The notes under the pieces were generated by a model. The model did no database searches. It was given only the letters and a program-made list of their open reading frames with translations, and was not told where the DNA came from. Positions 1 through 64,000 of a stretch of DNA of 64,000 nucleotides are shown here, piece by piece. Position 1 is the stretch's first letter; every line of letters starts with the position of its first letter. Source of the stretch: Thecaphora thlaspeos (taxonomy: Eukaryota > Basidiomycota > Ustilaginomycetes > Urocystidales > Glomosporiaceae); contig UWYS01000007.1 of assembly GCA_900291925.1 (NCBI GenBank), positions 558,001-622,000 of the forward strand, given 5' to 3'. The translations under genes and the position numbers were made by a program.

Positions 1-1105
1 GCAGCAGGAGCGACACGAGGCCGTCGCCCGCGGCGAAATTCCGCTCGAGCTGGCCGCTCACGACGATGAGCTGGCCGTCATGGGTCTGGAGCCTGAGGAG
101 GTGCGCGACACTACCATGGTGGCAGAGTACGCGCTGGAGATCTTCAACTATATGGGGCGCTGCGAGAAGCAGACGATGGCGAACCCGAACTACATGGACT
201 TCCAGAATGAGATCCAATGGTGAGTGCCTTCCATCCCTTTGTCTCTCCCGGCCTGGGCTGTCTTGCCGCTCGCTCGTGGCGACGATGGATCGACGGCGAC
301 TGACCATGCTCTCTCCCTCTCCTTCTCCTTTCGCTCTGTGACCCTTTCCGACCCCGATCTCGACAGGCACATGCGCGCGACCCTCGTCGACTGGCTCCTG
401 CAGGTGCACATGCGATATCACATGCTGCCCGAGACGCTGTGGATCGCGATCAATATCGTCGACCGCTTCCTCAGCGTGCGCGTCGTCAGCCTGGCCAAGC
501 TGCAGCTGGTCGGCGTAAGCGCCATGTTCATCGCGGCGAAGTACGAAGAGATCCTCGCGCCCGGCGTCGACGAGTTTGTCTTCATGACTGAGAACGGCTA
601 CTCGCGGGAGGAGATCCTCAAAGGCGAGCGCATCATTCTAGCGACGCTCGACTTCAACGTGTCGTCGTACTGCTCGCCTTACTCGTGGGTGCGACGGATC
701 TCCAAGGCCGACGACTACGACATCCAGACGAGGACCCTCTCCAAATTCCTGATGGAGCTGACGCTGCTGGACCACCGCTTCCTCCGGGCCAAGCCGAGCC
801 TGATCGCCGCCATCGGCATGTTCCTGGCCAAGAAGATGCTGGCGGGCGAGTGGGACGACGGCTTCGTCTACCACTCCAACTTTACCGAAGAGCAGCTGGT
901 GCCGGGGGCCAACCTGCTGCTGGAGCGCCTGCTCGACCCGGCGATCGAGGAGCAGTTCGTCTACCGAAAGTACGCCAACAAAAAGAAGTTTCTTCGCGCC
1001 AGCGTCTACGCGCGCAAGTGGGCGATCCGCAACCACAACGCCCTTATGGCCGCTGCCGCCGCCGCTGGGGGCTCAAATCCCTACGACCAGCAGCCGCCAC
1101 TCTGA
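1..1105 (+). CDS. B-type (mitotic) cyclin, 3' part
   Basis: Regulatory subunit of the mitotic cyclin-dependent kinase; the 5' part lies before the window. Exons are <1..219 and 367..1105, and the intron 220-366 has GTGAGT at its 5' end and CAG at its 3' end. Splicing joins the conserved YMDFQNEIQ segment to WHMRATLVDWLLQVHMRYHM, the signature start of the first cyclin box. Both cyclin boxes are complete, with the AAKYEEI motif in the first. The C-terminus is an Ala run followed by a polar tail. The destruction box expected near the N-terminus is outside the window. Fungal CLB1/CLB2-like proteins are the nearest match from family knowledge; which paralogue it is cannot be decided here. Confidence 0.93.
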
Positions 1106-3775
1106 ACCAGGAGAGGCAGCAACAGCAGCAGCAGCGCTCTACACGACACTTTCTCCCGTCCTCGTTAGGACCCCTGGCTTCAATCTTCAAACGAACCCGG
1201 ACGCCCACTGTACGACCACACAAGCAAAGCACGCATCCTCGAACGCAGAAGCCGCCCACCGACCCTTTCTACACTCGTTGCAGCTTTTCGCCTTCGACTT
1301 CATCTACTATCCCAACCATTGCATCCGAGCCCTTTTCCCCTTCCCTTTTCCCCCTCGGCGTCCCTTGCCTTCCCTCTTCGCGCTGTTCCCCCCTCAACCC
1401 TTCTTCGACCGCTGCATCAACTTTCATCGATACACACGGCTGCTACGTCTCACAACGTCCAGCGGCCAACATCAAGAATCGGTACCGCCATCATCAATGC
1501 TCCGTCTCTCTTCTCCCTTCTCGCGCCCCCCTTTTTCTTTTTCTTTTCTAATCTGTTCCCTTCTGCTCTGTTTCTCTTCTACGGCGGCGATCGCCGTAGG
1601 GGAGGTGAGACTAGGTCCCCCTCTTTGCATCGCACACAACTCATCAACATCGCCGACCGATGGGGGTCCACCGCCGCGGAGGAATCATCCGCCCCTCTTT
1701 GTTTCCTAGAGCGTCGCTCCCCGCCGGTTGAGCGAGTCTATATCCTGGCCTCCTCACATTTTGACGTGGCTCCTTTGTCGAAACACTACCACACACGCTT
1801 GCGCGACCTGTGCGACGCGATTCTTGTCGATCTCTCTCCCGTCTGTAATGCCATGCAAACCTTACCAGCGCAGCGCAGCGTCGCATCGCGAGCCACGTCG
1901 GCATTTCACTTGGGGATTGTCGGTGATGCCGGCTTGCGCCGAGCAGGAGCGGGAGCTGGCATGCTGGACTACGTCCGTACCGCAAGCAAGCCAGTAGTAG
2001 TCAAACGCCGCAGCAAGGCAGACGGGCGGCAACGGATGCAGCGCGCTCTCTGTTGTAAGTACCTTAGAAGGCGGCAAGGGGGAAAGGGGAGGCCTACGTC
2101 CGCTGCGCGAGCTCGAATGGCGACGACGAGGTGGGTCGTCTTGATCGGCTGCGTCCTCTGCTGGGGGGGTCAAGCAGGAGGCGAAGCATGTCTCTGAGGC
2201 CAGCAAGGTGAATTAGGGCACGTCTCCGAGGCTGAAGGTGCAGGGATCATACAGTACATGCTGTGATAGCGCCAACGTCGAGCGGAGGTGGGCGCGCTGG
2301 ACCGCCTCGGCGGAAGGTACGGGCCGGGATGCTACATAGCGTTTGTTTGTCGCGTCCGGAGAAGAGAGAGAGAGAAATGAATGAGACCCTGGGCAAAGGG
2401 GGACGCTGCATGTTAAAAGGGGGTCAAGGCATATTGAAGCCGACCCGGAAGGCATCCGTCGCCCACACCCACACCTGCTCATCATGGGCTGCCTGACGAG
2501 CTGGACCGGCGTAGCGTGTTTCGGCTTGGCAGGCGGGGGAGCCGGTGCTCGGTGGTGGACGGCCTCGGCGGGCCCAGACTTGCTCTCTCGCTGCCGTCGC
2601 CGACGGACCGCCTTGCGTGGAGCCCCTTGCGGCCTTTTCCCAAGGCGTCGAGACCGCTGATTACAAAATGGCGAAAATGGCGGGCGGAAAGGCTAGGGCG
2701 GTTTTAGTCGTAATGTTAGTCAACGCGGCGGGCGACTAACGTACCAGCGCAAGGGTCAGTCGCGGCGAGGCAGAGTGGCAGTGGCAGAGGCACACGCACA
2801 CGCACACGCACACGCACACGCACACGCAAAGGCTCGAGTGACGAGGGGTGGCGAGCGCACAGCCAGCAGCTGTGGGCTGGCATGGCCGCCTCGAGTCGGT
2901 CAGCCGCTTCGCCATCGTCGTTTTCACCACCAACCACCATCACCCACCCACCACGCCTCATCCCCCACCTTGCCACCCTCTACACCGCCACCGTCTCCCT
3001 CACTCAGCTGGTTTCATCGGTTGCAGACCCCGCCATCCGCACTACACGGCATCGGCGGTATCCATCTTCGTCTCGCCGCCGACGAGAGGGTATGCGCCTG
3101 CCCCTCGATCGCATCGCCCGCCGCCGCCATCCCCGCTCCAGTGCATCATCCTTAACGTCATCCTCAACGTAGCGCACCGCGCTCAGCTTGCGTCGGCTCT
3201 TCCATCCGCATGCGACCTTCCGTCTCTCACTACCACCTGAGCATCCATCCTCCGCCTGCCGTCTCACCAGCATCAGCAGTCATCGTCCGTCTCGCGCCCA
3301 ATTATCTCGCTCACTCCTCCGTACCCGTCCAAAAGCATACCTGTATACCTGCGTCAACCAATCTCGCCCGTCTCTTTTCGATCTAGAACAGTCCAGGTCC
3401 ATCCCCTCGCCGCAGCATACTTGATCCCGCCCGCCAATCCACCAGTCTTCCAAAAAAAAACAGGCGCGCCCAGCGCCATCCACCGAGCCTCTGTCTTTAC
3501 TTCGTCCCCTTGCGCCTGAGCCAAACCGTCTCGCCACTACGACCATTTGCCCGGCCTTATTCTGCCATTACGCCATCACGCTACGTCAACCGGCTCTCTC
3601 TCTCTCTCTCTCTCCACGACGAGACCCCACGTTCTCACGACGCAGCCGCAAAACTATCAGCAAGCCGACTCACCACCCACCCTCTGGGTATCCCTCGCTT
3701 TGTCATCAACCTGCCGATCTCACTCACTACTTCGGCCGTCAAAGTAGTGGCTGATTGTGGCCCGTCGTCTTCGCC
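1106..3775. other. Intergenic region between cyclin and MUB1
   Basis: About 2.7 kb without a recognisable gene. It holds the cyclin 3' flank, then polypyrimidine-rich DNA. There is a (CACACG)6 run at 2791-2826 and a CT dinucleotide tract near 3594-3614, which probably lies in the leader of the next gene. Several open frames of 60-290 codons cross it, but they overlap each other and show no family motif. The last ~600 bases are C/T-rich, as is common upstream of highly expressed fungal genes. Confidence 0.7.
2791..2826. repeat. (CACACG)6 microsatellite
   Basis: Six perfect copies of CACACG in the cyclin-MUB1 intergenic region. Confidence 0.95.
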
Positions 3776-6700
3776 ATGAGGGAGTCCAACTTCAGCAATC
3801 CGGCGCAGAACAAGGCGTGCGTTTGCATATCGGCCGCCGTCTATGACCGAAGAGGTGAGTTCGAGCATAGCGGCGCTTGTACCGCAACAGCAGATGGGCG
3901 GGTCTGCGGCCATCTTTGTACCTCCGACCGCTCGACGGCTTCTGCTACAGCACCTTGTCCACCTCGTCAGACGTCTGCCGCAGAGGTAGCATGCCGCAGG
4001 GTTCTGCCGTCAGCTCGGCGAGGCTTCGCCGGCATGCCGTCGTCGACCCTGTCCTGTCGCTCCCTCCGGTGTGGATGCTGACGCCGTCCCTTCACTTCCT
4101 TCCTTGGCCCGGTCGCCCTGTCTCTGGATCCCCACTTCTCTCCTCATTTGACACCCATAGCGATCGACTGCACGGCAACTTTGCCGTTGATCAACTCGCT
4201 CAACCATCTGGCCTACCTCACCTCGACCTCGCCTCGCATCCGGGAGATGGTCACCATGGACGGGGGCCTCGAGAGGCTCGTCCGGATCCTCAGGACCATC
4301 CCGAAGACGCCGGGGCCCAACGCGAGGACCATCTCGATCAAGGAGATGCAAGCCATCTGGAAGTGGAGCTTGGCCTTCCAGTGCGTCGTCAACATCGGGG
4401 TACGCGGTAGCGAACATGTGCGGACCCGCGTGGTGGAAGCTGGCATGGTCCCCGTCACCATCCGGGTGCTCGAGTCCTACCTTCGCAGCGTCGAGCTGGC
4501 CAAGGAGGAGCGACGTCGCGAGGCCCACGAGACCAGCAGGCGCGAAGAGCGAAGCGCTCGCTCCGCACACGAGACTGAGGCGAGGTCAGCTCCGATGACG
4601 CACCGGGCGCATCTCGCTATCGCTGTCGCAGCCGCAGCCGCAGCCGCAGCCGCCACCAATCCAACCGCACACGCGACCGGCATGCTGCCCACTACCACCA
4701 CCGCTACTACCGCCACCAACTCAACCTCTCGACAGCGCGCCACATCATCTTCGACAGCCCGTCAGGCGCCCGCCTTGCCGAGCAGCGTGGGTCCGGACGT
4801 AGACGTCGACATCACCGAAGTGGCGCCACAGACTACGGCTCCTACCGAGGCGCTGCAGCTCGTCTCGCAAGGGCCGAGTCGCGCTGGCGGTGAGGGTCGG
4901 CTGAGGCAGCTGGTGAGTGAGACGCGACCGACGACGCCGCTGGAAGGTGGGACCGCCTCGACCGTGCTCGTCGGTATGGAGAGCCGGAGCTCTTCGGATG
5001 GCTTTCTGGACGCTCAAACCTCCAACCTGGCCGGCGCCAACAGCGGCCGCAGCCCGCTGCCAATTATAGATGCTCTGGACGCGATGCCGCTCGCCCCAAC
5101 CGATGTCGACCTCGACACCGGCCACATGAATGCGCCCGCGTCACCATCGGCCTCGTCCTCGAGCGAGCTTCCGTCCACGAGCGCCGGCCCTGCCGGCGAA
5201 GGTGATGGTCCGACGTTTGCAGGCCGCGGCCACTCGAACTCGGGCGTCCTGACAAACGTGAGCTCCGCGGAGGACCTCGGTGGGCATGGCGGTGAAGCTA
5301 GCGGGAGCGGCTCGGAGGGGGCTGAGGATGCCGATATGTTTGCAGACGATGCGGACGACAGCGAGTTCGACGCCTCCGCCGCGTCCGCGAGGCCTTCGGA
5401 TGACATGGCCGCGGAAGAGGCCGAGGACCGCAGGACGCCAAGGCCTACGAGGCGATCCCTTGCGCCTCTCGCTGACCAAGAGGCGTCGCCGGTGTTTTCG
5501 TCGGCCTTCAACACACCCGCTCAGACCGCCACCGCGGCCGCGATGGCATCCGAGCTCACGCTGCGCCAGGAGGATGGGACGTCCCGCGTCCGCACACAGA
5601 CGCTCCGTCAGTCCGAGTTCCAGCAGCCGCTCGCCGACACAGTGGCGCATGCCGCCAGAAGTAGGAATCGCGATGCTCCTGCCGCCGCTGCTCCGACGAG
5701 GGCCGCCCAGACCACCGCGCACGTGTCCTCTGCTGCTTCGACCACAGTCGACATGGTCTACCGCGAGGAGGAGGTCCTTCTCAGCCTGCAGCTGCTTGCC
5801 TACCTCTCCAAGTACGCCCACGTTAGGACACTCTTCCACAGCTCCGACTTGGCCAACACCAAGTTCGTCGGGCCCCTGAACGTGCTCAACGAGAGCCTCA
5901 GCACGTCGGCCGACACGTCGAGGAGCTGGGATCCTGCCGAGGCCCCCAAGCGCAACGTCTTTTCCGTCGCTGAGAGGTTCACGCTGCGGTCGTCGCGTAG
6001 CGGCTCGTCGCATCCGCCGCCGCGGCTCGCGATGGAGATCCAGTATTGGGCTGGCGTCATCATGCGCAACGCGTGCCGCAAGGACGAGTCGCGCGGCGGG
6101 ATCCGCCAGTGCGCCAACATGCTGTGCGGCAAGTGGGAGGCGTTCCCTCGCGAGTTTGCCAAGTGCCGCCGGTGCAGGAAGGCCAAGTACTGCAGCAAGC
6201 AGTGCCAGAGCAAAGGGTGGCAGATGGGCCATCGCTTCTGGTGCAGCTCCAGGAGCGACGACGGCGATGCGCGGGAGAGGGACCGGGAGCGTGCTAACCA
6301 GATCCAGGCCGTCGACGGACGCGCCCCGCCGACCGTGGTGGCCGCCGGTGCCGTCGGTACGCGGCCGGGCGAGATTGGCTTCGTGGCCGGGCAGAACATG
6401 GATGAAGACCTCGGTGATGTCGGCCAGCGTCTGGGTCAGGCGGCTGAAGGCCATCACGCTCACCACCACCACCCGCAACCGCAAACCCACCCGCACCACC
6501 ACCACCATCATCACGCTCAGACAACGCAGCACCAGACTCAGGCTCAGGCCCAGACGCAGACGATGCACCAACCCGTGGCACAGGTCCACCATCACTCCCA
6601 ACCACCGGCTCCGCAGGCAACCGCGCAGACGCAGGCCCACTGGCACACCCACCAGCATGCTCGCCAGCACACGCACCAACATCCTAACCAGGCCGCCGGA

Positions 6701-7849
6701 CATGGAGGTGTTGATGTCCAGACCGACCAGGCCGCTGGACCCCCCTTACGCTCTGCCAGAGCGGAGGGGCTAGTTGTCCAGCGGCAGGCGCCCGAATCCC
6801 AGCAGCCTGCCTCGGGGTCTCAAACGACTCTGGCAGAGAGCCAACTCCGGGCCCGAGGGCTGCCCTCGACACTGGCTGGCGGCCACCTCCAGGACCGACG
6901 CGTCTCGAGCCTCGCCAGCGTCGACACCATTGATGGTTCCGATTTCAGCGACGACGAGCTGGACCGACGCATGATCGAGACCGAGGGGATGCATCCCGCC
7001 GTCGCTGCTGCCGCCGTGGCAGCCGGAGGCCGCAACGGGGCTGGACACGAGGTCCCCCTTGTCACCCCTCAGCGTACCGATCTGGCCGGACGGCCTCTAC
7101 CGCCGCCAGTCATAGCCTCGCAGATCGCCGACGAAGACGAGCTGGCGCTGGGCGGGAGGGCGACCCCGGGAGTCGGGGGCGACCAGGACTTTGGCGACGG
7201 AGCCTTCGACCAGATGCTGGGTCACTGGGATCCCAGCCGGGCCGTCGGCGCGATAGGCCTCCGGCATCGGCTGGCCGAGGTCCGCGCCGAGATCCCCTCG
7301 CCGGACCGCTCGTCGTCGCCCGATGCCGTCGCTTGGCAGGAGGCCGAGACGAGGTCGGAGGGGCATTCGGAGGACGAGCTCCACGCTCCCCGGGCGCGCT
7401 ACCACGCACTCTACGGCCACCAGCAACCGCAATATGCCAGCGTCTCGCGCGCCCATCAACCCTTCAGCCACCGGCTCCAGCAGCAACGCTCGATCAGCGG
7501 GTTTGCCACGCCCACTGGATCCAATACTCCCATGTTTGGAGCGTCCGGCGCTGGTCCGTCTGCCCTACACCCCAGCCGGGCCGTCATGACGCCATCGCCG
7601 CTGTCGGCCAACCCGGTCCGAGGCTATCGCAACGACGACGAGGGCGGTGTCCGGATGAGGTCGGCGACCCCCTCGACGGCTGCTGCCGGCGATGCCGAGA
7701 TGCAAGAGCGAGGCGACCAGGGACACGTCAGGGCCGTCTCCCACACGCCGATGTTCTCCGGCCTGGAGCGCAGGCAGCGCGCCGCCAGCATCGACCGCAT
7801 GTCGAGCTCGCTGGGAGATACGGACGGCGACGTCGCGATGGACTTTTGA
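3776..7849 (+). CDS. MUB1: MUB1/SamB-type MYND zinc-finger regulator
   Basis: Yeast Mub1 is a partner of the Ubr2 ubiquitin ligase in Rpn4 turnover; Aspergillus SamB affects morphogenesis. The first exon 3776..3854 begins MRESNFSNP and ends in YDRR. A 306-nt intron (3855-4160, GTGAGT...ATAG) leads to the second exon 4161..7849, starting AIDCTATLPLINSLNHLAYL, the conserved N-terminal block of the family. The predicted length is 1255 residues. The MYND finger spans residues 677-721 with spacing C-x4-C-x12-C-x2-C-x5-C-x3-C-x8-H-x3-C. It is followed by a His/Gln-rich stretch (around 6450-6680) and a long disordered Ser/Ala-rich tail. The N-terminal exon is easy to miss because the second exon is open upstream without an ATG. 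The start at 3776 is chosen because it restores the conserved N-terminus. Confidence 0.9.
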
Positions 7850-8738
7850 AGAATCGCCGCGGGCGAAACTCGGCCGAGGAAGAGCGCGGGACACCACCCG
7901 TACATGGTTTAGTTCTCTTGTCTCCGTCCCTGCCCCCACTTGCCAAGTTTGTACGACCCACTACTACATACCACCGCACTAGCAGACTCAGCACGAACCT
8001 CGCACGCCACATGATCTATAGGACATACTTAAATCACACATCATCTTCCACGTCCGCACGTCTGAACGATGCCTGCCCCCACTGCCTTGCCTGTCATCGT
8101 CTCGCCTACAGACGTGGCACAGCCGTCTCGCGAGTGTCGTTACGGACGCAAATCATAGCCGCAGCTTGTCTGTAGCGTCGCGTTCGCTCTCGACGTGTCC
8201 GTCGGTCGTTGGTCCGTCGATCTTCGACCCTCGCACAGATGGAGGAAGAACGTTCTGGCACCGAACGCTCGGTACGTTGCCTACGCCGCGCGGCGATCTC
8301 GTCAGCTTCGGTACGTACCGTCTTATATCGACCGTGTTGAGGTCGTCGAAGCTTGAACGGTCGTTAGGTCGGTGGAGGATAAGGACGAGGTGGTTTCGGT
8401 CACCACTCGTCTGTGTTCTTTGTGCGAGGGTGAAGGGGGAAGTCGGTCGAAGGTATGAGCAACGTGCAAGCGAACGTGTGAGAGTTGGCATCTATCGTTT
8501 GTCTCTCTCTAATAGGGGTAAGATGGGGCTGTACAGGGTTGGATCAGGAGAGGTTGTTTAAAGGTGGTTCAGAAGACGGACGAAGGGAGAATTACAAGAA
8601 ACGAGATAGAGAAGGGAGAGAGGGGCGGCGGAGACACTGCGGATCAGAAGACTCCAGGTAAGAGGCAAGATCAACGCAAAAGACCAAGAATCACATCGAT
8701 CGAACCGGACGGGGGGAAAGGCAAAAGGGAAAGGGGGC
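7850..8738. other. Convergent 3' region
   Basis: About 0.9 kb between the stop of MUB1 (plus strand) and the stop of the small secreted protein gene (minus strand). It should contain both 3' UTRs. I see no gene, repeat or RNA gene in it. Confidence 0.6.
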
Positions 8739-9298
8739 TTAACAACCGGTAAGACCAAGTTTCGTCTGGGTGTAAGTGAGACCAAGGACGTCCTCGAGGC
8801 TGGTGAGCAGACCACCGAGCAGGCCGTCCAGCAGATCCTCGAGGTCCGTGACGCCGAGACCCTTTTCAATGAGACAGAGACCGTTCGAGATGATCTCAAT
8901 GTCCGACTTGGCGTCTGTCTTGTTGGGCTTCTTGTCCGGCGTGCAGTCTAGCAGTCCCCGAGAGTTTTCAATGGCTGTTACGTCGAGTTTGTCGTCTAGC
9001 ACTGTGATCGCTCCGCCGCTGAAGTTGGTGCAACGATCGCAAGGAGGAGAAAAGGAGGGGAAGGAGATAGGTCAGAGGAAGAACATGGATAGCGAAAGGG
9101 AGAAAGAAGTATTAAGAGAGAAACGCACAGAGAGGTGTCAAGGAAATCCTCGATGGACGTGACACCAAGCGCCTTCTCAAGCTCGCAGATGCCCTTGCCG
9201 ATCTTTTGCAGGTCTCCCTTGGATTCGCGAGGGATGGCCGTGGCCGAAACGGCAGAAGAGAGGACGGCCAGAGGAACGAGGAGGGTGGCGATGCGCAT
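8739..9298 (-). CDS. Small secreted protein with internal duplication
   Basis: Two exons, complement(9129..9298) and complement(8739..9018), are joined across a 110-nt intron (GTGCGT...TTCAG). They give a 149-residue product starting MRIATLLVPLAVLSSAVSA, a convincing signal peptide. The mature part contains two similar blocks. The first reads GICELEKALGVTSIEDFLD and the second GLCLIEKGLGVTDLEDLLD, each with one Cys at the same place. Two further Cys lie in LLDCTPDKK and at the C-terminus (LTGC). No known family is recognised. Size, signal peptide, duplication and four cysteines are compatible with an extracellular or effector-like protein, but this is inference. The 5' leader on the minus strand is an unusual CT-rich tract (9349-9412 as read on plus: AG-rich). 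Confidence 0.75.
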
Positions 9299-11892
9299 CT
9301 TGGGTTTTGTTTATAGAGGGTGGGTAAGGTTGGGAGGTTGGGAGTGAGAAAGAGAGAGAGAGTGAGAGGGAGAGAAACAGAGAGAGAAACAGAGAGAGAG
9401 AGAGATAGGAGAGTGGTTGGGTGTGTGTGATGAGATGAGATGGAGATGGGAGGGAGGTGCGAATGAGGAGGGGGACTTATACCCTTCCTCATTGCCCTAC
9501 CGTCTTCAAGGAGCGGTATAGAGACGTCGTAGGACAAGACACAGCGAGGCACTCTCAACACCTCTTCGACAGCATCGTCGCAGTGTCACAACGGGCAATC
9601 ACAGCAGGCCTTTGCTACCGTCCACCGCTAGTCGAGGTAGCGATAAGGCCTCTCCTTGCCCCGTCGACAAATTACAAGACAGCTTGTTTCTCTGATCTAT
9701 CACGGTGTCCGATACTTCTGGCCGCTAGACGAGGCCGGGCCAGGCTGGAACGACAAACAAGTCAAGAGACTGAGCAAGAGCGAGACGGTGCCGTAGTACG
9801 AGGTCGATCGACTGAAGTGTCAAGCGAGGTGGTACTGTATCGACTCGCTATCTCTTGCTCCTCGCCACCGTCTCTGGACCAACGGAGAAGGAAAGACCGA
9901 GGGAAGGGATAGAGTCTGACGGTGAGGAGCCAAATCTCTATCTGGGGGTCATTCAGCAGGAGGAAGGGGAGGTGGGGGACATCTCCTTGCTGATCACCAG
10001 ACGTTGGACCCTGTGGGGGACGGGGGACGAACGAGAAGATCGACGAAAAAGACGCTGGTCAAGCCACACTAATCCTCCTTTGACTCACATCTTGTCACTG
10101 ATCCGAGAAACCACCATATGGAAGGGAGAACAGGACCATAGATAAGGTACTTACCCAGCTGAATGTTGCGACGTCCTTGAGCAGTTTTGGCGTCGCAGTG
10201 CCATGCAGTGCAGTGCTTAAAAGTTGTAAGATCCTTCCGAGCTTGCAAGCACGTCGATCTCGGAACATTTTGTTGCTTTGTCGCTACCTACACGGCCTGG
10301 CTAGCTGTCTAGATAAGGCTGCTCCGTCGCGGGACGGGCGCGGAACAGTGGGATGTGCGACGTCAGTTCCTTTGTTTGCTATGTATAGATCTGGTGGGGC
10401 GCACAGTGTGAGAGCAGGTGACCCGGTGCGACGTGAAAGAAGAATTCATAGACCGCCATCGTCGGATCTTGTTTTTCGTTGGCCTGGAGGAAGAAGCGAG
10501 TGACCGTAGGGGTGTGGCAGGCCAAGAAAGATGAGTAACGAACAGATTTTGGACATGCTACAGTACGACGTCCGGCCGGAGGGATCTGTTGCAGGAGGGA
10601 CCATGTGAAAGGAAAGCAGAGTTGGAGCGGCGAGCATGCTCAGGTGGACGCCATGTCGCGGTGATGTCGTTCGTTGATGGCCTCCGGTGTCCGGCCAAGT
10701 TGGACAGGCAAAGGCCTCACCACCAGAGCTTCCAAGCGACATGTGAGATACGGAAAGGGAAGAACAAAAAAAAGCCCGCTTCCGGGCGAAGCTGCCTCGC
10801 TCGTCGACTTTTAAAAAGGTAGCTAAGCAACCAACTACATAGCCAAGGATAACGCTGCGTCCATCCATACGCAAGCGTTGTCATTGGTCGTGTGCACCAT
10901 CTCTGGCCGCTGGGCCCCGTCGACCACATCTTGCCTCCACCCTACACACCTGCGCAATCTATGCATGTACGGGGGACGTCGTAGCGCACATGCCCTCTCC
11001 TTCCTTGCCTTGCTGGCCAAGCCACAATGGCCCGTCGATCCTTCAGAAGAACCTCGCCTCGACCTCGTCGGCCTCTTGGCTGCTGTAAAGACACCGGACG
11101 GACACAAGGAAGCGTACTGCAGCGCAACTGCAAGGTGCACCTTGCCGCTCGTCGGTCCCCCCTTCCTTACTGCACACTCAGCTCCCCCCTTTTTTATTAC
11201 CCGTGCTGTACCACAGGTCGACAAAGGAGGTCGCTTGTAGATAAGAGGCTTTTCTCTTATCGCCTCGTCTCTCACACCAGCACTTGGAGAGACAACGATC
11301 AGTAGTTCGATACTTAACCTCCACAGAAAGGTAGCGTGATCGCGAGTAAGCAGAGCGACGGTGCATGGTCAGCTGCGAGACGTCGATTGACGTCGTTCCC
11401 TCGCTTCTCGACGGAGCAAGCGCGTGGGGGGCATGCGACGGTAAAGCTAGCTCCGCTAGACAAACAAAAACGGCCCTAACTAAGTCCTTTGGCTTCCTTA
11501 TCTCCCCACCCCGCTCCCTTCGACCATGCAGTCCTCATTCCACCGTCTTTCCTTCCGTCCCATTGCTTCCCTTCCATCTCCCCCTCACCCTGAAACCCTC
11601 GAAGCCGGAACGGCCGGAGACAAGAGGGATGGGACGGACAAGAATCCAATCGATGAGGTCACGATCATCTACGTACCCCTCGACGTCTTCGTATCTCTCC
11701 GCTACCGTCGCCTGATGCGGAGCCGCCGAAAGGCCTTCTCTCGCAGACAGAGGTCAAAGTGTTCGATGCTATGCGACTGTGTGTGTCACTGCGTCCAAGA
11801 CAACGCGGCGATCCATGAACACATCCCGCGCATCTTCTCCCCTGCGCTCACCGATTTAGCTCACCAGCGGGAGCCGCTCTTTGCGCCAAGAT
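9299..11892. other. 2.6 kb region without recognisable gene
   Basis: It lies between the start of the secreted-protein gene and the stop of the CLPTM1 gene, both on minus. It begins with an AG-rich tract (9349-9412) that would be the promoter or leader of the secreted gene. Open frames up to about 145 codons exist (for example near 10446-10874 and 11526-11921) but show no motif and overlap other frames. Two TACTGTA-type 7-mers occur (near 9834 and 10558). It could hide a multi-exon gene I cannot reconstruct. Confidence 0.55.
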
Positions 11893-14729
11893 CTAGAGAG
11901 CCTTGGAGGCTTTACCTCTAGTGCGTACACCATCTGTGCTCTGCTCCTCCCGTCCGCTCGCCTTGATCGTCTCCGCCTCCGCGGCCGCCGCGTCGGAAGC
12001 AGCAGCGCCCTCGAGCAGCTTCTTCTTGTCCTCGCCTTTGCTGTCATCGCCCTCGCCGTCCTTGGGCTCGACGACCTGTCCGAACTCGTTGCGACGCGTC
12101 AGATCCGTCCCATAGATCCAACGTTGATAGACTGTTCCATCAGCGGAGCAGGGCGCACCAAGTCTCGCGTCAGTTCGTATCTAGACCTGGGCCGGTGCCA
12201 GTCGCAAGGCGAGGCGAGCGAGATAGGGCGAATACTCACGGAAGATGAAGAAGACGATGTCGTCCCTGAAGCAGGCTAGACGATGGAGAGTAGGCATCTT
12301 GATGCCTGATGGTATCCAAGGCGAGGCGGGGAAGCGTAGGCGGCAACATCGTCAGCGAATCACCGGTCACGACGTCGGTGGGAAACCACTGCTTGTCCAC
12401 TCACAGAAGGCGAACAGGTCGTCGACAAACGTGCCGAGGATCTTGTAGACAAAAGTCTTGTTATTCATCCCAGCCGTGCTCTTCAGCTTGTAGTTGACGA
12501 TCAGCTGCGGCACGAGCGAGACGAAACCAAACGCGTAGACAAACGACGTGGCCGTCGAGATGATGAAGGACCACCACTAGAGCGTCGTCGTTGCCAAGCA
12601 GCGAGCGGGTCGAAGAGAGAAGTTGGCGCGTTCTGTCAGTAACATTCCATCATGCGACCGACAGACGCAACAAGTTGACCGATTGCTACTCACGCCTCGA
12701 TGGGTCTGATACACGGCCGAGTACACGGTGTAGGCCACCAACACGGGGACGGCAACGTAGCCGACGTACTTGAACGCCAGCCTGTCGAACTCCTGCGTCC
12801 GCTTCTCCTCTTCGCTCAGCACGTGCTTGTCCGAGACCTTGAGGCGATACGAGACGAGGGACCCGGGCGGCGCAGCGACGAGACCGACAGTGACGGCCTT
12901 GGTCAGCTTCCAGATCTCGATCAGCATGCCGACCGCCTGGCCCGCCAGGATCATCCACGACGTGTCCTCGTTGTTGTCGAGCAAATAGAGGGTGATGATG
13001 ATCTGGACGATGACGTTGGTGAGAATCGAGCCGAGGCTGACGCCAGCCATGTTGTCCTTGTTCTTCCAATGGCGGACGTCGGACGAAAAGGCGAGGAACT
13101 CGAACAGGCTGTGCAGCAGGCTGATGGTCACCGTCAGCGCGAGGAACCACGGGTTCGTCTCGAGCAGCATCGCCTTGAGCATGTCGATCTCGCTGCCCTT
13201 TGCGCCGCCGCCGAGACCGGAGCTCTGCTTGTCGAAGGAGTCGGACATCGAGGCGAGGATCTGGAACTTGAAGAAGCTCTGATGGTAGAGGTGCACGTGG
13301 AGCGGCACCTCGGTCACCGTCTCGTTGACTGGCGACATGTGCTCTTTGAGCAGCCAGAAGTCGTTGGGGAAGAGGGTGGGGAAGCGCAGGTCAAAGTGGC
13401 CCGTTGGGTCCCGGAGTTTCTGGCCATGCTCGTCGCGCGGGACGTGGATGTACTGGCGCAGCTGCGGCGGGAGCTGCTGGAGCAGCACCTGCGGATTGTT
13501 GTCGTCCTGCACCAGCGCGACCGAGACATTCCTGTGCCAGTGTCCAACCAGCGGCGGCGGGGCGTCGCCATCGGCCGCATCCTCTGCCTCCCCGTCGGTC
13601 TCGGCGTCGGAGCTCGCCTTGCCGCCAAAGAGGTTCTTCTCCTCTCGCTTCTTCTTGAGCGGCATCAGTCGGGTTAGCACTGGAGGCGGAGGTGTACGGC
13701 GGAAGGCAAAGCAAGAGGACAAAGGACGAGGGCTGCGGATCAGCAAGCATGAAACCGATTCGGCGATGCAGCGATCGGGGTGAGAGAATTGGCATTCGAG
13801 ACTCACGTTTCCTCGTGCGCAGCATCGTTCTGGCGGCCGTGGCCATGTCGGAAGGATCCGGCGTCATGCCGCGCGGGGTGACGACGAGGTCGGCCCAGAT
13901 GCTCCCGTTGTTTCTCCGGACGCCTTCGTCGAGCTGGAGCGCGAAGTCGACGTCCCTCGTCATGGCGAAGTCGCCAAGGGTGATGTCGGACCACTTTGCG
14001 GCGGCAATGGGCTTGAGGCCGCCGCGCGTCGCCATGCTGCGATCGCTCGCATAGACGACGCGGGCTTCGGAGCCGGCGTTGGGGCGGAAGGGATCCTCGA
14101 GCAACTCGGGGAAAGCGGAAAAGGGGACGTCGGGGGCGTGCTGCGTCCCGCCGCCTTGGACCATCTCCGAGGACTGCGTGAGGAGGTCCTCGTGCGTGGG
14201 GGCAGGGGCCGAGGAGACGTAGACGTAGAAGTCGAGCGCCATCTGCTGCGACCACGCCGGCACGGTGTGCAGGCCGAGCGCGGCCTGGGGGACCACCTCG
14301 GAGCCCGGAGCAACAACGGCGCTCTGCTGCGGTATCGAGGGGGCAGCGGAGCCGAACGAAGGGTCGGCCTCCTGTTGATGAGCCAGGGGCTGAGTCTCGG
14401 AAGCCTTGTTGCCAAAGAAAGGACCGTTGGCTGGCGGCGTCGATGATGGCGACGATTTCGCAAGGGGCCGCAAAAGGGAGGGAGGAGGATAAGATTGGGC
14501 CTGGGTCAGCTGGCGAGGAGCTCGTCGGAGCGGATCGAGATCGAACATGGTCGCCGCTGCTACGCTGCCGCTGCCGCTAGCGCTGCTTCTGCTACTCACG
14601 TCCCATGGCATACTGGACGCCAAAGTAGATGAGCATCGCTCGCCCCACGGTCCACTTCCAGTCGGTAGCGGGGGCAGCATCGCCCCGAGCCCCGGCGGCG
14701 GCGGCAGCCTGGGCGGGAGCAGACGGCAT
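11893..14729 (-). CDS. CLPTM1: CLPTM1-family multi-pass membrane protein
   Basis: Cleft-lip-and-palate transmembrane protein 1 family; animal members act in the ER and Golgi, including GABA-A receptor trafficking. Six exons on minus: 14600..14729, 13807..~14520, 12694..13679, 12405..12576, 12240..12305 and 11893..12131. All later junctions are GT-AG and restore family motifs: THRG|WWSFIIS, DDLFAF|CIKMPTLHRL, DDIVFFIF|LYQRWIYGTD, then TRRNEFGQ. The product is about 770 residues. It has one N-terminal membrane segment (AMLIYFGVQYAMG), a large luminal domain and several C-terminal membrane segments (from LLETNPWFLALTVTISLLHS). The acceptor of exon 2 is uncertain; in-frame AG choices put exon 2 at 14520, 14556 or 14559. 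The start 14729 is the only ATG just upstream of the first membrane segment. The C-terminus is Lys/Glu/Ala-rich and charged. Confidence 0.92.
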
Positions 14730-14940
14730 GTCGACCTTTGAAATTCGGGTGAGAGAGGTGGCTAGGCCTTGACGTAGCAGAGAGGGAGACTCTGCCGGAA
14801 GGTCCGTATGGGTGCAGGTGTGGGCGTGACAGGTGGGGTTGCTTTCGGCTCCTCCGCTCTTCGGAATAGACAAGGAAGACGTCTTGGCTTGCGTTTTGTG
14901 GCGAAGCACCCACTCCCTCTCTCCCGCCTAGCCTGCAAGC

Positions 14941-15147
14941 ACCCTCGGGGAGACGCGTCGGCACGGTCGCCCTCCAGGCGACTTGAGGTGGGAGGTCCGG
15001 AAAATTACTCGCGCGAGACGCGTTCGGCGGCCGGTGGACACGTCGTGATGTGGAGGTCGGTCGCGTATTTACTCCGGCGAGACGCGTCATTTCCTGGAAC
15101 GCGTTGTGATTTAAAGGTGGGTCGCGCGTTTACTCGCGCGAGTAAAC
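14941..15147 (+). repeat. Tandem array X, ~61-64 bp units, CpG-rich
   Basis: Units start near 14944, 15008, 15072 and 15133, each containing CTC followed by a GC-rich box, in three cases with AGACGCGT. The block TTACTC recurs at 15005, 15069 and 15130, giving spacings of 64 and 61. The first unit is degenerate. The last truncated unit ends in a perfect 20-bp palindrome. Inverted partial copies (CACGCGTCTCGCGCGAGT and GAGTAAATCGACGCGTCG) lie at about 15445-15490. Confidence 0.85.
15128..15147. repeat. Perfect 20-bp palindrome
   Basis: The sequence reads the same on both strands, with the core TTTACTCGCGCGAGTAAA flanked by G and C. It closes array X and abuts array Y. Confidence 0.97.
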
Positions 15148-15153
15148 ATGGGA

Positions 15154-15305
15154 CGGCCAATCTGTAAGGGCAGCCCGACGTCTATGCGCGGTTCTTTCAC
15201 GCGCGCCGATTTTGTATTGGTCCAATTGCTGGGCCAGCCCGATTCGTATGTGCGGCTCTTTTCTGTGCGCCGATCTTGTATCGGCCAGTTTGTTTTGGCA
15301 GCCCG
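15154..15305 (-). repeat. Tandem array Y, 64-bp units, CpG intact
   Basis: The box CAGCCCG recurs at 15171, 15235 and 15299, exactly 64 bp apart, giving two full units and partial flanks. On the minus strand each unit contains a box of the type TACAA-ATCGGCGC followed by a CGGGCTG box. The same unit type occurs, with its CpGs lost, in the island at 30.3-32.8 kb. Confidence 0.9.
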
Positions 15306-16965
15306 GTGTTTAGTCGCGTCATCAGCGCCGGCGCCTCCGCCTCCCGCCCGAGTGAAGTCGCGGTCCTGCCGGTTGACCCGTCTCGTCCGATGAACGCGCG
15401 ACCAGGCGTATCTCCCTGTTGACTTGTGCGTCTTGCGACTTGCGGGAGTAAATCGACGCGTCGTCCTTTCACGCGTCTCGCGCGAGTACTTACGCTGGCT
15501 TTAAGACGGGTCGACAGGCCAATCGCATCTCTCGCGGCGACCAGAGCGGCCGAGCGTCGATCGGGGTCAGGGCAGAGGCAGGGTCTTTGTTTTGAGAGTT
15601 GGCCCACGGCTAGATTCACCCTGACCCCGCCCCCCTCTTTTTCCGGTCGGTCGCCCATTCGAGCGATGACAAGCGCGACGCTGACTCCTCCGTGATGGTG
15701 AGCGAAAGCTCGGACGGCTCACGACGCCATCGCATGAATAGCTAGCCTAACACCTTATGGATATCGAGCGAGATGAGCTCGTCGTCGAGTCGGGCCAGAG
15801 GTTGCCTCTGCCACAGCGTTCTGAATCGGCGTCCTGAACAGGAGAGGCCATGCATCGTGTTCCTCCACCTCTCATGAATTGGGTCGTTTGAGCCGCCACC
15901 CTCTGCCCAAGCGCATGCCTCGGACGTGAGCAACGTTGTTGCACTCTCCCTGGAACCTTCTTCTCTGGTGGCGTACAGGCAATTTTTCGTGGCATTCTTG
16001 GCCAAGTGCCGCTGGGGGCAGGGTACGGTGGTCCTATCTTCTCTGGCGCGACGAGCGCGAGGAGGTGCGAGCGCCTCCACGCCGCTGCACGAGGCCCGTC
16101 GGTGAGTCAGCGTATAGCAAACGTCTTTCGTCGGCGTGGCTTCCCGCTCCGCCCTTTCCGTGCCACAGCGGCTGTCTGGCTGTGGGGCCAAGGCGAGGCC
16201 TTGCTAAAATAAAAGTTTCTGAGGCTCAGCCAGAGTCGGGAAGACCCGAGATGACGCCCCCCCCCCCCCAGACAGGGCAGGCTCACCTAACACCACCCCA
16301 AAGAGGGGCCCACTCGCCCCACCTTCCTCTTCCCTCCTCCCATCATCATCACCTCCGCACCCGCCGCCACCCAGCGTCCAAGGGCCGCACCGGCCAGGGT
16401 AGAGACGACGCCAACCTTACAACACCGTTAGCCTTCTACATCACCTCGGCGACCCCCTCCATTCCCGGCACGCTCTCCGTGTCATTCTACGACCCTCTTC
16501 CTTCATCACCAGCCCTTGGACATCTCTAGGCTTGGACTTGACGGCACGCCACTCGGAACAAAAGACGCTAGTTTGCCGCTCCCTCTCGGCCGTCGCCGAC
16601 GTCTGCTACCACGGCTACCCTCATCGCTGCCCGCTCACTCCCTCGCCCTGCCTCTACAGCTCTTCGTTTATACACCCGAACCACGCCGAGGTCAGGCCTA
16701 CCCCCCCAACACCACGATAGATCTGCGTCCTCTCACCGGCCGACGCTCCCCCGTAGCCGGGACACGCTGGGCTGTGCTGGCGCCTCGCTTCTGATCGGAG
16801 TCGCTCTCGTCGTACGCGCCCACCGCTCTCAAGCCTCGTCATAGGTGGACTAGACAAGTCATCGCACACCGCCGCATCTCCCCGAGCATCGACCGACGCT
16901 CTTTTCAGCCCTTCCTTCTCCCTCTTCAAGCGGGTTCGCTAGACTTTGACGCGGAGCGACCGGTG

Positions 16966-19900
16966 ATGTCGCCGGCCGCAGTCTCTATCACACAGCTCGA
17001 GCCTGTCGTCTACCTCCGAGGCCAGTCGGCAACAGGCGAAGATGCTCGCGGTCGCAGAAGGCCCATTAACGTCGATGCCCCTCCCTCGCAGCTGAGGGGC
17101 CTGGTCACCGTGTATCTGCCGAAGCCTTGCAAGATCCGCGAGATCTCCATCAGCCTCACGGGCATCGCCAGGACCGACTGGCCAGAAGGCATTGGCCCCA
17201 ACAAAGTCGAGCTGGTCGAGGAGGTCACCATCTTCAAGCAGATCACCACTCTCTTCGATGCCAAGGTGGAAGGCTCGGTGCCTGGCAGAAAGCGAAGCAA
17301 CTCCGTCGGACCCGGCATCGGCCTCAACGACGAAGTCGACTGGGACCTTGCCGCGGCCAATGCCTCCAGCGGCCAGCAGCGCGCGCCGAGCGGAAATGGC
17401 TCGAACAACGCCGCTCGTGGCTCGGGCAGCGCCCGGAAAGAGGAGCCCTCGACGAGCGGCAACCTAGCGCGTCAGCTGGCTGGAGCCGCCGCCAAGGCAG
17501 GCACCGCCATCATCCCGCCCACGCTGCGGCCCGACCTCAACTTGAGCAAGTCTAAGAACACCTCGTCGATACACAACACCAACACCAACAAGGCCACCCG
17601 GCCTTCCCTCAACCGCACAGGCTCCGGAACCACGTCCTGGTCGCATCAGGGCAATGCCACCGCTGCCACGGATGCGGGCAGCCGCTCGCCGCCTTTGCAG
17701 CTTCCAAGCTCCCAGTCTGCTGGTTCTTCGTCGAGGCGGGCGCCTCGCGAGGGTCTTGGCAGCTTTACCGATCTATTTGCCCGCGAGGCATCGCTCGGCC
17801 CCAGAGCGCAGGATGGCCTCGCCGCCGCTGAGTCGACGTCCATCGATCGCGCCCACGGGTCCAGCTCCGCGCTGCCCTGGAACGGCTTCCTCGAAGCGCC
17901 CGGTGGTCAGGAGCGGCCTCCCGGCTACGCATCCAGGTCGGCGCCGCTCTTTGGGTACGACAGCTGGCCCTCGACGTCGACCGTCGAGCCGCCGAGCGAT
18001 CTGTCGCCGTCGAGCGAGGTTGGCTCGCCCCTCCGGATGCCCGGCCCCGGTCCTGCGGCCCTCTGGTCAGGGGGCAACGTGTCGCACGATGCTTATCCAT
18101 CCAACTCACGAAATTCGACCGCTCCATCCTCCCCGACGATGTCGCGCGCACCTTTTGCCGCCCCGTCGAAGAGCATCCTTAGTAGCCAGACGCAGCAGCA
18201 GGCGCGTCCCAAGGAGCAGACCGTGCGCTTCGACAACCGCCCTCCCCCAGCATTGGGGCCGGCTTCGCCCCTGGCCGGCGCATCTGCGTCCCCCTCGGCA
18301 TCAACCTCGTCGTCGTCTGTGGCCGGGGCGCAGCAGGCCACACCGAGCCCCGGCCGGAGCGCGCCTGCCTCCCGAAGAAACTCGGTCGAGGTGCAAGAGC
18401 GCGACAAGGCCTCGGCCGCTAGCAAGCTCAAGCAGGCCAGCAAGGGCGCCGCTGACCAGGCAAAGGGCAAGAAGACGGGCGGCCTTAAGGGCCTCATCGG
18501 CGGCCTGCTCAAGGAGCACGACGGCAAGAGCGAGGACGACGCAGGCGCTGCGGCCGAGTCGAAGGAGTTCAAGAAGGGCACCTACACCTTCCTTGTCTGT
18601 ATCTCGCTGCCCGCCAACCTGCCGCCAACACTGCACGCCGACTTCGGCTTCAACAAGTACGTGCTCAAGGCCACCGTCAACCGGTCGGGCGCGCTGACGC
18701 CGAACCTGGCGGCCGAAAAGGAGATCAAGCTGATCCACGCGCCCGACGAGGACGCGCTCGACGAGACCGATTCGATCGTCGTTGAACGGAGCTGGGAGGA
18801 CGTCCTCTCGTATATGGTCGTTCTCAGCGGCAAGAGCTTCCCCTTTGGTCGTAAGATCCCGCTGTGGCTCAAGTTTGTCCCGCAGGGCAAGGTGCGGATC
18901 CACAAGATCACCGCGACGCTCGAGGAGCGGACCGACTACTTTGCCAAGGGGAGGCGTATGGCGCGGCACGAGGTCCCGCGGAAGTGGACGATGCTCAAGG
19001 TGGCCAACGAAGGCTCAAGCGAGCCACTGCTGCCGATCGTGTCCGACTCCGCTTCAGCGCTTCAGCGCAGTCCGCTGGCCGCCATGGCCGAAGCGGCGGC
19101 GGGCGACGATCCGCAATCGGACGCGCTGCCTTCGATCATGGATCCGAACGGGCCCTGGGAGCTGGCGGCCGACCTCGACCTGCCCGACCACAGGACGACA
19201 CGCATCAACCTCAGCACCAACCATGCCAAGTCGAATATCGCCGTGCACCACTTGATCCGCGTTATGATCCGTGTCGAAAAGCCTGACGGCTTCGCCGCCG
19301 AGGCCGCCGCTGCCGGGCTCAAAGACAACGAGCGACACAAGATGTACGACATCATCATCGAGGCGCCAATCACGCTGACGTCGCTCCACACGGCCGACGA
19401 GTGGATGAATCTGCCCAACTACTGGAGTCTGGCGGCCGACGACGGCGCTGCGAACGACGTCGATGCTATCGCTACAGTGCAGCCGCTGGCGCCGGCATCA
19501 GGGCCTGTCAGTCCTCGGCCGCTGGCGGCCCCGCCTGGCTTGGCCCGGGCAATCCCTCGGCCTGCGCTGCCGACGCCCGTCATGGGCCTCTCTGGACCAC
19601 CGCCGTCGCCGCTGGCGCCTCGGTCGCCTCCCGCTCGCGACCGCCACGATGGGATTTCAAATGGGCCGACGCCGCAGCGAGTATCGCAGCGCTGGCTGGC
19701 GCTAAGCTCCAGCGTCGGCGCCCAGGATGCACGAACAGCGGCGCGAAGCGTTGAGGGTGTGGTTGGATCGGCTACCAGGTCGACATGCAGAGGCGCTGCG
19801 CGAGGTGGCGGACCGGTCTCTGCGCTGGGCAGGGATCACGATTCGCCTCCGCCGGCATACGAGGCGAATGCGAGGCAGGGCGAGCGTGTGGTGGCTTCGA

Positions 19901-19980
19901 CGCGGTTGGGCGACACGTCGAGGCCGGCGGCGGCAGAGTCATCGGCGCCGAGTGCCACGAACCTGATGGCGGCGCACTGA
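16966..19980 (+). CDS. Alpha-arrestin (ART-type ubiquitin-ligase adaptor)
   Basis: Alpha-arrestins recruit Rsp5/Nedd4-type ubiquitin ligases to plasma-membrane transporters and so trigger endocytosis. Single exon, 1004 residues; the ATG at 16966 is used (an in-frame GTG precedes it). The N-terminal arrestin fold covers residues ~8-105, including LRGLVTVYLPKPCKIREISI. A disordered Ser/Pro-rich insert of about 430 residues follows. The arrestin fold resumes at ~535 (KKGTYTFLVCISLPANLPPT) and runs to ~830 (VRIHKITATLEERTDYF). Two PPxY motifs that could bind WW domains are visible: PPGY at 318-321 and PPAY at 962-965. The extreme C-terminus has less typical composition, so a splice near 19650-19750 is possible, but PPAY supports the annotated frame. 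Confidence 0.88.
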   Translation: MSPAAVSITQLEPVVYLRGQSATGEDARGRRRPINVDAPPSQLRGLVTVYLPKPCKIREISISLTGIARTDWPEGIGPNKVELVEEVTIFKQITTLFDAKVEGSVPGRKRSNSVGPGIGLNDEVDWDLAAANASSGQQRAPSGNGSNNAARGSGSARKEEPSTSGNLARQLAGAAAKAGTAIIPPTLRPDLNLSKSKNTSSIHNTNTNKATRPSLNRTGSGTTSWSHQGNATAATDAGSRSPPLQLPSSQSAGSSSRRAPREGLGSFTDLFAREASLGPRAQDGLAAAESTSIDRAHGSSSALPWNGFLEAPGGQERPPGYASRSAPLFGYDSWPSTSTVEPPSDLSPSSEVGSPLRMPGPGPAALWSGGNVSHDAYPSNSRNSTAPSSPTMSRAPFAAPSKSILSSQTQQQARPKEQTVRFDNRPPPALGPASPLAGASASPSASTSSSSVAGAQQATPSPGRSAPASRRNSVEVQERDKASAASKLKQASKGAADQAKGKKTGGLKGLIGGLLKEHDGKSEDDAGAAAESKEFKKGTYTFLVCISLPANLPPTLHADFGFNKYVLKATVNRSGALTPNLAAEKEIKLIHAPDEDALDETDSIVVERSWEDVLSYMVVLSGKSFPFGRKIPLWLKFVPQGKVRIHKITATLEERTDYFAKGRRMARHEVPRKWTMLKVANEGSSEPLLPIVSDSASALQRSPLAAMAEAAAGDDPQSDALPSIMDPNGPWELAADLDLPDHRTTRINLSTNHAKSNIAVHHLIRVMIRVEKPDGFAAEAAAAGLKDNERHKMYDIIIEAPITLTSLHTADEWMNLPNYWSLAADDGAANDVDAIATVQPLAPASGPVSPRPLAAPPGLARAIPRPALPTPVMGLSGPPPSPLAPRSPPARDRHDGISNGPTPQRVSQRWLALSSSVGAQDARTAARSVEGVVGSATRSTCRGAARGGGPVSALGRDHDSPPPAYEANARQGERVVASTRLGDTSRPAAAESSAPSATNLMAAH

Positions 19981-20204
19981 TGGTGTCCACATGCCACCAG
20001 CACGGCACAGTATGTCGCGGACGCTTCTCTCTGTGGGGAGGGGAGGTATGTAGACCTTTACGTCGTTGTTTCTTTGTAATCGTTTTGCGTTCAAGGGATG
20101 ACGACTCTAAATTGAGTTTCTTGGCATGGGTTGTAGTTGTAGATCCGACTAGCAAGAGTGATGAGATGGAATCTAGTGTCACCGTTCTATATCGTTGCAT
20201 GGCC

Positions 20205-20226
20205 GTCGTCGTCGTCGTCGTCGTCG
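20205..20226. repeat. (GTC)7 microsatellite
   Basis: Perfect trinucleotide run in intergenic DNA. Confidence 0.95.
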
Positions 20227-20402
20227 GCGCAAGCATATATGGCTGGCGTCATTTGCTCTGCGATCGGATTTAGGCGGCTGCTGGTGCCTATCGCCGCGTG
20301 TTCACGTAGCGCGGGTCCAGAGAGGACGGGGGCGGGGCAGGTGCTTCTATGGCCGAGTGGAAGCGGCGATGTATGCGGTGCGCGTGGTCGCGGGTGGCGG
20401 AC

Positions 20403-20427
20403 CCTGGCCTGGCCTGGCCTGGCCTGG
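20403..20427. repeat. (CCTGG)5 tandem repeat
   Basis: Five perfect copies of CCTGG upstream of the FSP1/AIF-like gene. Confidence 0.95.
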
Positions 20428-20713
20428 GCCGGCGCGGTTGATGACGCGCCTCTGCGGTGCGGGGAGGAAACCAGGGTCCAGCGCTTGGACCCTCGAGCAG
20501 AATCTTGACCTTGAATGCTTACCTCAGCCCTTTTGGGGCAGCGGCAGCGGCAGCGGTGGCAAGGCCCAACGCAACACCTCGATCCCATCATCATCTTGCC
20601 TCGCCGCTTCGACCTTGCTCGCCACCTGCCTCCCCGTCCAGCGTGCAACCCTCGCAGACGATCCAACCTCCTCTCTCCCCTACCCACATCTGGCGCCCTA
20701 GCCAATCCGCACC

Positions 20714-21937
20714 ATGTCTACCGCCACCGCCACCACCAACTACAAGAATCTCGTCGTCGTCGGCGCCGCCTCTGGCATCGTGACTGCCAACATCCTCGCC
20801 GCCAAGCTCCCCTCTAGCCACCGACTCGTGCTGATCGAGGCCAACGAGGTCGCCTTCTGGCCTATTGGGGCTCTGCGCGCCGCCGTCGAGCCGGGCTTTG
20901 AAAAGGAAATCATCGCTCCTCTCGATCTCTTCAAGGGAACGCGCCACGTCGTACTCGCAAAGACGCGTGTCACCGCCCTCGAACCTTCGGCCGTCATCGT
21001 CGACAACGCCCCCAATGCCCAGCTCGGCCCCACCTCCAGCACGACTGACCACGGAGGACACCGCATCGAGTTTGACCGCATCGTCCTGGCGCTCGGCTCT
21101 TCGTACTCGTTCCCGAGTCGTGCCGTCGCACCGGAAGAGGCCAAAATCCTCCAATCCTTCCAGCAGGCTCAGAAGGATATCGAGCGCGCGCAACACCTCG
21201 TCGTCGTCGGTGGTGGACCGGTGGGCGTCGAGTTCGTGGGCGAAGTGTTGGAGCGTTTCCCACAAAAGGCAGAGAACATCACGCTCATCACGCGCTCCGA
21301 CCGGCTCGTATCAAAGGACGGCAAGCAGGAGGGCGTCCACCACAAGTTCTACTCCCAGCTCAACGCAAAGGGCGTCAAGATTCTGTTCGAGGATGAGATC
21401 GAATTCGGCCCAGACGTTCCCTTCAAGACGGGTCCGATCGAAGGTGGACCGAGGACGTTCATGACCAAGAACAACGGCACTTCCGTCCAGGCAGACTACC
21501 TTCTCGACGGGACGGGTGGGAAGCCCAACACGTCGCTGATTTCTTCCGTCGATCCGTCGATCCTCAACGATGTCGGCGCCATCAAGGTCGATGCCGCGCT
21601 CCGCGTCAAATCCTCCGAATCATCGACGTTCGACTGGTCGCGCTACCTTGCGACGGGGGACTGCAACGACCTCCCCTGCGCCAAGACGTGGTTCGCCGCA
21701 GAGGGCCAGGCAAAAACAGCCGCCAACAACATCCTCGAAATCATCAAGACCAGCAGCTGCGCTATGGGTCCCGTAAGGGTACAGGACGCCAGCCTACCGC
21801 CCAACATGATCGTTGTGCCGCTCGGCAAGAAGGGCGGAGCCTCGCAGCTCTTTGTCGTCTCGCTGGGTGGGTGGTTCACGAGCTTCGCAAAGGGAAAGAG
21901 CCTGTTCATCTCGCAGTTCAAGGCAAACTACAGGTAG
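20714..21937 (+). CDS. FSP1/AIF-like FAD-dependent NADH oxidoreductase
   Basis: Member of the pyridine nucleotide-disulphide oxidoreductase fold, closest by pattern to AIFM2/FSP1-type and fungal Aif1 proteins. These reduce quinones or act in redox-linked death pathways. Single exon, 407 residues. The first Rossmann motif at residues ~14-21 is VVVGAASGI, an atypical version of GxGxxG. The second, near residue 165, is the classical VVVGGGPVGVEF for NADH. The ATG box before the second FAD contact is LALGSSYSF, and LATGDCND precedes the C-terminal FAD-binding helix. The C-terminus (GGWFTSFAKGKSLFISQFKANYR) is the family's usual amphipathic tail. No obvious mitochondrial presequence is seen. Which physiological acceptor it uses cannot be told from sequence. 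Confidence 0.87.
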   Translation: MSTATATTNYKNLVVVGAASGIVTANILAAKLPSSHRLVLIEANEVAFWPIGALRAAVEPGFEKEIIAPLDLFKGTRHVVLAKTRVTALEPSAVIVDNAPNAQLGPTSSTTDHGGHRIEFDRIVLALGSSYSFPSRAVAPEEAKILQSFQQAQKDIERAQHLVVVGGGPVGVEFVGEVLERFPQKAENITLITRSDRLVSKDGKQEGVHHKFYSQLNAKGVKILFEDEIEFGPDVPFKTGPIEGGPRTFMTKNNGTSVQADYLLDGTGGKPNTSLISSVDPSILNDVGAIKVDAALRVKSSESSTFDWSRYLATGDCNDLPCAKTWFAAEGQAKTAANNILEIIKTSSCAMGPVRVQDASLPPNMIVVPLGKKGGASQLFVVSLGGWFTSFAKGKSLFISQFKANYR

Positions 21938-22219
21938 GGACGCTATCGCTAGAGGATATACGTGCTGGCCCTACAGGAACGAAAGTAGCGGCTATGAGTT
22001 CGCTATGATACCCCCCTCTTTCGCCTCGCCGTTTGCATCGCATCGCATCGCTTCGCGTCACAACCGTCTGCCCGGCACATCTTCTCAATCATCCTCGTCT
22101 GACTGTTCCGCCGCCGATGTTCACGCAGATACAGCATAGCATACATCGGCGCTCGACGTCCTACAACATTGCGAAACAGCCTCGCAAGTCTCTTGCGTAA
22201 GCGTCCTGAGCAACGTCAG

Positions 22220-23420
22220 CTAGATTTTGGCCTCCCTCTTCTTGTTGGCCATCTCTACCTTCCTCACGTCAAACTGAACCCGGGGGAAGTGTGCGAGGAA
22301 CTTGCCATTACCGACGTTGGTGAAGATGAGGATGGCGACCTTCTGCGGATCGAGGGCTACCAACTGACCCAGCTGCGGGACTTTACCGCTATCGGTGGGT
22401 GTCACGATGACCTGTTGACTTGCTTTATCGATCCATCCTGCCCTGACGAGCGGATCGTTCGGATCAATGTTGACGTTGGTGCTTGCCTTTTTGATCGAGG
22501 TCGGTTCGACCTGTTCCAAGATCAAGGTCGCTGCTTCTTCGACTCTGATACCGCGTGCATTTTTCATACCCTGCGCTACTAGGTGTTGTTTGACGTTGTC
22601 GAGCCAGAACAAGACACGAGGGAAAGGTGTCTCGCCTCCTTTCTTCTTGGGTAGCATCTCGGACGCCGTACCAAACGATTGAACCCATTCAAGGGGGAAG
22701 TACGTGCAAATGTCGAGGTAGGATACCTTATCATCCCCCATGAGGAACGTCGAGGTGGTGGAGGGATCGGCCTTGTTGAGTTGTTGCAGGCGGATCTCGA
22801 GCGATTTTGAACTTGGACCGGTCCGCGACAAAGTCAAGTGTGAAGGCTGCTGTGGACAGGTGGCCTACGGCGACGCGGAAGAGTTGCGTCTCGGCCCAGA
22901 AAGCTTCGTCGGTCGGGGAGCCGAACGGAGCGAAGAGACGTGGTGAGAACAAGGCAAGGCGGACGGATAGAGCGAGGGGGGAAGGGTACTTACCGGCCAG
23001 TTGGATCTGCAAGATCTCATCGCGCTTGTTGAATGGACGGTGACCGTGTCCATCTTTACCGCCAAAGGCCGTCTCGAGCGCTCGTGCGCACAGCGTCATC
23101 TCAAAGTAGGCCTGACCGTCTAGGAACATCACTGTTCCACCCCGCCCCGTCGTTTCGTCCGTCGGTGAGTTCTCGTCAGCCTGTGCTCGTCCAAGCGCGC
23201 GACGTGTTCAAGGGAAGGGTGGCAATGGCAACGTACCGGGGATGCGATGGTAAGTGACGCCCAACAGCTCCGAGAGGGCGGGTCGAGGCGGGATGGGAGC
23301 GACCTTTACGACAACGAAATCGACTTTGTAGTGGGCCAGGAGGAAGAGGATCTTTTGGTAAAACGGCGAGGCATCGTAGCCGTACAGGACGACGTGCGGC
23401 GAGGAAGATGTCGAAGACAT
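22220..23420 (-). CDS. GST-like protein (GST_N_3 type), frame break in exon 3
   Basis: Exon 1 complement(23237..23420) encodes a thioredoxin-fold GST N-domain: LYGYDASPFYQKILFLLAHY and PPIPPRPALSELLGVTYHRIP-like spacing. Exon 2 complement(22994..23131) continues IPVMFLDGQAYFEMTLCARALE. Exon 3 complement(22220..22903) gives FWAETQLFRVAVGHLSTAAF. The GT-AG junctions keep frame, but in exon 3 the frame open to about 22812 (FVADRSKF) differs by one base from the frame that runs to the stop (SLEIRLQQLNKADPS ... FLMGDDKVSYLDICTYF, the GST C-domain helix). The step coincides with an A4 run (plus-strand TTTT at 22805-22808). A 73-nt intron could also bridge the frames but would delete the FVADRSKF segment. 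Related fungal proteins are uncharacterised GST-fold proteins of the cytosol. Confidence 0.75.
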
Positions 23421-24391
23421 GCTGGGCGAGTGGTGTGTCTATGACGTGAACCCGAGTCTCTCCATGGTGGATGGTGGTAGGTCGGGTCTACGGGAAACGA
23501 GTGGATGGTGGTGGAGGGAGGAGAGAGGAGAGAGGAGGAAGGGCACGGCGAGAGAGGATGCCTTCGAGGGGCGCGGGGCGTCCGTGGAGGGTGACCGGCT
23601 GTCCGGCTTCTAAAGAGCCCAGCTCTCGGCGACTCCGCTCATGGGCTACTGCTGCCCCCGCTAGGCGAGACCACGCCCTTCTCTCGTTGCGGGGTAGGAC
23701 AAAGATGTTCGGCTGCTCGACCTGCTTACGCCTTCTTTCCAAGCCAGCCTTAAAGGCCGCAACGATCCAGAGGGACGGGAGGCGATGTGGTAAAGCTAAG
23801 GCCGGCCGGCGACCCGGTCCAAATCGTGGAGAGCAATAGCCGGACGCGCGAGCGATAGATAGGCGAGGTCACCGCTGCTGGTCCAGTCGGATCCGCGTCT
23901 GTATCTGCCGTTCGAGCCTGGAATCAGTGTGGAGACTCCACCCGGCGGCCCCTCTGTAATACATCGGGGAGGCTGTCCTCGATGGCTTGCTTGTCAATGT
24001 CCTGCGCGCATGCCAAGAGGCTTTCAGTCCGACACTTACAGAGTATCACAAGCCACAGAGCGTCTTAGACGTTACCGACTGTAGAACCCCGAAGGAAACA
24101 CCTGTGGACGGTCAAGATCAGGATAGATGGAAGAGGCGGTACAAGTACAATGCAAGGTGTGATACATGCCGGGTCAGAGTGCGGTGTCGAGCCTCGATGA
24201 GGCGATGTTGATGCATTCGTGGGCGATGGCCGGGCCGACGAGTTCATCGTGCGTCTGCAGATGAGCATGGCGCGCTAAGACCGTCGCTACGCCGCGCGAG
24301 GGGCGCCGAAGGGCTCGGTTCGGAACGGGCTATGTGTGGATGGTCGGCGCCAAAGTGCTGCTCGAGGGCCTAGTCCTGGTGTCAGCTTGGC
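23421..24391. other. Intergenic region, nothing recognised
   Basis: About 1 kb between the start of the GST-like gene and the stop of SF3B6, both on minus. The first 200 bases are G/A-rich on plus, so C/T-rich on the coding strand of the GST gene. I looked for a tRNA or snRNA and found no convincing structure. Confidence 0.55.
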
Positions 24392-24994
24392 CTAATCGTC
24401 CTGGATGTTGTGCTGCGCCTTGATCTCTGCCAGTTCGGCTTCTCGCCGTGCCAGGTCGGCCTTTGCCGTCAGCCTCGCCGGCATGTGGTATAGCACTGCA
24501 GAAAGTCAGAGCACGGAACAGAAAAGACAGCGTGTAAGTAGTCTCTACCATGCACTCCGCAGCGGGTCCCTGTGGCAGCGACGCCGAGCGCCAACGCGCC
24601 GTGCGCCGATCGACAACCGGCGGCACTCACCGACAATGTAACGCTCCTGGAGGTGGAAGCCGTTGAGGTGGTCGAGCGCCCTCTTTGCGTCGGCCATTTC
24701 TTCAAAGACGACGTAGGCGGTGCCCTTTGTCTTTGGCCCGTCGCCGATCCGGATCTGCCGCAGCGCACCGTAACGACCGAAGAGCTCGTAGAGGTCGGAC
24801 CCTGTAGCAGAGGGGGAGAGCGCGGCCGTTGATTTGTCAGTGTGTTCGACCTTTTGTAACAGAAAGAGATGCAGTAGAGTATGGCGAGGGAAGCTGACGC
24901 GGGTGCGACAATACGTACCTTGTGTCTGGTAGTTGAGGTTCTTGACAAAGAGGATGCGGCTGTGTTGCCTCTGTTGCGACGAGAGGGCGCTCAT
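24392..24994 (-). CDS. SF3B6: Splicing factor 3B subunit 6 (p14), RRM protein
   Basis: Small subunit of the U2 snRNP SF3b complex, which lies at the branch-point adenosine. Exons are complement(24919..24994), complement(24631..24801) and complement(24392..24495). All junctions are GT-AG and restore the reading MSALSSQQRQHSRILFVKNL / GSDLYELFGRYGALRQIRIG / VLYHMPARLTAKADL. The product is 116 residues, against about 125 in human. RNP2 is ILFVKNLN; RNP1 is GTAYVVFE. The C-terminal helix ends KAQHNIQDD. The start is the ATG just before the RRM, as in orthologues. Only the intact three-exon model matches the family along its whole length. Confidence 0.95.
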
Positions 24995-26381
24995 GGTCGT
25001 GCTCCTGTGGCAGAGGGTCCGCTCGGTCCGAGTCAAGACGTGGTTGAGCTGTTGAGCAGCGGGCAGGTAGGTAGGTGCTGGTTGTCCTGGTGCGTGGTGG
25101 TGGTGGTGGTGGTGGTGGTGGCTGGTTGGTGGAGGCTGCTCAAAGCAACTCTTGTGCTACTACCCCAGCTCAGCCCGACCTCCCCCTCGGCTCCGTCCCG
25201 GCACGGCCTCGCTCGATCTCCGCGATCCGAGAAAGCAGGCGGCGGTTGGGAAGATTTTTTCAATTTTCTTTCTTTTTGGTGGGGGTGGATCCCGCTTTCC
25301 TGCACACCGAAGCTTCTGTCGCCGCCCTCATCTGAGCGCTCTCGCCTTGCACCGATGCCAAAGGCAAAGAGCAGAGTGACTCGGGAACGTCAGCAGGCCT
25401 GTAGGCTGGCATACACAGTGCGATTACGCTGGGGTTGCTTCATCAACCCTAAAATCAAGGAGCAGGGCGGGCAGGCGCGGCTGTGTATCCGGACACGGAT
25501 CATGCCGGGTGACAAAGGCGGGAGACCCTTTGGAGAAATCACAATGAAGCGGAACTGAGGCGACCTGGCTGGCTCTTTCCCACCTTGCTGGATCTCCTCG
25601 CCGTATATCTTGATTCTCTTCCACAACACCGTTTCATCTGCACCGCTCCGCCTTTGCCCACGCTGCTCTCTTCATCGTCGCCCCGCCACCTGTTCGCGCC
25701 ACTGCTCCGTCGAGGTAAGTTCCGTTTCCCAGGACCTCGGCATGTATGGTGCCGCCGTGAACGCACCCCTCCGCTTCTCAGAGCCCGTCCGTCGGCCTTT
25801 CGGCCTCTTCCGGACCCACCGGAGGCGCTTCCGGTCATGAAGTCGGGGGGCCACTGCAGTACCGCTACTCTGCTGCTCTGCTTCCTTGCTCGGCCTGGTC
25901 CGACGGCGACGGGCGGTCCGAGAGCCCCCCGCCGGTGTGGGCACACATCGCTCTATGTTCAACCCTTGGAGCGGGCCCGCACCGACGGCTGCTCAGCTCC
26001 ACGCCGCCCTCGTTCATCACACTCTGTTCAGCCCTCGCTCGCAAGCTAGCAAGCAGCGCCTTGCCCTCCCTCCCCCCCTGGCGGAAGACGGCGCAGCTTT
26101 GAGCCCGCTGGCTTCCCCTCTCGTCCCGCACCACCCGTCTACCCTACCTTTTCACGCTTTCGGCCTTCTCCTATCGCCTCTCCCTCCCCTCCTCGGCCCC
26201 TCGTTTCAACAACACGATTGTCAACTTATAGAGAGCCCCGCGGCTCGGCACTACCCTATCTTCCCTCCCCTTCCCTTATCCCCTTTCTCTGCGCATTCTC
26301 CGCCTCGTCCCCTTCCGTCTCCTCCACCCACCGCCCTGCTCGACCCCCACCCCTTTGCCCCCATCGCTTTAGAGTCGCAGG
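24995..26381. other. Divergent promoter region SF3B6/MTD1
   Basis: About 1.4 kb between the divergent starts of SF3B6 and MTD1. It contains a (GGT)n tract at about 25094-25120. The last 400 bases are strongly C/T-rich. No gene recognised. Confidence 0.6.
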
Positions 26382-28367
26382 ATGACCGCCTCCCACTGGG
26401 TGTCGCTTGTCCTCCCTCGCTGTAACTGTGAACGCATCTCATTCTCTAACAACAACCTCGTTGCCCACACCCATCTGCCCTCCGCCGCAGTGGTAGCCGC
26501 AAGCCCTCCTCGGTCCGCTTCAAGCAGCTCGCTCCGCCCCGCCAGCATATCCGCCACTGCCACGGCATCGGCCTCAACACCGGCGCTCTCCCAATCGCAC
26601 TCGACCACCTCGTCGAGCTCCACCGGATCCACTCCTTCGGCACCGACACCCACGCTCCCTGGAGCCAGGTCCCACTTTAGCACCTCGGCAAGCGCCGCCG
26701 CCGCCGCCGCCGCACCTCCGCAGCAAGACAAGCCTGAGTCGTCCATCGACCTGGGCCGCCTCAGCTCGCTCCTCTACCAGCTTGCACAGCCCTCTCCCCC
26801 TTCCACTTCAGCAGACCAGGTCGAATCCAATCCGTCCTCGTCCTCGTTTTCGTCCTTTCTCACGTCTTTCTCCACTCGTGCACCCACACCGCGTCTCCGA
26901 GGTAACGGTGTTCTGAGGGAACCCGCCTACAAGCGATCCGAGCGCAAGGCCAAGTTTGAGTCGCTGCTGGACACCTTCCACCAAGCCACCTTCTGCACCT
27001 TTGAGCCCGAGCATTCGAGCTCGAGCTACCAGCTATCCGCGAGCGACCTTGTCTCGGCCTTTGACCAGCAGGGAAGTCCCATCACACCCGTCGCACCCAA
27101 CGACGTCCTCCGTGGTATCGCAAGCAGCATGTCCGAGCCTGCCGTCCAGCACAGGGCCGCCTCCGACTCGCTCCCTAGCGAGGAGAACCCGGGCAAGCTG
27201 ATCCAGGCCTCTGGGATCGCTGCGCCGTACCAGGACGCCGTCAAGGCGGCGATCCAGTCGCGCGTCGATGCGGGCAAGTCGCGCCCCAAGCTCGTCGGCA
27301 TCCTCGCCACCCCGAGCGCGCCGAGCGTCGCGTACGCCGAGTGGACGCGCAAGGCGTGCGAGGCGGTCGGGATCGAGTTCGAGATCTGGAAGACGTGGGA
27401 CGATGCGGTAGCGGCGCAGGAAGGCGAGGAGGCTAACCACACCGGCAGCGCACCCGACTTTGACCTCGAGGCCGACGTCGAGGACCTCATCATCGCCGCC
27501 AACGCCGACGACTCGGTTCACGGCATCATGGTGTACTACCCCATCTTTCACGGGCGCCAGGACACGTACCTGCAGCAGATTGTCAATCCGCGCAAGGACG
27601 TCGAGGGGCTTCACTTTAGCTACTGCTGGAACATGTACCACAACGTGCGCTGGGTGAAGCCCAAGCTGCTTGGCGGCGCTCCCGGGACGACGCAGGAACT
27701 GTCGACCGACAAGGCGGCCTCGAAGCTCTCGGAAACGGACGGCGAGCAGGTTCCGCCGGGCATGGCCAAGTCGATCCTGCCCTGCACGCCTCTCGCGATG
27801 GTCAAGTGCCTCGAGGCGATCGGAGTGTACGATCGCAACCTGCCATACGGCGACCGCCTGTTTGGCAAGACGATCACGGTCGTCAACCGCTCCGAGGTGG
27901 TGGGTCGACCGCTGGCGGCGCTTCTGAGCAACGACGGCGCCAAGGTGTATTCCGTCGACATCGACAGCATCCAGGAGTTCAACAAGCGCGTCGACAGGTC
28001 CTCGACGTCGCAGGACCAGCAGGGTGGCAGGGCCCGCTCGGCCGTCGTCAAGGAGGCGCACAGCCGCAACGCCGCCTCGCGCCTTCGACCGCACCACGTC
28101 ATCCGCGCCTCGACCCTCTCTGCGGAAGAATGCATCCGTAGCTCGGACGTCGTCATCGCCGGTGTCCCCTCTGCCTCGTACAAGATCCCAACCGAGTGGA
28201 TCAGAAAGGGTGCGACCTGCATCAACTTCTCCAGCGAAAAGAACTTTGAAAAGGACGTCAGGCACAACGCCGCCATGTACCTCCCAGCCATCGGCAAGAC
28301 CACCATCGCCATGCTCCAGAGGAACCTGCTCAGGCTCGTCGAGTACAGGGAGCTCTCCCAGAAGTAG
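26382..28367 (+). CDS. MTD1: NAD-dependent methylenetetrahydrofolate dehydrogenase, extended
   Basis: Oxidises 5,10-methylene-THF to 5,10-methenyl-THF with NAD+ in one-carbon metabolism. 661 residues in one exon, twice the length of yeast Mtd1 (about 320). The catalytic part starts near residue 268 (GKLIQASGIAAPYQDAV). It contains GIMVYYPIFHGRQDTYLQQ, KSILPCTPLAMVKCLE, the NAD-binding VNRSEVVGRPLAALLSNDGA near 500 and INFSSEKNF. The YxxxK motif of bifunctional dehydrogenase/cyclohydrolases is YAEWT here (around 317). The catalytic Lys is therefore replaced, as in yeast Mtd1 (established), which argues for a monofunctional dehydrogenase. The first ~265 residues are Ala/Ser/Pro-rich with a basic segment and one compact region (AYKRSERKAKFESLLDTFHQ). 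No domain is recognised there, and it could include a mitochondrial presequence. Confidence 0.9.
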   Translation: MTASHWVSLVLPRCNCERISFSNNNLVAHTHLPSAAVVAASPPRSASSSSLRPASISATATASASTPALSQSHSTTSSSSTGSTPSAPTPTLPGARSHFSTSASAAAAAAAPPQQDKPESSIDLGRLSSLLYQLAQPSPPSTSADQVESNPSSSSFSSFLTSFSTRAPTPRLRGNGVLREPAYKRSERKAKFESLLDTFHQATFCTFEPEHSSSSYQLSASDLVSAFDQQGSPITPVAPNDVLRGIASSMSEPAVQHRAASDSLPSEENPGKLIQASGIAAPYQDAVKAAIQSRVDAGKSRPKLVGILATPSAPSVAYAEWTRKACEAVGIEFEIWKTWDDAVAAQEGEEANHTGSAPDFDLEADVEDLIIAANADDSVHGIMVYYPIFHGRQDTYLQQIVNPRKDVEGLHFSYCWNMYHNVRWVKPKLLGGAPGTTQELSTDKAASKLSETDGEQVPPGMAKSILPCTPLAMVKCLEAIGVYDRNLPYGDRLFGKTITVVNRSEVVGRPLAALLSNDGAKVYSVDIDSIQEFNKRVDRSSTSQDQQGGRARSAVVKEAHSRNAASRLRPHHVIRASTLSAEECIRSSDVVIAGVPSASYKIPTEWIRKGATCINFSSEKNFEKDVRHNAAMYLPAIGKTTIAMLQRNLLRLVEYRELSQK

Positions 28368-28708
28368 GCAGTGTCGCCCCTCGCCAATCCCAGCCAACAA
28401 AAGGGACGTCTCGATCCCCTCCGCCTTTCTCCCCATTGTGTCCTCCAACAAAAGACAAGATAAAGACAAGACCACGATGCGTAGCGTCGAGATTGCGCTT
28501 TGAGCGCTTCTGGTGAGCCGACATCGCATCGTATCCGTATCGTAGAGTAGCGCATCGAATTGCAAGACACAAACATAGACATTCCTCGGACCCTTTATCA
28601 TTCATTACATTACCCGCGCAGGATCGCTTGCTCGGCGTGCGTGAGGCCGTCCGCTCGCACCGACGGATATAGGGGTATCAACGACCAGTTGCGTCCTCTG
28701 CTGCTCGT
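28368..28708. other. Convergent 3' region
   Basis: 340 bases between the stops of MTD1 (plus) and the senescence-domain-like gene (minus). It is AT-richer than its surroundings, as expected of 3' UTRs. No other feature seen. Confidence 0.6.
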
Positions 28709-30082
28709 TCACTGCGACGGCATGTTGGTCTCGTCGTACGCCCCCTTGCCCGCCGCTGCTCCATGAGCGACGGTCGAGGTGACCAGCGTGGCGTCCCATG
28801 CCACCTGGGCGGAGTTCTTGACCGCGTTGCCCGTATCGCCCGCTACGCTTGCCGCCTGGGGACCGTGGTCATTTGCGATGATACGGTGTGCCGATTCGAG
28901 ACCGGTCGAAGCGGCAACCGAGGTGCCTGCCCACACGCCCCCTGCCGCCTCTCCCACCGATTGGATCGTGGAGAGCTGGGCGTTGGGGTTCTCGCCACCG
29001 CCGCCGCTGGGGCCGTGCAAGGTGGCTGGTTGGTGCGTCTGTCCAGGTTGCGCAGCGGCGGGAGGCGGGTTGGGAGACTTCGACCGGTTGCGACCGAAAC
29101 CGAAGCGTTCCAGACTGATCCGTCTGCCCGTCGAGGGTCGTCGATCGAGGCGCGGTGTCTCTTCGTGCGTCGCACCATCGCCGCCGCCCTGGTCGTGCGA
29201 TGGGCGCCGTGTCCACGCAAACACCTTGCCCATCGCCGCACCGGCTGTATGCGCCATGTACGAGATCGCCTCGGAGGCAGTGTGGGTGTACGATGCTGCC
29301 GTCGCCGTGCCGGCCGCCGCACTAGAGGCAATGCGGTGCGTTCGATCGGAAAACGACGCCGGCATAGAGGTGGCGGGCGTAGAGGCAAGGTAGCCCTCTG
29401 TCCTCTGGCGGATCGAGTCGGCCGTCTGCTGGCCTGATTGTTGGGCGGACTTGGCGATCTCGTCGGCTGCAGCAGCAAACCCATCCTTGAGGAGGCCGTG
29501 CTTGATCAGCAGCGTCTCCATGCGGTCGCGACCGAGCTGGACGGGCGACTTGTAGGCGCATACAGCGGCCGGGAGAGTGAGGCGGATCCAGGTGGACGTC
29601 AAGCTGGCCTTTGTGGCGGGGAGAGCGGGTGTAGCTGCTGTCTCTGTGGCTGGGGCAGCGGTCGAGGAAGGCTGCATGACTGCGTCGCTAGTCGGCTGCG
29701 CCGCTGCGACGTCCTCCGAGTCTTGGGGCGGAGCCATTTCGGCGAGGAAGGTGTAGAGCGTCTCGTCCTTGTCGTGAGTACCGAAGAGGGTGCTTTGGTA
29801 GAGTAGCCAAGTCGCGTTCCCGACGGTGAGGAGGAGGATGGGAATGTTCGGATCGATGCTCCCGTTCGTCTCGCCGTGGTTCGAGGGCAGAGTGCTGCGG
29901 TCCTTGTGGGCCGGAGCTGGAGCTGCGGCTGCGGCGCTTGCCTTCGCGAGCGAGTGCAGGGTGGGCTGGAGGGTGAGCTGGCCGCGTGCAATCTGGAGGG
30001 TGCGGTCGCCGACGAGGTGGGTGGCTACGACGTTGGGGATCGTGGCCGTCGTCGTCGACGAAGAGGAGGGGGCGGGGGCCAT
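28709..30082 (-). CDS. Putative senescence-domain (spartin-like) protein
   Basis: 457 residues in one exon; the ATG at 30082 is the only ATG in the upstream open stretch, so it is taken as the start. The N-terminal part has a beta-rich segment (VVATHLVGDRTLQIARGQLTL, then PILLLTVGNATWLLYQST and DETLYTFLAEM). This resembles the N-terminal region of spartin/plant-senescence proteins, which sit on lipid droplets or endosomes. The C-terminal half has Ala/Gly-rich helical stretches (ASSAAAGTATAASYTHTASE, MAHTAGAAMGKVF, AWDATLVTSTVAHGAAAGKG) like the senescence domain, interrupted by a charged disordered insert. I base the call on pattern only; a profile search against PF06911 would decide. It is the last gene before the CpG-depleted island. 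Confidence 0.5.
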   Translation of the reverse strand: MAPAPSSSSTTTATIPNVVATHLVGDRTLQIARGQLTLQPTLHSLAKASAAAAAPAPAHKDRSTLPSNHGETNGSIDPNIPILLLTVGNATWLLYQSTLFGTHDKDETLYTFLAEMAPPQDSEDVAAAQPTSDAVMQPSSTAAPATETAATPALPATKASLTSTWIRLTLPAAVCAYKSPVQLGRDRMETLLIKHGLLKDGFAAAADEIAKSAQQSGQQTADSIRQRTEGYLASTPATSMPASFSDRTHRIASSAAAGTATAASYTHTASEAISYMAHTAGAAMGKVFAWTRRPSHDQGGGDGATHEETPRLDRRPSTGRRISLERFGFGRNRSKSPNPPPAAAQPGQTHQPATLHGPSGGGGENPNAQLSTIQSVGEAAGGVWAGTSVAASTGLESAHRIIANDHGPQAASVAGDTGNAVKNSAQVAWDATLVTSTVAHGAAAGKGAYDETNMPSQ

Positions 30083-30303
30083 GGTGGGTGGTGAGGTGGA
30101 TTTGCTGTGGTGATGTACGTTGACGGGGTGGATGCAGGGGCTGTGGGGGCTGGGAAGTGAATGTGGTAGGGAAGGTGAAGGTGGTGGCGCCCCTATATGA
30201 GGGGTCAATGCATCCGCTGAACAACCACAACGGGCCAGGGGCAGTCGCAGCGCAGCTGAAAGCGTAACTCTGTACGAGGCGGCGGCGGCCACACCTTTTC
30301 AGC

Positions 30304-32822
30304 TGAGCGCACTCAGAATTGTACTGTAACTTACATGCATCTAATTCTCATAGCAGTGCAGGCTGCCTCCACATGAGACCAATGCAAGTGCCAGATTAGA
30401 AAGCCTTAACTCGGGAATAAAATCAACGCTACAAACGATATTCGATCTTGCCTGCAATTGGGCATATGATATTTAATCTAATTATATGCAAGGTGTTGGG
30501 CCTGGCCTTTCAAAATTAACTAACATCCCTGGCCCAAATTAAAAGCGGGTTAAATGGCAGTTATGGGTGAGGCATCCTCCCTATAAAAACTTTGGAGATT
30601 GTGTAGCTACAGGTGCTTGCACCTGAGGGCAAGCAGAAAATTGGCCCTGCATGTGCTTTTCCCCCATTGCCTGTAAAAATGCAAGAACCTGGAGCCATAG
30701 TAAAAGGTGCCACTTCCTACCATAGTTACAGCACCCAATTTTGGTGTTGCAACTCTGGAAAAAGATGTAGCTAGGTTTCTGATTTTCACTTATTGACTTG
30801 CAGCACTCTACCTAATAGTGTAGAAGCTCCAGGAAAACAGTATGAAGTAATTCCTTATTGAACTGAATATGCAGCCCCAATTGAACAAGCAGCCCACCAA
30901 AGCTGTTGACCCCAATCATGGATTGAAGGCACACTTACTGTAGCTACAGCTCCCAATCATTCAGCTGTGGCTTGCAATTTTATAACTGTGGCCCCAGAAA
31001 AGAAATGAGGTGTGGCCCCCTAATTGAATTGGAGGTGTGCAAACCCCAGTTGCCATTGGGATCCACCAAACAATGTCCTAACAACCAGGACCCTGAAAAT
31101 ACAAAATAGGAGCTGCCCTGAGTTGCCAAAACACTTGGGAGCCATAAATTAACATTCAGTGCAATGCAGCAAAGAAAAATTGGAGGTGCAAATACAAATC
31201 AGGGGCTGCATCATGCACACAAAAGAGCAGCTGCAACTACCAATTGGGCTGCCCAAACCAATTGGCCAATACAAAATTGGTGCACTTGAAAGGAGCCACA
31301 ACTACAAATTGGGCTGCTACATAAAATTGGCAAACCAGGCTGCATGAAAGAGGTGGTGCATAAAAATAAGCTGTCCCATAAAATTGGTTCATACAAAATT
31401 GGAGCACTCAAAAGATCTGCAATTGAAAATTGGGCTGCCCTGAAAAATTGGCCAATACAAAATTGGTGCATGTGAATGGTGCTGCAATTCCCAATTGGGC
31501 TGCCTCAATGCTTTGGCTGATACAAAATTGGCATGTGTGAGAGGATGCCATTAAAATCCAGGAGCTGCAGACACAAAAGTGGAAGCTGCCACATATTACC
31601 CTGACAATTGGGTGCTGCTGATACAAAGTTGGCCTGTTGCCCCAACAATTCCAGAGCTGCAAATACAAAACCAGGGTGTTCCCCTGGAAAACCAAAAGCC
31701 ACAATTACAAAATTGGGAGCCAATTTGCAATTGAATATAAAATCCTAGAGCAGCAAAACCAAATTGGGAGCAGTCTTGCATTTGCTCAAAAAAATTGGAG
31801 CTGCATATTTGGCAGCCACATCATGTTGCCTCAACAAACCTGAAGCTGTGATTACTAAATTGGGTGATGCAAATTTTTTAATTGGAAGCTGCTTCACATT
31901 GCTTCCATAGAAACCTGGAGCCACAAAACTTGTAAGGAAAATGTCTCATTGGGAACTGCATTGCCTGACCCAATACAAAAAAGATGCATTGGGTGCCACA
32001 ATTATTAAATTCTGGAGCTGCATACACAGGTCCCAATTGAGAACTAGGCCTATTGAGAGCCACAACTACAAATGCAAGTGTTGAAATGGCTAGATCTGAT
32101 TCTAAATCAAGTTCATTGGGAGCTGCAATGTGTCTTGTGTGTTTTGCCTTGGCACTGATCAAGGACATCTCTCACCAGGAGCCCCAACTCTTTGCCTATG
32201 AGACCACAATGAAGCACAATTACTCTTCATGAATTGGAAGCTGCAATGTTATGCATGACAAAGCTTATAAATTGCGCCCAAGTGAGAGTCTTGATGTATT
32301 GCATGTGTGACTGGTGCCACATGCATTTGCATGGCTGATGCAACACAGTGTGGAAGCAAAAAGTGTAATTACACTTGCACAAACATGCTGCCCTGACATA
32401 TTTGTTTAGATGTGGAGGTCAACCCCATATTTGCCAGTGCAATACACACCAGTTCAATTGATGCAACCTGATGTGGAGGTCAGCCATATGTTTAAGTGCA
32501 CAAGGCATGCATGCCTCAGCTAACACAGGAAGCTTCAGGACCTGCCCACAGTTAAAGCATCTTGGTGTTGGTGAGATTGTGCACTCATTTGCACAAGAAC
32601 TACAGGTGCCTACTTCACATGTGTTAACCCTGCCTGGCTGCAAAAATATTTGTGCAATACTTAAACCTGTTTTGCCATGGATACAAAGTTGCATGTTTAC
32701 CTGCCTGAAAATGGGGAGTGTAACAACAACCAATGAATGTGCCTTGGTGTGGATTTGAGGACATGTCTTGCATGAGACCTGTGGGCAAGTCTTGTGTTTT
32801 GCCCCAAACATAGGCCTTAAAT
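30304..32822. repeat. CpG-depleted AT-richer island with eroded satellite units
   Basis: A ~2.5 kb block with composition unlike the rest of the window. From the CpG at about 30546 to the one at 32823 I find a single CpG (near 32275). Flanking DNA has CpG in almost every 10-base group. Within it, ~64-bp tandem units can be followed by GGGCTGC boxes at 31246, 31311, ~31369, 31432 and 31497, then GAGCTGC at 31562. Weaker relatives extend to about 32050. Two further units of another kind start at 32409 and 32470 (GATGTGGAGGTC). Both kinds match the CpG-rich arrays at 14.9-15.3 kb after CG to TG/CA change. Open frames here are short and have no coding character. Confidence 0.92.
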
Positions 32823-33663
32823 CGGATTAAAGCTAACGGCACTTGCCCGATGTGCTTTACTGTGCCCCTCAACAGTGTAGCCTGCCCCGGAACTTGAGCA
32901 CGTGGGAACGGATGCTATTAACTACGGCCCCGAGCTGGCACCTTGTGAGGAGCTACGCGCTGGCAGCCCGCGAAAGGTGACCATCCAACGCGTCGACCGG
33001 CGGAATCGGGTTTGGCCGGCCGGCTGGAAAAATGGGCCCGATGGATTTATGCAAGCTGGCTGCTCTCTCGTCCGGAAGTGTCGGCGGGGGCAAGGCGCAG
33101 GCGTTCGCGCTCGCCTCTTGTCCTCTCCCTCGTCCCTGGCCCCGCTGCTCGTCGGCACATCCCGTCCCTCCCCTCGTCTCGCCTCGAGCTGGAAATTACC
33201 GCCTCTAGCGTTCGCCCCTGCACTCCACCTTCTTCACCACTACCACCATCGCCACGCGCCTCCGCCATCACCGCGCCTCGGCTCACCCTTCCCGCTCCCG
33301 CACCCGCTTCTCGTCACTCCACTCCACTGCTTCCCTTCCCCCCTCCTCCACCTTAAGCCTGACGAACCGCCAGCCTTCCGCCACACCGCCATCGAAGCAA
33401 GAGCTGATTACTACGCCACCTCTTGAGCCTTCTGCGCATCCTTCTCACGCAGCTCTACGTGGTGCTTCCTCGGCCCAGCACACCTCGCTCGACTACGCTG
33501 ACCCTGCCTCACGCTCGCCCCTCGTTCGCGCGTGCTTGACTGCGCGTCTTTTCACCTCGCTCCGGCCCTCTACCACTTCCCCGCTCCTTTTCTCCTCCTT
33601 CCGCGACAACGACGACAGCGGCCAGCATCACAACCGCCACCGCCGCCTCACCACCGCCTTGCC
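32823..33663. other. Promoter region of the ISWI gene
   Basis: Composition returns sharply to CpG-rich DNA at about 32823. The last 500 bases before the ISWI ATG are C/T-rich. No separate gene seen. Confidence 0.6.
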
Positions 33664-36600
33664 ATGACAGACACGCTAAAGATCGGCGCGAAGCCTAGCG
33701 CCATCCCGCCAGCGCTCCAGCAGAACGGCAAGGATTGGGACGACCAGGACAAGCTCTCCGATTACGTTCCCATGAGCGCAGACCTCAGCCGCGCCCCCAC
33801 AGCGTCCGCCTCGGCATCAAGAGTGCAGAGCAAGACACCAGACTCGGACGCCGACCGCCACTCCGAAGACGACGAGATCGAAGACGATGACGGCGACGTA
33901 GAGATGGCCTCGCCTTCCAAGACGACCAGGCAGCTGGAAAAGGAGCGCGAAAAGGCAGAGAGGTTGGCCGCACGCAGGCGCGACCAGGACAAGCGTGCCG
34001 CCCAGAACGAGGACCTCGCGAACACCAGGGAGGAGCTCTCCAAGTCTAAACTCGCCGACAGCATGAAGCGCTTCAGCTACCTCCTCGGCCAGACCGAGCT
34101 CTTCCAGCACTTTATCGATATCAAAAAGGACCGCGATCCAGAGTTTGCCCGGATGCTTGAGGAGTCTCAGGAGAAGAGCAGCAAGAAGGGCAAGAAGGGC
34201 GGCGACAGCAACCGCAGGAGAAAGACGGAAAAGGAAGAGGATGAGGAGCTGCTCCAGGACGGTAACGACGAAGAGGAGGGTGCGTTCGTCTTCGACGAGA
34301 GCCCCGCCTACGTAAAGGGCGGCAAGATGCGCGACTACCAGATCCAGGGCCTCAACTGGATGATCTCGCTCTATCATAACGGTATCAACGGCATTCTCGC
34401 CGACGAGATGGGCCTTGGCAAGACGCTCCAGACCATCTCGTTCCTCGGGTATCTCAAGCACTTCCGCGACACGCCCGGTTTCCACCTCGTCGTCGTCCCC
34501 AAGTCTACGCTCGACAACTGGCGCCGCGAGTTTGAGCGGTGGGTCCCCGGCTTCAACGTCATCACTATGCAAGGCACCAAGGAGGACCGCAACAAGGTGA
34601 TCCAAGACCATCTCCTCACCCAGGACTTTGACGTCCTGATCACCACCTACGAGATGTGCCTGCGCGAAAAGGCGGCGCTCAAGAAGCTCTCGTGGGAGTA
34701 CATCGTTATTGACGAGGCCCACCGCATCAAGAATGTCGACTCGATGCTCTCGCAGATCGTCCGCGCGTTCAACTCGCGCAGCCGGCTCCTCATCACCGGT
34801 ACCCCGCTGCAGAACAACCTGATGGAGCTGTGGAGTCTGCTCAACTTCCTACTGGTGAGTGCGACCGAGGCGCTTGCCGCCACTACCGTCGCCGAGTCTC
34901 TTCCCGAGTCCCTCTTCCGCCGATGGCTAATGACGCGAGGACACCTTCCTTTGCCCCGCTCGCCCGCCATGCCAACAGCCCGACGTCTTCTCCAATTCGG
35001 AAGATTTCGAGTCGTGGTTCAAGGGCAAGGGCGACGAGAACCAGGACCAGGTGATCCAGCAGCTGCACAAGGTGCTGCGCCCTTTCCTGCTGCGCCGCGT
35101 CAAGGCCGACGTCGAAAAGAGCCTGCTTCCCAAGAAGGAGGTGAATGTCTTCGTCGGCCTGACCGACATGCAGCGCAAATGGTACAAGTCGATCCTCGAA
35201 AAGGATATCGACGCGGTCAACGGCGGCGGCGGAAAGAAGGAGGGCAAGACACGGTTGCTCAATATCGTGATGCAGCTGCGCAAGTGCTGCAACCATCCGT
35301 ACCTGTTCGACGGCGCCGAGCTGGGCCCGCCGTTCACGACCGACGAGCACCTCGTCGACAACGCGGGCAAGATGGTCATCCTCGACAAGCTGCTCAAGAG
35401 CATAAAGGAGAAGGGCTCGCGCGTCCTAATCTTTTCGCAGATGAGCCGCATGCTCGACATTCTCGAGGACTACTGTCACTTCCGCGAATACGAGTACTGC
35501 CGAATCGATGGCAACACGGCCCACGAGGACCGTGTCCAGGCGATCGACGAGTACAACAAGCCGGGCAGCGACAAGTTTGTCTTCCTTCTCACAACGCGAG
35601 CCGGCGGTCTCGGCATCAACCTGACAACCGCCGACATTGTGGTGCTCTTCGACAGCGACTGGAACCCGCAGGCGGACCTTCAGGCCATGGACCGCGCTCA
35701 CCGAATCGGGCAAACGAAGCAAGTCTACGTCTTCCGCTTCGTGACCGAGCACGCAATCGAGGAGCGCATCCTCGACCGCGCGGCGCAGAAGCTTCGGCTC
35801 GACCAACTTGTCATCCAGCAGAACCGGGCGCAGCAGCAGCAGAAGGCGCAGCAGAGCAAGGAGGACCTGGTCGACATGATTCAACACGGCGCCGAGAAGA
35901 TCATCAGTTCCAAGGATGACCTGCTGGTCAACGACGACATCGACATGATTATTTCGCGCGGCGAGGAGCGGACGCAGAAGCTGCAGCAAAAGTACCAGTC
36001 GCTCAACCTCGACGACCTCAACAACTTCAAGAGCGACACCGTCTACAACTGGGAGGGCAACGACTTTTCGGAGCGCAAGCCGCTCGGCAACCTGTGGATC
36101 GAGCCGAGCAAGCGCGAGCGCAAGCAGAACTATTCGGTCGACGGCTACTACCGCGACGCGATGCGCGTCACTGCCAAGCCGGCGCAGCCGCGCGCCCCGC
36201 GGGCGCCCAAGCAGATCAATGCTTACGACTTCCAGTTCTACCCGCCGCAGCTGATCGAGCTGCAGGAGCGAGAGACGGCGGCGTACCGGCGGAGCATCGA
36301 GTACAAGGTCCCGCTGCGCGAGCCCAAGGACGACGAGACGGCCGAGGACGTTGAGGCGGAGTGTGCCGCCGAGCAGGCCGTCATCGACACGGCCGAGCCG
36401 CTGACCGAGGCCGAGCAGGAGGAGAAGGAGCAGCTGGCCGCCGAGGGCTTTTCGGAGTGGACGCGCCGAGACTTCCAGACGTTCATCAAGAGCTGCGAGC
36501 GATACGGCCGCAAGGCGTTTGGCGCGATCGCTGCCGAGATGCCCGAAGGGAGCAAGACGGAGCGCGAGGTCAAGGTCTACGCCAAGGTATTCTGGGAGCG

Positions 36601-37324
36601 CTACACCGAAGTGGCCGACCACGAGCGACTGGTGACGCGCATCGAAGAGGGCGAGGCCAAGCTGGCCAAACAGCAGGCGCAGGAGAGCATCCTCAAGAAA
36701 CGTGTCAACTCCTACCGTTCGCCCCTGACCCAGCTCAAGCTGACGTACGGCCAGGCTAAAGGAAAGAGCTACAGCGAGGAAGAGGATCGCTTCCTCCTCG
36801 TCAAGCTGGCAGAGTACGGCTTCAAGGAGGAAGTTTACGAGAAGATCAAGAGGGATGCGGCTGTCTTCCCCGGCTTTAGGTTTGACTGGTTCATCAAGTC
36901 GAGAACGCCACAGGAGATTGGGCGGCGGTGCAATACGTTGCTCCTCTTGGTCATGAAGGACGAGGAGGAGAGCAGGGGCGGCAAGGTGAGTGCGGCACGG
37001 CGCGAGGATGCTGTCGAGACAGATAGACACAGATGGACGCGGTGACTGATGCTTCTCTCTTCCTTTCTCTTCCTTTCTCTCCCTCTCTCCCTCTCTCCCT
37101 CTCTCCCTCTCTCCCTCTCTCCCTCTCTCCCTCTCTCCCTCTCTCCCTCTCTCCCTCTCTCCCTCTCTCCCCCTCCCGCCCTCATCCCCTCTCTTCATCC
37201 AACCCAGAAACGCGCCTCAGACGTCCACGCCAACGGCAACGGCGGGGCAAGCTCGCGCGGATCGACGCCCTCGGCTGCTGTGGCCGGAGGCGGCGGACCG
37301 AAGAGCAAGAAGCGCAAAGCCTGA
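33664..37324 (+). CDS. ISWI: ISWI-family chromatin-remodelling ATPase
   Basis: SNF2-family motor that slides and spaces nucleosomes. Exons are 33664..34854, 34979..36985 and 37208..37324 with GTGAGT donors; all junctions fall between codons. 1104 residues. Walker A GLGKT is at 250-254 and DEAH at 350-353. GTPLQNN follows; [16 protein letters not shown] is after the first intron. The helicase C-lobe contains [25 protein letters not shown] motif VI near 620-640. Then come the HAND region, a SANT domain ([18 protein letters not shown], ~889) and a SLIDE domain (~975-1060, ending [17 protein letters not shown]). The N-terminus carries acidic and coiled-coil segments. The last exon is a basic tail ending PKSKKRKA, a likely nuclear localisation signal. 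Whether it is an ISW1 or ISW2 orthologue is not resolved. Confidence 0.96.
37081..37170 (+). repeat. (CCCTCTCT)11 microsatellite in ISWI intron 2
   Basis: About eleven near-perfect 8-bp copies fill the polypyrimidine part of the 222-nt second intron (36986-37207), ending ~37 bases before the acceptor. Confidence 0.95.
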
Positions 37325-37481
37325 ATGCCGAAGCTCTTCTTCCCCTCTCTCACGCCTTGATGCCTGCTGACGCCCCTCGATACGACCCCACTCCATGTCT
37401 CCCTCTTGTATCTGTACTCGCGAATCATTGCCTTTTCACTTCCTCGGTCCTCGTTCCTCTTCTTCACTCTCTCATTCGTCA

Positions 37482-40400
37482 TCAGAAGCCGAGCACGCCC
37501 AGCCTCTGCCTCAGTTGCTTTTCGGCCCTGTCGCGCATCTGGTCCATCAAGAGTAGGATGGCAGCACAAGTCCTAGCCACCCTGGCCTCGTCGGCCCCGA
37601 CCGCCGCTCTACCGACGGCGTTCGACCTCCTCGTCTCTGAAACTGCAAAGGCCGCCTCCGCAACCTGTGCGACAGCATCGACCGACTGCCTCGAGCTCGC
37701 AAGGAGCGTTTGGCAATCATCCTGCGCCGCGTTCCGATCCAGGACGATGAGGACGAGCGAGAGTGTAGAGGCGTGGATCTTGGTCCTTCCCGACTCCTCT
37801 CCTTCCGTGGACGGGTCGGTGAGGATCGAAAGACAAGTTTCGAGACAGAGCGACGAGAGCTCTGTGCGGAAGGAGGGGGAGGAGGTACAGAGGTCGAGTA
37901 GAATGCTGGTCGTGTCGAACAAGGCCGAGAGGAGGGTGGAGGAAAAGAGTCCGGAGGTGTTCGTACCCATGTAAGATGAGGAACCGCCTGAGGAGGCGCC
38001 GCGGCGACGGATGAGCCGCGTTTGGTGGTCTGTTAGATGTGCGGATAGACGGAGGAGGAGTGCGCGGATCCACTTTGTCAGCACTGTCGGTAGAGCGGCG
38101 ATGGAGTGGTTTCTGGATCCTTGCCCGTGCAACAGAGTCGAGGCGGAGGTGGTTGCACGCGACGACGACGAGATAGGCGTGATCATCGCTCCTTGTCGCT
38201 GCCTGAGCGGCTGGGCGATCGAGAGGTTCTTGGATCGCTGGATGACAGGCACGCGTCTCTCCCCCTCCTCACGCGCCCTCGCAATGGCGGCATGCGTCAT
38301 CGTCCCCGCCACCTTGTCTACCGCTTCTATTGCACCGACCGTCGCGGCGCCACCGGCAGCGCGTCCAGCGATCTCCAAGGCTCCCTGTGCCAGGGCATTG
38401 AGCATTGCCAGCTTTTGCACCATCGAATACTGATGGTTGAAAAACTGCTCCGTCAGGCATCCTCCCACTGTACGCGGGCTCGCGACGACGAGTGCGGTCA
38501 GAGCGTTTGTCCGTCGTTCGTCGAGTTGACGAATGCTGAAGTTGTTCTGCAGCCCGCACAGCGCAAAGACGAGGTCGACAGCGTTCTCCTCAATTTCGCC
38601 GCCCCATCCAACTTTACGTCGGATGAGGTCGGCGCAGCTCTTGAGTCCCAGCTTGATCGAGTCCCTGTCGTCGCTCTTGAGAAGCGGGCCGAGCTGATAG
38701 ATGTAGACCGGCGGACGCAGCCCTTTCTTCTTGCTGAAATCGGGTGCGTGTGCCTCACGCGTGGCGTCAAAGTCGCCGGCAGAGGGGGCGGAGGGAGCGC
38801 CGAGCCCGGCGTTGCGCGTAAGTTTGGCGGCCTCGTCGTGCGTCATCTCAGAGAGGTCGGCGGCGAGGCGCGTCATGTCGTCGCGTTGGTTTTGCTGCTT
38901 CGAGGTGGACCTCGCTTCATCGGCTTCGTCATCGTCGTCGGACGAGTTTTCGTCGCCGGTAGAAGCCGAGGAGGCCGCGGCATCGATCGCGTCTCGAGCT
39001 GTTGGTCGGCGTGCTCCTCTCTTTGATGAAGAGAACATCTGCAGAGGCTCTTTACTGTCACCGTCGTCAGTCTTCTCGTCGGAGAGCGACATGATGAGCG
39101 GCCTTCTTGGTGCCTGGGCGGCTGCCTGGAATGCGGCTTTGCGCGCTGGTGGAGGTCGCAATGGTGGCAGCCGCACCGTTGCTGGCGCGGCTCTGTGTCT
39201 CTGCGGGCCAACAGCATCGTCCATGTGGCCAAACTTCGCGAGGGCGGGACCTTCTTCCTGTGGCACTAGCCCGAGCGTCTCCAGACACTGCTTCCACGCA
39301 TCTGCCGGTGGTGCGGCGAGCAGGTACTCGTCGATGGCCTGACAATGAGTCGTCCAGGCATCGTGGAAGGCCCGAATGACACGCGCCTCTTCCCGTCCCT
39401 GGCCGGTGCCATCCCACGTCGCTCTGCCGAAGCTGAGAGACTTTGCGCTCGCTTTCGCCTTGGATTTGGAGCTGACGATCTCGGCGACGAGCATTCCCGT
39501 CCGCCGAACGTGGGGGTCCGAGTGTTCGAGATGGCACGAGACGCCGTCGAGGAAGCTGACCGAACTGGCCAGGCGGGTCAGCGCTGGCGCGCCGGGTTTC
39601 TGCGATGCTAGCAAGCCGACAAGCAGCAGCGTCAGATCTATAGCGAGGCAGGGATGGGCAGAAAGTCGAGAAAGGCCGGAGGGTAAGATGGCGTGATATA
39701 TTGCACCTTGTGTCGCGGTCGCATCAGCAGACTCACATTGCTCCTGTTCCAGGCCGACACCTCGTATTCGGTCTCGGGAGGACCAGGCCTTGATCGTCGC
39801 CTCCAGTGCTTCCGAGAGAAGTCCTTCGTTGTGCACGCTTTCGAGCCAAGCGCTGAACAGCCATCCCATCGCGGGCTCGAATTGTAGCGAGAGGAGCCCC
39901 TTGGGATGGTTGCCAGCCAGCGCCACCCTTTCAAACACCCGGATGGGTGATCGATACTCCCCATTGCCGTCGTCGTCGTTCGCGCTTTCGCCGTCGCTGC
40001 CGTCGATGTTGCCACCATGTGCCTTGGCCGCCGAGTTCTGGGGTCCGGGCGGACTTCGCTTTCGGAGGGGACAGAAGGAGAGCAGCAGCCGGCAAGACGC
40101 TCCGACGAGGGCGGTGCTCTGGCCGCTGAAGAGGGCCGTCCCTTCTCTGCCAGGCTTTCCCCGCTCTTGAAAGGCGACGAGCTGGTGTAGGCCGCTTCTC
40201 TTGACTGCGCCGTTTATGAAGGTAAAGATGCCGGCGTCGATCCGCTCCTGCACCCGCGATGGGCATCTGGCCACACAGTCGACCCACGCTCTGACGAAAG
40301 CGTCGGGCAGGAAGGGCTGTTGAGCCTCGCTCAGTGGACGTCGGAGGATGCGCCGATGGCAGGCCACGATGAAAGAGGGCCAGAAGCTGTGGGCGCTTTC

Positions 40401-41396
40401 CGAGAGCGTGTGGCTTGACGGCGAAATGAAAGCCGCCCGGTCCATCCGAACCAGAAGCTCGGAGGCGGCCGAGCAGGCCTCTGCGCCCTTTTCCTCGCCG
40501 GAGAGCAGCACATCGACCAGGCCGACAGTCACCACGATGGAAAGCCATGGACCGGACCGCAGAGCTTCGTCGACCTCACCCTGGTTGAAGTTGGCCATGC
40601 GGTCAGGCAAGGAGAGCGCGAGGCGTACAGTCTCAGCCCACGAGAGCGAGCGCTTAGCTCTGTTTGGCTCCAGCTGTACCGCGTGAAAGATAGTAGCCAG
40701 AGAGAGCGCATCGACGGTCTGGCGGCAGAGCATTGATATGGCATCGCGGGTGGCCGGATGAGTGGCTGCTGAGTCTGACAGTCCGTGCCCGCCGCCGTGT
40801 GCCGACAAGGCTACCGACAGCGTTCTCAAACTGCAAAGCTGCAGCACACCGTCTTGAGCGCCTTGTGTCTCCATCGGCGCTGGAGCCGTACGTTCGATGC
40901 TCCTCTGAGCCAGCGTCTCGTCTGGGTGGATGATAGCGGTGCCCGCTCCCCGTCTGACCTCATCGGGCCGACCCGAACCATCGGTGTCGGCGTCGGTGGA
41001 GCTGCCGAAGAACCATGTGCACAGCAGGAGGGTCAACAGCCCTCTGGCTTCCAGCTCTGGCCCCCAATCGACGACCACCCTCTGCAAGAGAGCCCCTTGC
41101 GCGGCCGAGGCGGTAGCAGCATCGAGCTGGCGGCCACAGTCGTCGTCCGCTGTGCAAGCAGTGCTGGCCACGCAGGATGAGAGTTTCCGAGGTAAGCATG
41201 GCCCGTGGAGTTGCCACAGAGGAGCTACAAAGGTGTCGAGCAGCTCTTCAAGCGAACCGATTCGGTAGCTGCCGTCTCGGATCGAGCCGAAGCGCTGGCG
41301 TAGCGAAAGGGCGGCATGTCGGCTGGCGGCAGCGGCGGCGGGCGGTGATGAAGTGATCGGTCCGGTTGGAGTGCGGGAGGATCCCGAGAGCATCAT
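37482..41396 (-). CDS. TEL2: TEL2/TELO2-type telomere length regulator
   Basis: Tel2 is the core of the TTT (Tel2-Tti1-Tti2) co-chaperone that matures PIKK kinases (Tel1, Mec1, TOR). The open frame is continuous from 41693 to 37482. I chose the ATG at 41396, because the first ATG (41693) lies only 48 bases from the upstream gene's stop and the intervening residues look unconserved. A 99-nt GT-AG intron without stop codons, complement(39638..39736), probably interrupts it; removal leaves about 1271 residues. The C-terminal Tel2 domain is clear: PPVYIYQLGPLLKSDDRDSI, LGLKSCADLIRRK, then LTALVVASPRTVGGCLTEQF and YSMVQKLAMLNALAQGALEI. The N-terminal helical repeats are weakly conserved, as usual. 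It is convergent with ISWI; the stops are 157 bases apart. Confidence 0.88.
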   Translation of the reverse strand: MMLSGSSRTPTGPITSSPPAAAAASRHAALSLRQRFGSIRDGSYRIGSLEELLDTFVAPLWQLHGPCLPRKLSSCVASTACTADDDCGRQLDAATASAAQGALLQRVVVDWGPELEARGLLTLLLCTWFFGSSTDADTDGSGRPDEVRRGAGTAIIHPDETLAQRSIERTAPAPMETQGAQDGVLQLCSLRTLSVALSAHGGGHGLSDSAATHPATRDAISMLCRQTVDALSLATIFHAVQLEPNRAKRSLSWAETVRLALSLPDRMANFNQGEVDEALRSGPWLSIVVTVGLVDVLLSGEEKGAEACSAASELLVRMDRAAFISPSSHTLSESAHSFWPSFIVACHRRILRRPLSEAQQPFLPDAFVRAWVDCVARCPSRVQERIDAGIFTFINGAVKRSGLHQLVAFQERGKPGREGTALFSGQSTALVGASCRLLLSFCPLRKRSPPGPQNSAAKAHGGNIDGSDGESANDDDGNGEYRSPIRVFERVALAGNHPKGLLSLQFEPAMGWLFSAWLESVHNEGLLSEALEATIKAWSSRDRIRGVGLEQEQCESADATATQGAIYHAILPSGLSRLSAHPCLAIDLTLLLVGLLASQKPGAPALTRLASSVSFLDGVSCHLEHSDPHVRRTGMLVAEIVSSKSKAKASAKSLSFGRATWDGTGQGREEARVIRAFHDAWTTHCQAIDEYLLAAPPADAWKQCLETLGLVPQEEGPALAKFGHMDDAVGPQRHRAAPATVRLPPLRPPPARKAAFQAAAQAPRRPLIMSLSDEKTDDGDSKEPLQMFSSSKRGARRPTARDAIDAAASSASTGDENSSDDDDEADEARSTSKQQNQRDDMTRLAADLSEMTHDEAAKLTRNAGLGAPSAPSAGDFDATREAHAPDFSKKKGLRPPVYIYQLGPLLKSDDRDSIKLGLKSCADLIRRKVGWGGEIEENAVDLVFALCGLQNNFSIRQLDERRTNALTALVVASPRTVGGCLTEQFFNHQYSMVQKLAMLNALAQGALEIAGRAAGGAATVGAIEAVDKVAGTMTHAAIARAREEGERRVPVIQRSKNLSIAQPLRQRQGAMITPISSSSRATTSASTLLHGQGSRNHSIAALPTVLTKWIRALLLRLSAHLTDHQTRLIRRRGASSGGSSSYMGTNTSGLFSSTLLSALFDTTSILLDLCTSSPSFRTELSSLCLETCLSILTDPSTEGEESGRTKIHASTLSLVLIVLDRNAAQDDCQTLLASSRQSVDAVAQVAEAAFAVSETRRSNAVGRAAVGADEARVARTCAAILLLMDQMRDRAEKQLRQRLGVLGF

Positions 41397-41741
41397 TGTG
41401 CTGCTGCTATTGTCGTCGTGTGAAGCGAATCGGTCGACATTACCCCGCGAGAAGGCGGTGACGGGATGAGGATGGGGTGGGAGTAGGTCGGACGGAATGA
41501 AGGCCAAGCACTTTTCTTCCCTGACCAGCCGCCAACGAGCTAACCCGAAAGGAGGCGCTGCGGTTTTTGGAAATACTTCCACACGCACACAGACCAGTCT
41601 AGCGACTTGAAGCCCCGCCAACGGGCCGCGCCCACCGGGCCGCACCCACCGACTGCGGCCTTGTGATGAGATGGACACAGATAGCATTTCCATGCTCGTC
41701 GCACTGCAATAGGGTACTGAGGATAGGCAGCCTGCCGCTCG

Positions 41742-42457
41742 CTAGCTGAAGCCGCGGAAGATGCCGCTCTCGTCGTACGCATCCTCGAACTGGCGTTTTA
41801 GATTGGCGAAAGAAGGCGGGGGCGGGCAGGGTCGAGGTCGAGGTTAAGGTGAAGGCGTAGTGAGGATCAGCCAGAGTGCCTCGAATCGGCGGTGTGGCAT
41901 CCCTTTCCTTTCGAGACTCACCTCTTCAAAGTCCATGTTGGCGATTGGAAGGTTGCAAGCCTGCGGGGAGGAGAATTCGAAAATGTGCACGCGGGGTCAT
42001 CAGCGGCTTGCTCGCCGCGCGGTTGTCCCTCTGCGCTTCCGTCCAGCAGCCAGCGCTCCATCTCTCCATCGCCGCCGCGGCTTACTGGATCGAGCACGTT
42101 GCGGGCAAGGCTCTTGATCTGGCCTTCGACCTCGCCCGCCTCGTCGAGCTGGTAGAAGACGACGACGCTCGGGTCGCTGTTGGCCTCCTCGCCGGCCACC
42201 ACTACGAAGTCTGCGTTCCAGCTTGCCTCTTCCTTTGGAGCCTTGGATCTCTCCTTGAGCTCCTTGAGCGCCTCTTTGAGGCCGGCGACTTTGGTCTTGA
42301 TCGGAAGCTCGATGAGGTCATACAGGGAACACTCCTCGCGGGGACCTTCGCCGCTGTTGACCTCGTCGATCAGATCGGCGGAGCGAACCTCCTCAAGAAT
42401 CTTCTCGGACGCCTTGTTGCACGCTTTGAGGACGTAAAGTGCGATGTAGTCCTTCAT
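41742..42457 (-). CDS. Unknown 152-residue protein with two tiny terminal exons
   Basis: Exons are complement(42086..42457), complement(41922..41960, 39 nt) and complement(41742..41789, 48 nt with stop), joined by GT-AG introns of 125 and 132 nt. All three exons are multiples of three. The protein starts MKDYIALYVLKACNKASEKI, contains an alpha/charged region (KTKVAGLKEALKELKERSKA) and a hydrophobic strand (DFVVVAGEEANSDPSVVVFY), and ends FEDAYDESGIFRGFS. No signal peptide or membrane segment. I do not recognise the family. The ordered exon structure and codon usage make a real cytosolic protein likely. It lies directly upstream of TEL2 on the same strand. Confidence 0.75.
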
Positions 42458-42878
42458 CGTGGGCCAAGGTGGTGGGATTGCGCTAAAAGAAGACAAAGCT
42501 CGGTGGCCGTAGGAAACCTGTCGTTTGTCTGCCGCAAGGGTCCGTGGACAGGAGCAGAACAGCGTCAGAGCCGCATACAGCGGGCACCCAGTACCCAGAC
42601 TCCAGTACCGGGAAAATCTCACGGAGAGCCAAAGGACAGGCAGGGGCTGGATGGTGGGCTTGAAGGACCAGATGGAAGAGCCTGGTGTGAGAAGGTGGTG
42701 GTGCCGCCCGGTCCACCTAGAAAGGTGGAACGTGGTGGAAGTCTCATCACTCGGCCGACAAAGTGTCTGGCAGATTTCATCCTCTACATCCGACCCACCA
42801 CCATCTGCTGATGATCAGCTGCCGCAACAGTCCTGCATTCGATTCGCCGCTACTTGGAAGAAAAACACGCAGCTTATC
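42458..42878. other. Short divergent intergenic region
   Basis: 420 bases between the start of the 152-residue gene (minus) and the possible small gene at 42879 (plus). No motif recognised. Confidence 0.5.
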
Positions 42879-43167
42879 ATGCGCACCATCGATTTTCCGC
42901 TGCTATTCTTGACAGAGGATGGAGTGACGGAGCGACTCCTGGACATCGACGACGCTCTCGCCACGGTCTCCGATCTGTGAGTATCCGCAATTGAGGCAAG
43001 GTGCTCGTGCCTACTCTGGCTACGTCGTTATCTCCAGCATACAGAGTAACCCTTGTTCACGCTTCCACGGATCGTACAGGATTAAGGTCGTCCCGCAGCG
43101 CACCGGGCATGCTTTGAGGCAGGGCCATGTCGGGTGCGGTAGGCTCGAGCTGGGCGACGATCCCTGA
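42879..43167 (+). CDS. Possible small split gene, 61 residues
   Basis: Exon 1 is 42879..42976 and exon 2 is 43080..43167, joined across a 103-nt intron with GTGAGT donor and TACAG acceptor. The joined frame starts MRTIDFPLLFLTEDGVTERL, passes the junction at DL|IKVVPQRTG and stops at TGA after LELGDDP. The residues are of ordinary coding composition with no low complexity. The family is not recognised. In its favour are the strong splice motifs and frame agreement on both sides; against it are the short length and lack of a known relative. It could be the fragment of a longer gene with further exons downstream. Confidence 0.4.
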
Positions 43168-44598
43168 TTGCTTCCCATTTGTTTGTTTCCCCGGCGACCA
43201 TACACGAGCTGCTAGACTCCGGAGCAACTTTGCGTCGCACACATCTTCCCAGGAGGTCAGCCAGCCTCCAAGAGGTCTGGGCATTGCGGTGGAGTTTGAA
43301 CGCAAGAGAGGCGGGAGGAGGGAAGGCAAGCCAAGCAAGCCACGCGCAGCCGTCCAATATCGCGCCGACAGCCGGATGTGCTACATCACCCCTCACTCAT
43401 CCGACGCCCAACGCACGACCGTCACGGCCATCGCAACAGAGCAACACGGCCAACACCCTCGGCACAGGCGTATGCACAAATGGAGAAACCGAGTCAGACG
43501 AAAAGGCACCCGAGAAGCCCGCAACAAGGTCTCGTCCTGCAGGGTGTAGGGCTCCAGCGTCATCGGCAGGAGGATGTTCTGGACTCGAAGTGGCCAGCAT
43601 CTCAGCGTCAGAGCTGGAATGACAGTCGTCCGCGCTGCACCTGAAAGAGCAGGACACATTCTGGCCTTCGCTTGACCATCAGACCGACCGTCATACCGCA
43701 CAGCAGCCGCGGCGGGGGATGTATCCATGAACACGGCCTGCCGAGGATGCGCTCTTGAAGCCCCCTCCCCTATGACGGGGGCAGCTGAGCTTGCAGTCAG
43801 CGTCAGGAACCTTCCCTCGAGACGTTTTCCTCCGGCCTCTGCTACTCGATGATGCAGCTCACTGATGCGCTGCAGTGGCTTGTGGTCGATGCGCTGGTCC
43901 AGGCCTGCCCACCGACTGTAGCAGGGGCAGCAAGCCATGAGCTTCGCCCTGCACTCCCTCTGCGGAAGAACCAAGGGGAAGAGAGCGAGCTCCCTACTGA
44001 AGCTTTTCTTTATTATCCCGAGCCGTGTCAGCCTCCCTCCCTTCCCCTCTTCCTTGTACGCTGTGCGGCATCAACCACCAACTTCGACGGTCCCTTCTTC
44101 GACGCCCTTCAAGACTGGTTCTAGGGTTCCTTTCTTCCTCCTTTGTTCGTTTCCTTCTTCTCCTCACCTTCGCCTCCTCGACTTCACACATTCTTTTGAA
44201 GGTTTTTTCATTCCAGAGGCCGGTCGTGAGTATCGCTGTAGCGAGAGAAGAAGGACCTTGAAGCGTGGCGTACTGAGGCTTACTCTCGAGGATACTTTGT
44301 CTATTGTCTCGCAGCTCGAGCTTTCGTCCACAGATCACATTCTTTTTCTAGCTTCACTTCTGTTTCTCTCTTTCTTGTGGACGGAACCTCTTTAATTGCA
44401 AGGAGAAGAATCACGCTGTCGGTTGTTGAAGGTGAGTTGGGATGGTACTTCGACCTTCGATGATTGGGTGACCCAGCTGACGCTGATCCTTTGCTCGCTT
44501 TTCCGCAGGTTGATCTGCTGCATCCAGCCCATCAAGACGCCCCACCAGGTATACAACCTCACAGCACCACTCAATAGCGGTGTCCCTCTATTTCCACG
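43168..44598 (+). other. Upstream region and 5' leader of the aspartic protease
   Basis: About 1.4 kb. The distal part shows open frames on both strands (for example minus 43393-43974) with no motif. From 44000 on it is C/T-rich. A clear intron, GTGAGT at 44432 to CCGCAG ending at 44508 with a CTGAC branch-like box, lies about 90 bases before the protease ATG and is probably a 5'-UTR intron. Confidence 0.55.
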
Positions 44599-46679
44599 AT
44601 GCTACAGATCTCAGCACGCCTTTTGGCGTTCCTCTTGGTCCTGATCTACATCGGAGCGATAGACATTCACAATTCGCTGAAGCGAGAGGAGGGCTTAAGC
44701 CAGCTGGCACCGTTGGGTCTGGTACCTACCGCCGCTGCGCTACCGGTGGCGCGCGGCATGGGGACAAAGAAGAAGACGGCCAAGCCAAGAGTGGGCGTGG
44801 TGGTCAAGAAGGGCAAGAAGGTCAAGGCGAAGTCGAGCAAGGAGCCCACCTCCGACGACGATGTCCCGGAGACGAGGAAGACGAATGTCCAGTCGGACTT
44901 GGGGAGTTCCTTCGTGGATGATCGCGAGAGGGTAGGATTGACTCTGCAGCTCAAGAGGCTGGAGCATCCCAGCGGCGGGAATGCGCTGATGGTGAGTACC
45001 TCGCCCTTACGTTTGGATCCGACCGTTCTCTCCCGCGTACACGCCGCTAACCCTCTCCGGCTCTCTCCTCGCAGCTCTACCAACACCACATCAACCGCGC
45101 CAACGCCAAGCTCGCATCGATGTTCAAGCGAGCTCCGGCGAGTGAGGAACAGATGAAGCAGGCGCTCGAGAGGAGAAAGCTGAGCGTTCTAGCCCGACGC
45201 TCCATAGGCCTCGAGCCTCGATCTGTGTCCTCCTCATCTGCCTCTAAGCTCCTCCCGCGCTCGCCCTTGCGACGTTCCGGCCTTACGCCGCCGCGAGAGT
45301 CGCCTGCCATCGGAAACAGGCGCACCGTCAACCTGCGCCTTGGCTACACCAAGAACGCGAACACGGGTCTCGCCGGTCAGAAGCGACTGGTGGGCGGTCT
45401 GCTGGACGGCATCTTTGGTTCGGGAGACTCGGATCCGACCGCTACCTCGACCACCGCCGCTGCTTCCACCACGTCAGCATCGACCACCACTGCCGCCGCC
45501 ACCTCTACTTCTGCCACCCCGGCCGCCGCCGCGGCCAGCGACGGCACGCCCGCAACGCTCGTGGCCTCGGATGATGCCTCGATGGGGTTCTCTGAGGCCA
45601 ACCTAGACGCCTTGACTGCGACGGATCTCTTTCAGGTCGAAGCGCCGACGGCTGCGCAGAGCCTGGGGCTCGACATCGAGGCCAATGATATCGGCTACGT
45701 CGTCACGGTCGAGATCGGCAGCGAGAAACTGCCCTTCCGCATGCTGGTCGACTCGGGCTCGGCCGATACGTGGGTCCCCAGCACGTCGTGCTCCGAGTGC
45801 AGCGCGTCGCACCAGCGCCTCGGCACGTCGACATCGACGACGTTCAAGGGGATCCCCACCAAATTATCTATCACCTACGGTACGGGCGACGTCGAAGGCA
45901 AGCTGGCCGAGGACAGCCTCACGATCGCCGGCATGACTTTGCAGCAGCACACGTTCGGTCTGGCCGAGAAGGAGTCGGACGATTTCAGCGGCGACGACGT
46001 GCCTTTCGATGGTCTGATCGGGCTGGCCAAGACGGAGCTGAGCAACGCCGGCGTTGCGACTCCGATCGATGCGCTGTACGAGGCCGGCCTGGTCGAGGTC
46101 CCGGTGATGGGCTACCACCTCGGCCGCGTCTCGAACGGCTACAACGACGGCGAGGTCACCTTTGGCGGCGTCGATCCGGCCAAGTTCGATGGAACGCTGA
46201 CCGAGATCGACAACGTCTCGCAGATTGGATTCTGGGAAGCGCCGATCGACAAGATCAGTTTCGGTGGAAAGGATCTAGGACTGAGCGGTCGCACCGCCAT
46301 CTTGGATACCGGAACCTCGCTGATCGTCGCTCCCCAGTCCGACGCCGACGCGGTGCACGACGCCATCGAAGGTAGCAAGCCCGATGGCCAGGGGGGCTAC
46401 ACCATCCCCTGCACCACGACGGCCCAGGTGGCACTGACGTTTGGCGGCAAGGACTTTGCGATCGACTCTCGCGACCTCATCTTCCTCCCCGTCGACTCTG
46501 ACGACCTGCAGGGCGACTGCATCAGCGCCATCTCGGCCGGCGAGGTGGGAGAGGCGGGCGAGTGGCTAATGGGCGCCACGTTCCTGAAGAACGTCTACTT
46601 TGCTACCAACGCAAAGACCAACACCATCGGTCTCGCGCCTGTCGCTGCGGCGAGCAATGCTACTGGCTCGTCCGAGTGA
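44599..46679 (+). CDS. Pepsin-like aspartic protease (A1), secreted
   Basis: Exons are 44599..44991 and 45075..46679, with GTGAGT donor and CGCAG acceptor between codons. 665 residues. It starts with a hydrophobic signal sequence (MLQISARLLAFLLVLIYIG). A very long pro-region of ~310 residues follows, with basic Lys-rich stretches and a Ser/Thr/Ala tract that may be O-glycosylated. The peptidase domain begins GYVVTVEIGSEKLPFRMLVD. The first catalytic motif is DSGSADTW with Asp at 357 (DSG rather than DTG, a known variant). The flap is ITYGTGDVEGKL, and the second motif is ILDTGTSL with Asp at 542. The C-terminus is short and polar (SNATGSSE), without a GPI-like hydrophobic end, so release or vacuolar sorting is likely. 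Confidence 0.92.
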
Positions 46680-48319
46680 AATCGCCGCATTGTAGTGCTC
46701 TCAAGTTGTCGTACAGGGTAGCAGCCGGCTGCGGTAGAAAGTCTAGCGAAGAGCATATCATTCGAGCGTGAAAACAGACCGTCTTTCCTCCGCGTGGAGC
46801 CGACGGTGCGGGGTTTTGCGGGGTGGTCACGTGACGGATAGCCGACGGCGCCGCGTAGCGAGACGCAGCGGAAGACAGCATATTGCATCTCGCCTCCCTA
46901 CGTTTTATTTATTTATTTAAATATAGCGCTGTGGCCATCTATCAAGCCAAGCCGTGTCGTTCCCCGCCAAGCGTGGCCGTATGTACTTACTGCCACTTTT
47001 CCCCGCACTCTGGTCGGCGATCTTCAGGCTGGGCATGCGTCATGGTCTGACGAGGAGCATCGTGGAAAGGCAGGCCTAGAGCGACAGGTGACACCATCGG
47101 TGCGCGGGCTCATGGTGCTTTGCCAGGTAGTTAGGGGTGCTCGTCTACGCACAGCTGCTTACAGCAGTGGGACTTAGGCGCGTGCAAACTGCTTGGCGGC
47201 GAGAGTCGTCGCCAAGCAAGACAAAACGTACTGTGAGTATCAACACCACCCAGATGCTCTTGTGCGGGACCAGAAGGCTCTTCTGGGCACACGATACCTT
47301 GGCGAGAAGAAAAGATACAGTATGTATGTACATATGTATGTACAGTAGAAAGATGCTAAGCTGCATCATCTTAGCTCGGCAGCGGTAAGGTATGTGCGTA
47401 CAGTAATGTAACACTCCGACGTGTGTAGAGCTAAGCTTGAACCCCGTGGAACGGACGAAGAGAAGAAGGAAAGACCGGGTAACCTAAACCATACGGTGCC
47501 GTAAGCAGACTTGCACCACCATCCTCCTCTCTATCCGAAGCCAACCGACAGGCAGAGTGTCGTTTGGCTGCCCGCTGTACATACATTAATCTCGCAATCT
47601 GTTGACGAAGCCCCCTTTCCCGTCGTCACCGGGGTTTTCCTCGTTCGCTTGCGATGCCTTTCCGTTTTGATCGTCAGGCAGAAATACCTCGACTTGGCAA
47701 AAGCAAAAGCGGGGGACCGATGGCGGAAATTCCTCGATGGGAAGCATCCCTCGTCCCCGTCAACTACCTAACACCGTGCGCCAAGATTGCTTCGAAATAG
47801 CGCTGCTCCAGTTATAAATTAGTCGTTTCTAAGCCTCTACTGCGTCTGGTCTCGAAAAGAACGGATTGGAATGCTAGCGAGAAGGAGATGGTGAGAGTGG
47901 AAAGCGCGACGTCAGAGAGTTCCAAACGGCGGCCACAAAATTCGGGGCTGGCTGCGGTGGTGCCAAGGAAACGATTTTTGGCAAATAGAAGCGACTGTGC
48001 TACAATAAGCCAGACAGTAGTGAGCGTAAAAGAGTGAAAATATACCGAGAAAAAAGGAGCGCGCGCGAGATGGGGCAAGACAAAGAGATACGAAGGAGCG
48101 CGCGAATTGAGGCAGAACTGTGGGAGACGAAGAGATTGGGGAGAGATGAGGCTGAGACTGCGTTGTCTTTAGTAATGGGCGTTCTGGACAATTCTGGTAA
48201 TGGATGCTCCGAGCGTTGCTGAAGAATCGAGGTCTTCATGAGAGCAGATAGGGGAATAAAGAGAGGCGCCTTGGCCGCTCGATGAACGGCAAAATCGGGT
48301 GAGCGTTGCCCGGTGGTGA
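46680..48319. other. Convergent gene-poor region
   Basis: 1.6 kb between the stops of the protease and the MFS gene. It contains a short AT-rich spot near 46901-46925 (TTTATTTATTTAAATAT) and the first members of the TACTGTA motif cluster (47316, 47341, 47399). No gene recognised. Confidence 0.6.
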
Positions 48320-51064
48320 CTAGATCTTGCGATGTTGGTAGATGCCCTTCGACACGCTGACTTGCGACAACCCGTATCTCGGTGTCTTTTCTTCGAGATT
48401 CGCAGCGGTGAACGCCTGCATCGAGCTGAGAGACCGACGCCTTGGGCCGCGCATCTGGTCGGGATGGACCCGTCGAACCGCCGGGGCAAAACTCGTGGGC
48501 TGATCGAAAGTTGGGCTCGTGGGTGTCGAGGGGGCTGTGTCAAACTTGGATTGAGTGTCCTTCTCGGTGGTCTCGATCCACGAAGGCGTCCGTAGAGTGC
48601 TGGCTCCGCCTGGGCTGCCGAAGCCGCTCTCAAGGTCCAACGACGCTTTGCCGCCCTTGTCGGCTGCATCTTTGACGTCGGAATCCATGTCGATATTTGA
48701 GCGGATAAAGTCGGGCAGCGGAAGCTCCTCGATGAAGAAGACCGAGACGAAGCCAATCAGGCCTAGGGGCAGGAAGAACCACATGGCGTCCTGTATCCCG
48801 TCTGCAAAGATCCGACGGATCGTAGATTGCAACGGCTCGGGCAGGTTGCCGATGTGTTCGACGAATCCGAGGGCGGTTTTGCCCGACAGCCCTATCGCGG
48901 CCGCCTCGGGAACATCACCGAGCTTGCTGGCGACCGAAGAGGTGAAGATCGTCGTGGCGATGGCGATTCCCCAGATCGATCCGAAGCTGCGGCAGAAGGC
49001 GAAGGTGGCCGTGGCGAGTTCCAGCTCGGAGTCCGGCAGAGAGGCTTGGATCGGCGGTAGGGTGATAGCGAACAGCGCGCCGACGCCCACGCCAACAATA
49101 AACTCCGACGTGTAGAGCTCCCAGACCGCTGTGTGGACCTGGTAACGGGTGAGCCAGCCCGCACCGATGCAGATGAGAGCCCACCCGAGAAAGAGGCTGG
49201 CCTTGTATTTGCCAGTGAGCGCCATGAAAATACCGGCGGTGATGGCGAACGGCGCCCCGGGGGCGGTGGCCGGGAATGTGCTGATGGCGGATCGCAACGG
49301 GCTCTCGTCCTTGATGGCCTGGAAGAAGACGGGTAGGATGTAAATGCAGCCGTAGGTGACGATGCCATGGATGAAGGTCTGGAAGAACGCCGAAGCGGCG
49401 GTCCTGTTGGCGAAGAGCCTGAGCGGCAGGATGGGCGAGCGGCAAAGTCGGTTGGGGATGAACTCGATGGCCAAGAAGGCACAGAAGCCGAGCAGGCCGA
49501 CCGTCAAAGGTAACCAGATCCGCCAATCGCCCCATGGGTGGGTGATGCCGCCTTCAGTCGTACCAATAAGGATGCCCACGACGGAGCCAAAGAGGACGAG
49601 GTTGCCGAACAGGTCCATGCGCTCGATCTTCTGGCGGAGCGTCATGGTCGGCGACGACAGCTTCATGAACGGAACGATCAAGCAAAGCGAGACGGCGCCG
49701 ATCGGCAGGTTGAGCCAGAAGATCCAGCGCCAGTTAGACGAGCTGAAAATGCCGCCCAGGACGGGCGCGACGAACGAAGAAACGGCAAAGACCAGGCCGA
49801 CGAGGCCGATGAAGAAGCCACGCTCCTTGAGAGTAGTGAGGTCGGAGACGATGATCTCGCCCAAAGCTTGGATCCCTCCGCCGCCGAGGCCCTGGAGGCC
49901 GCGTCCGATCGACAGAATCAGCATGCTGGGCGCAAGCGCGCAGCCGATGCTCCCGGCGAGGAAAAGGATGACGGCTAGGCTGATGCTCCATTGTCGTCCG
50001 ATGGTGCACGATAGGCCGCCAAAGGCTGGTTGAGACGCCGTCATCGTTAAGAGGTAGGAAGAGGTGATCCACGTGGGCGAGATGTCGGAGACGGGAAGGT
50101 CCAGCACAATCCCGGGCAGGGCCGTCGAGATCATCGTCTAGTGCAGTGCAGGGAGGAGTACAGAAATAGGACAAAGATGCGTGAGTAAGCTCTGTCTGAT
50201 AGCTCGAGCCTTGACTGCAACTGTTTCACTGAACCGAGTGCTCTATATGTCTACTCACCATATCGAGAGCTGAAAAGGAGGAGTTAGGTTCGAAGGAAGA
50301 GATGGTCGAGGAAAGGTACCGCCGCCAATAGTCAGTCGATGCGACGCCCTTGCACAAGCTCGGCGGCGCCATTACAATGCACACATGCATACGTAGTGTC
50401 TGCTACCACTGCTGCTCCTTCCCCCGCCTTTCCCCCTCCCCCTTGGTTTTTCGTAGAACTCACCGGTCAAGATGCAGGCAATCATCAGCGAGATGAAGAT
50501 GATCCAAAAGCGCCAGTCCTTCTTGCGCTTCTGGTGAGCTTCAGAAGCGTTGGACGCCAGCGTCACTGAGCTGTGCGAAGGGAGGCTGCGCTCCTCGAAG
50601 GCTGCATATTGCGTGTCGTTTGTCGCTTCCATCTTAGTAGTAAAGGTGCCCTTTGTAAACTGGGTGAGTGGGTAAGCGTTGTGCTCGGTGGAGGAGGAGG
50701 GGATGTCACGGAAGGTGGTGTCGGATACGGTAGGGGACGGAGGGGGTAGATGGAAGTTGGTGTGGAAGTGGTCCGCCGTGTTCTGGGAGAAGCTGCTGGG
50801 AGGGCGTGGAGCGGGACGGTAGAGCTCGTAGGAGGGCGTTCCGACGGCTGCGCTATATCCCACCTCGCTCGGCGAGCCGCAGAAGACAGCTTCGCAGGGG
50901 TGGCGGCTGCCCGGCCCATCCGGGCGCTCCCGCACAGGGCTGGAGGGCGGATGGATTAGCGTCGTGTCGCTGCGCATCGACAGCTCCGAGTCCAAGATGC
51001 CGCCACCAGCGGCGTCGACAGAGTCGTCGAACCTCTGAAATGCATCTCTGCTGCGTGCGTCCAT
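48320..51064 (-). CDS. MFS multidrug exporter (DHA2/14-TM type) with 11-nt microexon
   Basis: Proton-coupled efflux transporter of the major facilitator superfamily, plasma membrane or vacuole. Exons are complement(50464..51064), a microexon complement(50259..50269) of 11 nt, and complement(48320..50137). The microexon encodes the middle of the family motif LDMTMISTALPGIV; without it the frame is lost. 809 residues. The first ~190 are a Ser/Pro-rich cytosolic region, then WRFWIIFISLMIACIL begins TM1. Motif A is represented by FGGLSCTIGRQ and motif C-like glycines by GLVGLVFAVSSFVAPVLGG. About 14 hydrophobic segments follow, and the tail is a ~110-residue polar cytosolic stretch. The substrate cannot be inferred. 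No biosynthetic genes surround it, so a role in general resistance is as likely as metabolite export. Confidence 0.9.
50259..50269 (-). other. 11-nt microexon of the MFS gene
   Basis: Flanked by TTTTCAG on one side and GTGAGTAG on the other. It completes the codons A-L-D-M between exon 1 (ending ...ILT plus one base) and exon 3 (starting T-M-I-S-T). Confidence 0.88.
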
Positions 51065-54000
51065 CGTGAGAAGCTCGGAGGAAGGCCCGAGTGGCAGCCG
51101 TCGGCTAAAGTGATAGGGCGGGCTAAAGGGCGAGGCGCAAGGCTGTCACGGTGACGGTAACGACGTCGGCGTAAGGAGGAAGCTTGTAAGTGGATCGTCC
51201 GTACTGGGAGTGCTGCAGCTCGGTGGGAAGTGCCGGGTCCTAGGTCGGTTAAATCGATCACTGAGCTAGAGGCTGGCTACGCCCGGACGAGGTGGAGTCG
51301 AATCGGTGTCCGGTGTGGCGGCGATATCAGGCAGAGAGGGCGGCGGGGCGCCGGACGACGTGCGACGCGTTGAGGTTTCAGCCACGCTAAGCGGAGGAGG
51401 ACGGTAGGGCTGACGGGACCAGCGAGCTTGACGGTCAGAAAGCGTGAAAGGTGAGTGACTATAGTGATGGGCCGGTGTGACAATTGGCAGAGTGCTAAAG
51501 TGCTGCAGTGCCTCTTGCCAAGGACTGGGCAAAGACTACGGCGGCGGCGGCGGCTGCACGATGCAGCTGGCGGAAGAGCCGAAAGGAAACGAGGGTGCGG
51601 GAGGCAGGGCTACTCTGTGATGGTGCGGCGGGAACGATGCGATGCGATGCGATGGCGCAGCTCTGGTGTGCGGGCTATCGGCAGGGCAAGGCTAGGGAGG
51701 AAGGGGAGGGGTAGGAGCGGGAACAAAGGTGAAATGGAGCGAGAGGGAGAGGTCTATGGTGGTCGTAACAGAGGGACGGAGCACGCTAGGACGATGGTTC
51801 AGGCTCCATCATGGTCCCTCAGCCATGCAACGCCGCAAGGAACCCTAAGCAGAGGGAAGTTGTCAATTAGGTCAACATAAGTTGTCGCGCTAGTCTCTCA
51901 ACGAGTTTGCTGGCCGGCCTAGGCGAGCCAAGCTGCTCACAGATCACTGCTCGACTCTTACGCCGCTCGTTCCCATGCCAGTGTACAGTATAACTACGTA
52001 CTGTACACTGTATGTACTTACGGCCGTGGCGTCCAACGTACTGTGAGTATGACAGCACCAGCTGTGGCCGAGCCATCAGAGGATTCGTACGTCGTTTCAG
52101 TCAATCGTGGGCGGCGCGTGCCGTCCCTTGCCGTGCGTGTTTTCCAGGATGCCAGCAGCTGCAGCTGAGGGACGAGGCCGCCGTGGAAAGGACGCAAACG
52201 GCAGTTCACTTGCTCTGTGTGTTGGCTTCGTCGCCATCTCGCACAGGTCTCCGCCTCTTTCGCCTTAGCTCGGCGCGCCCGACATAGGCAAGTCAGTAGA
52301 CCCCGACCGCCCTCGACTGTGGCCTAGACTGGGCCGGTCATCGACGAGCGCAGCCGGCACTTGCGATGACCTTGCTCTTGCGTGCCCCTCTCTGCCACGC
52401 CGATCCTCCATCGCCGATGCCTGCTGACGGGGTGCCGAGCTAGCGAACCCCTTGCCCCTACGCGCGGTCGCGCTTGTCCACGTCGCCGATCTATTTACAT
52501 CCCAAAGCCTCGACTCTTCGACTAACTATAAGTAGCTCGACATTCTGGGTTATGCAGAGGAGTCGTGTCTACAGCGCATGGCACTAAGCGTAGTGCAGAT
52601 CGACCGCGGGACGGAGCTGGCAGGCGGGCAGACGCTTCAGGCCGACTCCTCCCCCCTGCCTTGGCGAAGATGGTGTACACAGAGTTGGATTCCGCGGCCT
52701 TTCTGCTGTCACATGCCATGCACGCGTGCAGCGCCGGAGCGATGCAGCACGCTGGGGTACTTGTCAGATTAAGAAGGACGCGGCGGTAGTCAGGTATGGT
52801 AGCTGCACGCGGGCTTACAGTCGTGTGCAGATCAATTGAGACGCGAGGAAAAAAGAAAGGCTGAGAGAGACCCTAGGAGTAGTGATCTTGGGGATCACTC
52901 AAGATCACTACCTCCACTTACCTTGGGCGCCTTGCTCGACTACCGTACCCCTTACCGGTGCCAAGGTAAGTGGAGGTAGTGATCTTGGCAATCACTCAAG
53001 ATCACTCCTAGGGTCTCTCTCAGCCTTTCTTTTTTCCTCGCGTCTCAATTCATCTGCACACAACTGTAGAAACACTGTCCCGACCTAAAAGGAATACGAC
53101 GTCCAGCGCAGCGCTCGCTTACCGGTGGCGGTTGGCGTCGCGCGCTTTACATACTGTAGCTGAGGACTCCGCGGGTCGGCGAGGTGGTGTGCCGCGTCGC
53201 AACCACCATGTCGGCGAGCATCCGGGTCTTTGCTCACTTCCCCTGTAGCCGCTTTGCCAAGCTGTCCACTTGGTAGGATGATACGTGTTGTTGGTCACCT
53301 TTGAGGGCTCTGGGAGGACTCTGAGTGTCACATTGCACGTTTGCTCAGAGCGGTGTGAACGACTCTAATTTATCGGCTCTTTAGCTCGATCTCTTTGCCA
53401 TTTTCCTCGAATCTCGAGGGCCAATGAGCTGCAAGGTGGTCCTGTACTGTAAGTAGAGCCTGCCGCTACAGCAACGGTAGACGAAGCTTGAGAGGAAGAA
53501 GGCGGCCCTACAGATCGCAAGGATGGAGCCGACTGGCAATTACTGTACTTATCTACGAACGAGCAGCGTCTTCTTGCTCTCGACCGACAGACTGATTGAT
53601 GGAGTTCTACATCAGGTAAGTACCGGCCCGTTGAGGGCCATACAAGGGTCCTGAGAACGACGGTGAGACAGACAAGTGAGCCGCTTGATGACGAGCAGCG
53701 CGTACGTACAGGATCTTCTTGCCACCGAGACACCACTCTCCGCACTAGATCGTGAATCGAACTGGGTAACATTCCATTGATGACAACCGTGGGCGGCACT
53801 TGCCCTCGGCGGTCTTGGACACGGATTCGCTTACTGAAATGTAATGTTCCAGCAGCGGTAGAAGGTGAGGCCGTGACATACATAGACGCTATGCTGGTAA
53901 GCCTTGACCAGGATTCATCTGTCGCGACTCAACGTTCTATGTAATAGGAGCAACGTGTTCAAGACCGAGAGCCTGATACGCTAGGGCTGTCCTGGACGAG

Positions 54001-57000
54001 TACTTCACTTGCAGACACCTTTACCGGGCCAAGCAAAAGGCTCATCACGACCGTTTGAGCTTGCCGTTGTCTTCAGAGACTCCCACAATTGGCCGACGTC
54101 TTCAGCCGGCGGACTGCGGCTACAATGCGTACTCGCTCTCATAAAGCGGCTGCAGCGACAGTCAGCAGGTGGACTGCCTCAGCCCGGCCGAGCCAACTTG
54201 ATACTACTTACAGTACCTTTGTCAAGCCGATCAGTCCGTTCCCCGAACACGCTGCTACTGTAAGGACTGTGTACGTATGTATGTATGTACTGTATCGCAA
54301 CCTTCTTGTGGATCGCCAGCGAAACTTGAAAGTGTGCCGAGGGGATCCGGCGGGAGGCAACTCCGGTTCAGACCGAGCTTCGCCAGATTGGCGGGAACAC
54401 CGGCAAACACATACTGTACACTCTGTAGGGTCAAGGCTACGTAGAGAAGGTTGAGTCGGGATCTCCGCTCTCGGGGAACTTGTTCGCCCTCCGACCCAGT
54501 TTGGACGTCACCCTTCGCCAACGATAGGAATTCACGATCATCGCTTCATGACCACGGTTCAAATTTCTTCTCAGCCTTGCGACACCTCAAACGCCCAACG
54601 CCACAGAGCATGGCCGCAATCAAGTACTGTAAGCACCGTACAGAGTGGTGAGGTGCAGTATGTATGTTGTCCGAGACGGCCCACGTCGAACTTGACCAAA
54701 ACCTGTCTGATCGTCTTCGCGGTGCCTAGCCTAAGCGCCACAGCTCTTAGCTCCGTGCGACCATGTGTGCCATGTTGCCTCTGTTTACTTACAGCAGCGC
54801 CGCCGCAAAGCGGTGAGCATGGGAATGTTACAGTTCAGTGGGTGCGAAGAGGCAACCGCACTAAACATGTTCCAGTGTAGTACACACTCTGTGCTGCAGT
54901 ACAGTATGTACTTCTTCGGCTGATGTGTTGATTTACTGTAGCGAGTTTATGATTGCACTAAGACGAGCATAGTCTGATTGCACGCGTATAGTGGCGTTGT
55001 GTCCATGCCCATCCCCAAGCCCCAGACATACGATCTCGGCACGGCCGGTAATTTGCAAGTTCTGGAAGAACGAGGCTGCTGTACAAGAGAAGATCGCGCC
55101 TGGAGCTGGCCGACCTGGGAGCGGTTGTTGATGCTTAAGGAAAACAGAGCGTCAAAATCGACGTGCCATGGTGGAGACATTGCTGCTTGTTCGGGTTGAT
55201 GGCAAGGCGATCCCGTCCGCTTCCTCAGGTCGAGTGTCAGCTGCTTCCCGGTGGCAGGAAACAAAATACAAGATCGCTGGAGAGATCAGCGTGCGTACGC
55301 TCGGAGTCGATTGGAGGGAGGGGGCGCATGATTGGCAGGGGACAAGGGCGGGTGATCCCTTGGAAATGCCCGAGAGTTTACATACAATATGTAGTAGTCG
55401 GAGTGTGGCCGAGCTGCCCAGGTTGCAGCGGCACAGCCGGAATGTTATTGACAGGTGGGTCGGACCCCTACCTAAAAGCGGGATTGTCCTTGTAAATCCT
55501 ACGCAAAACCATGCTCAGCCTAAGCTTTCGTCGATTCATCAGCGGGGACAGCATGTACTGTACGAGCAGACGCAGATTATTCTATAACCCCGTTACAGAG
55601 TACTTACGAGTATGTTTGTACAGTGCGGTAATTACTTGGGTTTCAATACGCAAGAGTACTCTTAGTAATCTACAAGTAACTTAGCTACTATATAGTGCCA
55701 CCTGGAGTCTCGCCAGCTCAGCCCGCGCCCAGGCCCGCACCCGTACATAGCTGCCGATGATGTTCACAACGATCAACCACATCTGCTTTCGGTTTCGTCT
55801 CAGAGTTGACTGGGACTTGTCTACTGTGCACTTTGACAAGGAAGCCAGCGCTGTGTGAACCCAACAGCACCCTCGTCGTAACAAAGACAGGGCCAATCGC
55901 GTGTGGACGCACCTGCCGCGCTCGGCGCGGCAAGAGGCTATCCTGAGGGGAGCCTAACCCAGAACGCTATTGTATTCTATTGTAAGTAGCGCGATCCCGA
56001 CTCGTGGTGATGTGAGGCGCATAGCTTGGAAGCCTGAGGGGCAAGAGACCGTAAGAGTAGATGCCGTACGGTGGAGCAGCTGATGCCTTTGGGCGGATGG
56101 GCCGAGGTCATCTGCCTGTTGAGGCGCAAGGGGGAAGGGGTGCGCCAGCGTGGTGTTGGCTTGGCTTCCCGGCCGCCTCGCGGAGGCGCCCGCCCCCGTC
56201 TTTTTCTATCACCGCATGTCAAGAGTTGCGAAGCAGGAATAAGGCAGGCGGGCGATATGTCGCATATGGCGTGACCTCCGCACCCTTCCGGGTACCGTCA
56301 CTCAGCACGCACACACCCTTAGACCGACTGCCTACGCTTTCCCACCGTCGCCTCATTGCTTCACTTTGCTGCCCTGCGCTACTGTAGCTAGGATCGCACT
56401 CGCTCGGCAGGACAGCATGGGTCACTACTGTACAGACAGGAAGGTGACCCAGCCAAGTTCGTACATACTCTGTACGAGCGTGCCGCCACGCCGCCGACGG
56501 CTGGCAACTAGAGCATGGCCCAACGTTGTTGTGGCTTACACAGTAAGTACCAGACAGGGAGAGGGAGAGCGCGCAACGAGGGCGCAATAGACCAAGCTAT
56601 GGTGACCGACATAGCTCTCCTGTGAGCTTAGTTCTTGGCCTCCGCCATCGCCAGCAAGGATCGCCAGCGCAGCAGGAGTGCCGCATGCCGTACAGAGTGG
56701 TGTAGCTTGACCGCCCCCACAGGGACGACCTTGGTCCGGCGCAATTGTGAGTCTAGGCTGTGATCTCACCCTACAGGGAGAAGGTGGATTTCTCGTCACA
56801 AGGCCAGCGCTCCCCATGTCGTCAAGCTGGAGTCGAGGGGGCCGCACAGCGACGCACTCAGACTGGCATCACAGGCAGGGTTGCTGCCAGCCTCATGTCG
56901 CCGCCGCCCATGTTTGACCGACTGCGTATAGATCTGGATACGCTGAGTAGCAAGGTGCTCCGGCTCAACGGAAGATTGTTTTCGCTGCCAAACGTTCAGC

Positions 57001-57769
57001 AGAGCACTGCAGTGATGGCAAGTAGTACTTACATGGAAGCGAAGTGCAGCGGCTTAGATTGTCAATCGCTTGACGACGGTCACGATTTATACTGTTCTTC
57101 GTCAGAGGGCAAGCGAGGGCGAGGGCGGCAGCGACTTGTGTCACTTTGACCGCCCTTGAGTGTTGCCATCCGTAGCTCCTCGCCCTTTGCCTGTTCTCCG
57201 CCACCACCTCAGTCTCCTCCATCCCCCTCCCCTCCCCTCAACCATAGCTCATCCTGTCTGCCCGTAACCTGCCCTTTTTTAAAGTTCGTTTCTCTGCCAC
57301 CCCCTCTGCGGCTCATCACTCTCTTTTCAACCGCCTCGTCGCCACACCTGGGAACCGTAAGCTGTCCTCGGGATCTCAGCCCGCTTGCAGCAGACACGCA
57401 CAGCAAAGGCGTACGCCAACTGGCCGCCGATTGTCCTGCCCATAGCAATTTTTTCTGGTCGCTCCAACGCTCCGACGGCGCAGAGGTGTGCTCCGTTGAA
57501 TCACTTCCGGCTCAGCTACCGCCTTAGCTTCCCTTCTATAGCACTACGCCCTACGATCCAGCTAGGGCGTCTGTTCTGCGCTCGGACGCTTCTTCGGCTA
57601 GTGGCGACATTCCATCACCGTTTCGCTCGAGAACCTATAAGGACCTTGCCGGACGAGGTTCTCTATTCCGTCTCTCTTCCTCCAGGAACCCGCCATTCTC
57701 CAACCGTCCTCCCCTCAGCTCCTCCATCCTCCCTCTCCAACACCGCACCTACAGGGTTGCTCCTCCGCC
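51065..57769. other. 6.7 kb gene-poor region
   Basis: No gene recognised. Open frames up to 172 codons exist (for example minus 53365-53883 and plus 55168-55587), but they have many rare-looking codons and no motif. The region holds the long hairpin (52816-53068) and 16 exact TACTGTA/TACAGTA 7-mers. The last ~600 bases are the C/T-rich promoter of the hydrolase gene. Confidence 0.6.
52816..53068. repeat. Long inverted repeat (foldback hairpin)
   Basis: Left arm 52816-52931 and right arm 52957-53068 are reverse complements with few mismatches and a ~25-base loop. The outer ends match TACAGT-GTGTGCAGAT, and the middle matches GAGACGCGAGGAAAAAAG. The largest difference is a few bases near 52880-52900. 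Inside the arms lie smaller nested inverted repeats built on GTGATCTTG and CAAGATCAC. No open frame spans it, and no flanking direct duplication was obvious by eye. Confidence 0.95.
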
Positions 57770-59429
57770 ATGTTCTTCATTTCTCGCATCGCCAGCACCA
57801 TCTGGGAGATCTGGGGTGAGCCCTTTGCAACTGCGATCGGCGCCTTCGAGCCACAGGACCGGTCATACGGCCGCTGGCAGATCCCCTTTTCTCCGATGGA
57901 GAAGCGTCTCAACGAGAACCCCAACGTCGACGTACAGTTCCATAAGGTAATGATGCCCAACGGCAAGGACTGGGTCTGGTACCAGGTATGGCAAGATTCC
58001 GCTGCGCTGCAGATGACTGGACGACGCGCAGACATGATTTTTGTGTGAGTAAGGATGGAACGAGCGGATACGTCAGGGTACGTTGAGGGAGCAGGGCCCC
58101 TGTACACTCGCTGACACCAACAACGACGTGTCCCCTTCGCCCACGCGTCATGTTTTCCCCCCATGTAGCCACGGTACAGGTGTACACTCCGGCACCCTCG
58201 CTAGCCAGTGCCGCCGCTACCTCGACGCCGGTTTCCGCCTACTAGTCCCCGACCTGCCATCCCACGGCTACTCTTCTGGCATCCACGTCTTCCAGCGGAA
58301 CATCTCTGGCTACACCTCGGGCCTCCGCGCCGTCTTACATGACGTCGCGAGGCGTGACGATGCCGACGTCGGCCCAGACTTTAAGCTCACAAAGTCTGAA
58401 AGGCGCAAGACGTTCATGCTCGGCCTCTCCTTTGGCGGCCTTGTCGCCTACTCGTACGCTCTGCACTACTCCAGCTCCCTCCGTGAGGACGAGACGGACC
58501 CCGACGAGATCCCCGTCGACGGCATCATTGGCGTCGGGCCGATGATCGACTACAACCGTCGCTACGTCCCGATCTCGAAGCTGCTAGTCGTTGCCGCCTT
58601 CGTGCTGGAGAAGGTCCTGCGCATGGGCCGCCTCGAGCTGATGGTACCGCACAAGAAGTCGGTCGACAAGGACCCCAAGGTCTACGAGTCTCTGGTCAAC
58701 CAGGACAAGCGAAGCCACCAGGGTGCATTCCGCATCGGACACCTCTACTGCATCAGCGAGGCCATGGATGCCATCAAGGCAGGAGCCTCGAAGATCAAGC
58801 ACCCGCTCTACGTGCAACAAGGCTGCCAGGACCGCGTCGCCGACACGCCCCAGGCCCTTCAGTGGCTTCGCAACACCGCAAGCGACGACAAGCGCTTCGA
58901 AATGTACCCCATCTGCCAGCACGTCATTTACCGCAAGAACAAGGTCGAGGCTGACGACCTCGCCGGAAGGATCACAGTGATCGACGACAACGTCAAGTGG
59001 ATGTGCCAACGCTCGCCCGCCTACATGGGCAGCCGGTTCCGCCGCATACAATCGTGCAGTTCCGATATGAGCGGGCTTAGCGACGGCTCCAAAGCCTCGC
59101 TCTTCGACAACGAGGACGCGATGAGCGATGGCGGCTCGGTCTGCACGTCTGTCCTCAGCACGCCGGCCGTGTCGCGAGAGGACTTTGACTTCACCACCAC
59201 GGTTAGACGTTTCTCGGACGACGCCGACGCCGCGGCGAACTACTCTGCCTCGATGGCCAAGCTTATCGACGCCAACGTCATCCGACGCAAGCTTTCCTAC
59301 GGCGAGATTGTACCAATCAGCGGACCGGAGGACTGGGACGTCGACGCCGAAGGCACGCGTATCCTCCGCCGGCCCTACTGGGACTACGACGAGGCTACGC
59401 GGCCTTACCAGCTCTACCCTCACTGGTGA
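57770..59429 (+). CDS. Alpha/beta-hydrolase, monoacylglycerol-lipase-like
   Basis: Serine hydrolase probably acting on lipid esters. Exons are 57770..58044 and 58169..59429 (GTGAGT...GTAG), 511 residues. The junction restores IFV|HGTGVHSG, the oxyanion-hole HG motif. The nucleophile elbow is GLSFGG with Ser179. The acid is probably Asp313 in GCQDRVADT. The base is His343 in CQHVIY. The N-terminus (MFFISRIASTIWEIWG) is hydrophobic and may anchor the protein to a membrane. A C-terminal ~130-residue extension, rich in Ser/Asp and ending in Tyr-rich YWDYDEATRPYQLYPHW, is beyond the usual lipase core. Monoglyceride lipase is the best family guess; the substrate is inferred only. Confidence 0.87.
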
Positions 59430-60555
59430 CCGGCCCGCTCGCGTCTCGTTCCGCTGTCCTCGTCGTTTGATACCTTTCTGGTAGCTCGTAGCATTCTCTG
59501 CCCTGGTCTGGATCGTGGTCACTCGTAGCATATCCTCTTCTCTCCCCTCCCTGCCTTCCTGCCTTCCTGCCTCCCACCCGCGGACCATCTTTCTTTGCGC
59601 AACTCTCCCACAAGGTTTCTTTGTTTGCTCGCGAGCCTTTGTGCCGTGACATGCCCACGCTCTCTTTTCCCGCACTCATCTCCGTCGTCAGCATCACACT
59701 CCCTTCTAGTCTCTCAACATCCGCTAGTCGACCGCAGCATCTTTGTATCCCCGTCTATACCATTCGGTTCCCAGCGCTCGAAGTACAAGGCTACCCCTTT
59801 GTACCCGCCATCTGTCCGGATTCCCAAACAACAATGGAAGCCAAGCTTTGCAGGACACCCGTTTCCTATTTTTTCTTATCGTGTGCCGAAATCTTGTGGC
59901 TACCGCTGCTCCGAGTCCATGACTACGTTTGCTGATGATACAGACAGGTATGGCCGTAGGTTTTGAATCGCAGGGAATCGCAGGGAATCGCAGGGAAGCG
60001 AAGGGAAGCGAAGGGAATTGGAGAGGATCGGATGGAGGCGGCGCGGCGCGGTTCTTGACAGCGCGGCGAATTGGGGCGGAAAAAGAGTGTGTAAATCGGG
60101 CGGAGCGTGGCAAACCCACGGGCCCTATCTTCGTCCTGCACCAAGATCGATCTCGGGAGAGTAGTGGGTCCGCATAATACAGGGCGAGAGCGAGATGGAA
60201 TTTACTGTTCGATGCCGACAGACAAAGGCTACTCGAAAAGAAAGGCGGACACACAAAGCCAGCCAGGAGGTGGGGAGTGGTTTCATGGGCGATGCGGCCG
60301 AGAGCGGGGAAGGGGCGCGATCGTTTCGGCCCGATATTCAAAACCGGGATCGGGCCGGACGCCGGCTAGTCGGGGACTCAGCCCTTCGCTGATTTCAGAC
60401 TCGACTGGATTGGAGAGGTGTCGCGTTTGCACTCTGGCCCACCTCCACTGCCACCCTCCTTCCTCCATCATCACCGCCGCCACCCGTGAGGCCATCCCGC
60501 ATCCAAGCCAACTTAGTCAACGCAGACCAACAGCACCAGCAGCAAAATCTTCACA
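59430..60555. other. Intergenic region with 10-bp tandem repeat
   Basis: Holds the 3' flank of the hydrolase and the promoter of the MPP alpha gene. A 10-bp tandem repeat is at 59965-60014. No gene recognised. Confidence 0.65.
59965..60014. repeat. 10-bp tandem repeat, 5 copies
   Basis: Three copies of GAATCGCAGG followed by two of GAAGCGAAGG. Confidence 0.95.
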
Positions 60556-62608
60556 ATGAGGCTGACCGCTCTTGCCACAACCTCGAGCGCAGCCGCCAGG
60601 CACATCGCCAGGGGGACGTCCTCCGCAACCGCGATACCCTCGGCAGCCCGCTCCATCTCGTCCGCACCCACCCGACCCTCGTCCCTCGCCCTGTCACGGA
60701 GTCGCAGCGTCGGCAGTGCAACAGCTTTCGGATCTCAAGTATCAGTCACAGCAAACACAGCAGTGAACGCAGCGGTAAATGCGCAAGCGTCGCTCTCTAC
60801 CGCATCATCTCCCCCCAAGCACGGCTCGCTAATGAGCACGCTCCAGTCCCGCGGCCTCTCGACCCTCAGCAGTCAGTCGGCCGGCTTCAACCAGAGCAAC
60901 GTTATCCCCTCTTCGGCCCTCATCAGCGTCACCACACTGCCCAACAAGGTCCGCGTCGCCACGGAAGCCACGCCCGGCCACTTTTCCGCTGTCGGAGTCT
61001 ACGTCGATGCCGGTTCGCGCCTGGAGAGGGCGTGGGTTCCCGGCGAGAGCGGCGTCAGCCACCTCCTCGACAGAATGGCTTTCAAGGTGAGTCCGGCCTC
61101 GCACTGTCCCCTCTGGTTCCGGCTCCGGGCAGGAGCATAGTCGCTGACAGGAAAGGGATCCTGACGCACGCGTCTGCCTCTGCTTCGCCCGCCGCGACCT
61201 TCAGAGCACCACCAATCGCACTTCAGACCAGATGACGGCCGAGATTGAAGCGCTCGGCGGCAACGTCATGTGCTCCTCGTCCCGCGAGACAATCATGTAC
61301 CAGTCATCGGTCTTCAATAAGGATGTCCCCGCTGTCCTCTCGATCCTTGCCGACACTATCCTCAACCCGCTCCTCTCGCCGCAGGAGCTCGACGTCCAGC
61401 GCGAGGCCGCCGCCTATGAGATCTCGGAGATCTGGAACAAGCCTGAGATGATCCTCCCCGAGCTGCTTCACACCGTCGCCTACAGCAATAACACGCTCGG
61501 CAACCCGCTCCTCTGCCCGATGGAGAGCCTTGAAGTCATGACGGCCGACAACCTGCGCAACTTCACGAAGTCGTGGTATGGGCCCGAGCGGATCGTCGTC
61601 GCGGGCGCTGGCATGCCGCACGAGCAGCTCGTCGAGCTCAGCGAGAAGCTGTTTGGCCACATCCAGCCCATCGGCGCTGCCGCAGCCTCTCGCAGGAACG
61701 TCTCGCGCAGCAGCAGCAGCAGCAGCCAATCATCCCTCTTCTCCTCGTCCTCATCATCGTCTTCGACATCATCAGCCTCGTCGTACAACTCTGCCGACTT
61801 TTCGACTGCCGCCTCGCACAGCGCCAAGCATTCGCCTCTCGCCTCGCCATCAGCGACGGCGGCGACGGACCCCTCGACCGCCAACTCGTACTACACTGGC
61901 GGCGAGCTGTACCTGCCGCGCGATGACCTCGAGTTCACGCACGTTTACGTCGCGTTCGAGGGGCTCTCGATCCACGATGACGACATCTACGCCCTCGCGA
62001 CGCTGCAGATTCTGCTGGGCGGTGGGGGCAGCTTCAGCGCCGGCGGACCGGGCAAGGGGATGTACAGCAGGCTGTACACCAACGTGCTCAACCAGCACCA
62101 CGCCGTCGACTACTGCGCCGCCTTCCACCACTGCTACGCCGACTCTGGCCTGTTCGGCATCGCCGCCTCGGTGCACCCTTCCTTCAACGGCAGCATCGTG
62201 CACGTGATCGCGCACGAGCTGGAACTGTGCACGTCGGGCCTGTACCAAGGCAGCGTGACGGCGGCCGAACTGAACCGGGCCAAGAACCAACTCAAGAGCA
62301 GTCTAGTGATGGCGCTCGAGAGTCGGTTGGTCGAGGTGGAGGATCTGGGCCGGCAGATCCAGACGCACGGTAAAAAAGTATTGGTCGAAGAGATGTGCGA
62401 GCGTATCGATCGGGTCGACCTAAACACGTTGCACAGGGTAGCGACGAGGGTGCTACGATCGCAGAAGGCCACAGTCAAGCTCAATCACGGTCTCGGGACG
62501 GGTGAGGCGACCGTGGTGGCTCAGGGTCAGTTGGACGGGCTGGGCGACGTGCGCGATCTACTGGCAAGGAGAGGACTCGGCGTCCCTGCCTCGTCCTCGC
62601 GTGCGTAG
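60556..62608 (+). CDS. MAS2: Mitochondrial processing peptidase alpha subunit
   Basis: Non-catalytic partner of MPP beta; together they remove presequences from proteins imported into the mitochondrial matrix. Exons are 60556..61086 and 61205..62608 (GTGAG...TTCAG), 644 residues. The N-terminus (MRLTALATTSSAAARHIARG) is Arg/Ser/Ala-rich without acidic residues, a typical presequence, and is unusually long before the mature start near IPSSALISVTTLPNKVRVA. At the place of the beta-subunit HxxEH motif it has HLLDR (from residue 169), so no zinc ligands. The glycine-rich loop GGGGSFSAGGPGKGMYSRLY near 448-465 is diagnostic of alpha. A Ser-rich insert (~340-390) separates the two M16 halves. The family is usually ~480-550 residues. 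Confidence 0.94.
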
Positions 62609-62794
62609 AGAGGGGAACATCTTTCCTCCCGCCCTCTCTCTTTCGGCGCCGTCCTAGCATCGTCTCGTCTCTCGTCGTATACATGTATCTCTACACACCT
62701 TGTCCTTTCCGTTCGTTCCATTCCGTTCGGCTCGGCTAGGTTCAGCTCAGCTTCTTTTGCACGCATCACAACACCCCCACCTCTTGCACCCCCC

Positions 62795-62825
<31 letters not shown>

Positions 62826-63220
62826 TCTCTATCGTCGACCTGCTCGGACGGTCGGATGGATTTCGACGTTTTGGCATTCGGCATTGGGTTGGCTGCGAGA
62901 TCTGATCACGGTGGAGAAAGGACACGCTGAGATGACAACAATCGGAGGAACAGCGAGGCCCGGGGAGAAAGGGAGTAGGGTCGAATGAAAGATGGTTGGA
63001 ACGATTCGAAAGAGTCGACGGGATTTAGAACCAAGGAAGGTGGGGACCGGGTACGAAAGGAAAGGATCGATGGTGTTGTGCTATTACATAGAGGGAGAGC
63101 GGACGAGAAAGCGAGATGAGCTAACGGTGAGTAGGGGTAGATGGTCGCTGATGCGGGTGCGGGTGGCTGGCGGACGGTGTGGGCGAGTTGCAAAGGGGGT
63201 CCCGGGGTGGGCGGACGGTC
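62609..63220. other. Convergent 3' region
   Basis: About 0.6 kb between the stops of MPP alpha and the last gene. It contains adjoining CT and CA dinucleotide runs at about 62800-62827. No gene seen. Confidence 0.6.
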
Positions 63221-64000
63221 TCAAGACCAGTCCAGCACCTCGTCAAGGTCGAATCCGAGACCCAGTCCAAAGGGCATCTCGCTCGATACCTGCCTCGTCT
63301 TTCCGGTGGGAGCGGTCAGACCGCCACCTCCGACGGTCTTCTCTCTCGTCTCGACGCTATTGGCGTTGTAGCTCGACGAGAGGGCCGGAGCGGTCCCACT
63401 GCCGCCGGCGCCGACTTTGCTGAGTCGCGATGAGGATGTCTGAGGCGGTAGGCCCAGTCCCATCGCCTGGTGGTGACGACCTCCGCGGTCCGACGGTCCA
63501 CCATAACGCGGGCTGCTGCCGCCGTCAAACGTCGGAGTGCGCGGGAAAGGGCTGGACGACGTCGGCGGGTCGTCGAGATCGTACCGGCTACCGCGAAGCG
63601 ACGAGGTGCTCGGTCGTCGTGCCTGGAGCTCGGGCGTGCGCAGCAGCGATGACGAGACGGGCGTGTTGGCGTAGCCAGAGAGCTGGCGCGACCTGGCGCC
63701 GCGCGTCGAAGAGGTCGGCGAGTGCATCTGCCACGCGCGCGTCAACGTGTAGCTCGTCTCGCCGCCATCGATGCTGCTGGCGCTGCCGAATGGGAGCGTC
63801 GACATGCCCGTGCTGTGGGCGGCACAGGTTTCTACCACGCCAAAGGCACCGCCGGCGAGCAGGTCTCGGCCAGGCGTGCTGAGGCCGCCGCTGAACGAGT
63901 CCATGCGCTGGTAGCCTCGCAGCGATCTTGACGGTGTCTGGCTGCCCGGATGGCCGGCCAGCCCCCACGTCCCGCCGCCGACCGTCGAGAGCCTGGACGG
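63221..64000 (-). CDS. C-terminal part of an unknown Ser/Gly-rich protein
   Basis: The minus-strand frame is open from the window edge to a stop at 63221, so at least 259 residues are present and the start is outside. The sequence is low-complexity: Ser, Gly, Thr and Pro with scattered Arg, including TSSTRGARSRQLSGY and SSLRGSRYDLDDPPT. It ends MPFGLGLGFDLDEVLDWS, a hydrophobic-acidic tail that could be a short interaction motif. No domain is recognisable, so the function is unknown. The open frame and composition suggest a disordered regulatory region. Confidence 0.6.
   Translation of the reverse strand, partial: PSRLSTVGGGTWGLAGHPGSQTPSRSLRGYQRMDSFSGGLSTPGRDLLAGGAFGVVETCAAHSTGMSTLPFGSASSIDGGETSYTLTRAWQMHSPTSSTRGARSRQLSGYANTPVSSSLLRTPELQARRPSTSSLRGSRYDLDDPPTSSSPFPRTPTFDGGSSPRYGGPSDRGGRHHQAMGLGLPPQTSSSRLSKVGAGGSGTAPALSSSYNANSVETREKTVGGGGLTAPTGKTRQVSSEMPFGLGLGFDLDEVLDWS

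Follow-up and report, generated by a model that had tools for sequence, protein, structure and literature searches.

Why has one stretch of a repeat family lost practically all of its CpG dinucleotides, while a relative on the same contig has kept them? This question was raised by a window of 64,000 nucleotides of Thecaphora thlaspeos (contig C7:558001-622000; coordinates given without a contig refer to this window), in which an initial annotation had described the reverse complement of 15235-15305 as the undamaged relative of a CpG-depleted repeat at 31245-31316. A global alignment of the two segments confirmed both the single gap and the mutational pattern: All seven CpGs of the first copy are gone from the second (4 C-to-T and 3 G-to-A changes, none kept), and 23 of 26 C and G residues outside CpG are the same in both copies, the other three being two transitions and one transversion. 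The similarity is also clearly better than that of shuffled sequence. The 71-mer gave a local score of 39, compared to a mean of 10.4 and a maximum of 17 for 1000 dinucleotide shuffles of it, a maximum of 15 for 300 shuffles of the CpG-dead block introduced below, and a maximum of 12 for 51 further stretches (2.4 kb each) of the window; for a longer piece (15100-15420) the score was 44 versus a maximum of 16 (300 shuffles). The proposed 64-bp spacing is genuine as well, with copies at 15154, 15218, and 15282.

Both loci are members of a family of CpG-rich, non-coding repeats, which is dispersed over many contigs and built of units of about 64 bp. In the genome searched (20,591,595 bp, 32 contigs), the intact copy has 21 matches including itself, and the motif TTACTYRYRYRAG occurs at 108 sites, compared to 7 for the reversed control; among the 100 of these 108 sites that were listed, there are 48 clusters. 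Because both loci are members of this family, their nearness is a coincidence: The distance of only 16 kb was stated correctly, but it has no significance given 21 matches in the genome and 108 motif sites. Likewise, the notion that one copy was mutated while the other escaped is right with respect to the damage and wrong with respect to a particular relation between the two copies.

In order to describe the family, two unit types were modelled, A, which carries TTTACTCGCGCGAG, and B, which comprises 64 bp. An nhmmer search (E 0.01) over 269,788 non-overlapping bases, consisting of the window and further genome stretches, gave 147 rows for A, of which 138 are intact and 9 belong to dead blocks, and 37 for B, of which 25 are intact and 12 belong to dead blocks; as the intact loci had been chosen by their resemblance to the intact copy, they constitute a non-random sample. 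The previously annotated coordinates span just a part of an intact CpG-rich composite element (14945..15495, no strand assigned), which is made up of A units, B units, and an inverted A unit; its units and inverted arms were found by searching, its outer ends were set by eye. On the forward strand, it contains A units at 15005..15060 (E 1.8e-12) and 15068..15122 (E 2e-6), B units at 15155..15216 (E 4e-14) and 15222..15280 (E 6.9e-12), and a partial B unit at 15283..15321 (E 3.5e-5); the inverted A unit follows on the reverse strand at 15455..15488 (E 1e-4). The ratio of observed to expected CpGs is 1.61 in a 500-bp window of this element. A foldback-type comparison found opposed A units here (15003-15491) and at C5:587.3-587.8 kb, whereas other loci differ. 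The core of the A unit, TTTACTCGCGCGAGTAAA, is a near-perfect palindrome, which is present at 15121-15154 and at many intergenic-looking loci; a role in protein binding or as a hairpin is possible. Intact units are diverse and imperfect: In a leave-one-out comparison, the consensus C in CpG was kept in 808 of 976 cases in A and in 152 of 174 cases in B, and some intact units already have CCAAT-like variants. Autocorrelation gave a clear period of 64-65 in just two B arrays of dead blocks and no clear 64-bp period in the other stretches.

The damaged segment is part of an intergenic block on C7 (30447..32821, no strand assigned), which contains 2 CpGs compared to 111.5 expected and is delimited by edge CpGs at 30443 and 32823. 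TG plus CA reach an observed/expected value of 1.67 in this block; beyond it and its flanks, CpG values in the window range from 0.70 to 1.61 (500-bp windows). Four CpG-dead B units were located on its reverse strand by means of nhmmer and alignment to the intact consensus (31215..31267, which is partial, 31270..31331, 31392..31453, and 31456..31517), and a partial A unit was located on the forward strand (32444..32480) by family-unit alignment to the intact consensus. Three blocks, on C2, C7, and C13, were examined at the letter level. The C2 block at about 97.3-99.3 kb has 18 CpGs compared to 114.9 expected in a generously chosen interval, and 8 compared to 106 in its core (sum of three segments); the C13 block (515.1-517.08 kb) has 10 compared to 110.4. 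In all three, TG and CA are raised, CpG is the sole dinucleotide that is nearly absent, and the GC content is below that of the surroundings. A CpG observed/expected value below 0.3 was found in 12 of the 539 500-bp windows of the DNA covered; ten of these belong to the three blocks, and the other two are telomeric starts of contigs. Where the blocks contain no A or B units, they are equally CpG-poor (30447-31180 on C7, 1 versus 34.8 expected; 515104-515970 on C13, 4 versus 48.5), an observation in favour of a process that acts block by block; some short segments of 30447-31180 resemble other, intact DNA on C11. What had been described as a damaged copy is indeed damaged; the damaged unit is, however, a block of about 2 kb and not a single repeat copy, and the run on C2 mixes intact and dead units. 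A genome scan for the motif with lost CpGs gave 69 sites, compared to 27 for the control, and clusters of such sites indicate further candidate blocks at C18:21041-23455 (8 sites) and C2:123423-124250 (3 sites).

For the determination of the mutation spectrum, a consensus was built from 163 intact alignment rows and compared with the 21 rows from the three dead blocks; nhmmer rows with E >0.01 and sites with a consensus below 60% were left out. The damaged rows retain 3 of 155 consensus CpGs. In B units, 2 of 86 CpG cells are preserved and 76 were converted (48 to CA, 28 to TG); in A units, 1 of 69 remains and 54 were converted (28 to CA, 26 to TG). Transitions of C or G outside CpG are no more frequent in damaged than in intact units (B: 20/205 versus 33/420, p 0.45; A: 16/117 versus 162/1497, p 0.36); these tests assume independent units, which the units are not, and it is the effect sizes rather than the p-values that carry the argument. 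The direction of mutation and its CpG context, deduced earlier from a single pair, are upheld at the level of the family, and in the aligned family units C and G outside CpG are not altered as often as those within it. The direction is supported by neighbouring C2 units that differ at the same CpG, one having turned it into TpG and another into CpA; the reverse course, with TpG and CpA both converging on CpG, is hardly plausible. Since neighbouring units differ in outcome at the same site, much of the C2 damage postdates the formation of the array. The four B units on C7 resemble each other more than the C2 units do.

Individual units have lost their CpGs in a nearly all-or-nothing fashion. 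With at least three informative sites required, which removed one of the 21 damaged rows, the distribution of CpG retention is bimodal: 17 of 20 damaged units fall into the 0 bin and three into the 0.2 bin, and a retention of at least 0.6 was found for 159 of 163 intact units. Four rows, on C4, on C14, at C2:99429 (a block edge), and at C13:481.2 kb (0/3), keep at most half of their CpGs and were counted as intact. A similar picture emerged from the motif sites (100 of 108 listed): Outside the C2 and C13 blocks, 67 of 92 retain all three CpGs and two retain none; within these blocks, seven of eight are without any CpG.

The damage also depends on the neighbouring base. At sites of aligned damaged units with TCG on one strand alone, the TCG strand was hit 48 times and the opposite strand 7 times (C7 15:0, C2 23:6, C13 10:1), and this lean was seen at all six sites. 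The corresponding ratio in intact units is 33:17 (Fisher p 0.011 for the difference from damaged units); consequently, part of the bias may be old variation in the family. An alignment-free determination of the share of T in NTG gave 182/487 for C7, 143/437 for C13, and 153/524 for C2, the last being barely above the intact arrays (395/1367); this count backs a TCG preference for C7 and C13 but not for C2. As CpGs without TCG on either strand were lost equally completely, the preference concerns which strand was hit and not which sites were spared.

The C2 block lies within a run of the same repeats and has intact units on either side. On its left flank, the B units at 97030-97141 are intact (5 kept/0 lost and 6 kept/1 lost); CpGs then thin out to 97339, and A- and B-type units are dead until about 99.2 kb. 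On the right, CpGs are dense from 99335 onwards, and two A units are found there, at 99429 (3 kept/4 lost) and 99587 (6 kept/2 lost). Both edges within this run are a few hundred bases wide. The edges on C7 and C13 are sharp; no A or B unit was found just outside these two blocks, so that their edges are not comparable unit by unit. Array length as a trigger found no support: The long arrays on C4 (13.3-17.8 kb; 550 CpGs compared to 379 expected) and C6 (about 4.8-6.6 kb; observed/expected 1.6-1.7) are intact, and therefore neither membership in the family nor length is decisive. These observations suggest that position, not sequence, decided which units died.

The explanation we favour, with a probability of roughly 0.6, is that CpG methylation was maintained locally and that C-to-T mutation then followed. 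In a small number of blocks, each about 2 kb long, CpGs would have become methylated and remained so, their state being kept up by DNMT5 and a DNMT1-type enzyme. Methylated C of both strands would then have been replaced by T, preferentially in TCG, until hardly any CpG was left; intact arrays of the same repeat would never have been methylated, or only briefly. The methylation and its persistence are read from the DNA sequence here, as is the nature of the C-to-T step, which may have been spontaneous or enzyme-driven. A strong preference for TCG is not readily explained by plain decay of 5-methylcytosine. It also weighs against the methylation reading that this preference is weaker in the intact-unit and alignment-free counts, that units within a block are non-independent, and that the blocks examined number three.

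A PF00145 profile search of the genome gave two gene loci, of which one resembles DNMT5 and the other DNMT1. At C4:56009-60268, a 2575-aa open frame has a DNMT5-type methylase domain and two SNF2 matches; over 1169 aa, this frame matches PDB chain 7r76 (703 bits). This chain is labelled Rad8 in the database, and we take it to be the DNMT5 of Cryptococcus. Such an identity fits a review that describes DNMT5-maintained methylation in Cryptococcus (PMC13297926). At C21:100353-103628, a methyltransferase domain extends over two frames and is closest to DNMT1; the gene is apparently split by introns. A BAH-like stretch was noticed by eye upstream of it. Another review reports Ustilago maydis to be without DNMT genes, although it lists 2.26% methylation for this species (PMC7862722).

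Due to the TCG preference, there is room for a RIP-like process proper, which would be premeiotic, triggered by homology, and directed preferentially at TpCpG; a few sexual cycles would suffice, and methylation would have come later or never. The strand ratio of 48:7, seen in all three blocks and at six of six sites as in Pucciniomycotina (PMC5381629), is in agreement with such a process, and so are the near-complete loss of CpGs and the sharp edges on C7 and C13. We nevertheless regard it as unlikely, though worth serious consideration: Other multi-copy arrays of the family, several kilobases in size, are intact, the dead C2 block is adjoined by intact units, CpGs without TCG on either strand were lost as fully, and the genes found to have a DNMT domain are DNMT5-like and DNMT1-like only. 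A RID-like gene was not found in this one Pfam search (PF00145), which a diverged gene could escape. RIP of the Neurospora type, with C-to-T changes mainly at CpA, does not fit, as the loss is at CpG, CA is raised in the blocks, and the same search found no RID gene.

The similar size of the blocks (about 2-2.4 kb), their position in intergenic DNA or away from recognised gene sequence, the occurrence of one block each on C7 and C13, and the lowered GC content might also point to a functional role, for instance as centromere cores, with selection keeping CpG low and AT high. This is improbable, as relative to the intact family the loss is a pure CpG transition, which selection for AT would not give; moreover, motif clusters mark a second candidate on C2 (123.4-124.3 kb), and a block was examined on just 3 of 32 contigs. 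Still harder to maintain is a chance similarity, or descent of the blocks from an ancestor that never had these CpGs. The diversity of intact units, some with CCAAT-like variants, and the block parts without a recognised A or B unit would be compatible with it; the alignment score far above shuffles, the differing outcome, TG or CA, of adjacent units at a shared CpG, and the rise of TG and CA throughout the blocks are not, and the CpG-loss spectrum relative to the intact consensus contradicts it, leaving it a very small chance of being true.

RIP-like TpCpG hypermutation in Microbotryum and other Pucciniomycotina was reportedly described by Horns et al. in 2012. The RIP-like TpCpG hypermutation of Microbotryum and the Pucciniomycotina (PMC5381629) resembles our case in that both strands undergo C-to-T changes at CpG, preferentially in TCG. 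The targets described for it are transposable elements, of which each copy has taken few hits, whereas here, in another subphylum, nearly every CpG of non-coding repeat arrays was lost, with or without TCG. The literature searched describes a TCG-preferring mutation step for Pucciniomycotina, and none was found in it for Ustilaginomycotina. CpG depletion of smut repeats is already known: Ustilago hordei and U. bromivora possess repetitive regions without CpG, read as possible RIP (PMC5106213), and the three blocks are depleted in the same manner. Those data stem from a genome-wide RIPCAL comparison of repeats; in contrast, we deal with single non-coding arrays of 64-bp units, an intact family as control, and block edges inside a run, and many other copies of the family are, unlike the three dead blocks, not CpG-depleted. 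What is new is the bounded CpG-dead island inside one repeat run, with intact sister units as control.

In basidiomycetes, a CpG mutation signature has been tied to genes of the Masc2/DNMT1 class, and deamination of methyl-cytosine was proposed (PMC4352252). We likewise find CpG-only mutation together with a DNMT1-type gene, and, unlike in those systems, a DNMT5 gene as well; a text search of that paper did not find Ustilaginomycotina by name. For the rust Austropuccinia psidii, CpG depletion was ascribed to deamination of 5mC rather than to RIP (PMC12774611), which parallels the decay of methylated CpG considered here. There, transposons are affected genome-wide in a giant genome, whereas here the islands are isolated, and the genome is compact and has a CpG observed/expected value near 1. 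Cryptococcus maintains CpG methylation by means of DNMT5 (PMC13297926) and shares with our case the DNMT5 gene and a proposed local state that would outlast many generations; differences are the additional DNMT1-type gene and methylation deduced from base changes.

It is conceivable, at slightly less than even odds, that the dead blocks represent fossil remains of stable epigenetic islands, with two heritable states within one repeat run. If this were true, a boundary between methylated and unmethylated DNA, a few hundred bases wide, would have held until one side had lost about 98% of the consensus CpGs and the other side few. A smut fungus would then possess a position-bound epigenetic memory, perhaps together with an enzyme-driven, TCG-preferring mutation step. 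Intact and CpG-dead copies side by side in a compact genome provide a clean natural experiment, which allows direction, strand, and neighbour context of mutation to be read without coding selection. Two questions can thereby be tested in one organism, namely whether the TpCpG "RIP" of basidiomycetes is in fact methylated CpG undergoing decay, and how sharp the boundaries of fungal DNA methylation can be within a run of like repeats.

Retroelement remnants were considered as a further sign of CpG damage, and this idea was dropped. In-frame stops in reverse transcriptase matches (PF00078; examples are C9:662626-663108 and C13:678897-679379) are 10 TGA, 1 TAG, and 0 TAA, which suits a CGA-to-TGA change; integrase matches are mixed (4 TGA, 6 TAG, 1 TAA), and the read-through introns of SNF2 genes likewise have TGA stops only (4). 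CCCTAA/TTAGGG repeats occur at both ends of C2 and C7, and also at the starts of C4 and C14; because of the repeats at both ends, C2 and C7 at least look like complete chromosomes. Rfam and tRNA scans gave nothing in the window, and one exact 19-base motif had no match in viral contigs. A protein encoded at 20702-21934 has 72% identity to a Pseudozyma flocculosa protein and 57% to a Thecaphora frezii protein. Just beyond the end of an SNF2-family gene (about 33.5-37.0 kb), there is a near-perfect array of TCTCTCCC with 12.5 copies (37076-37175).
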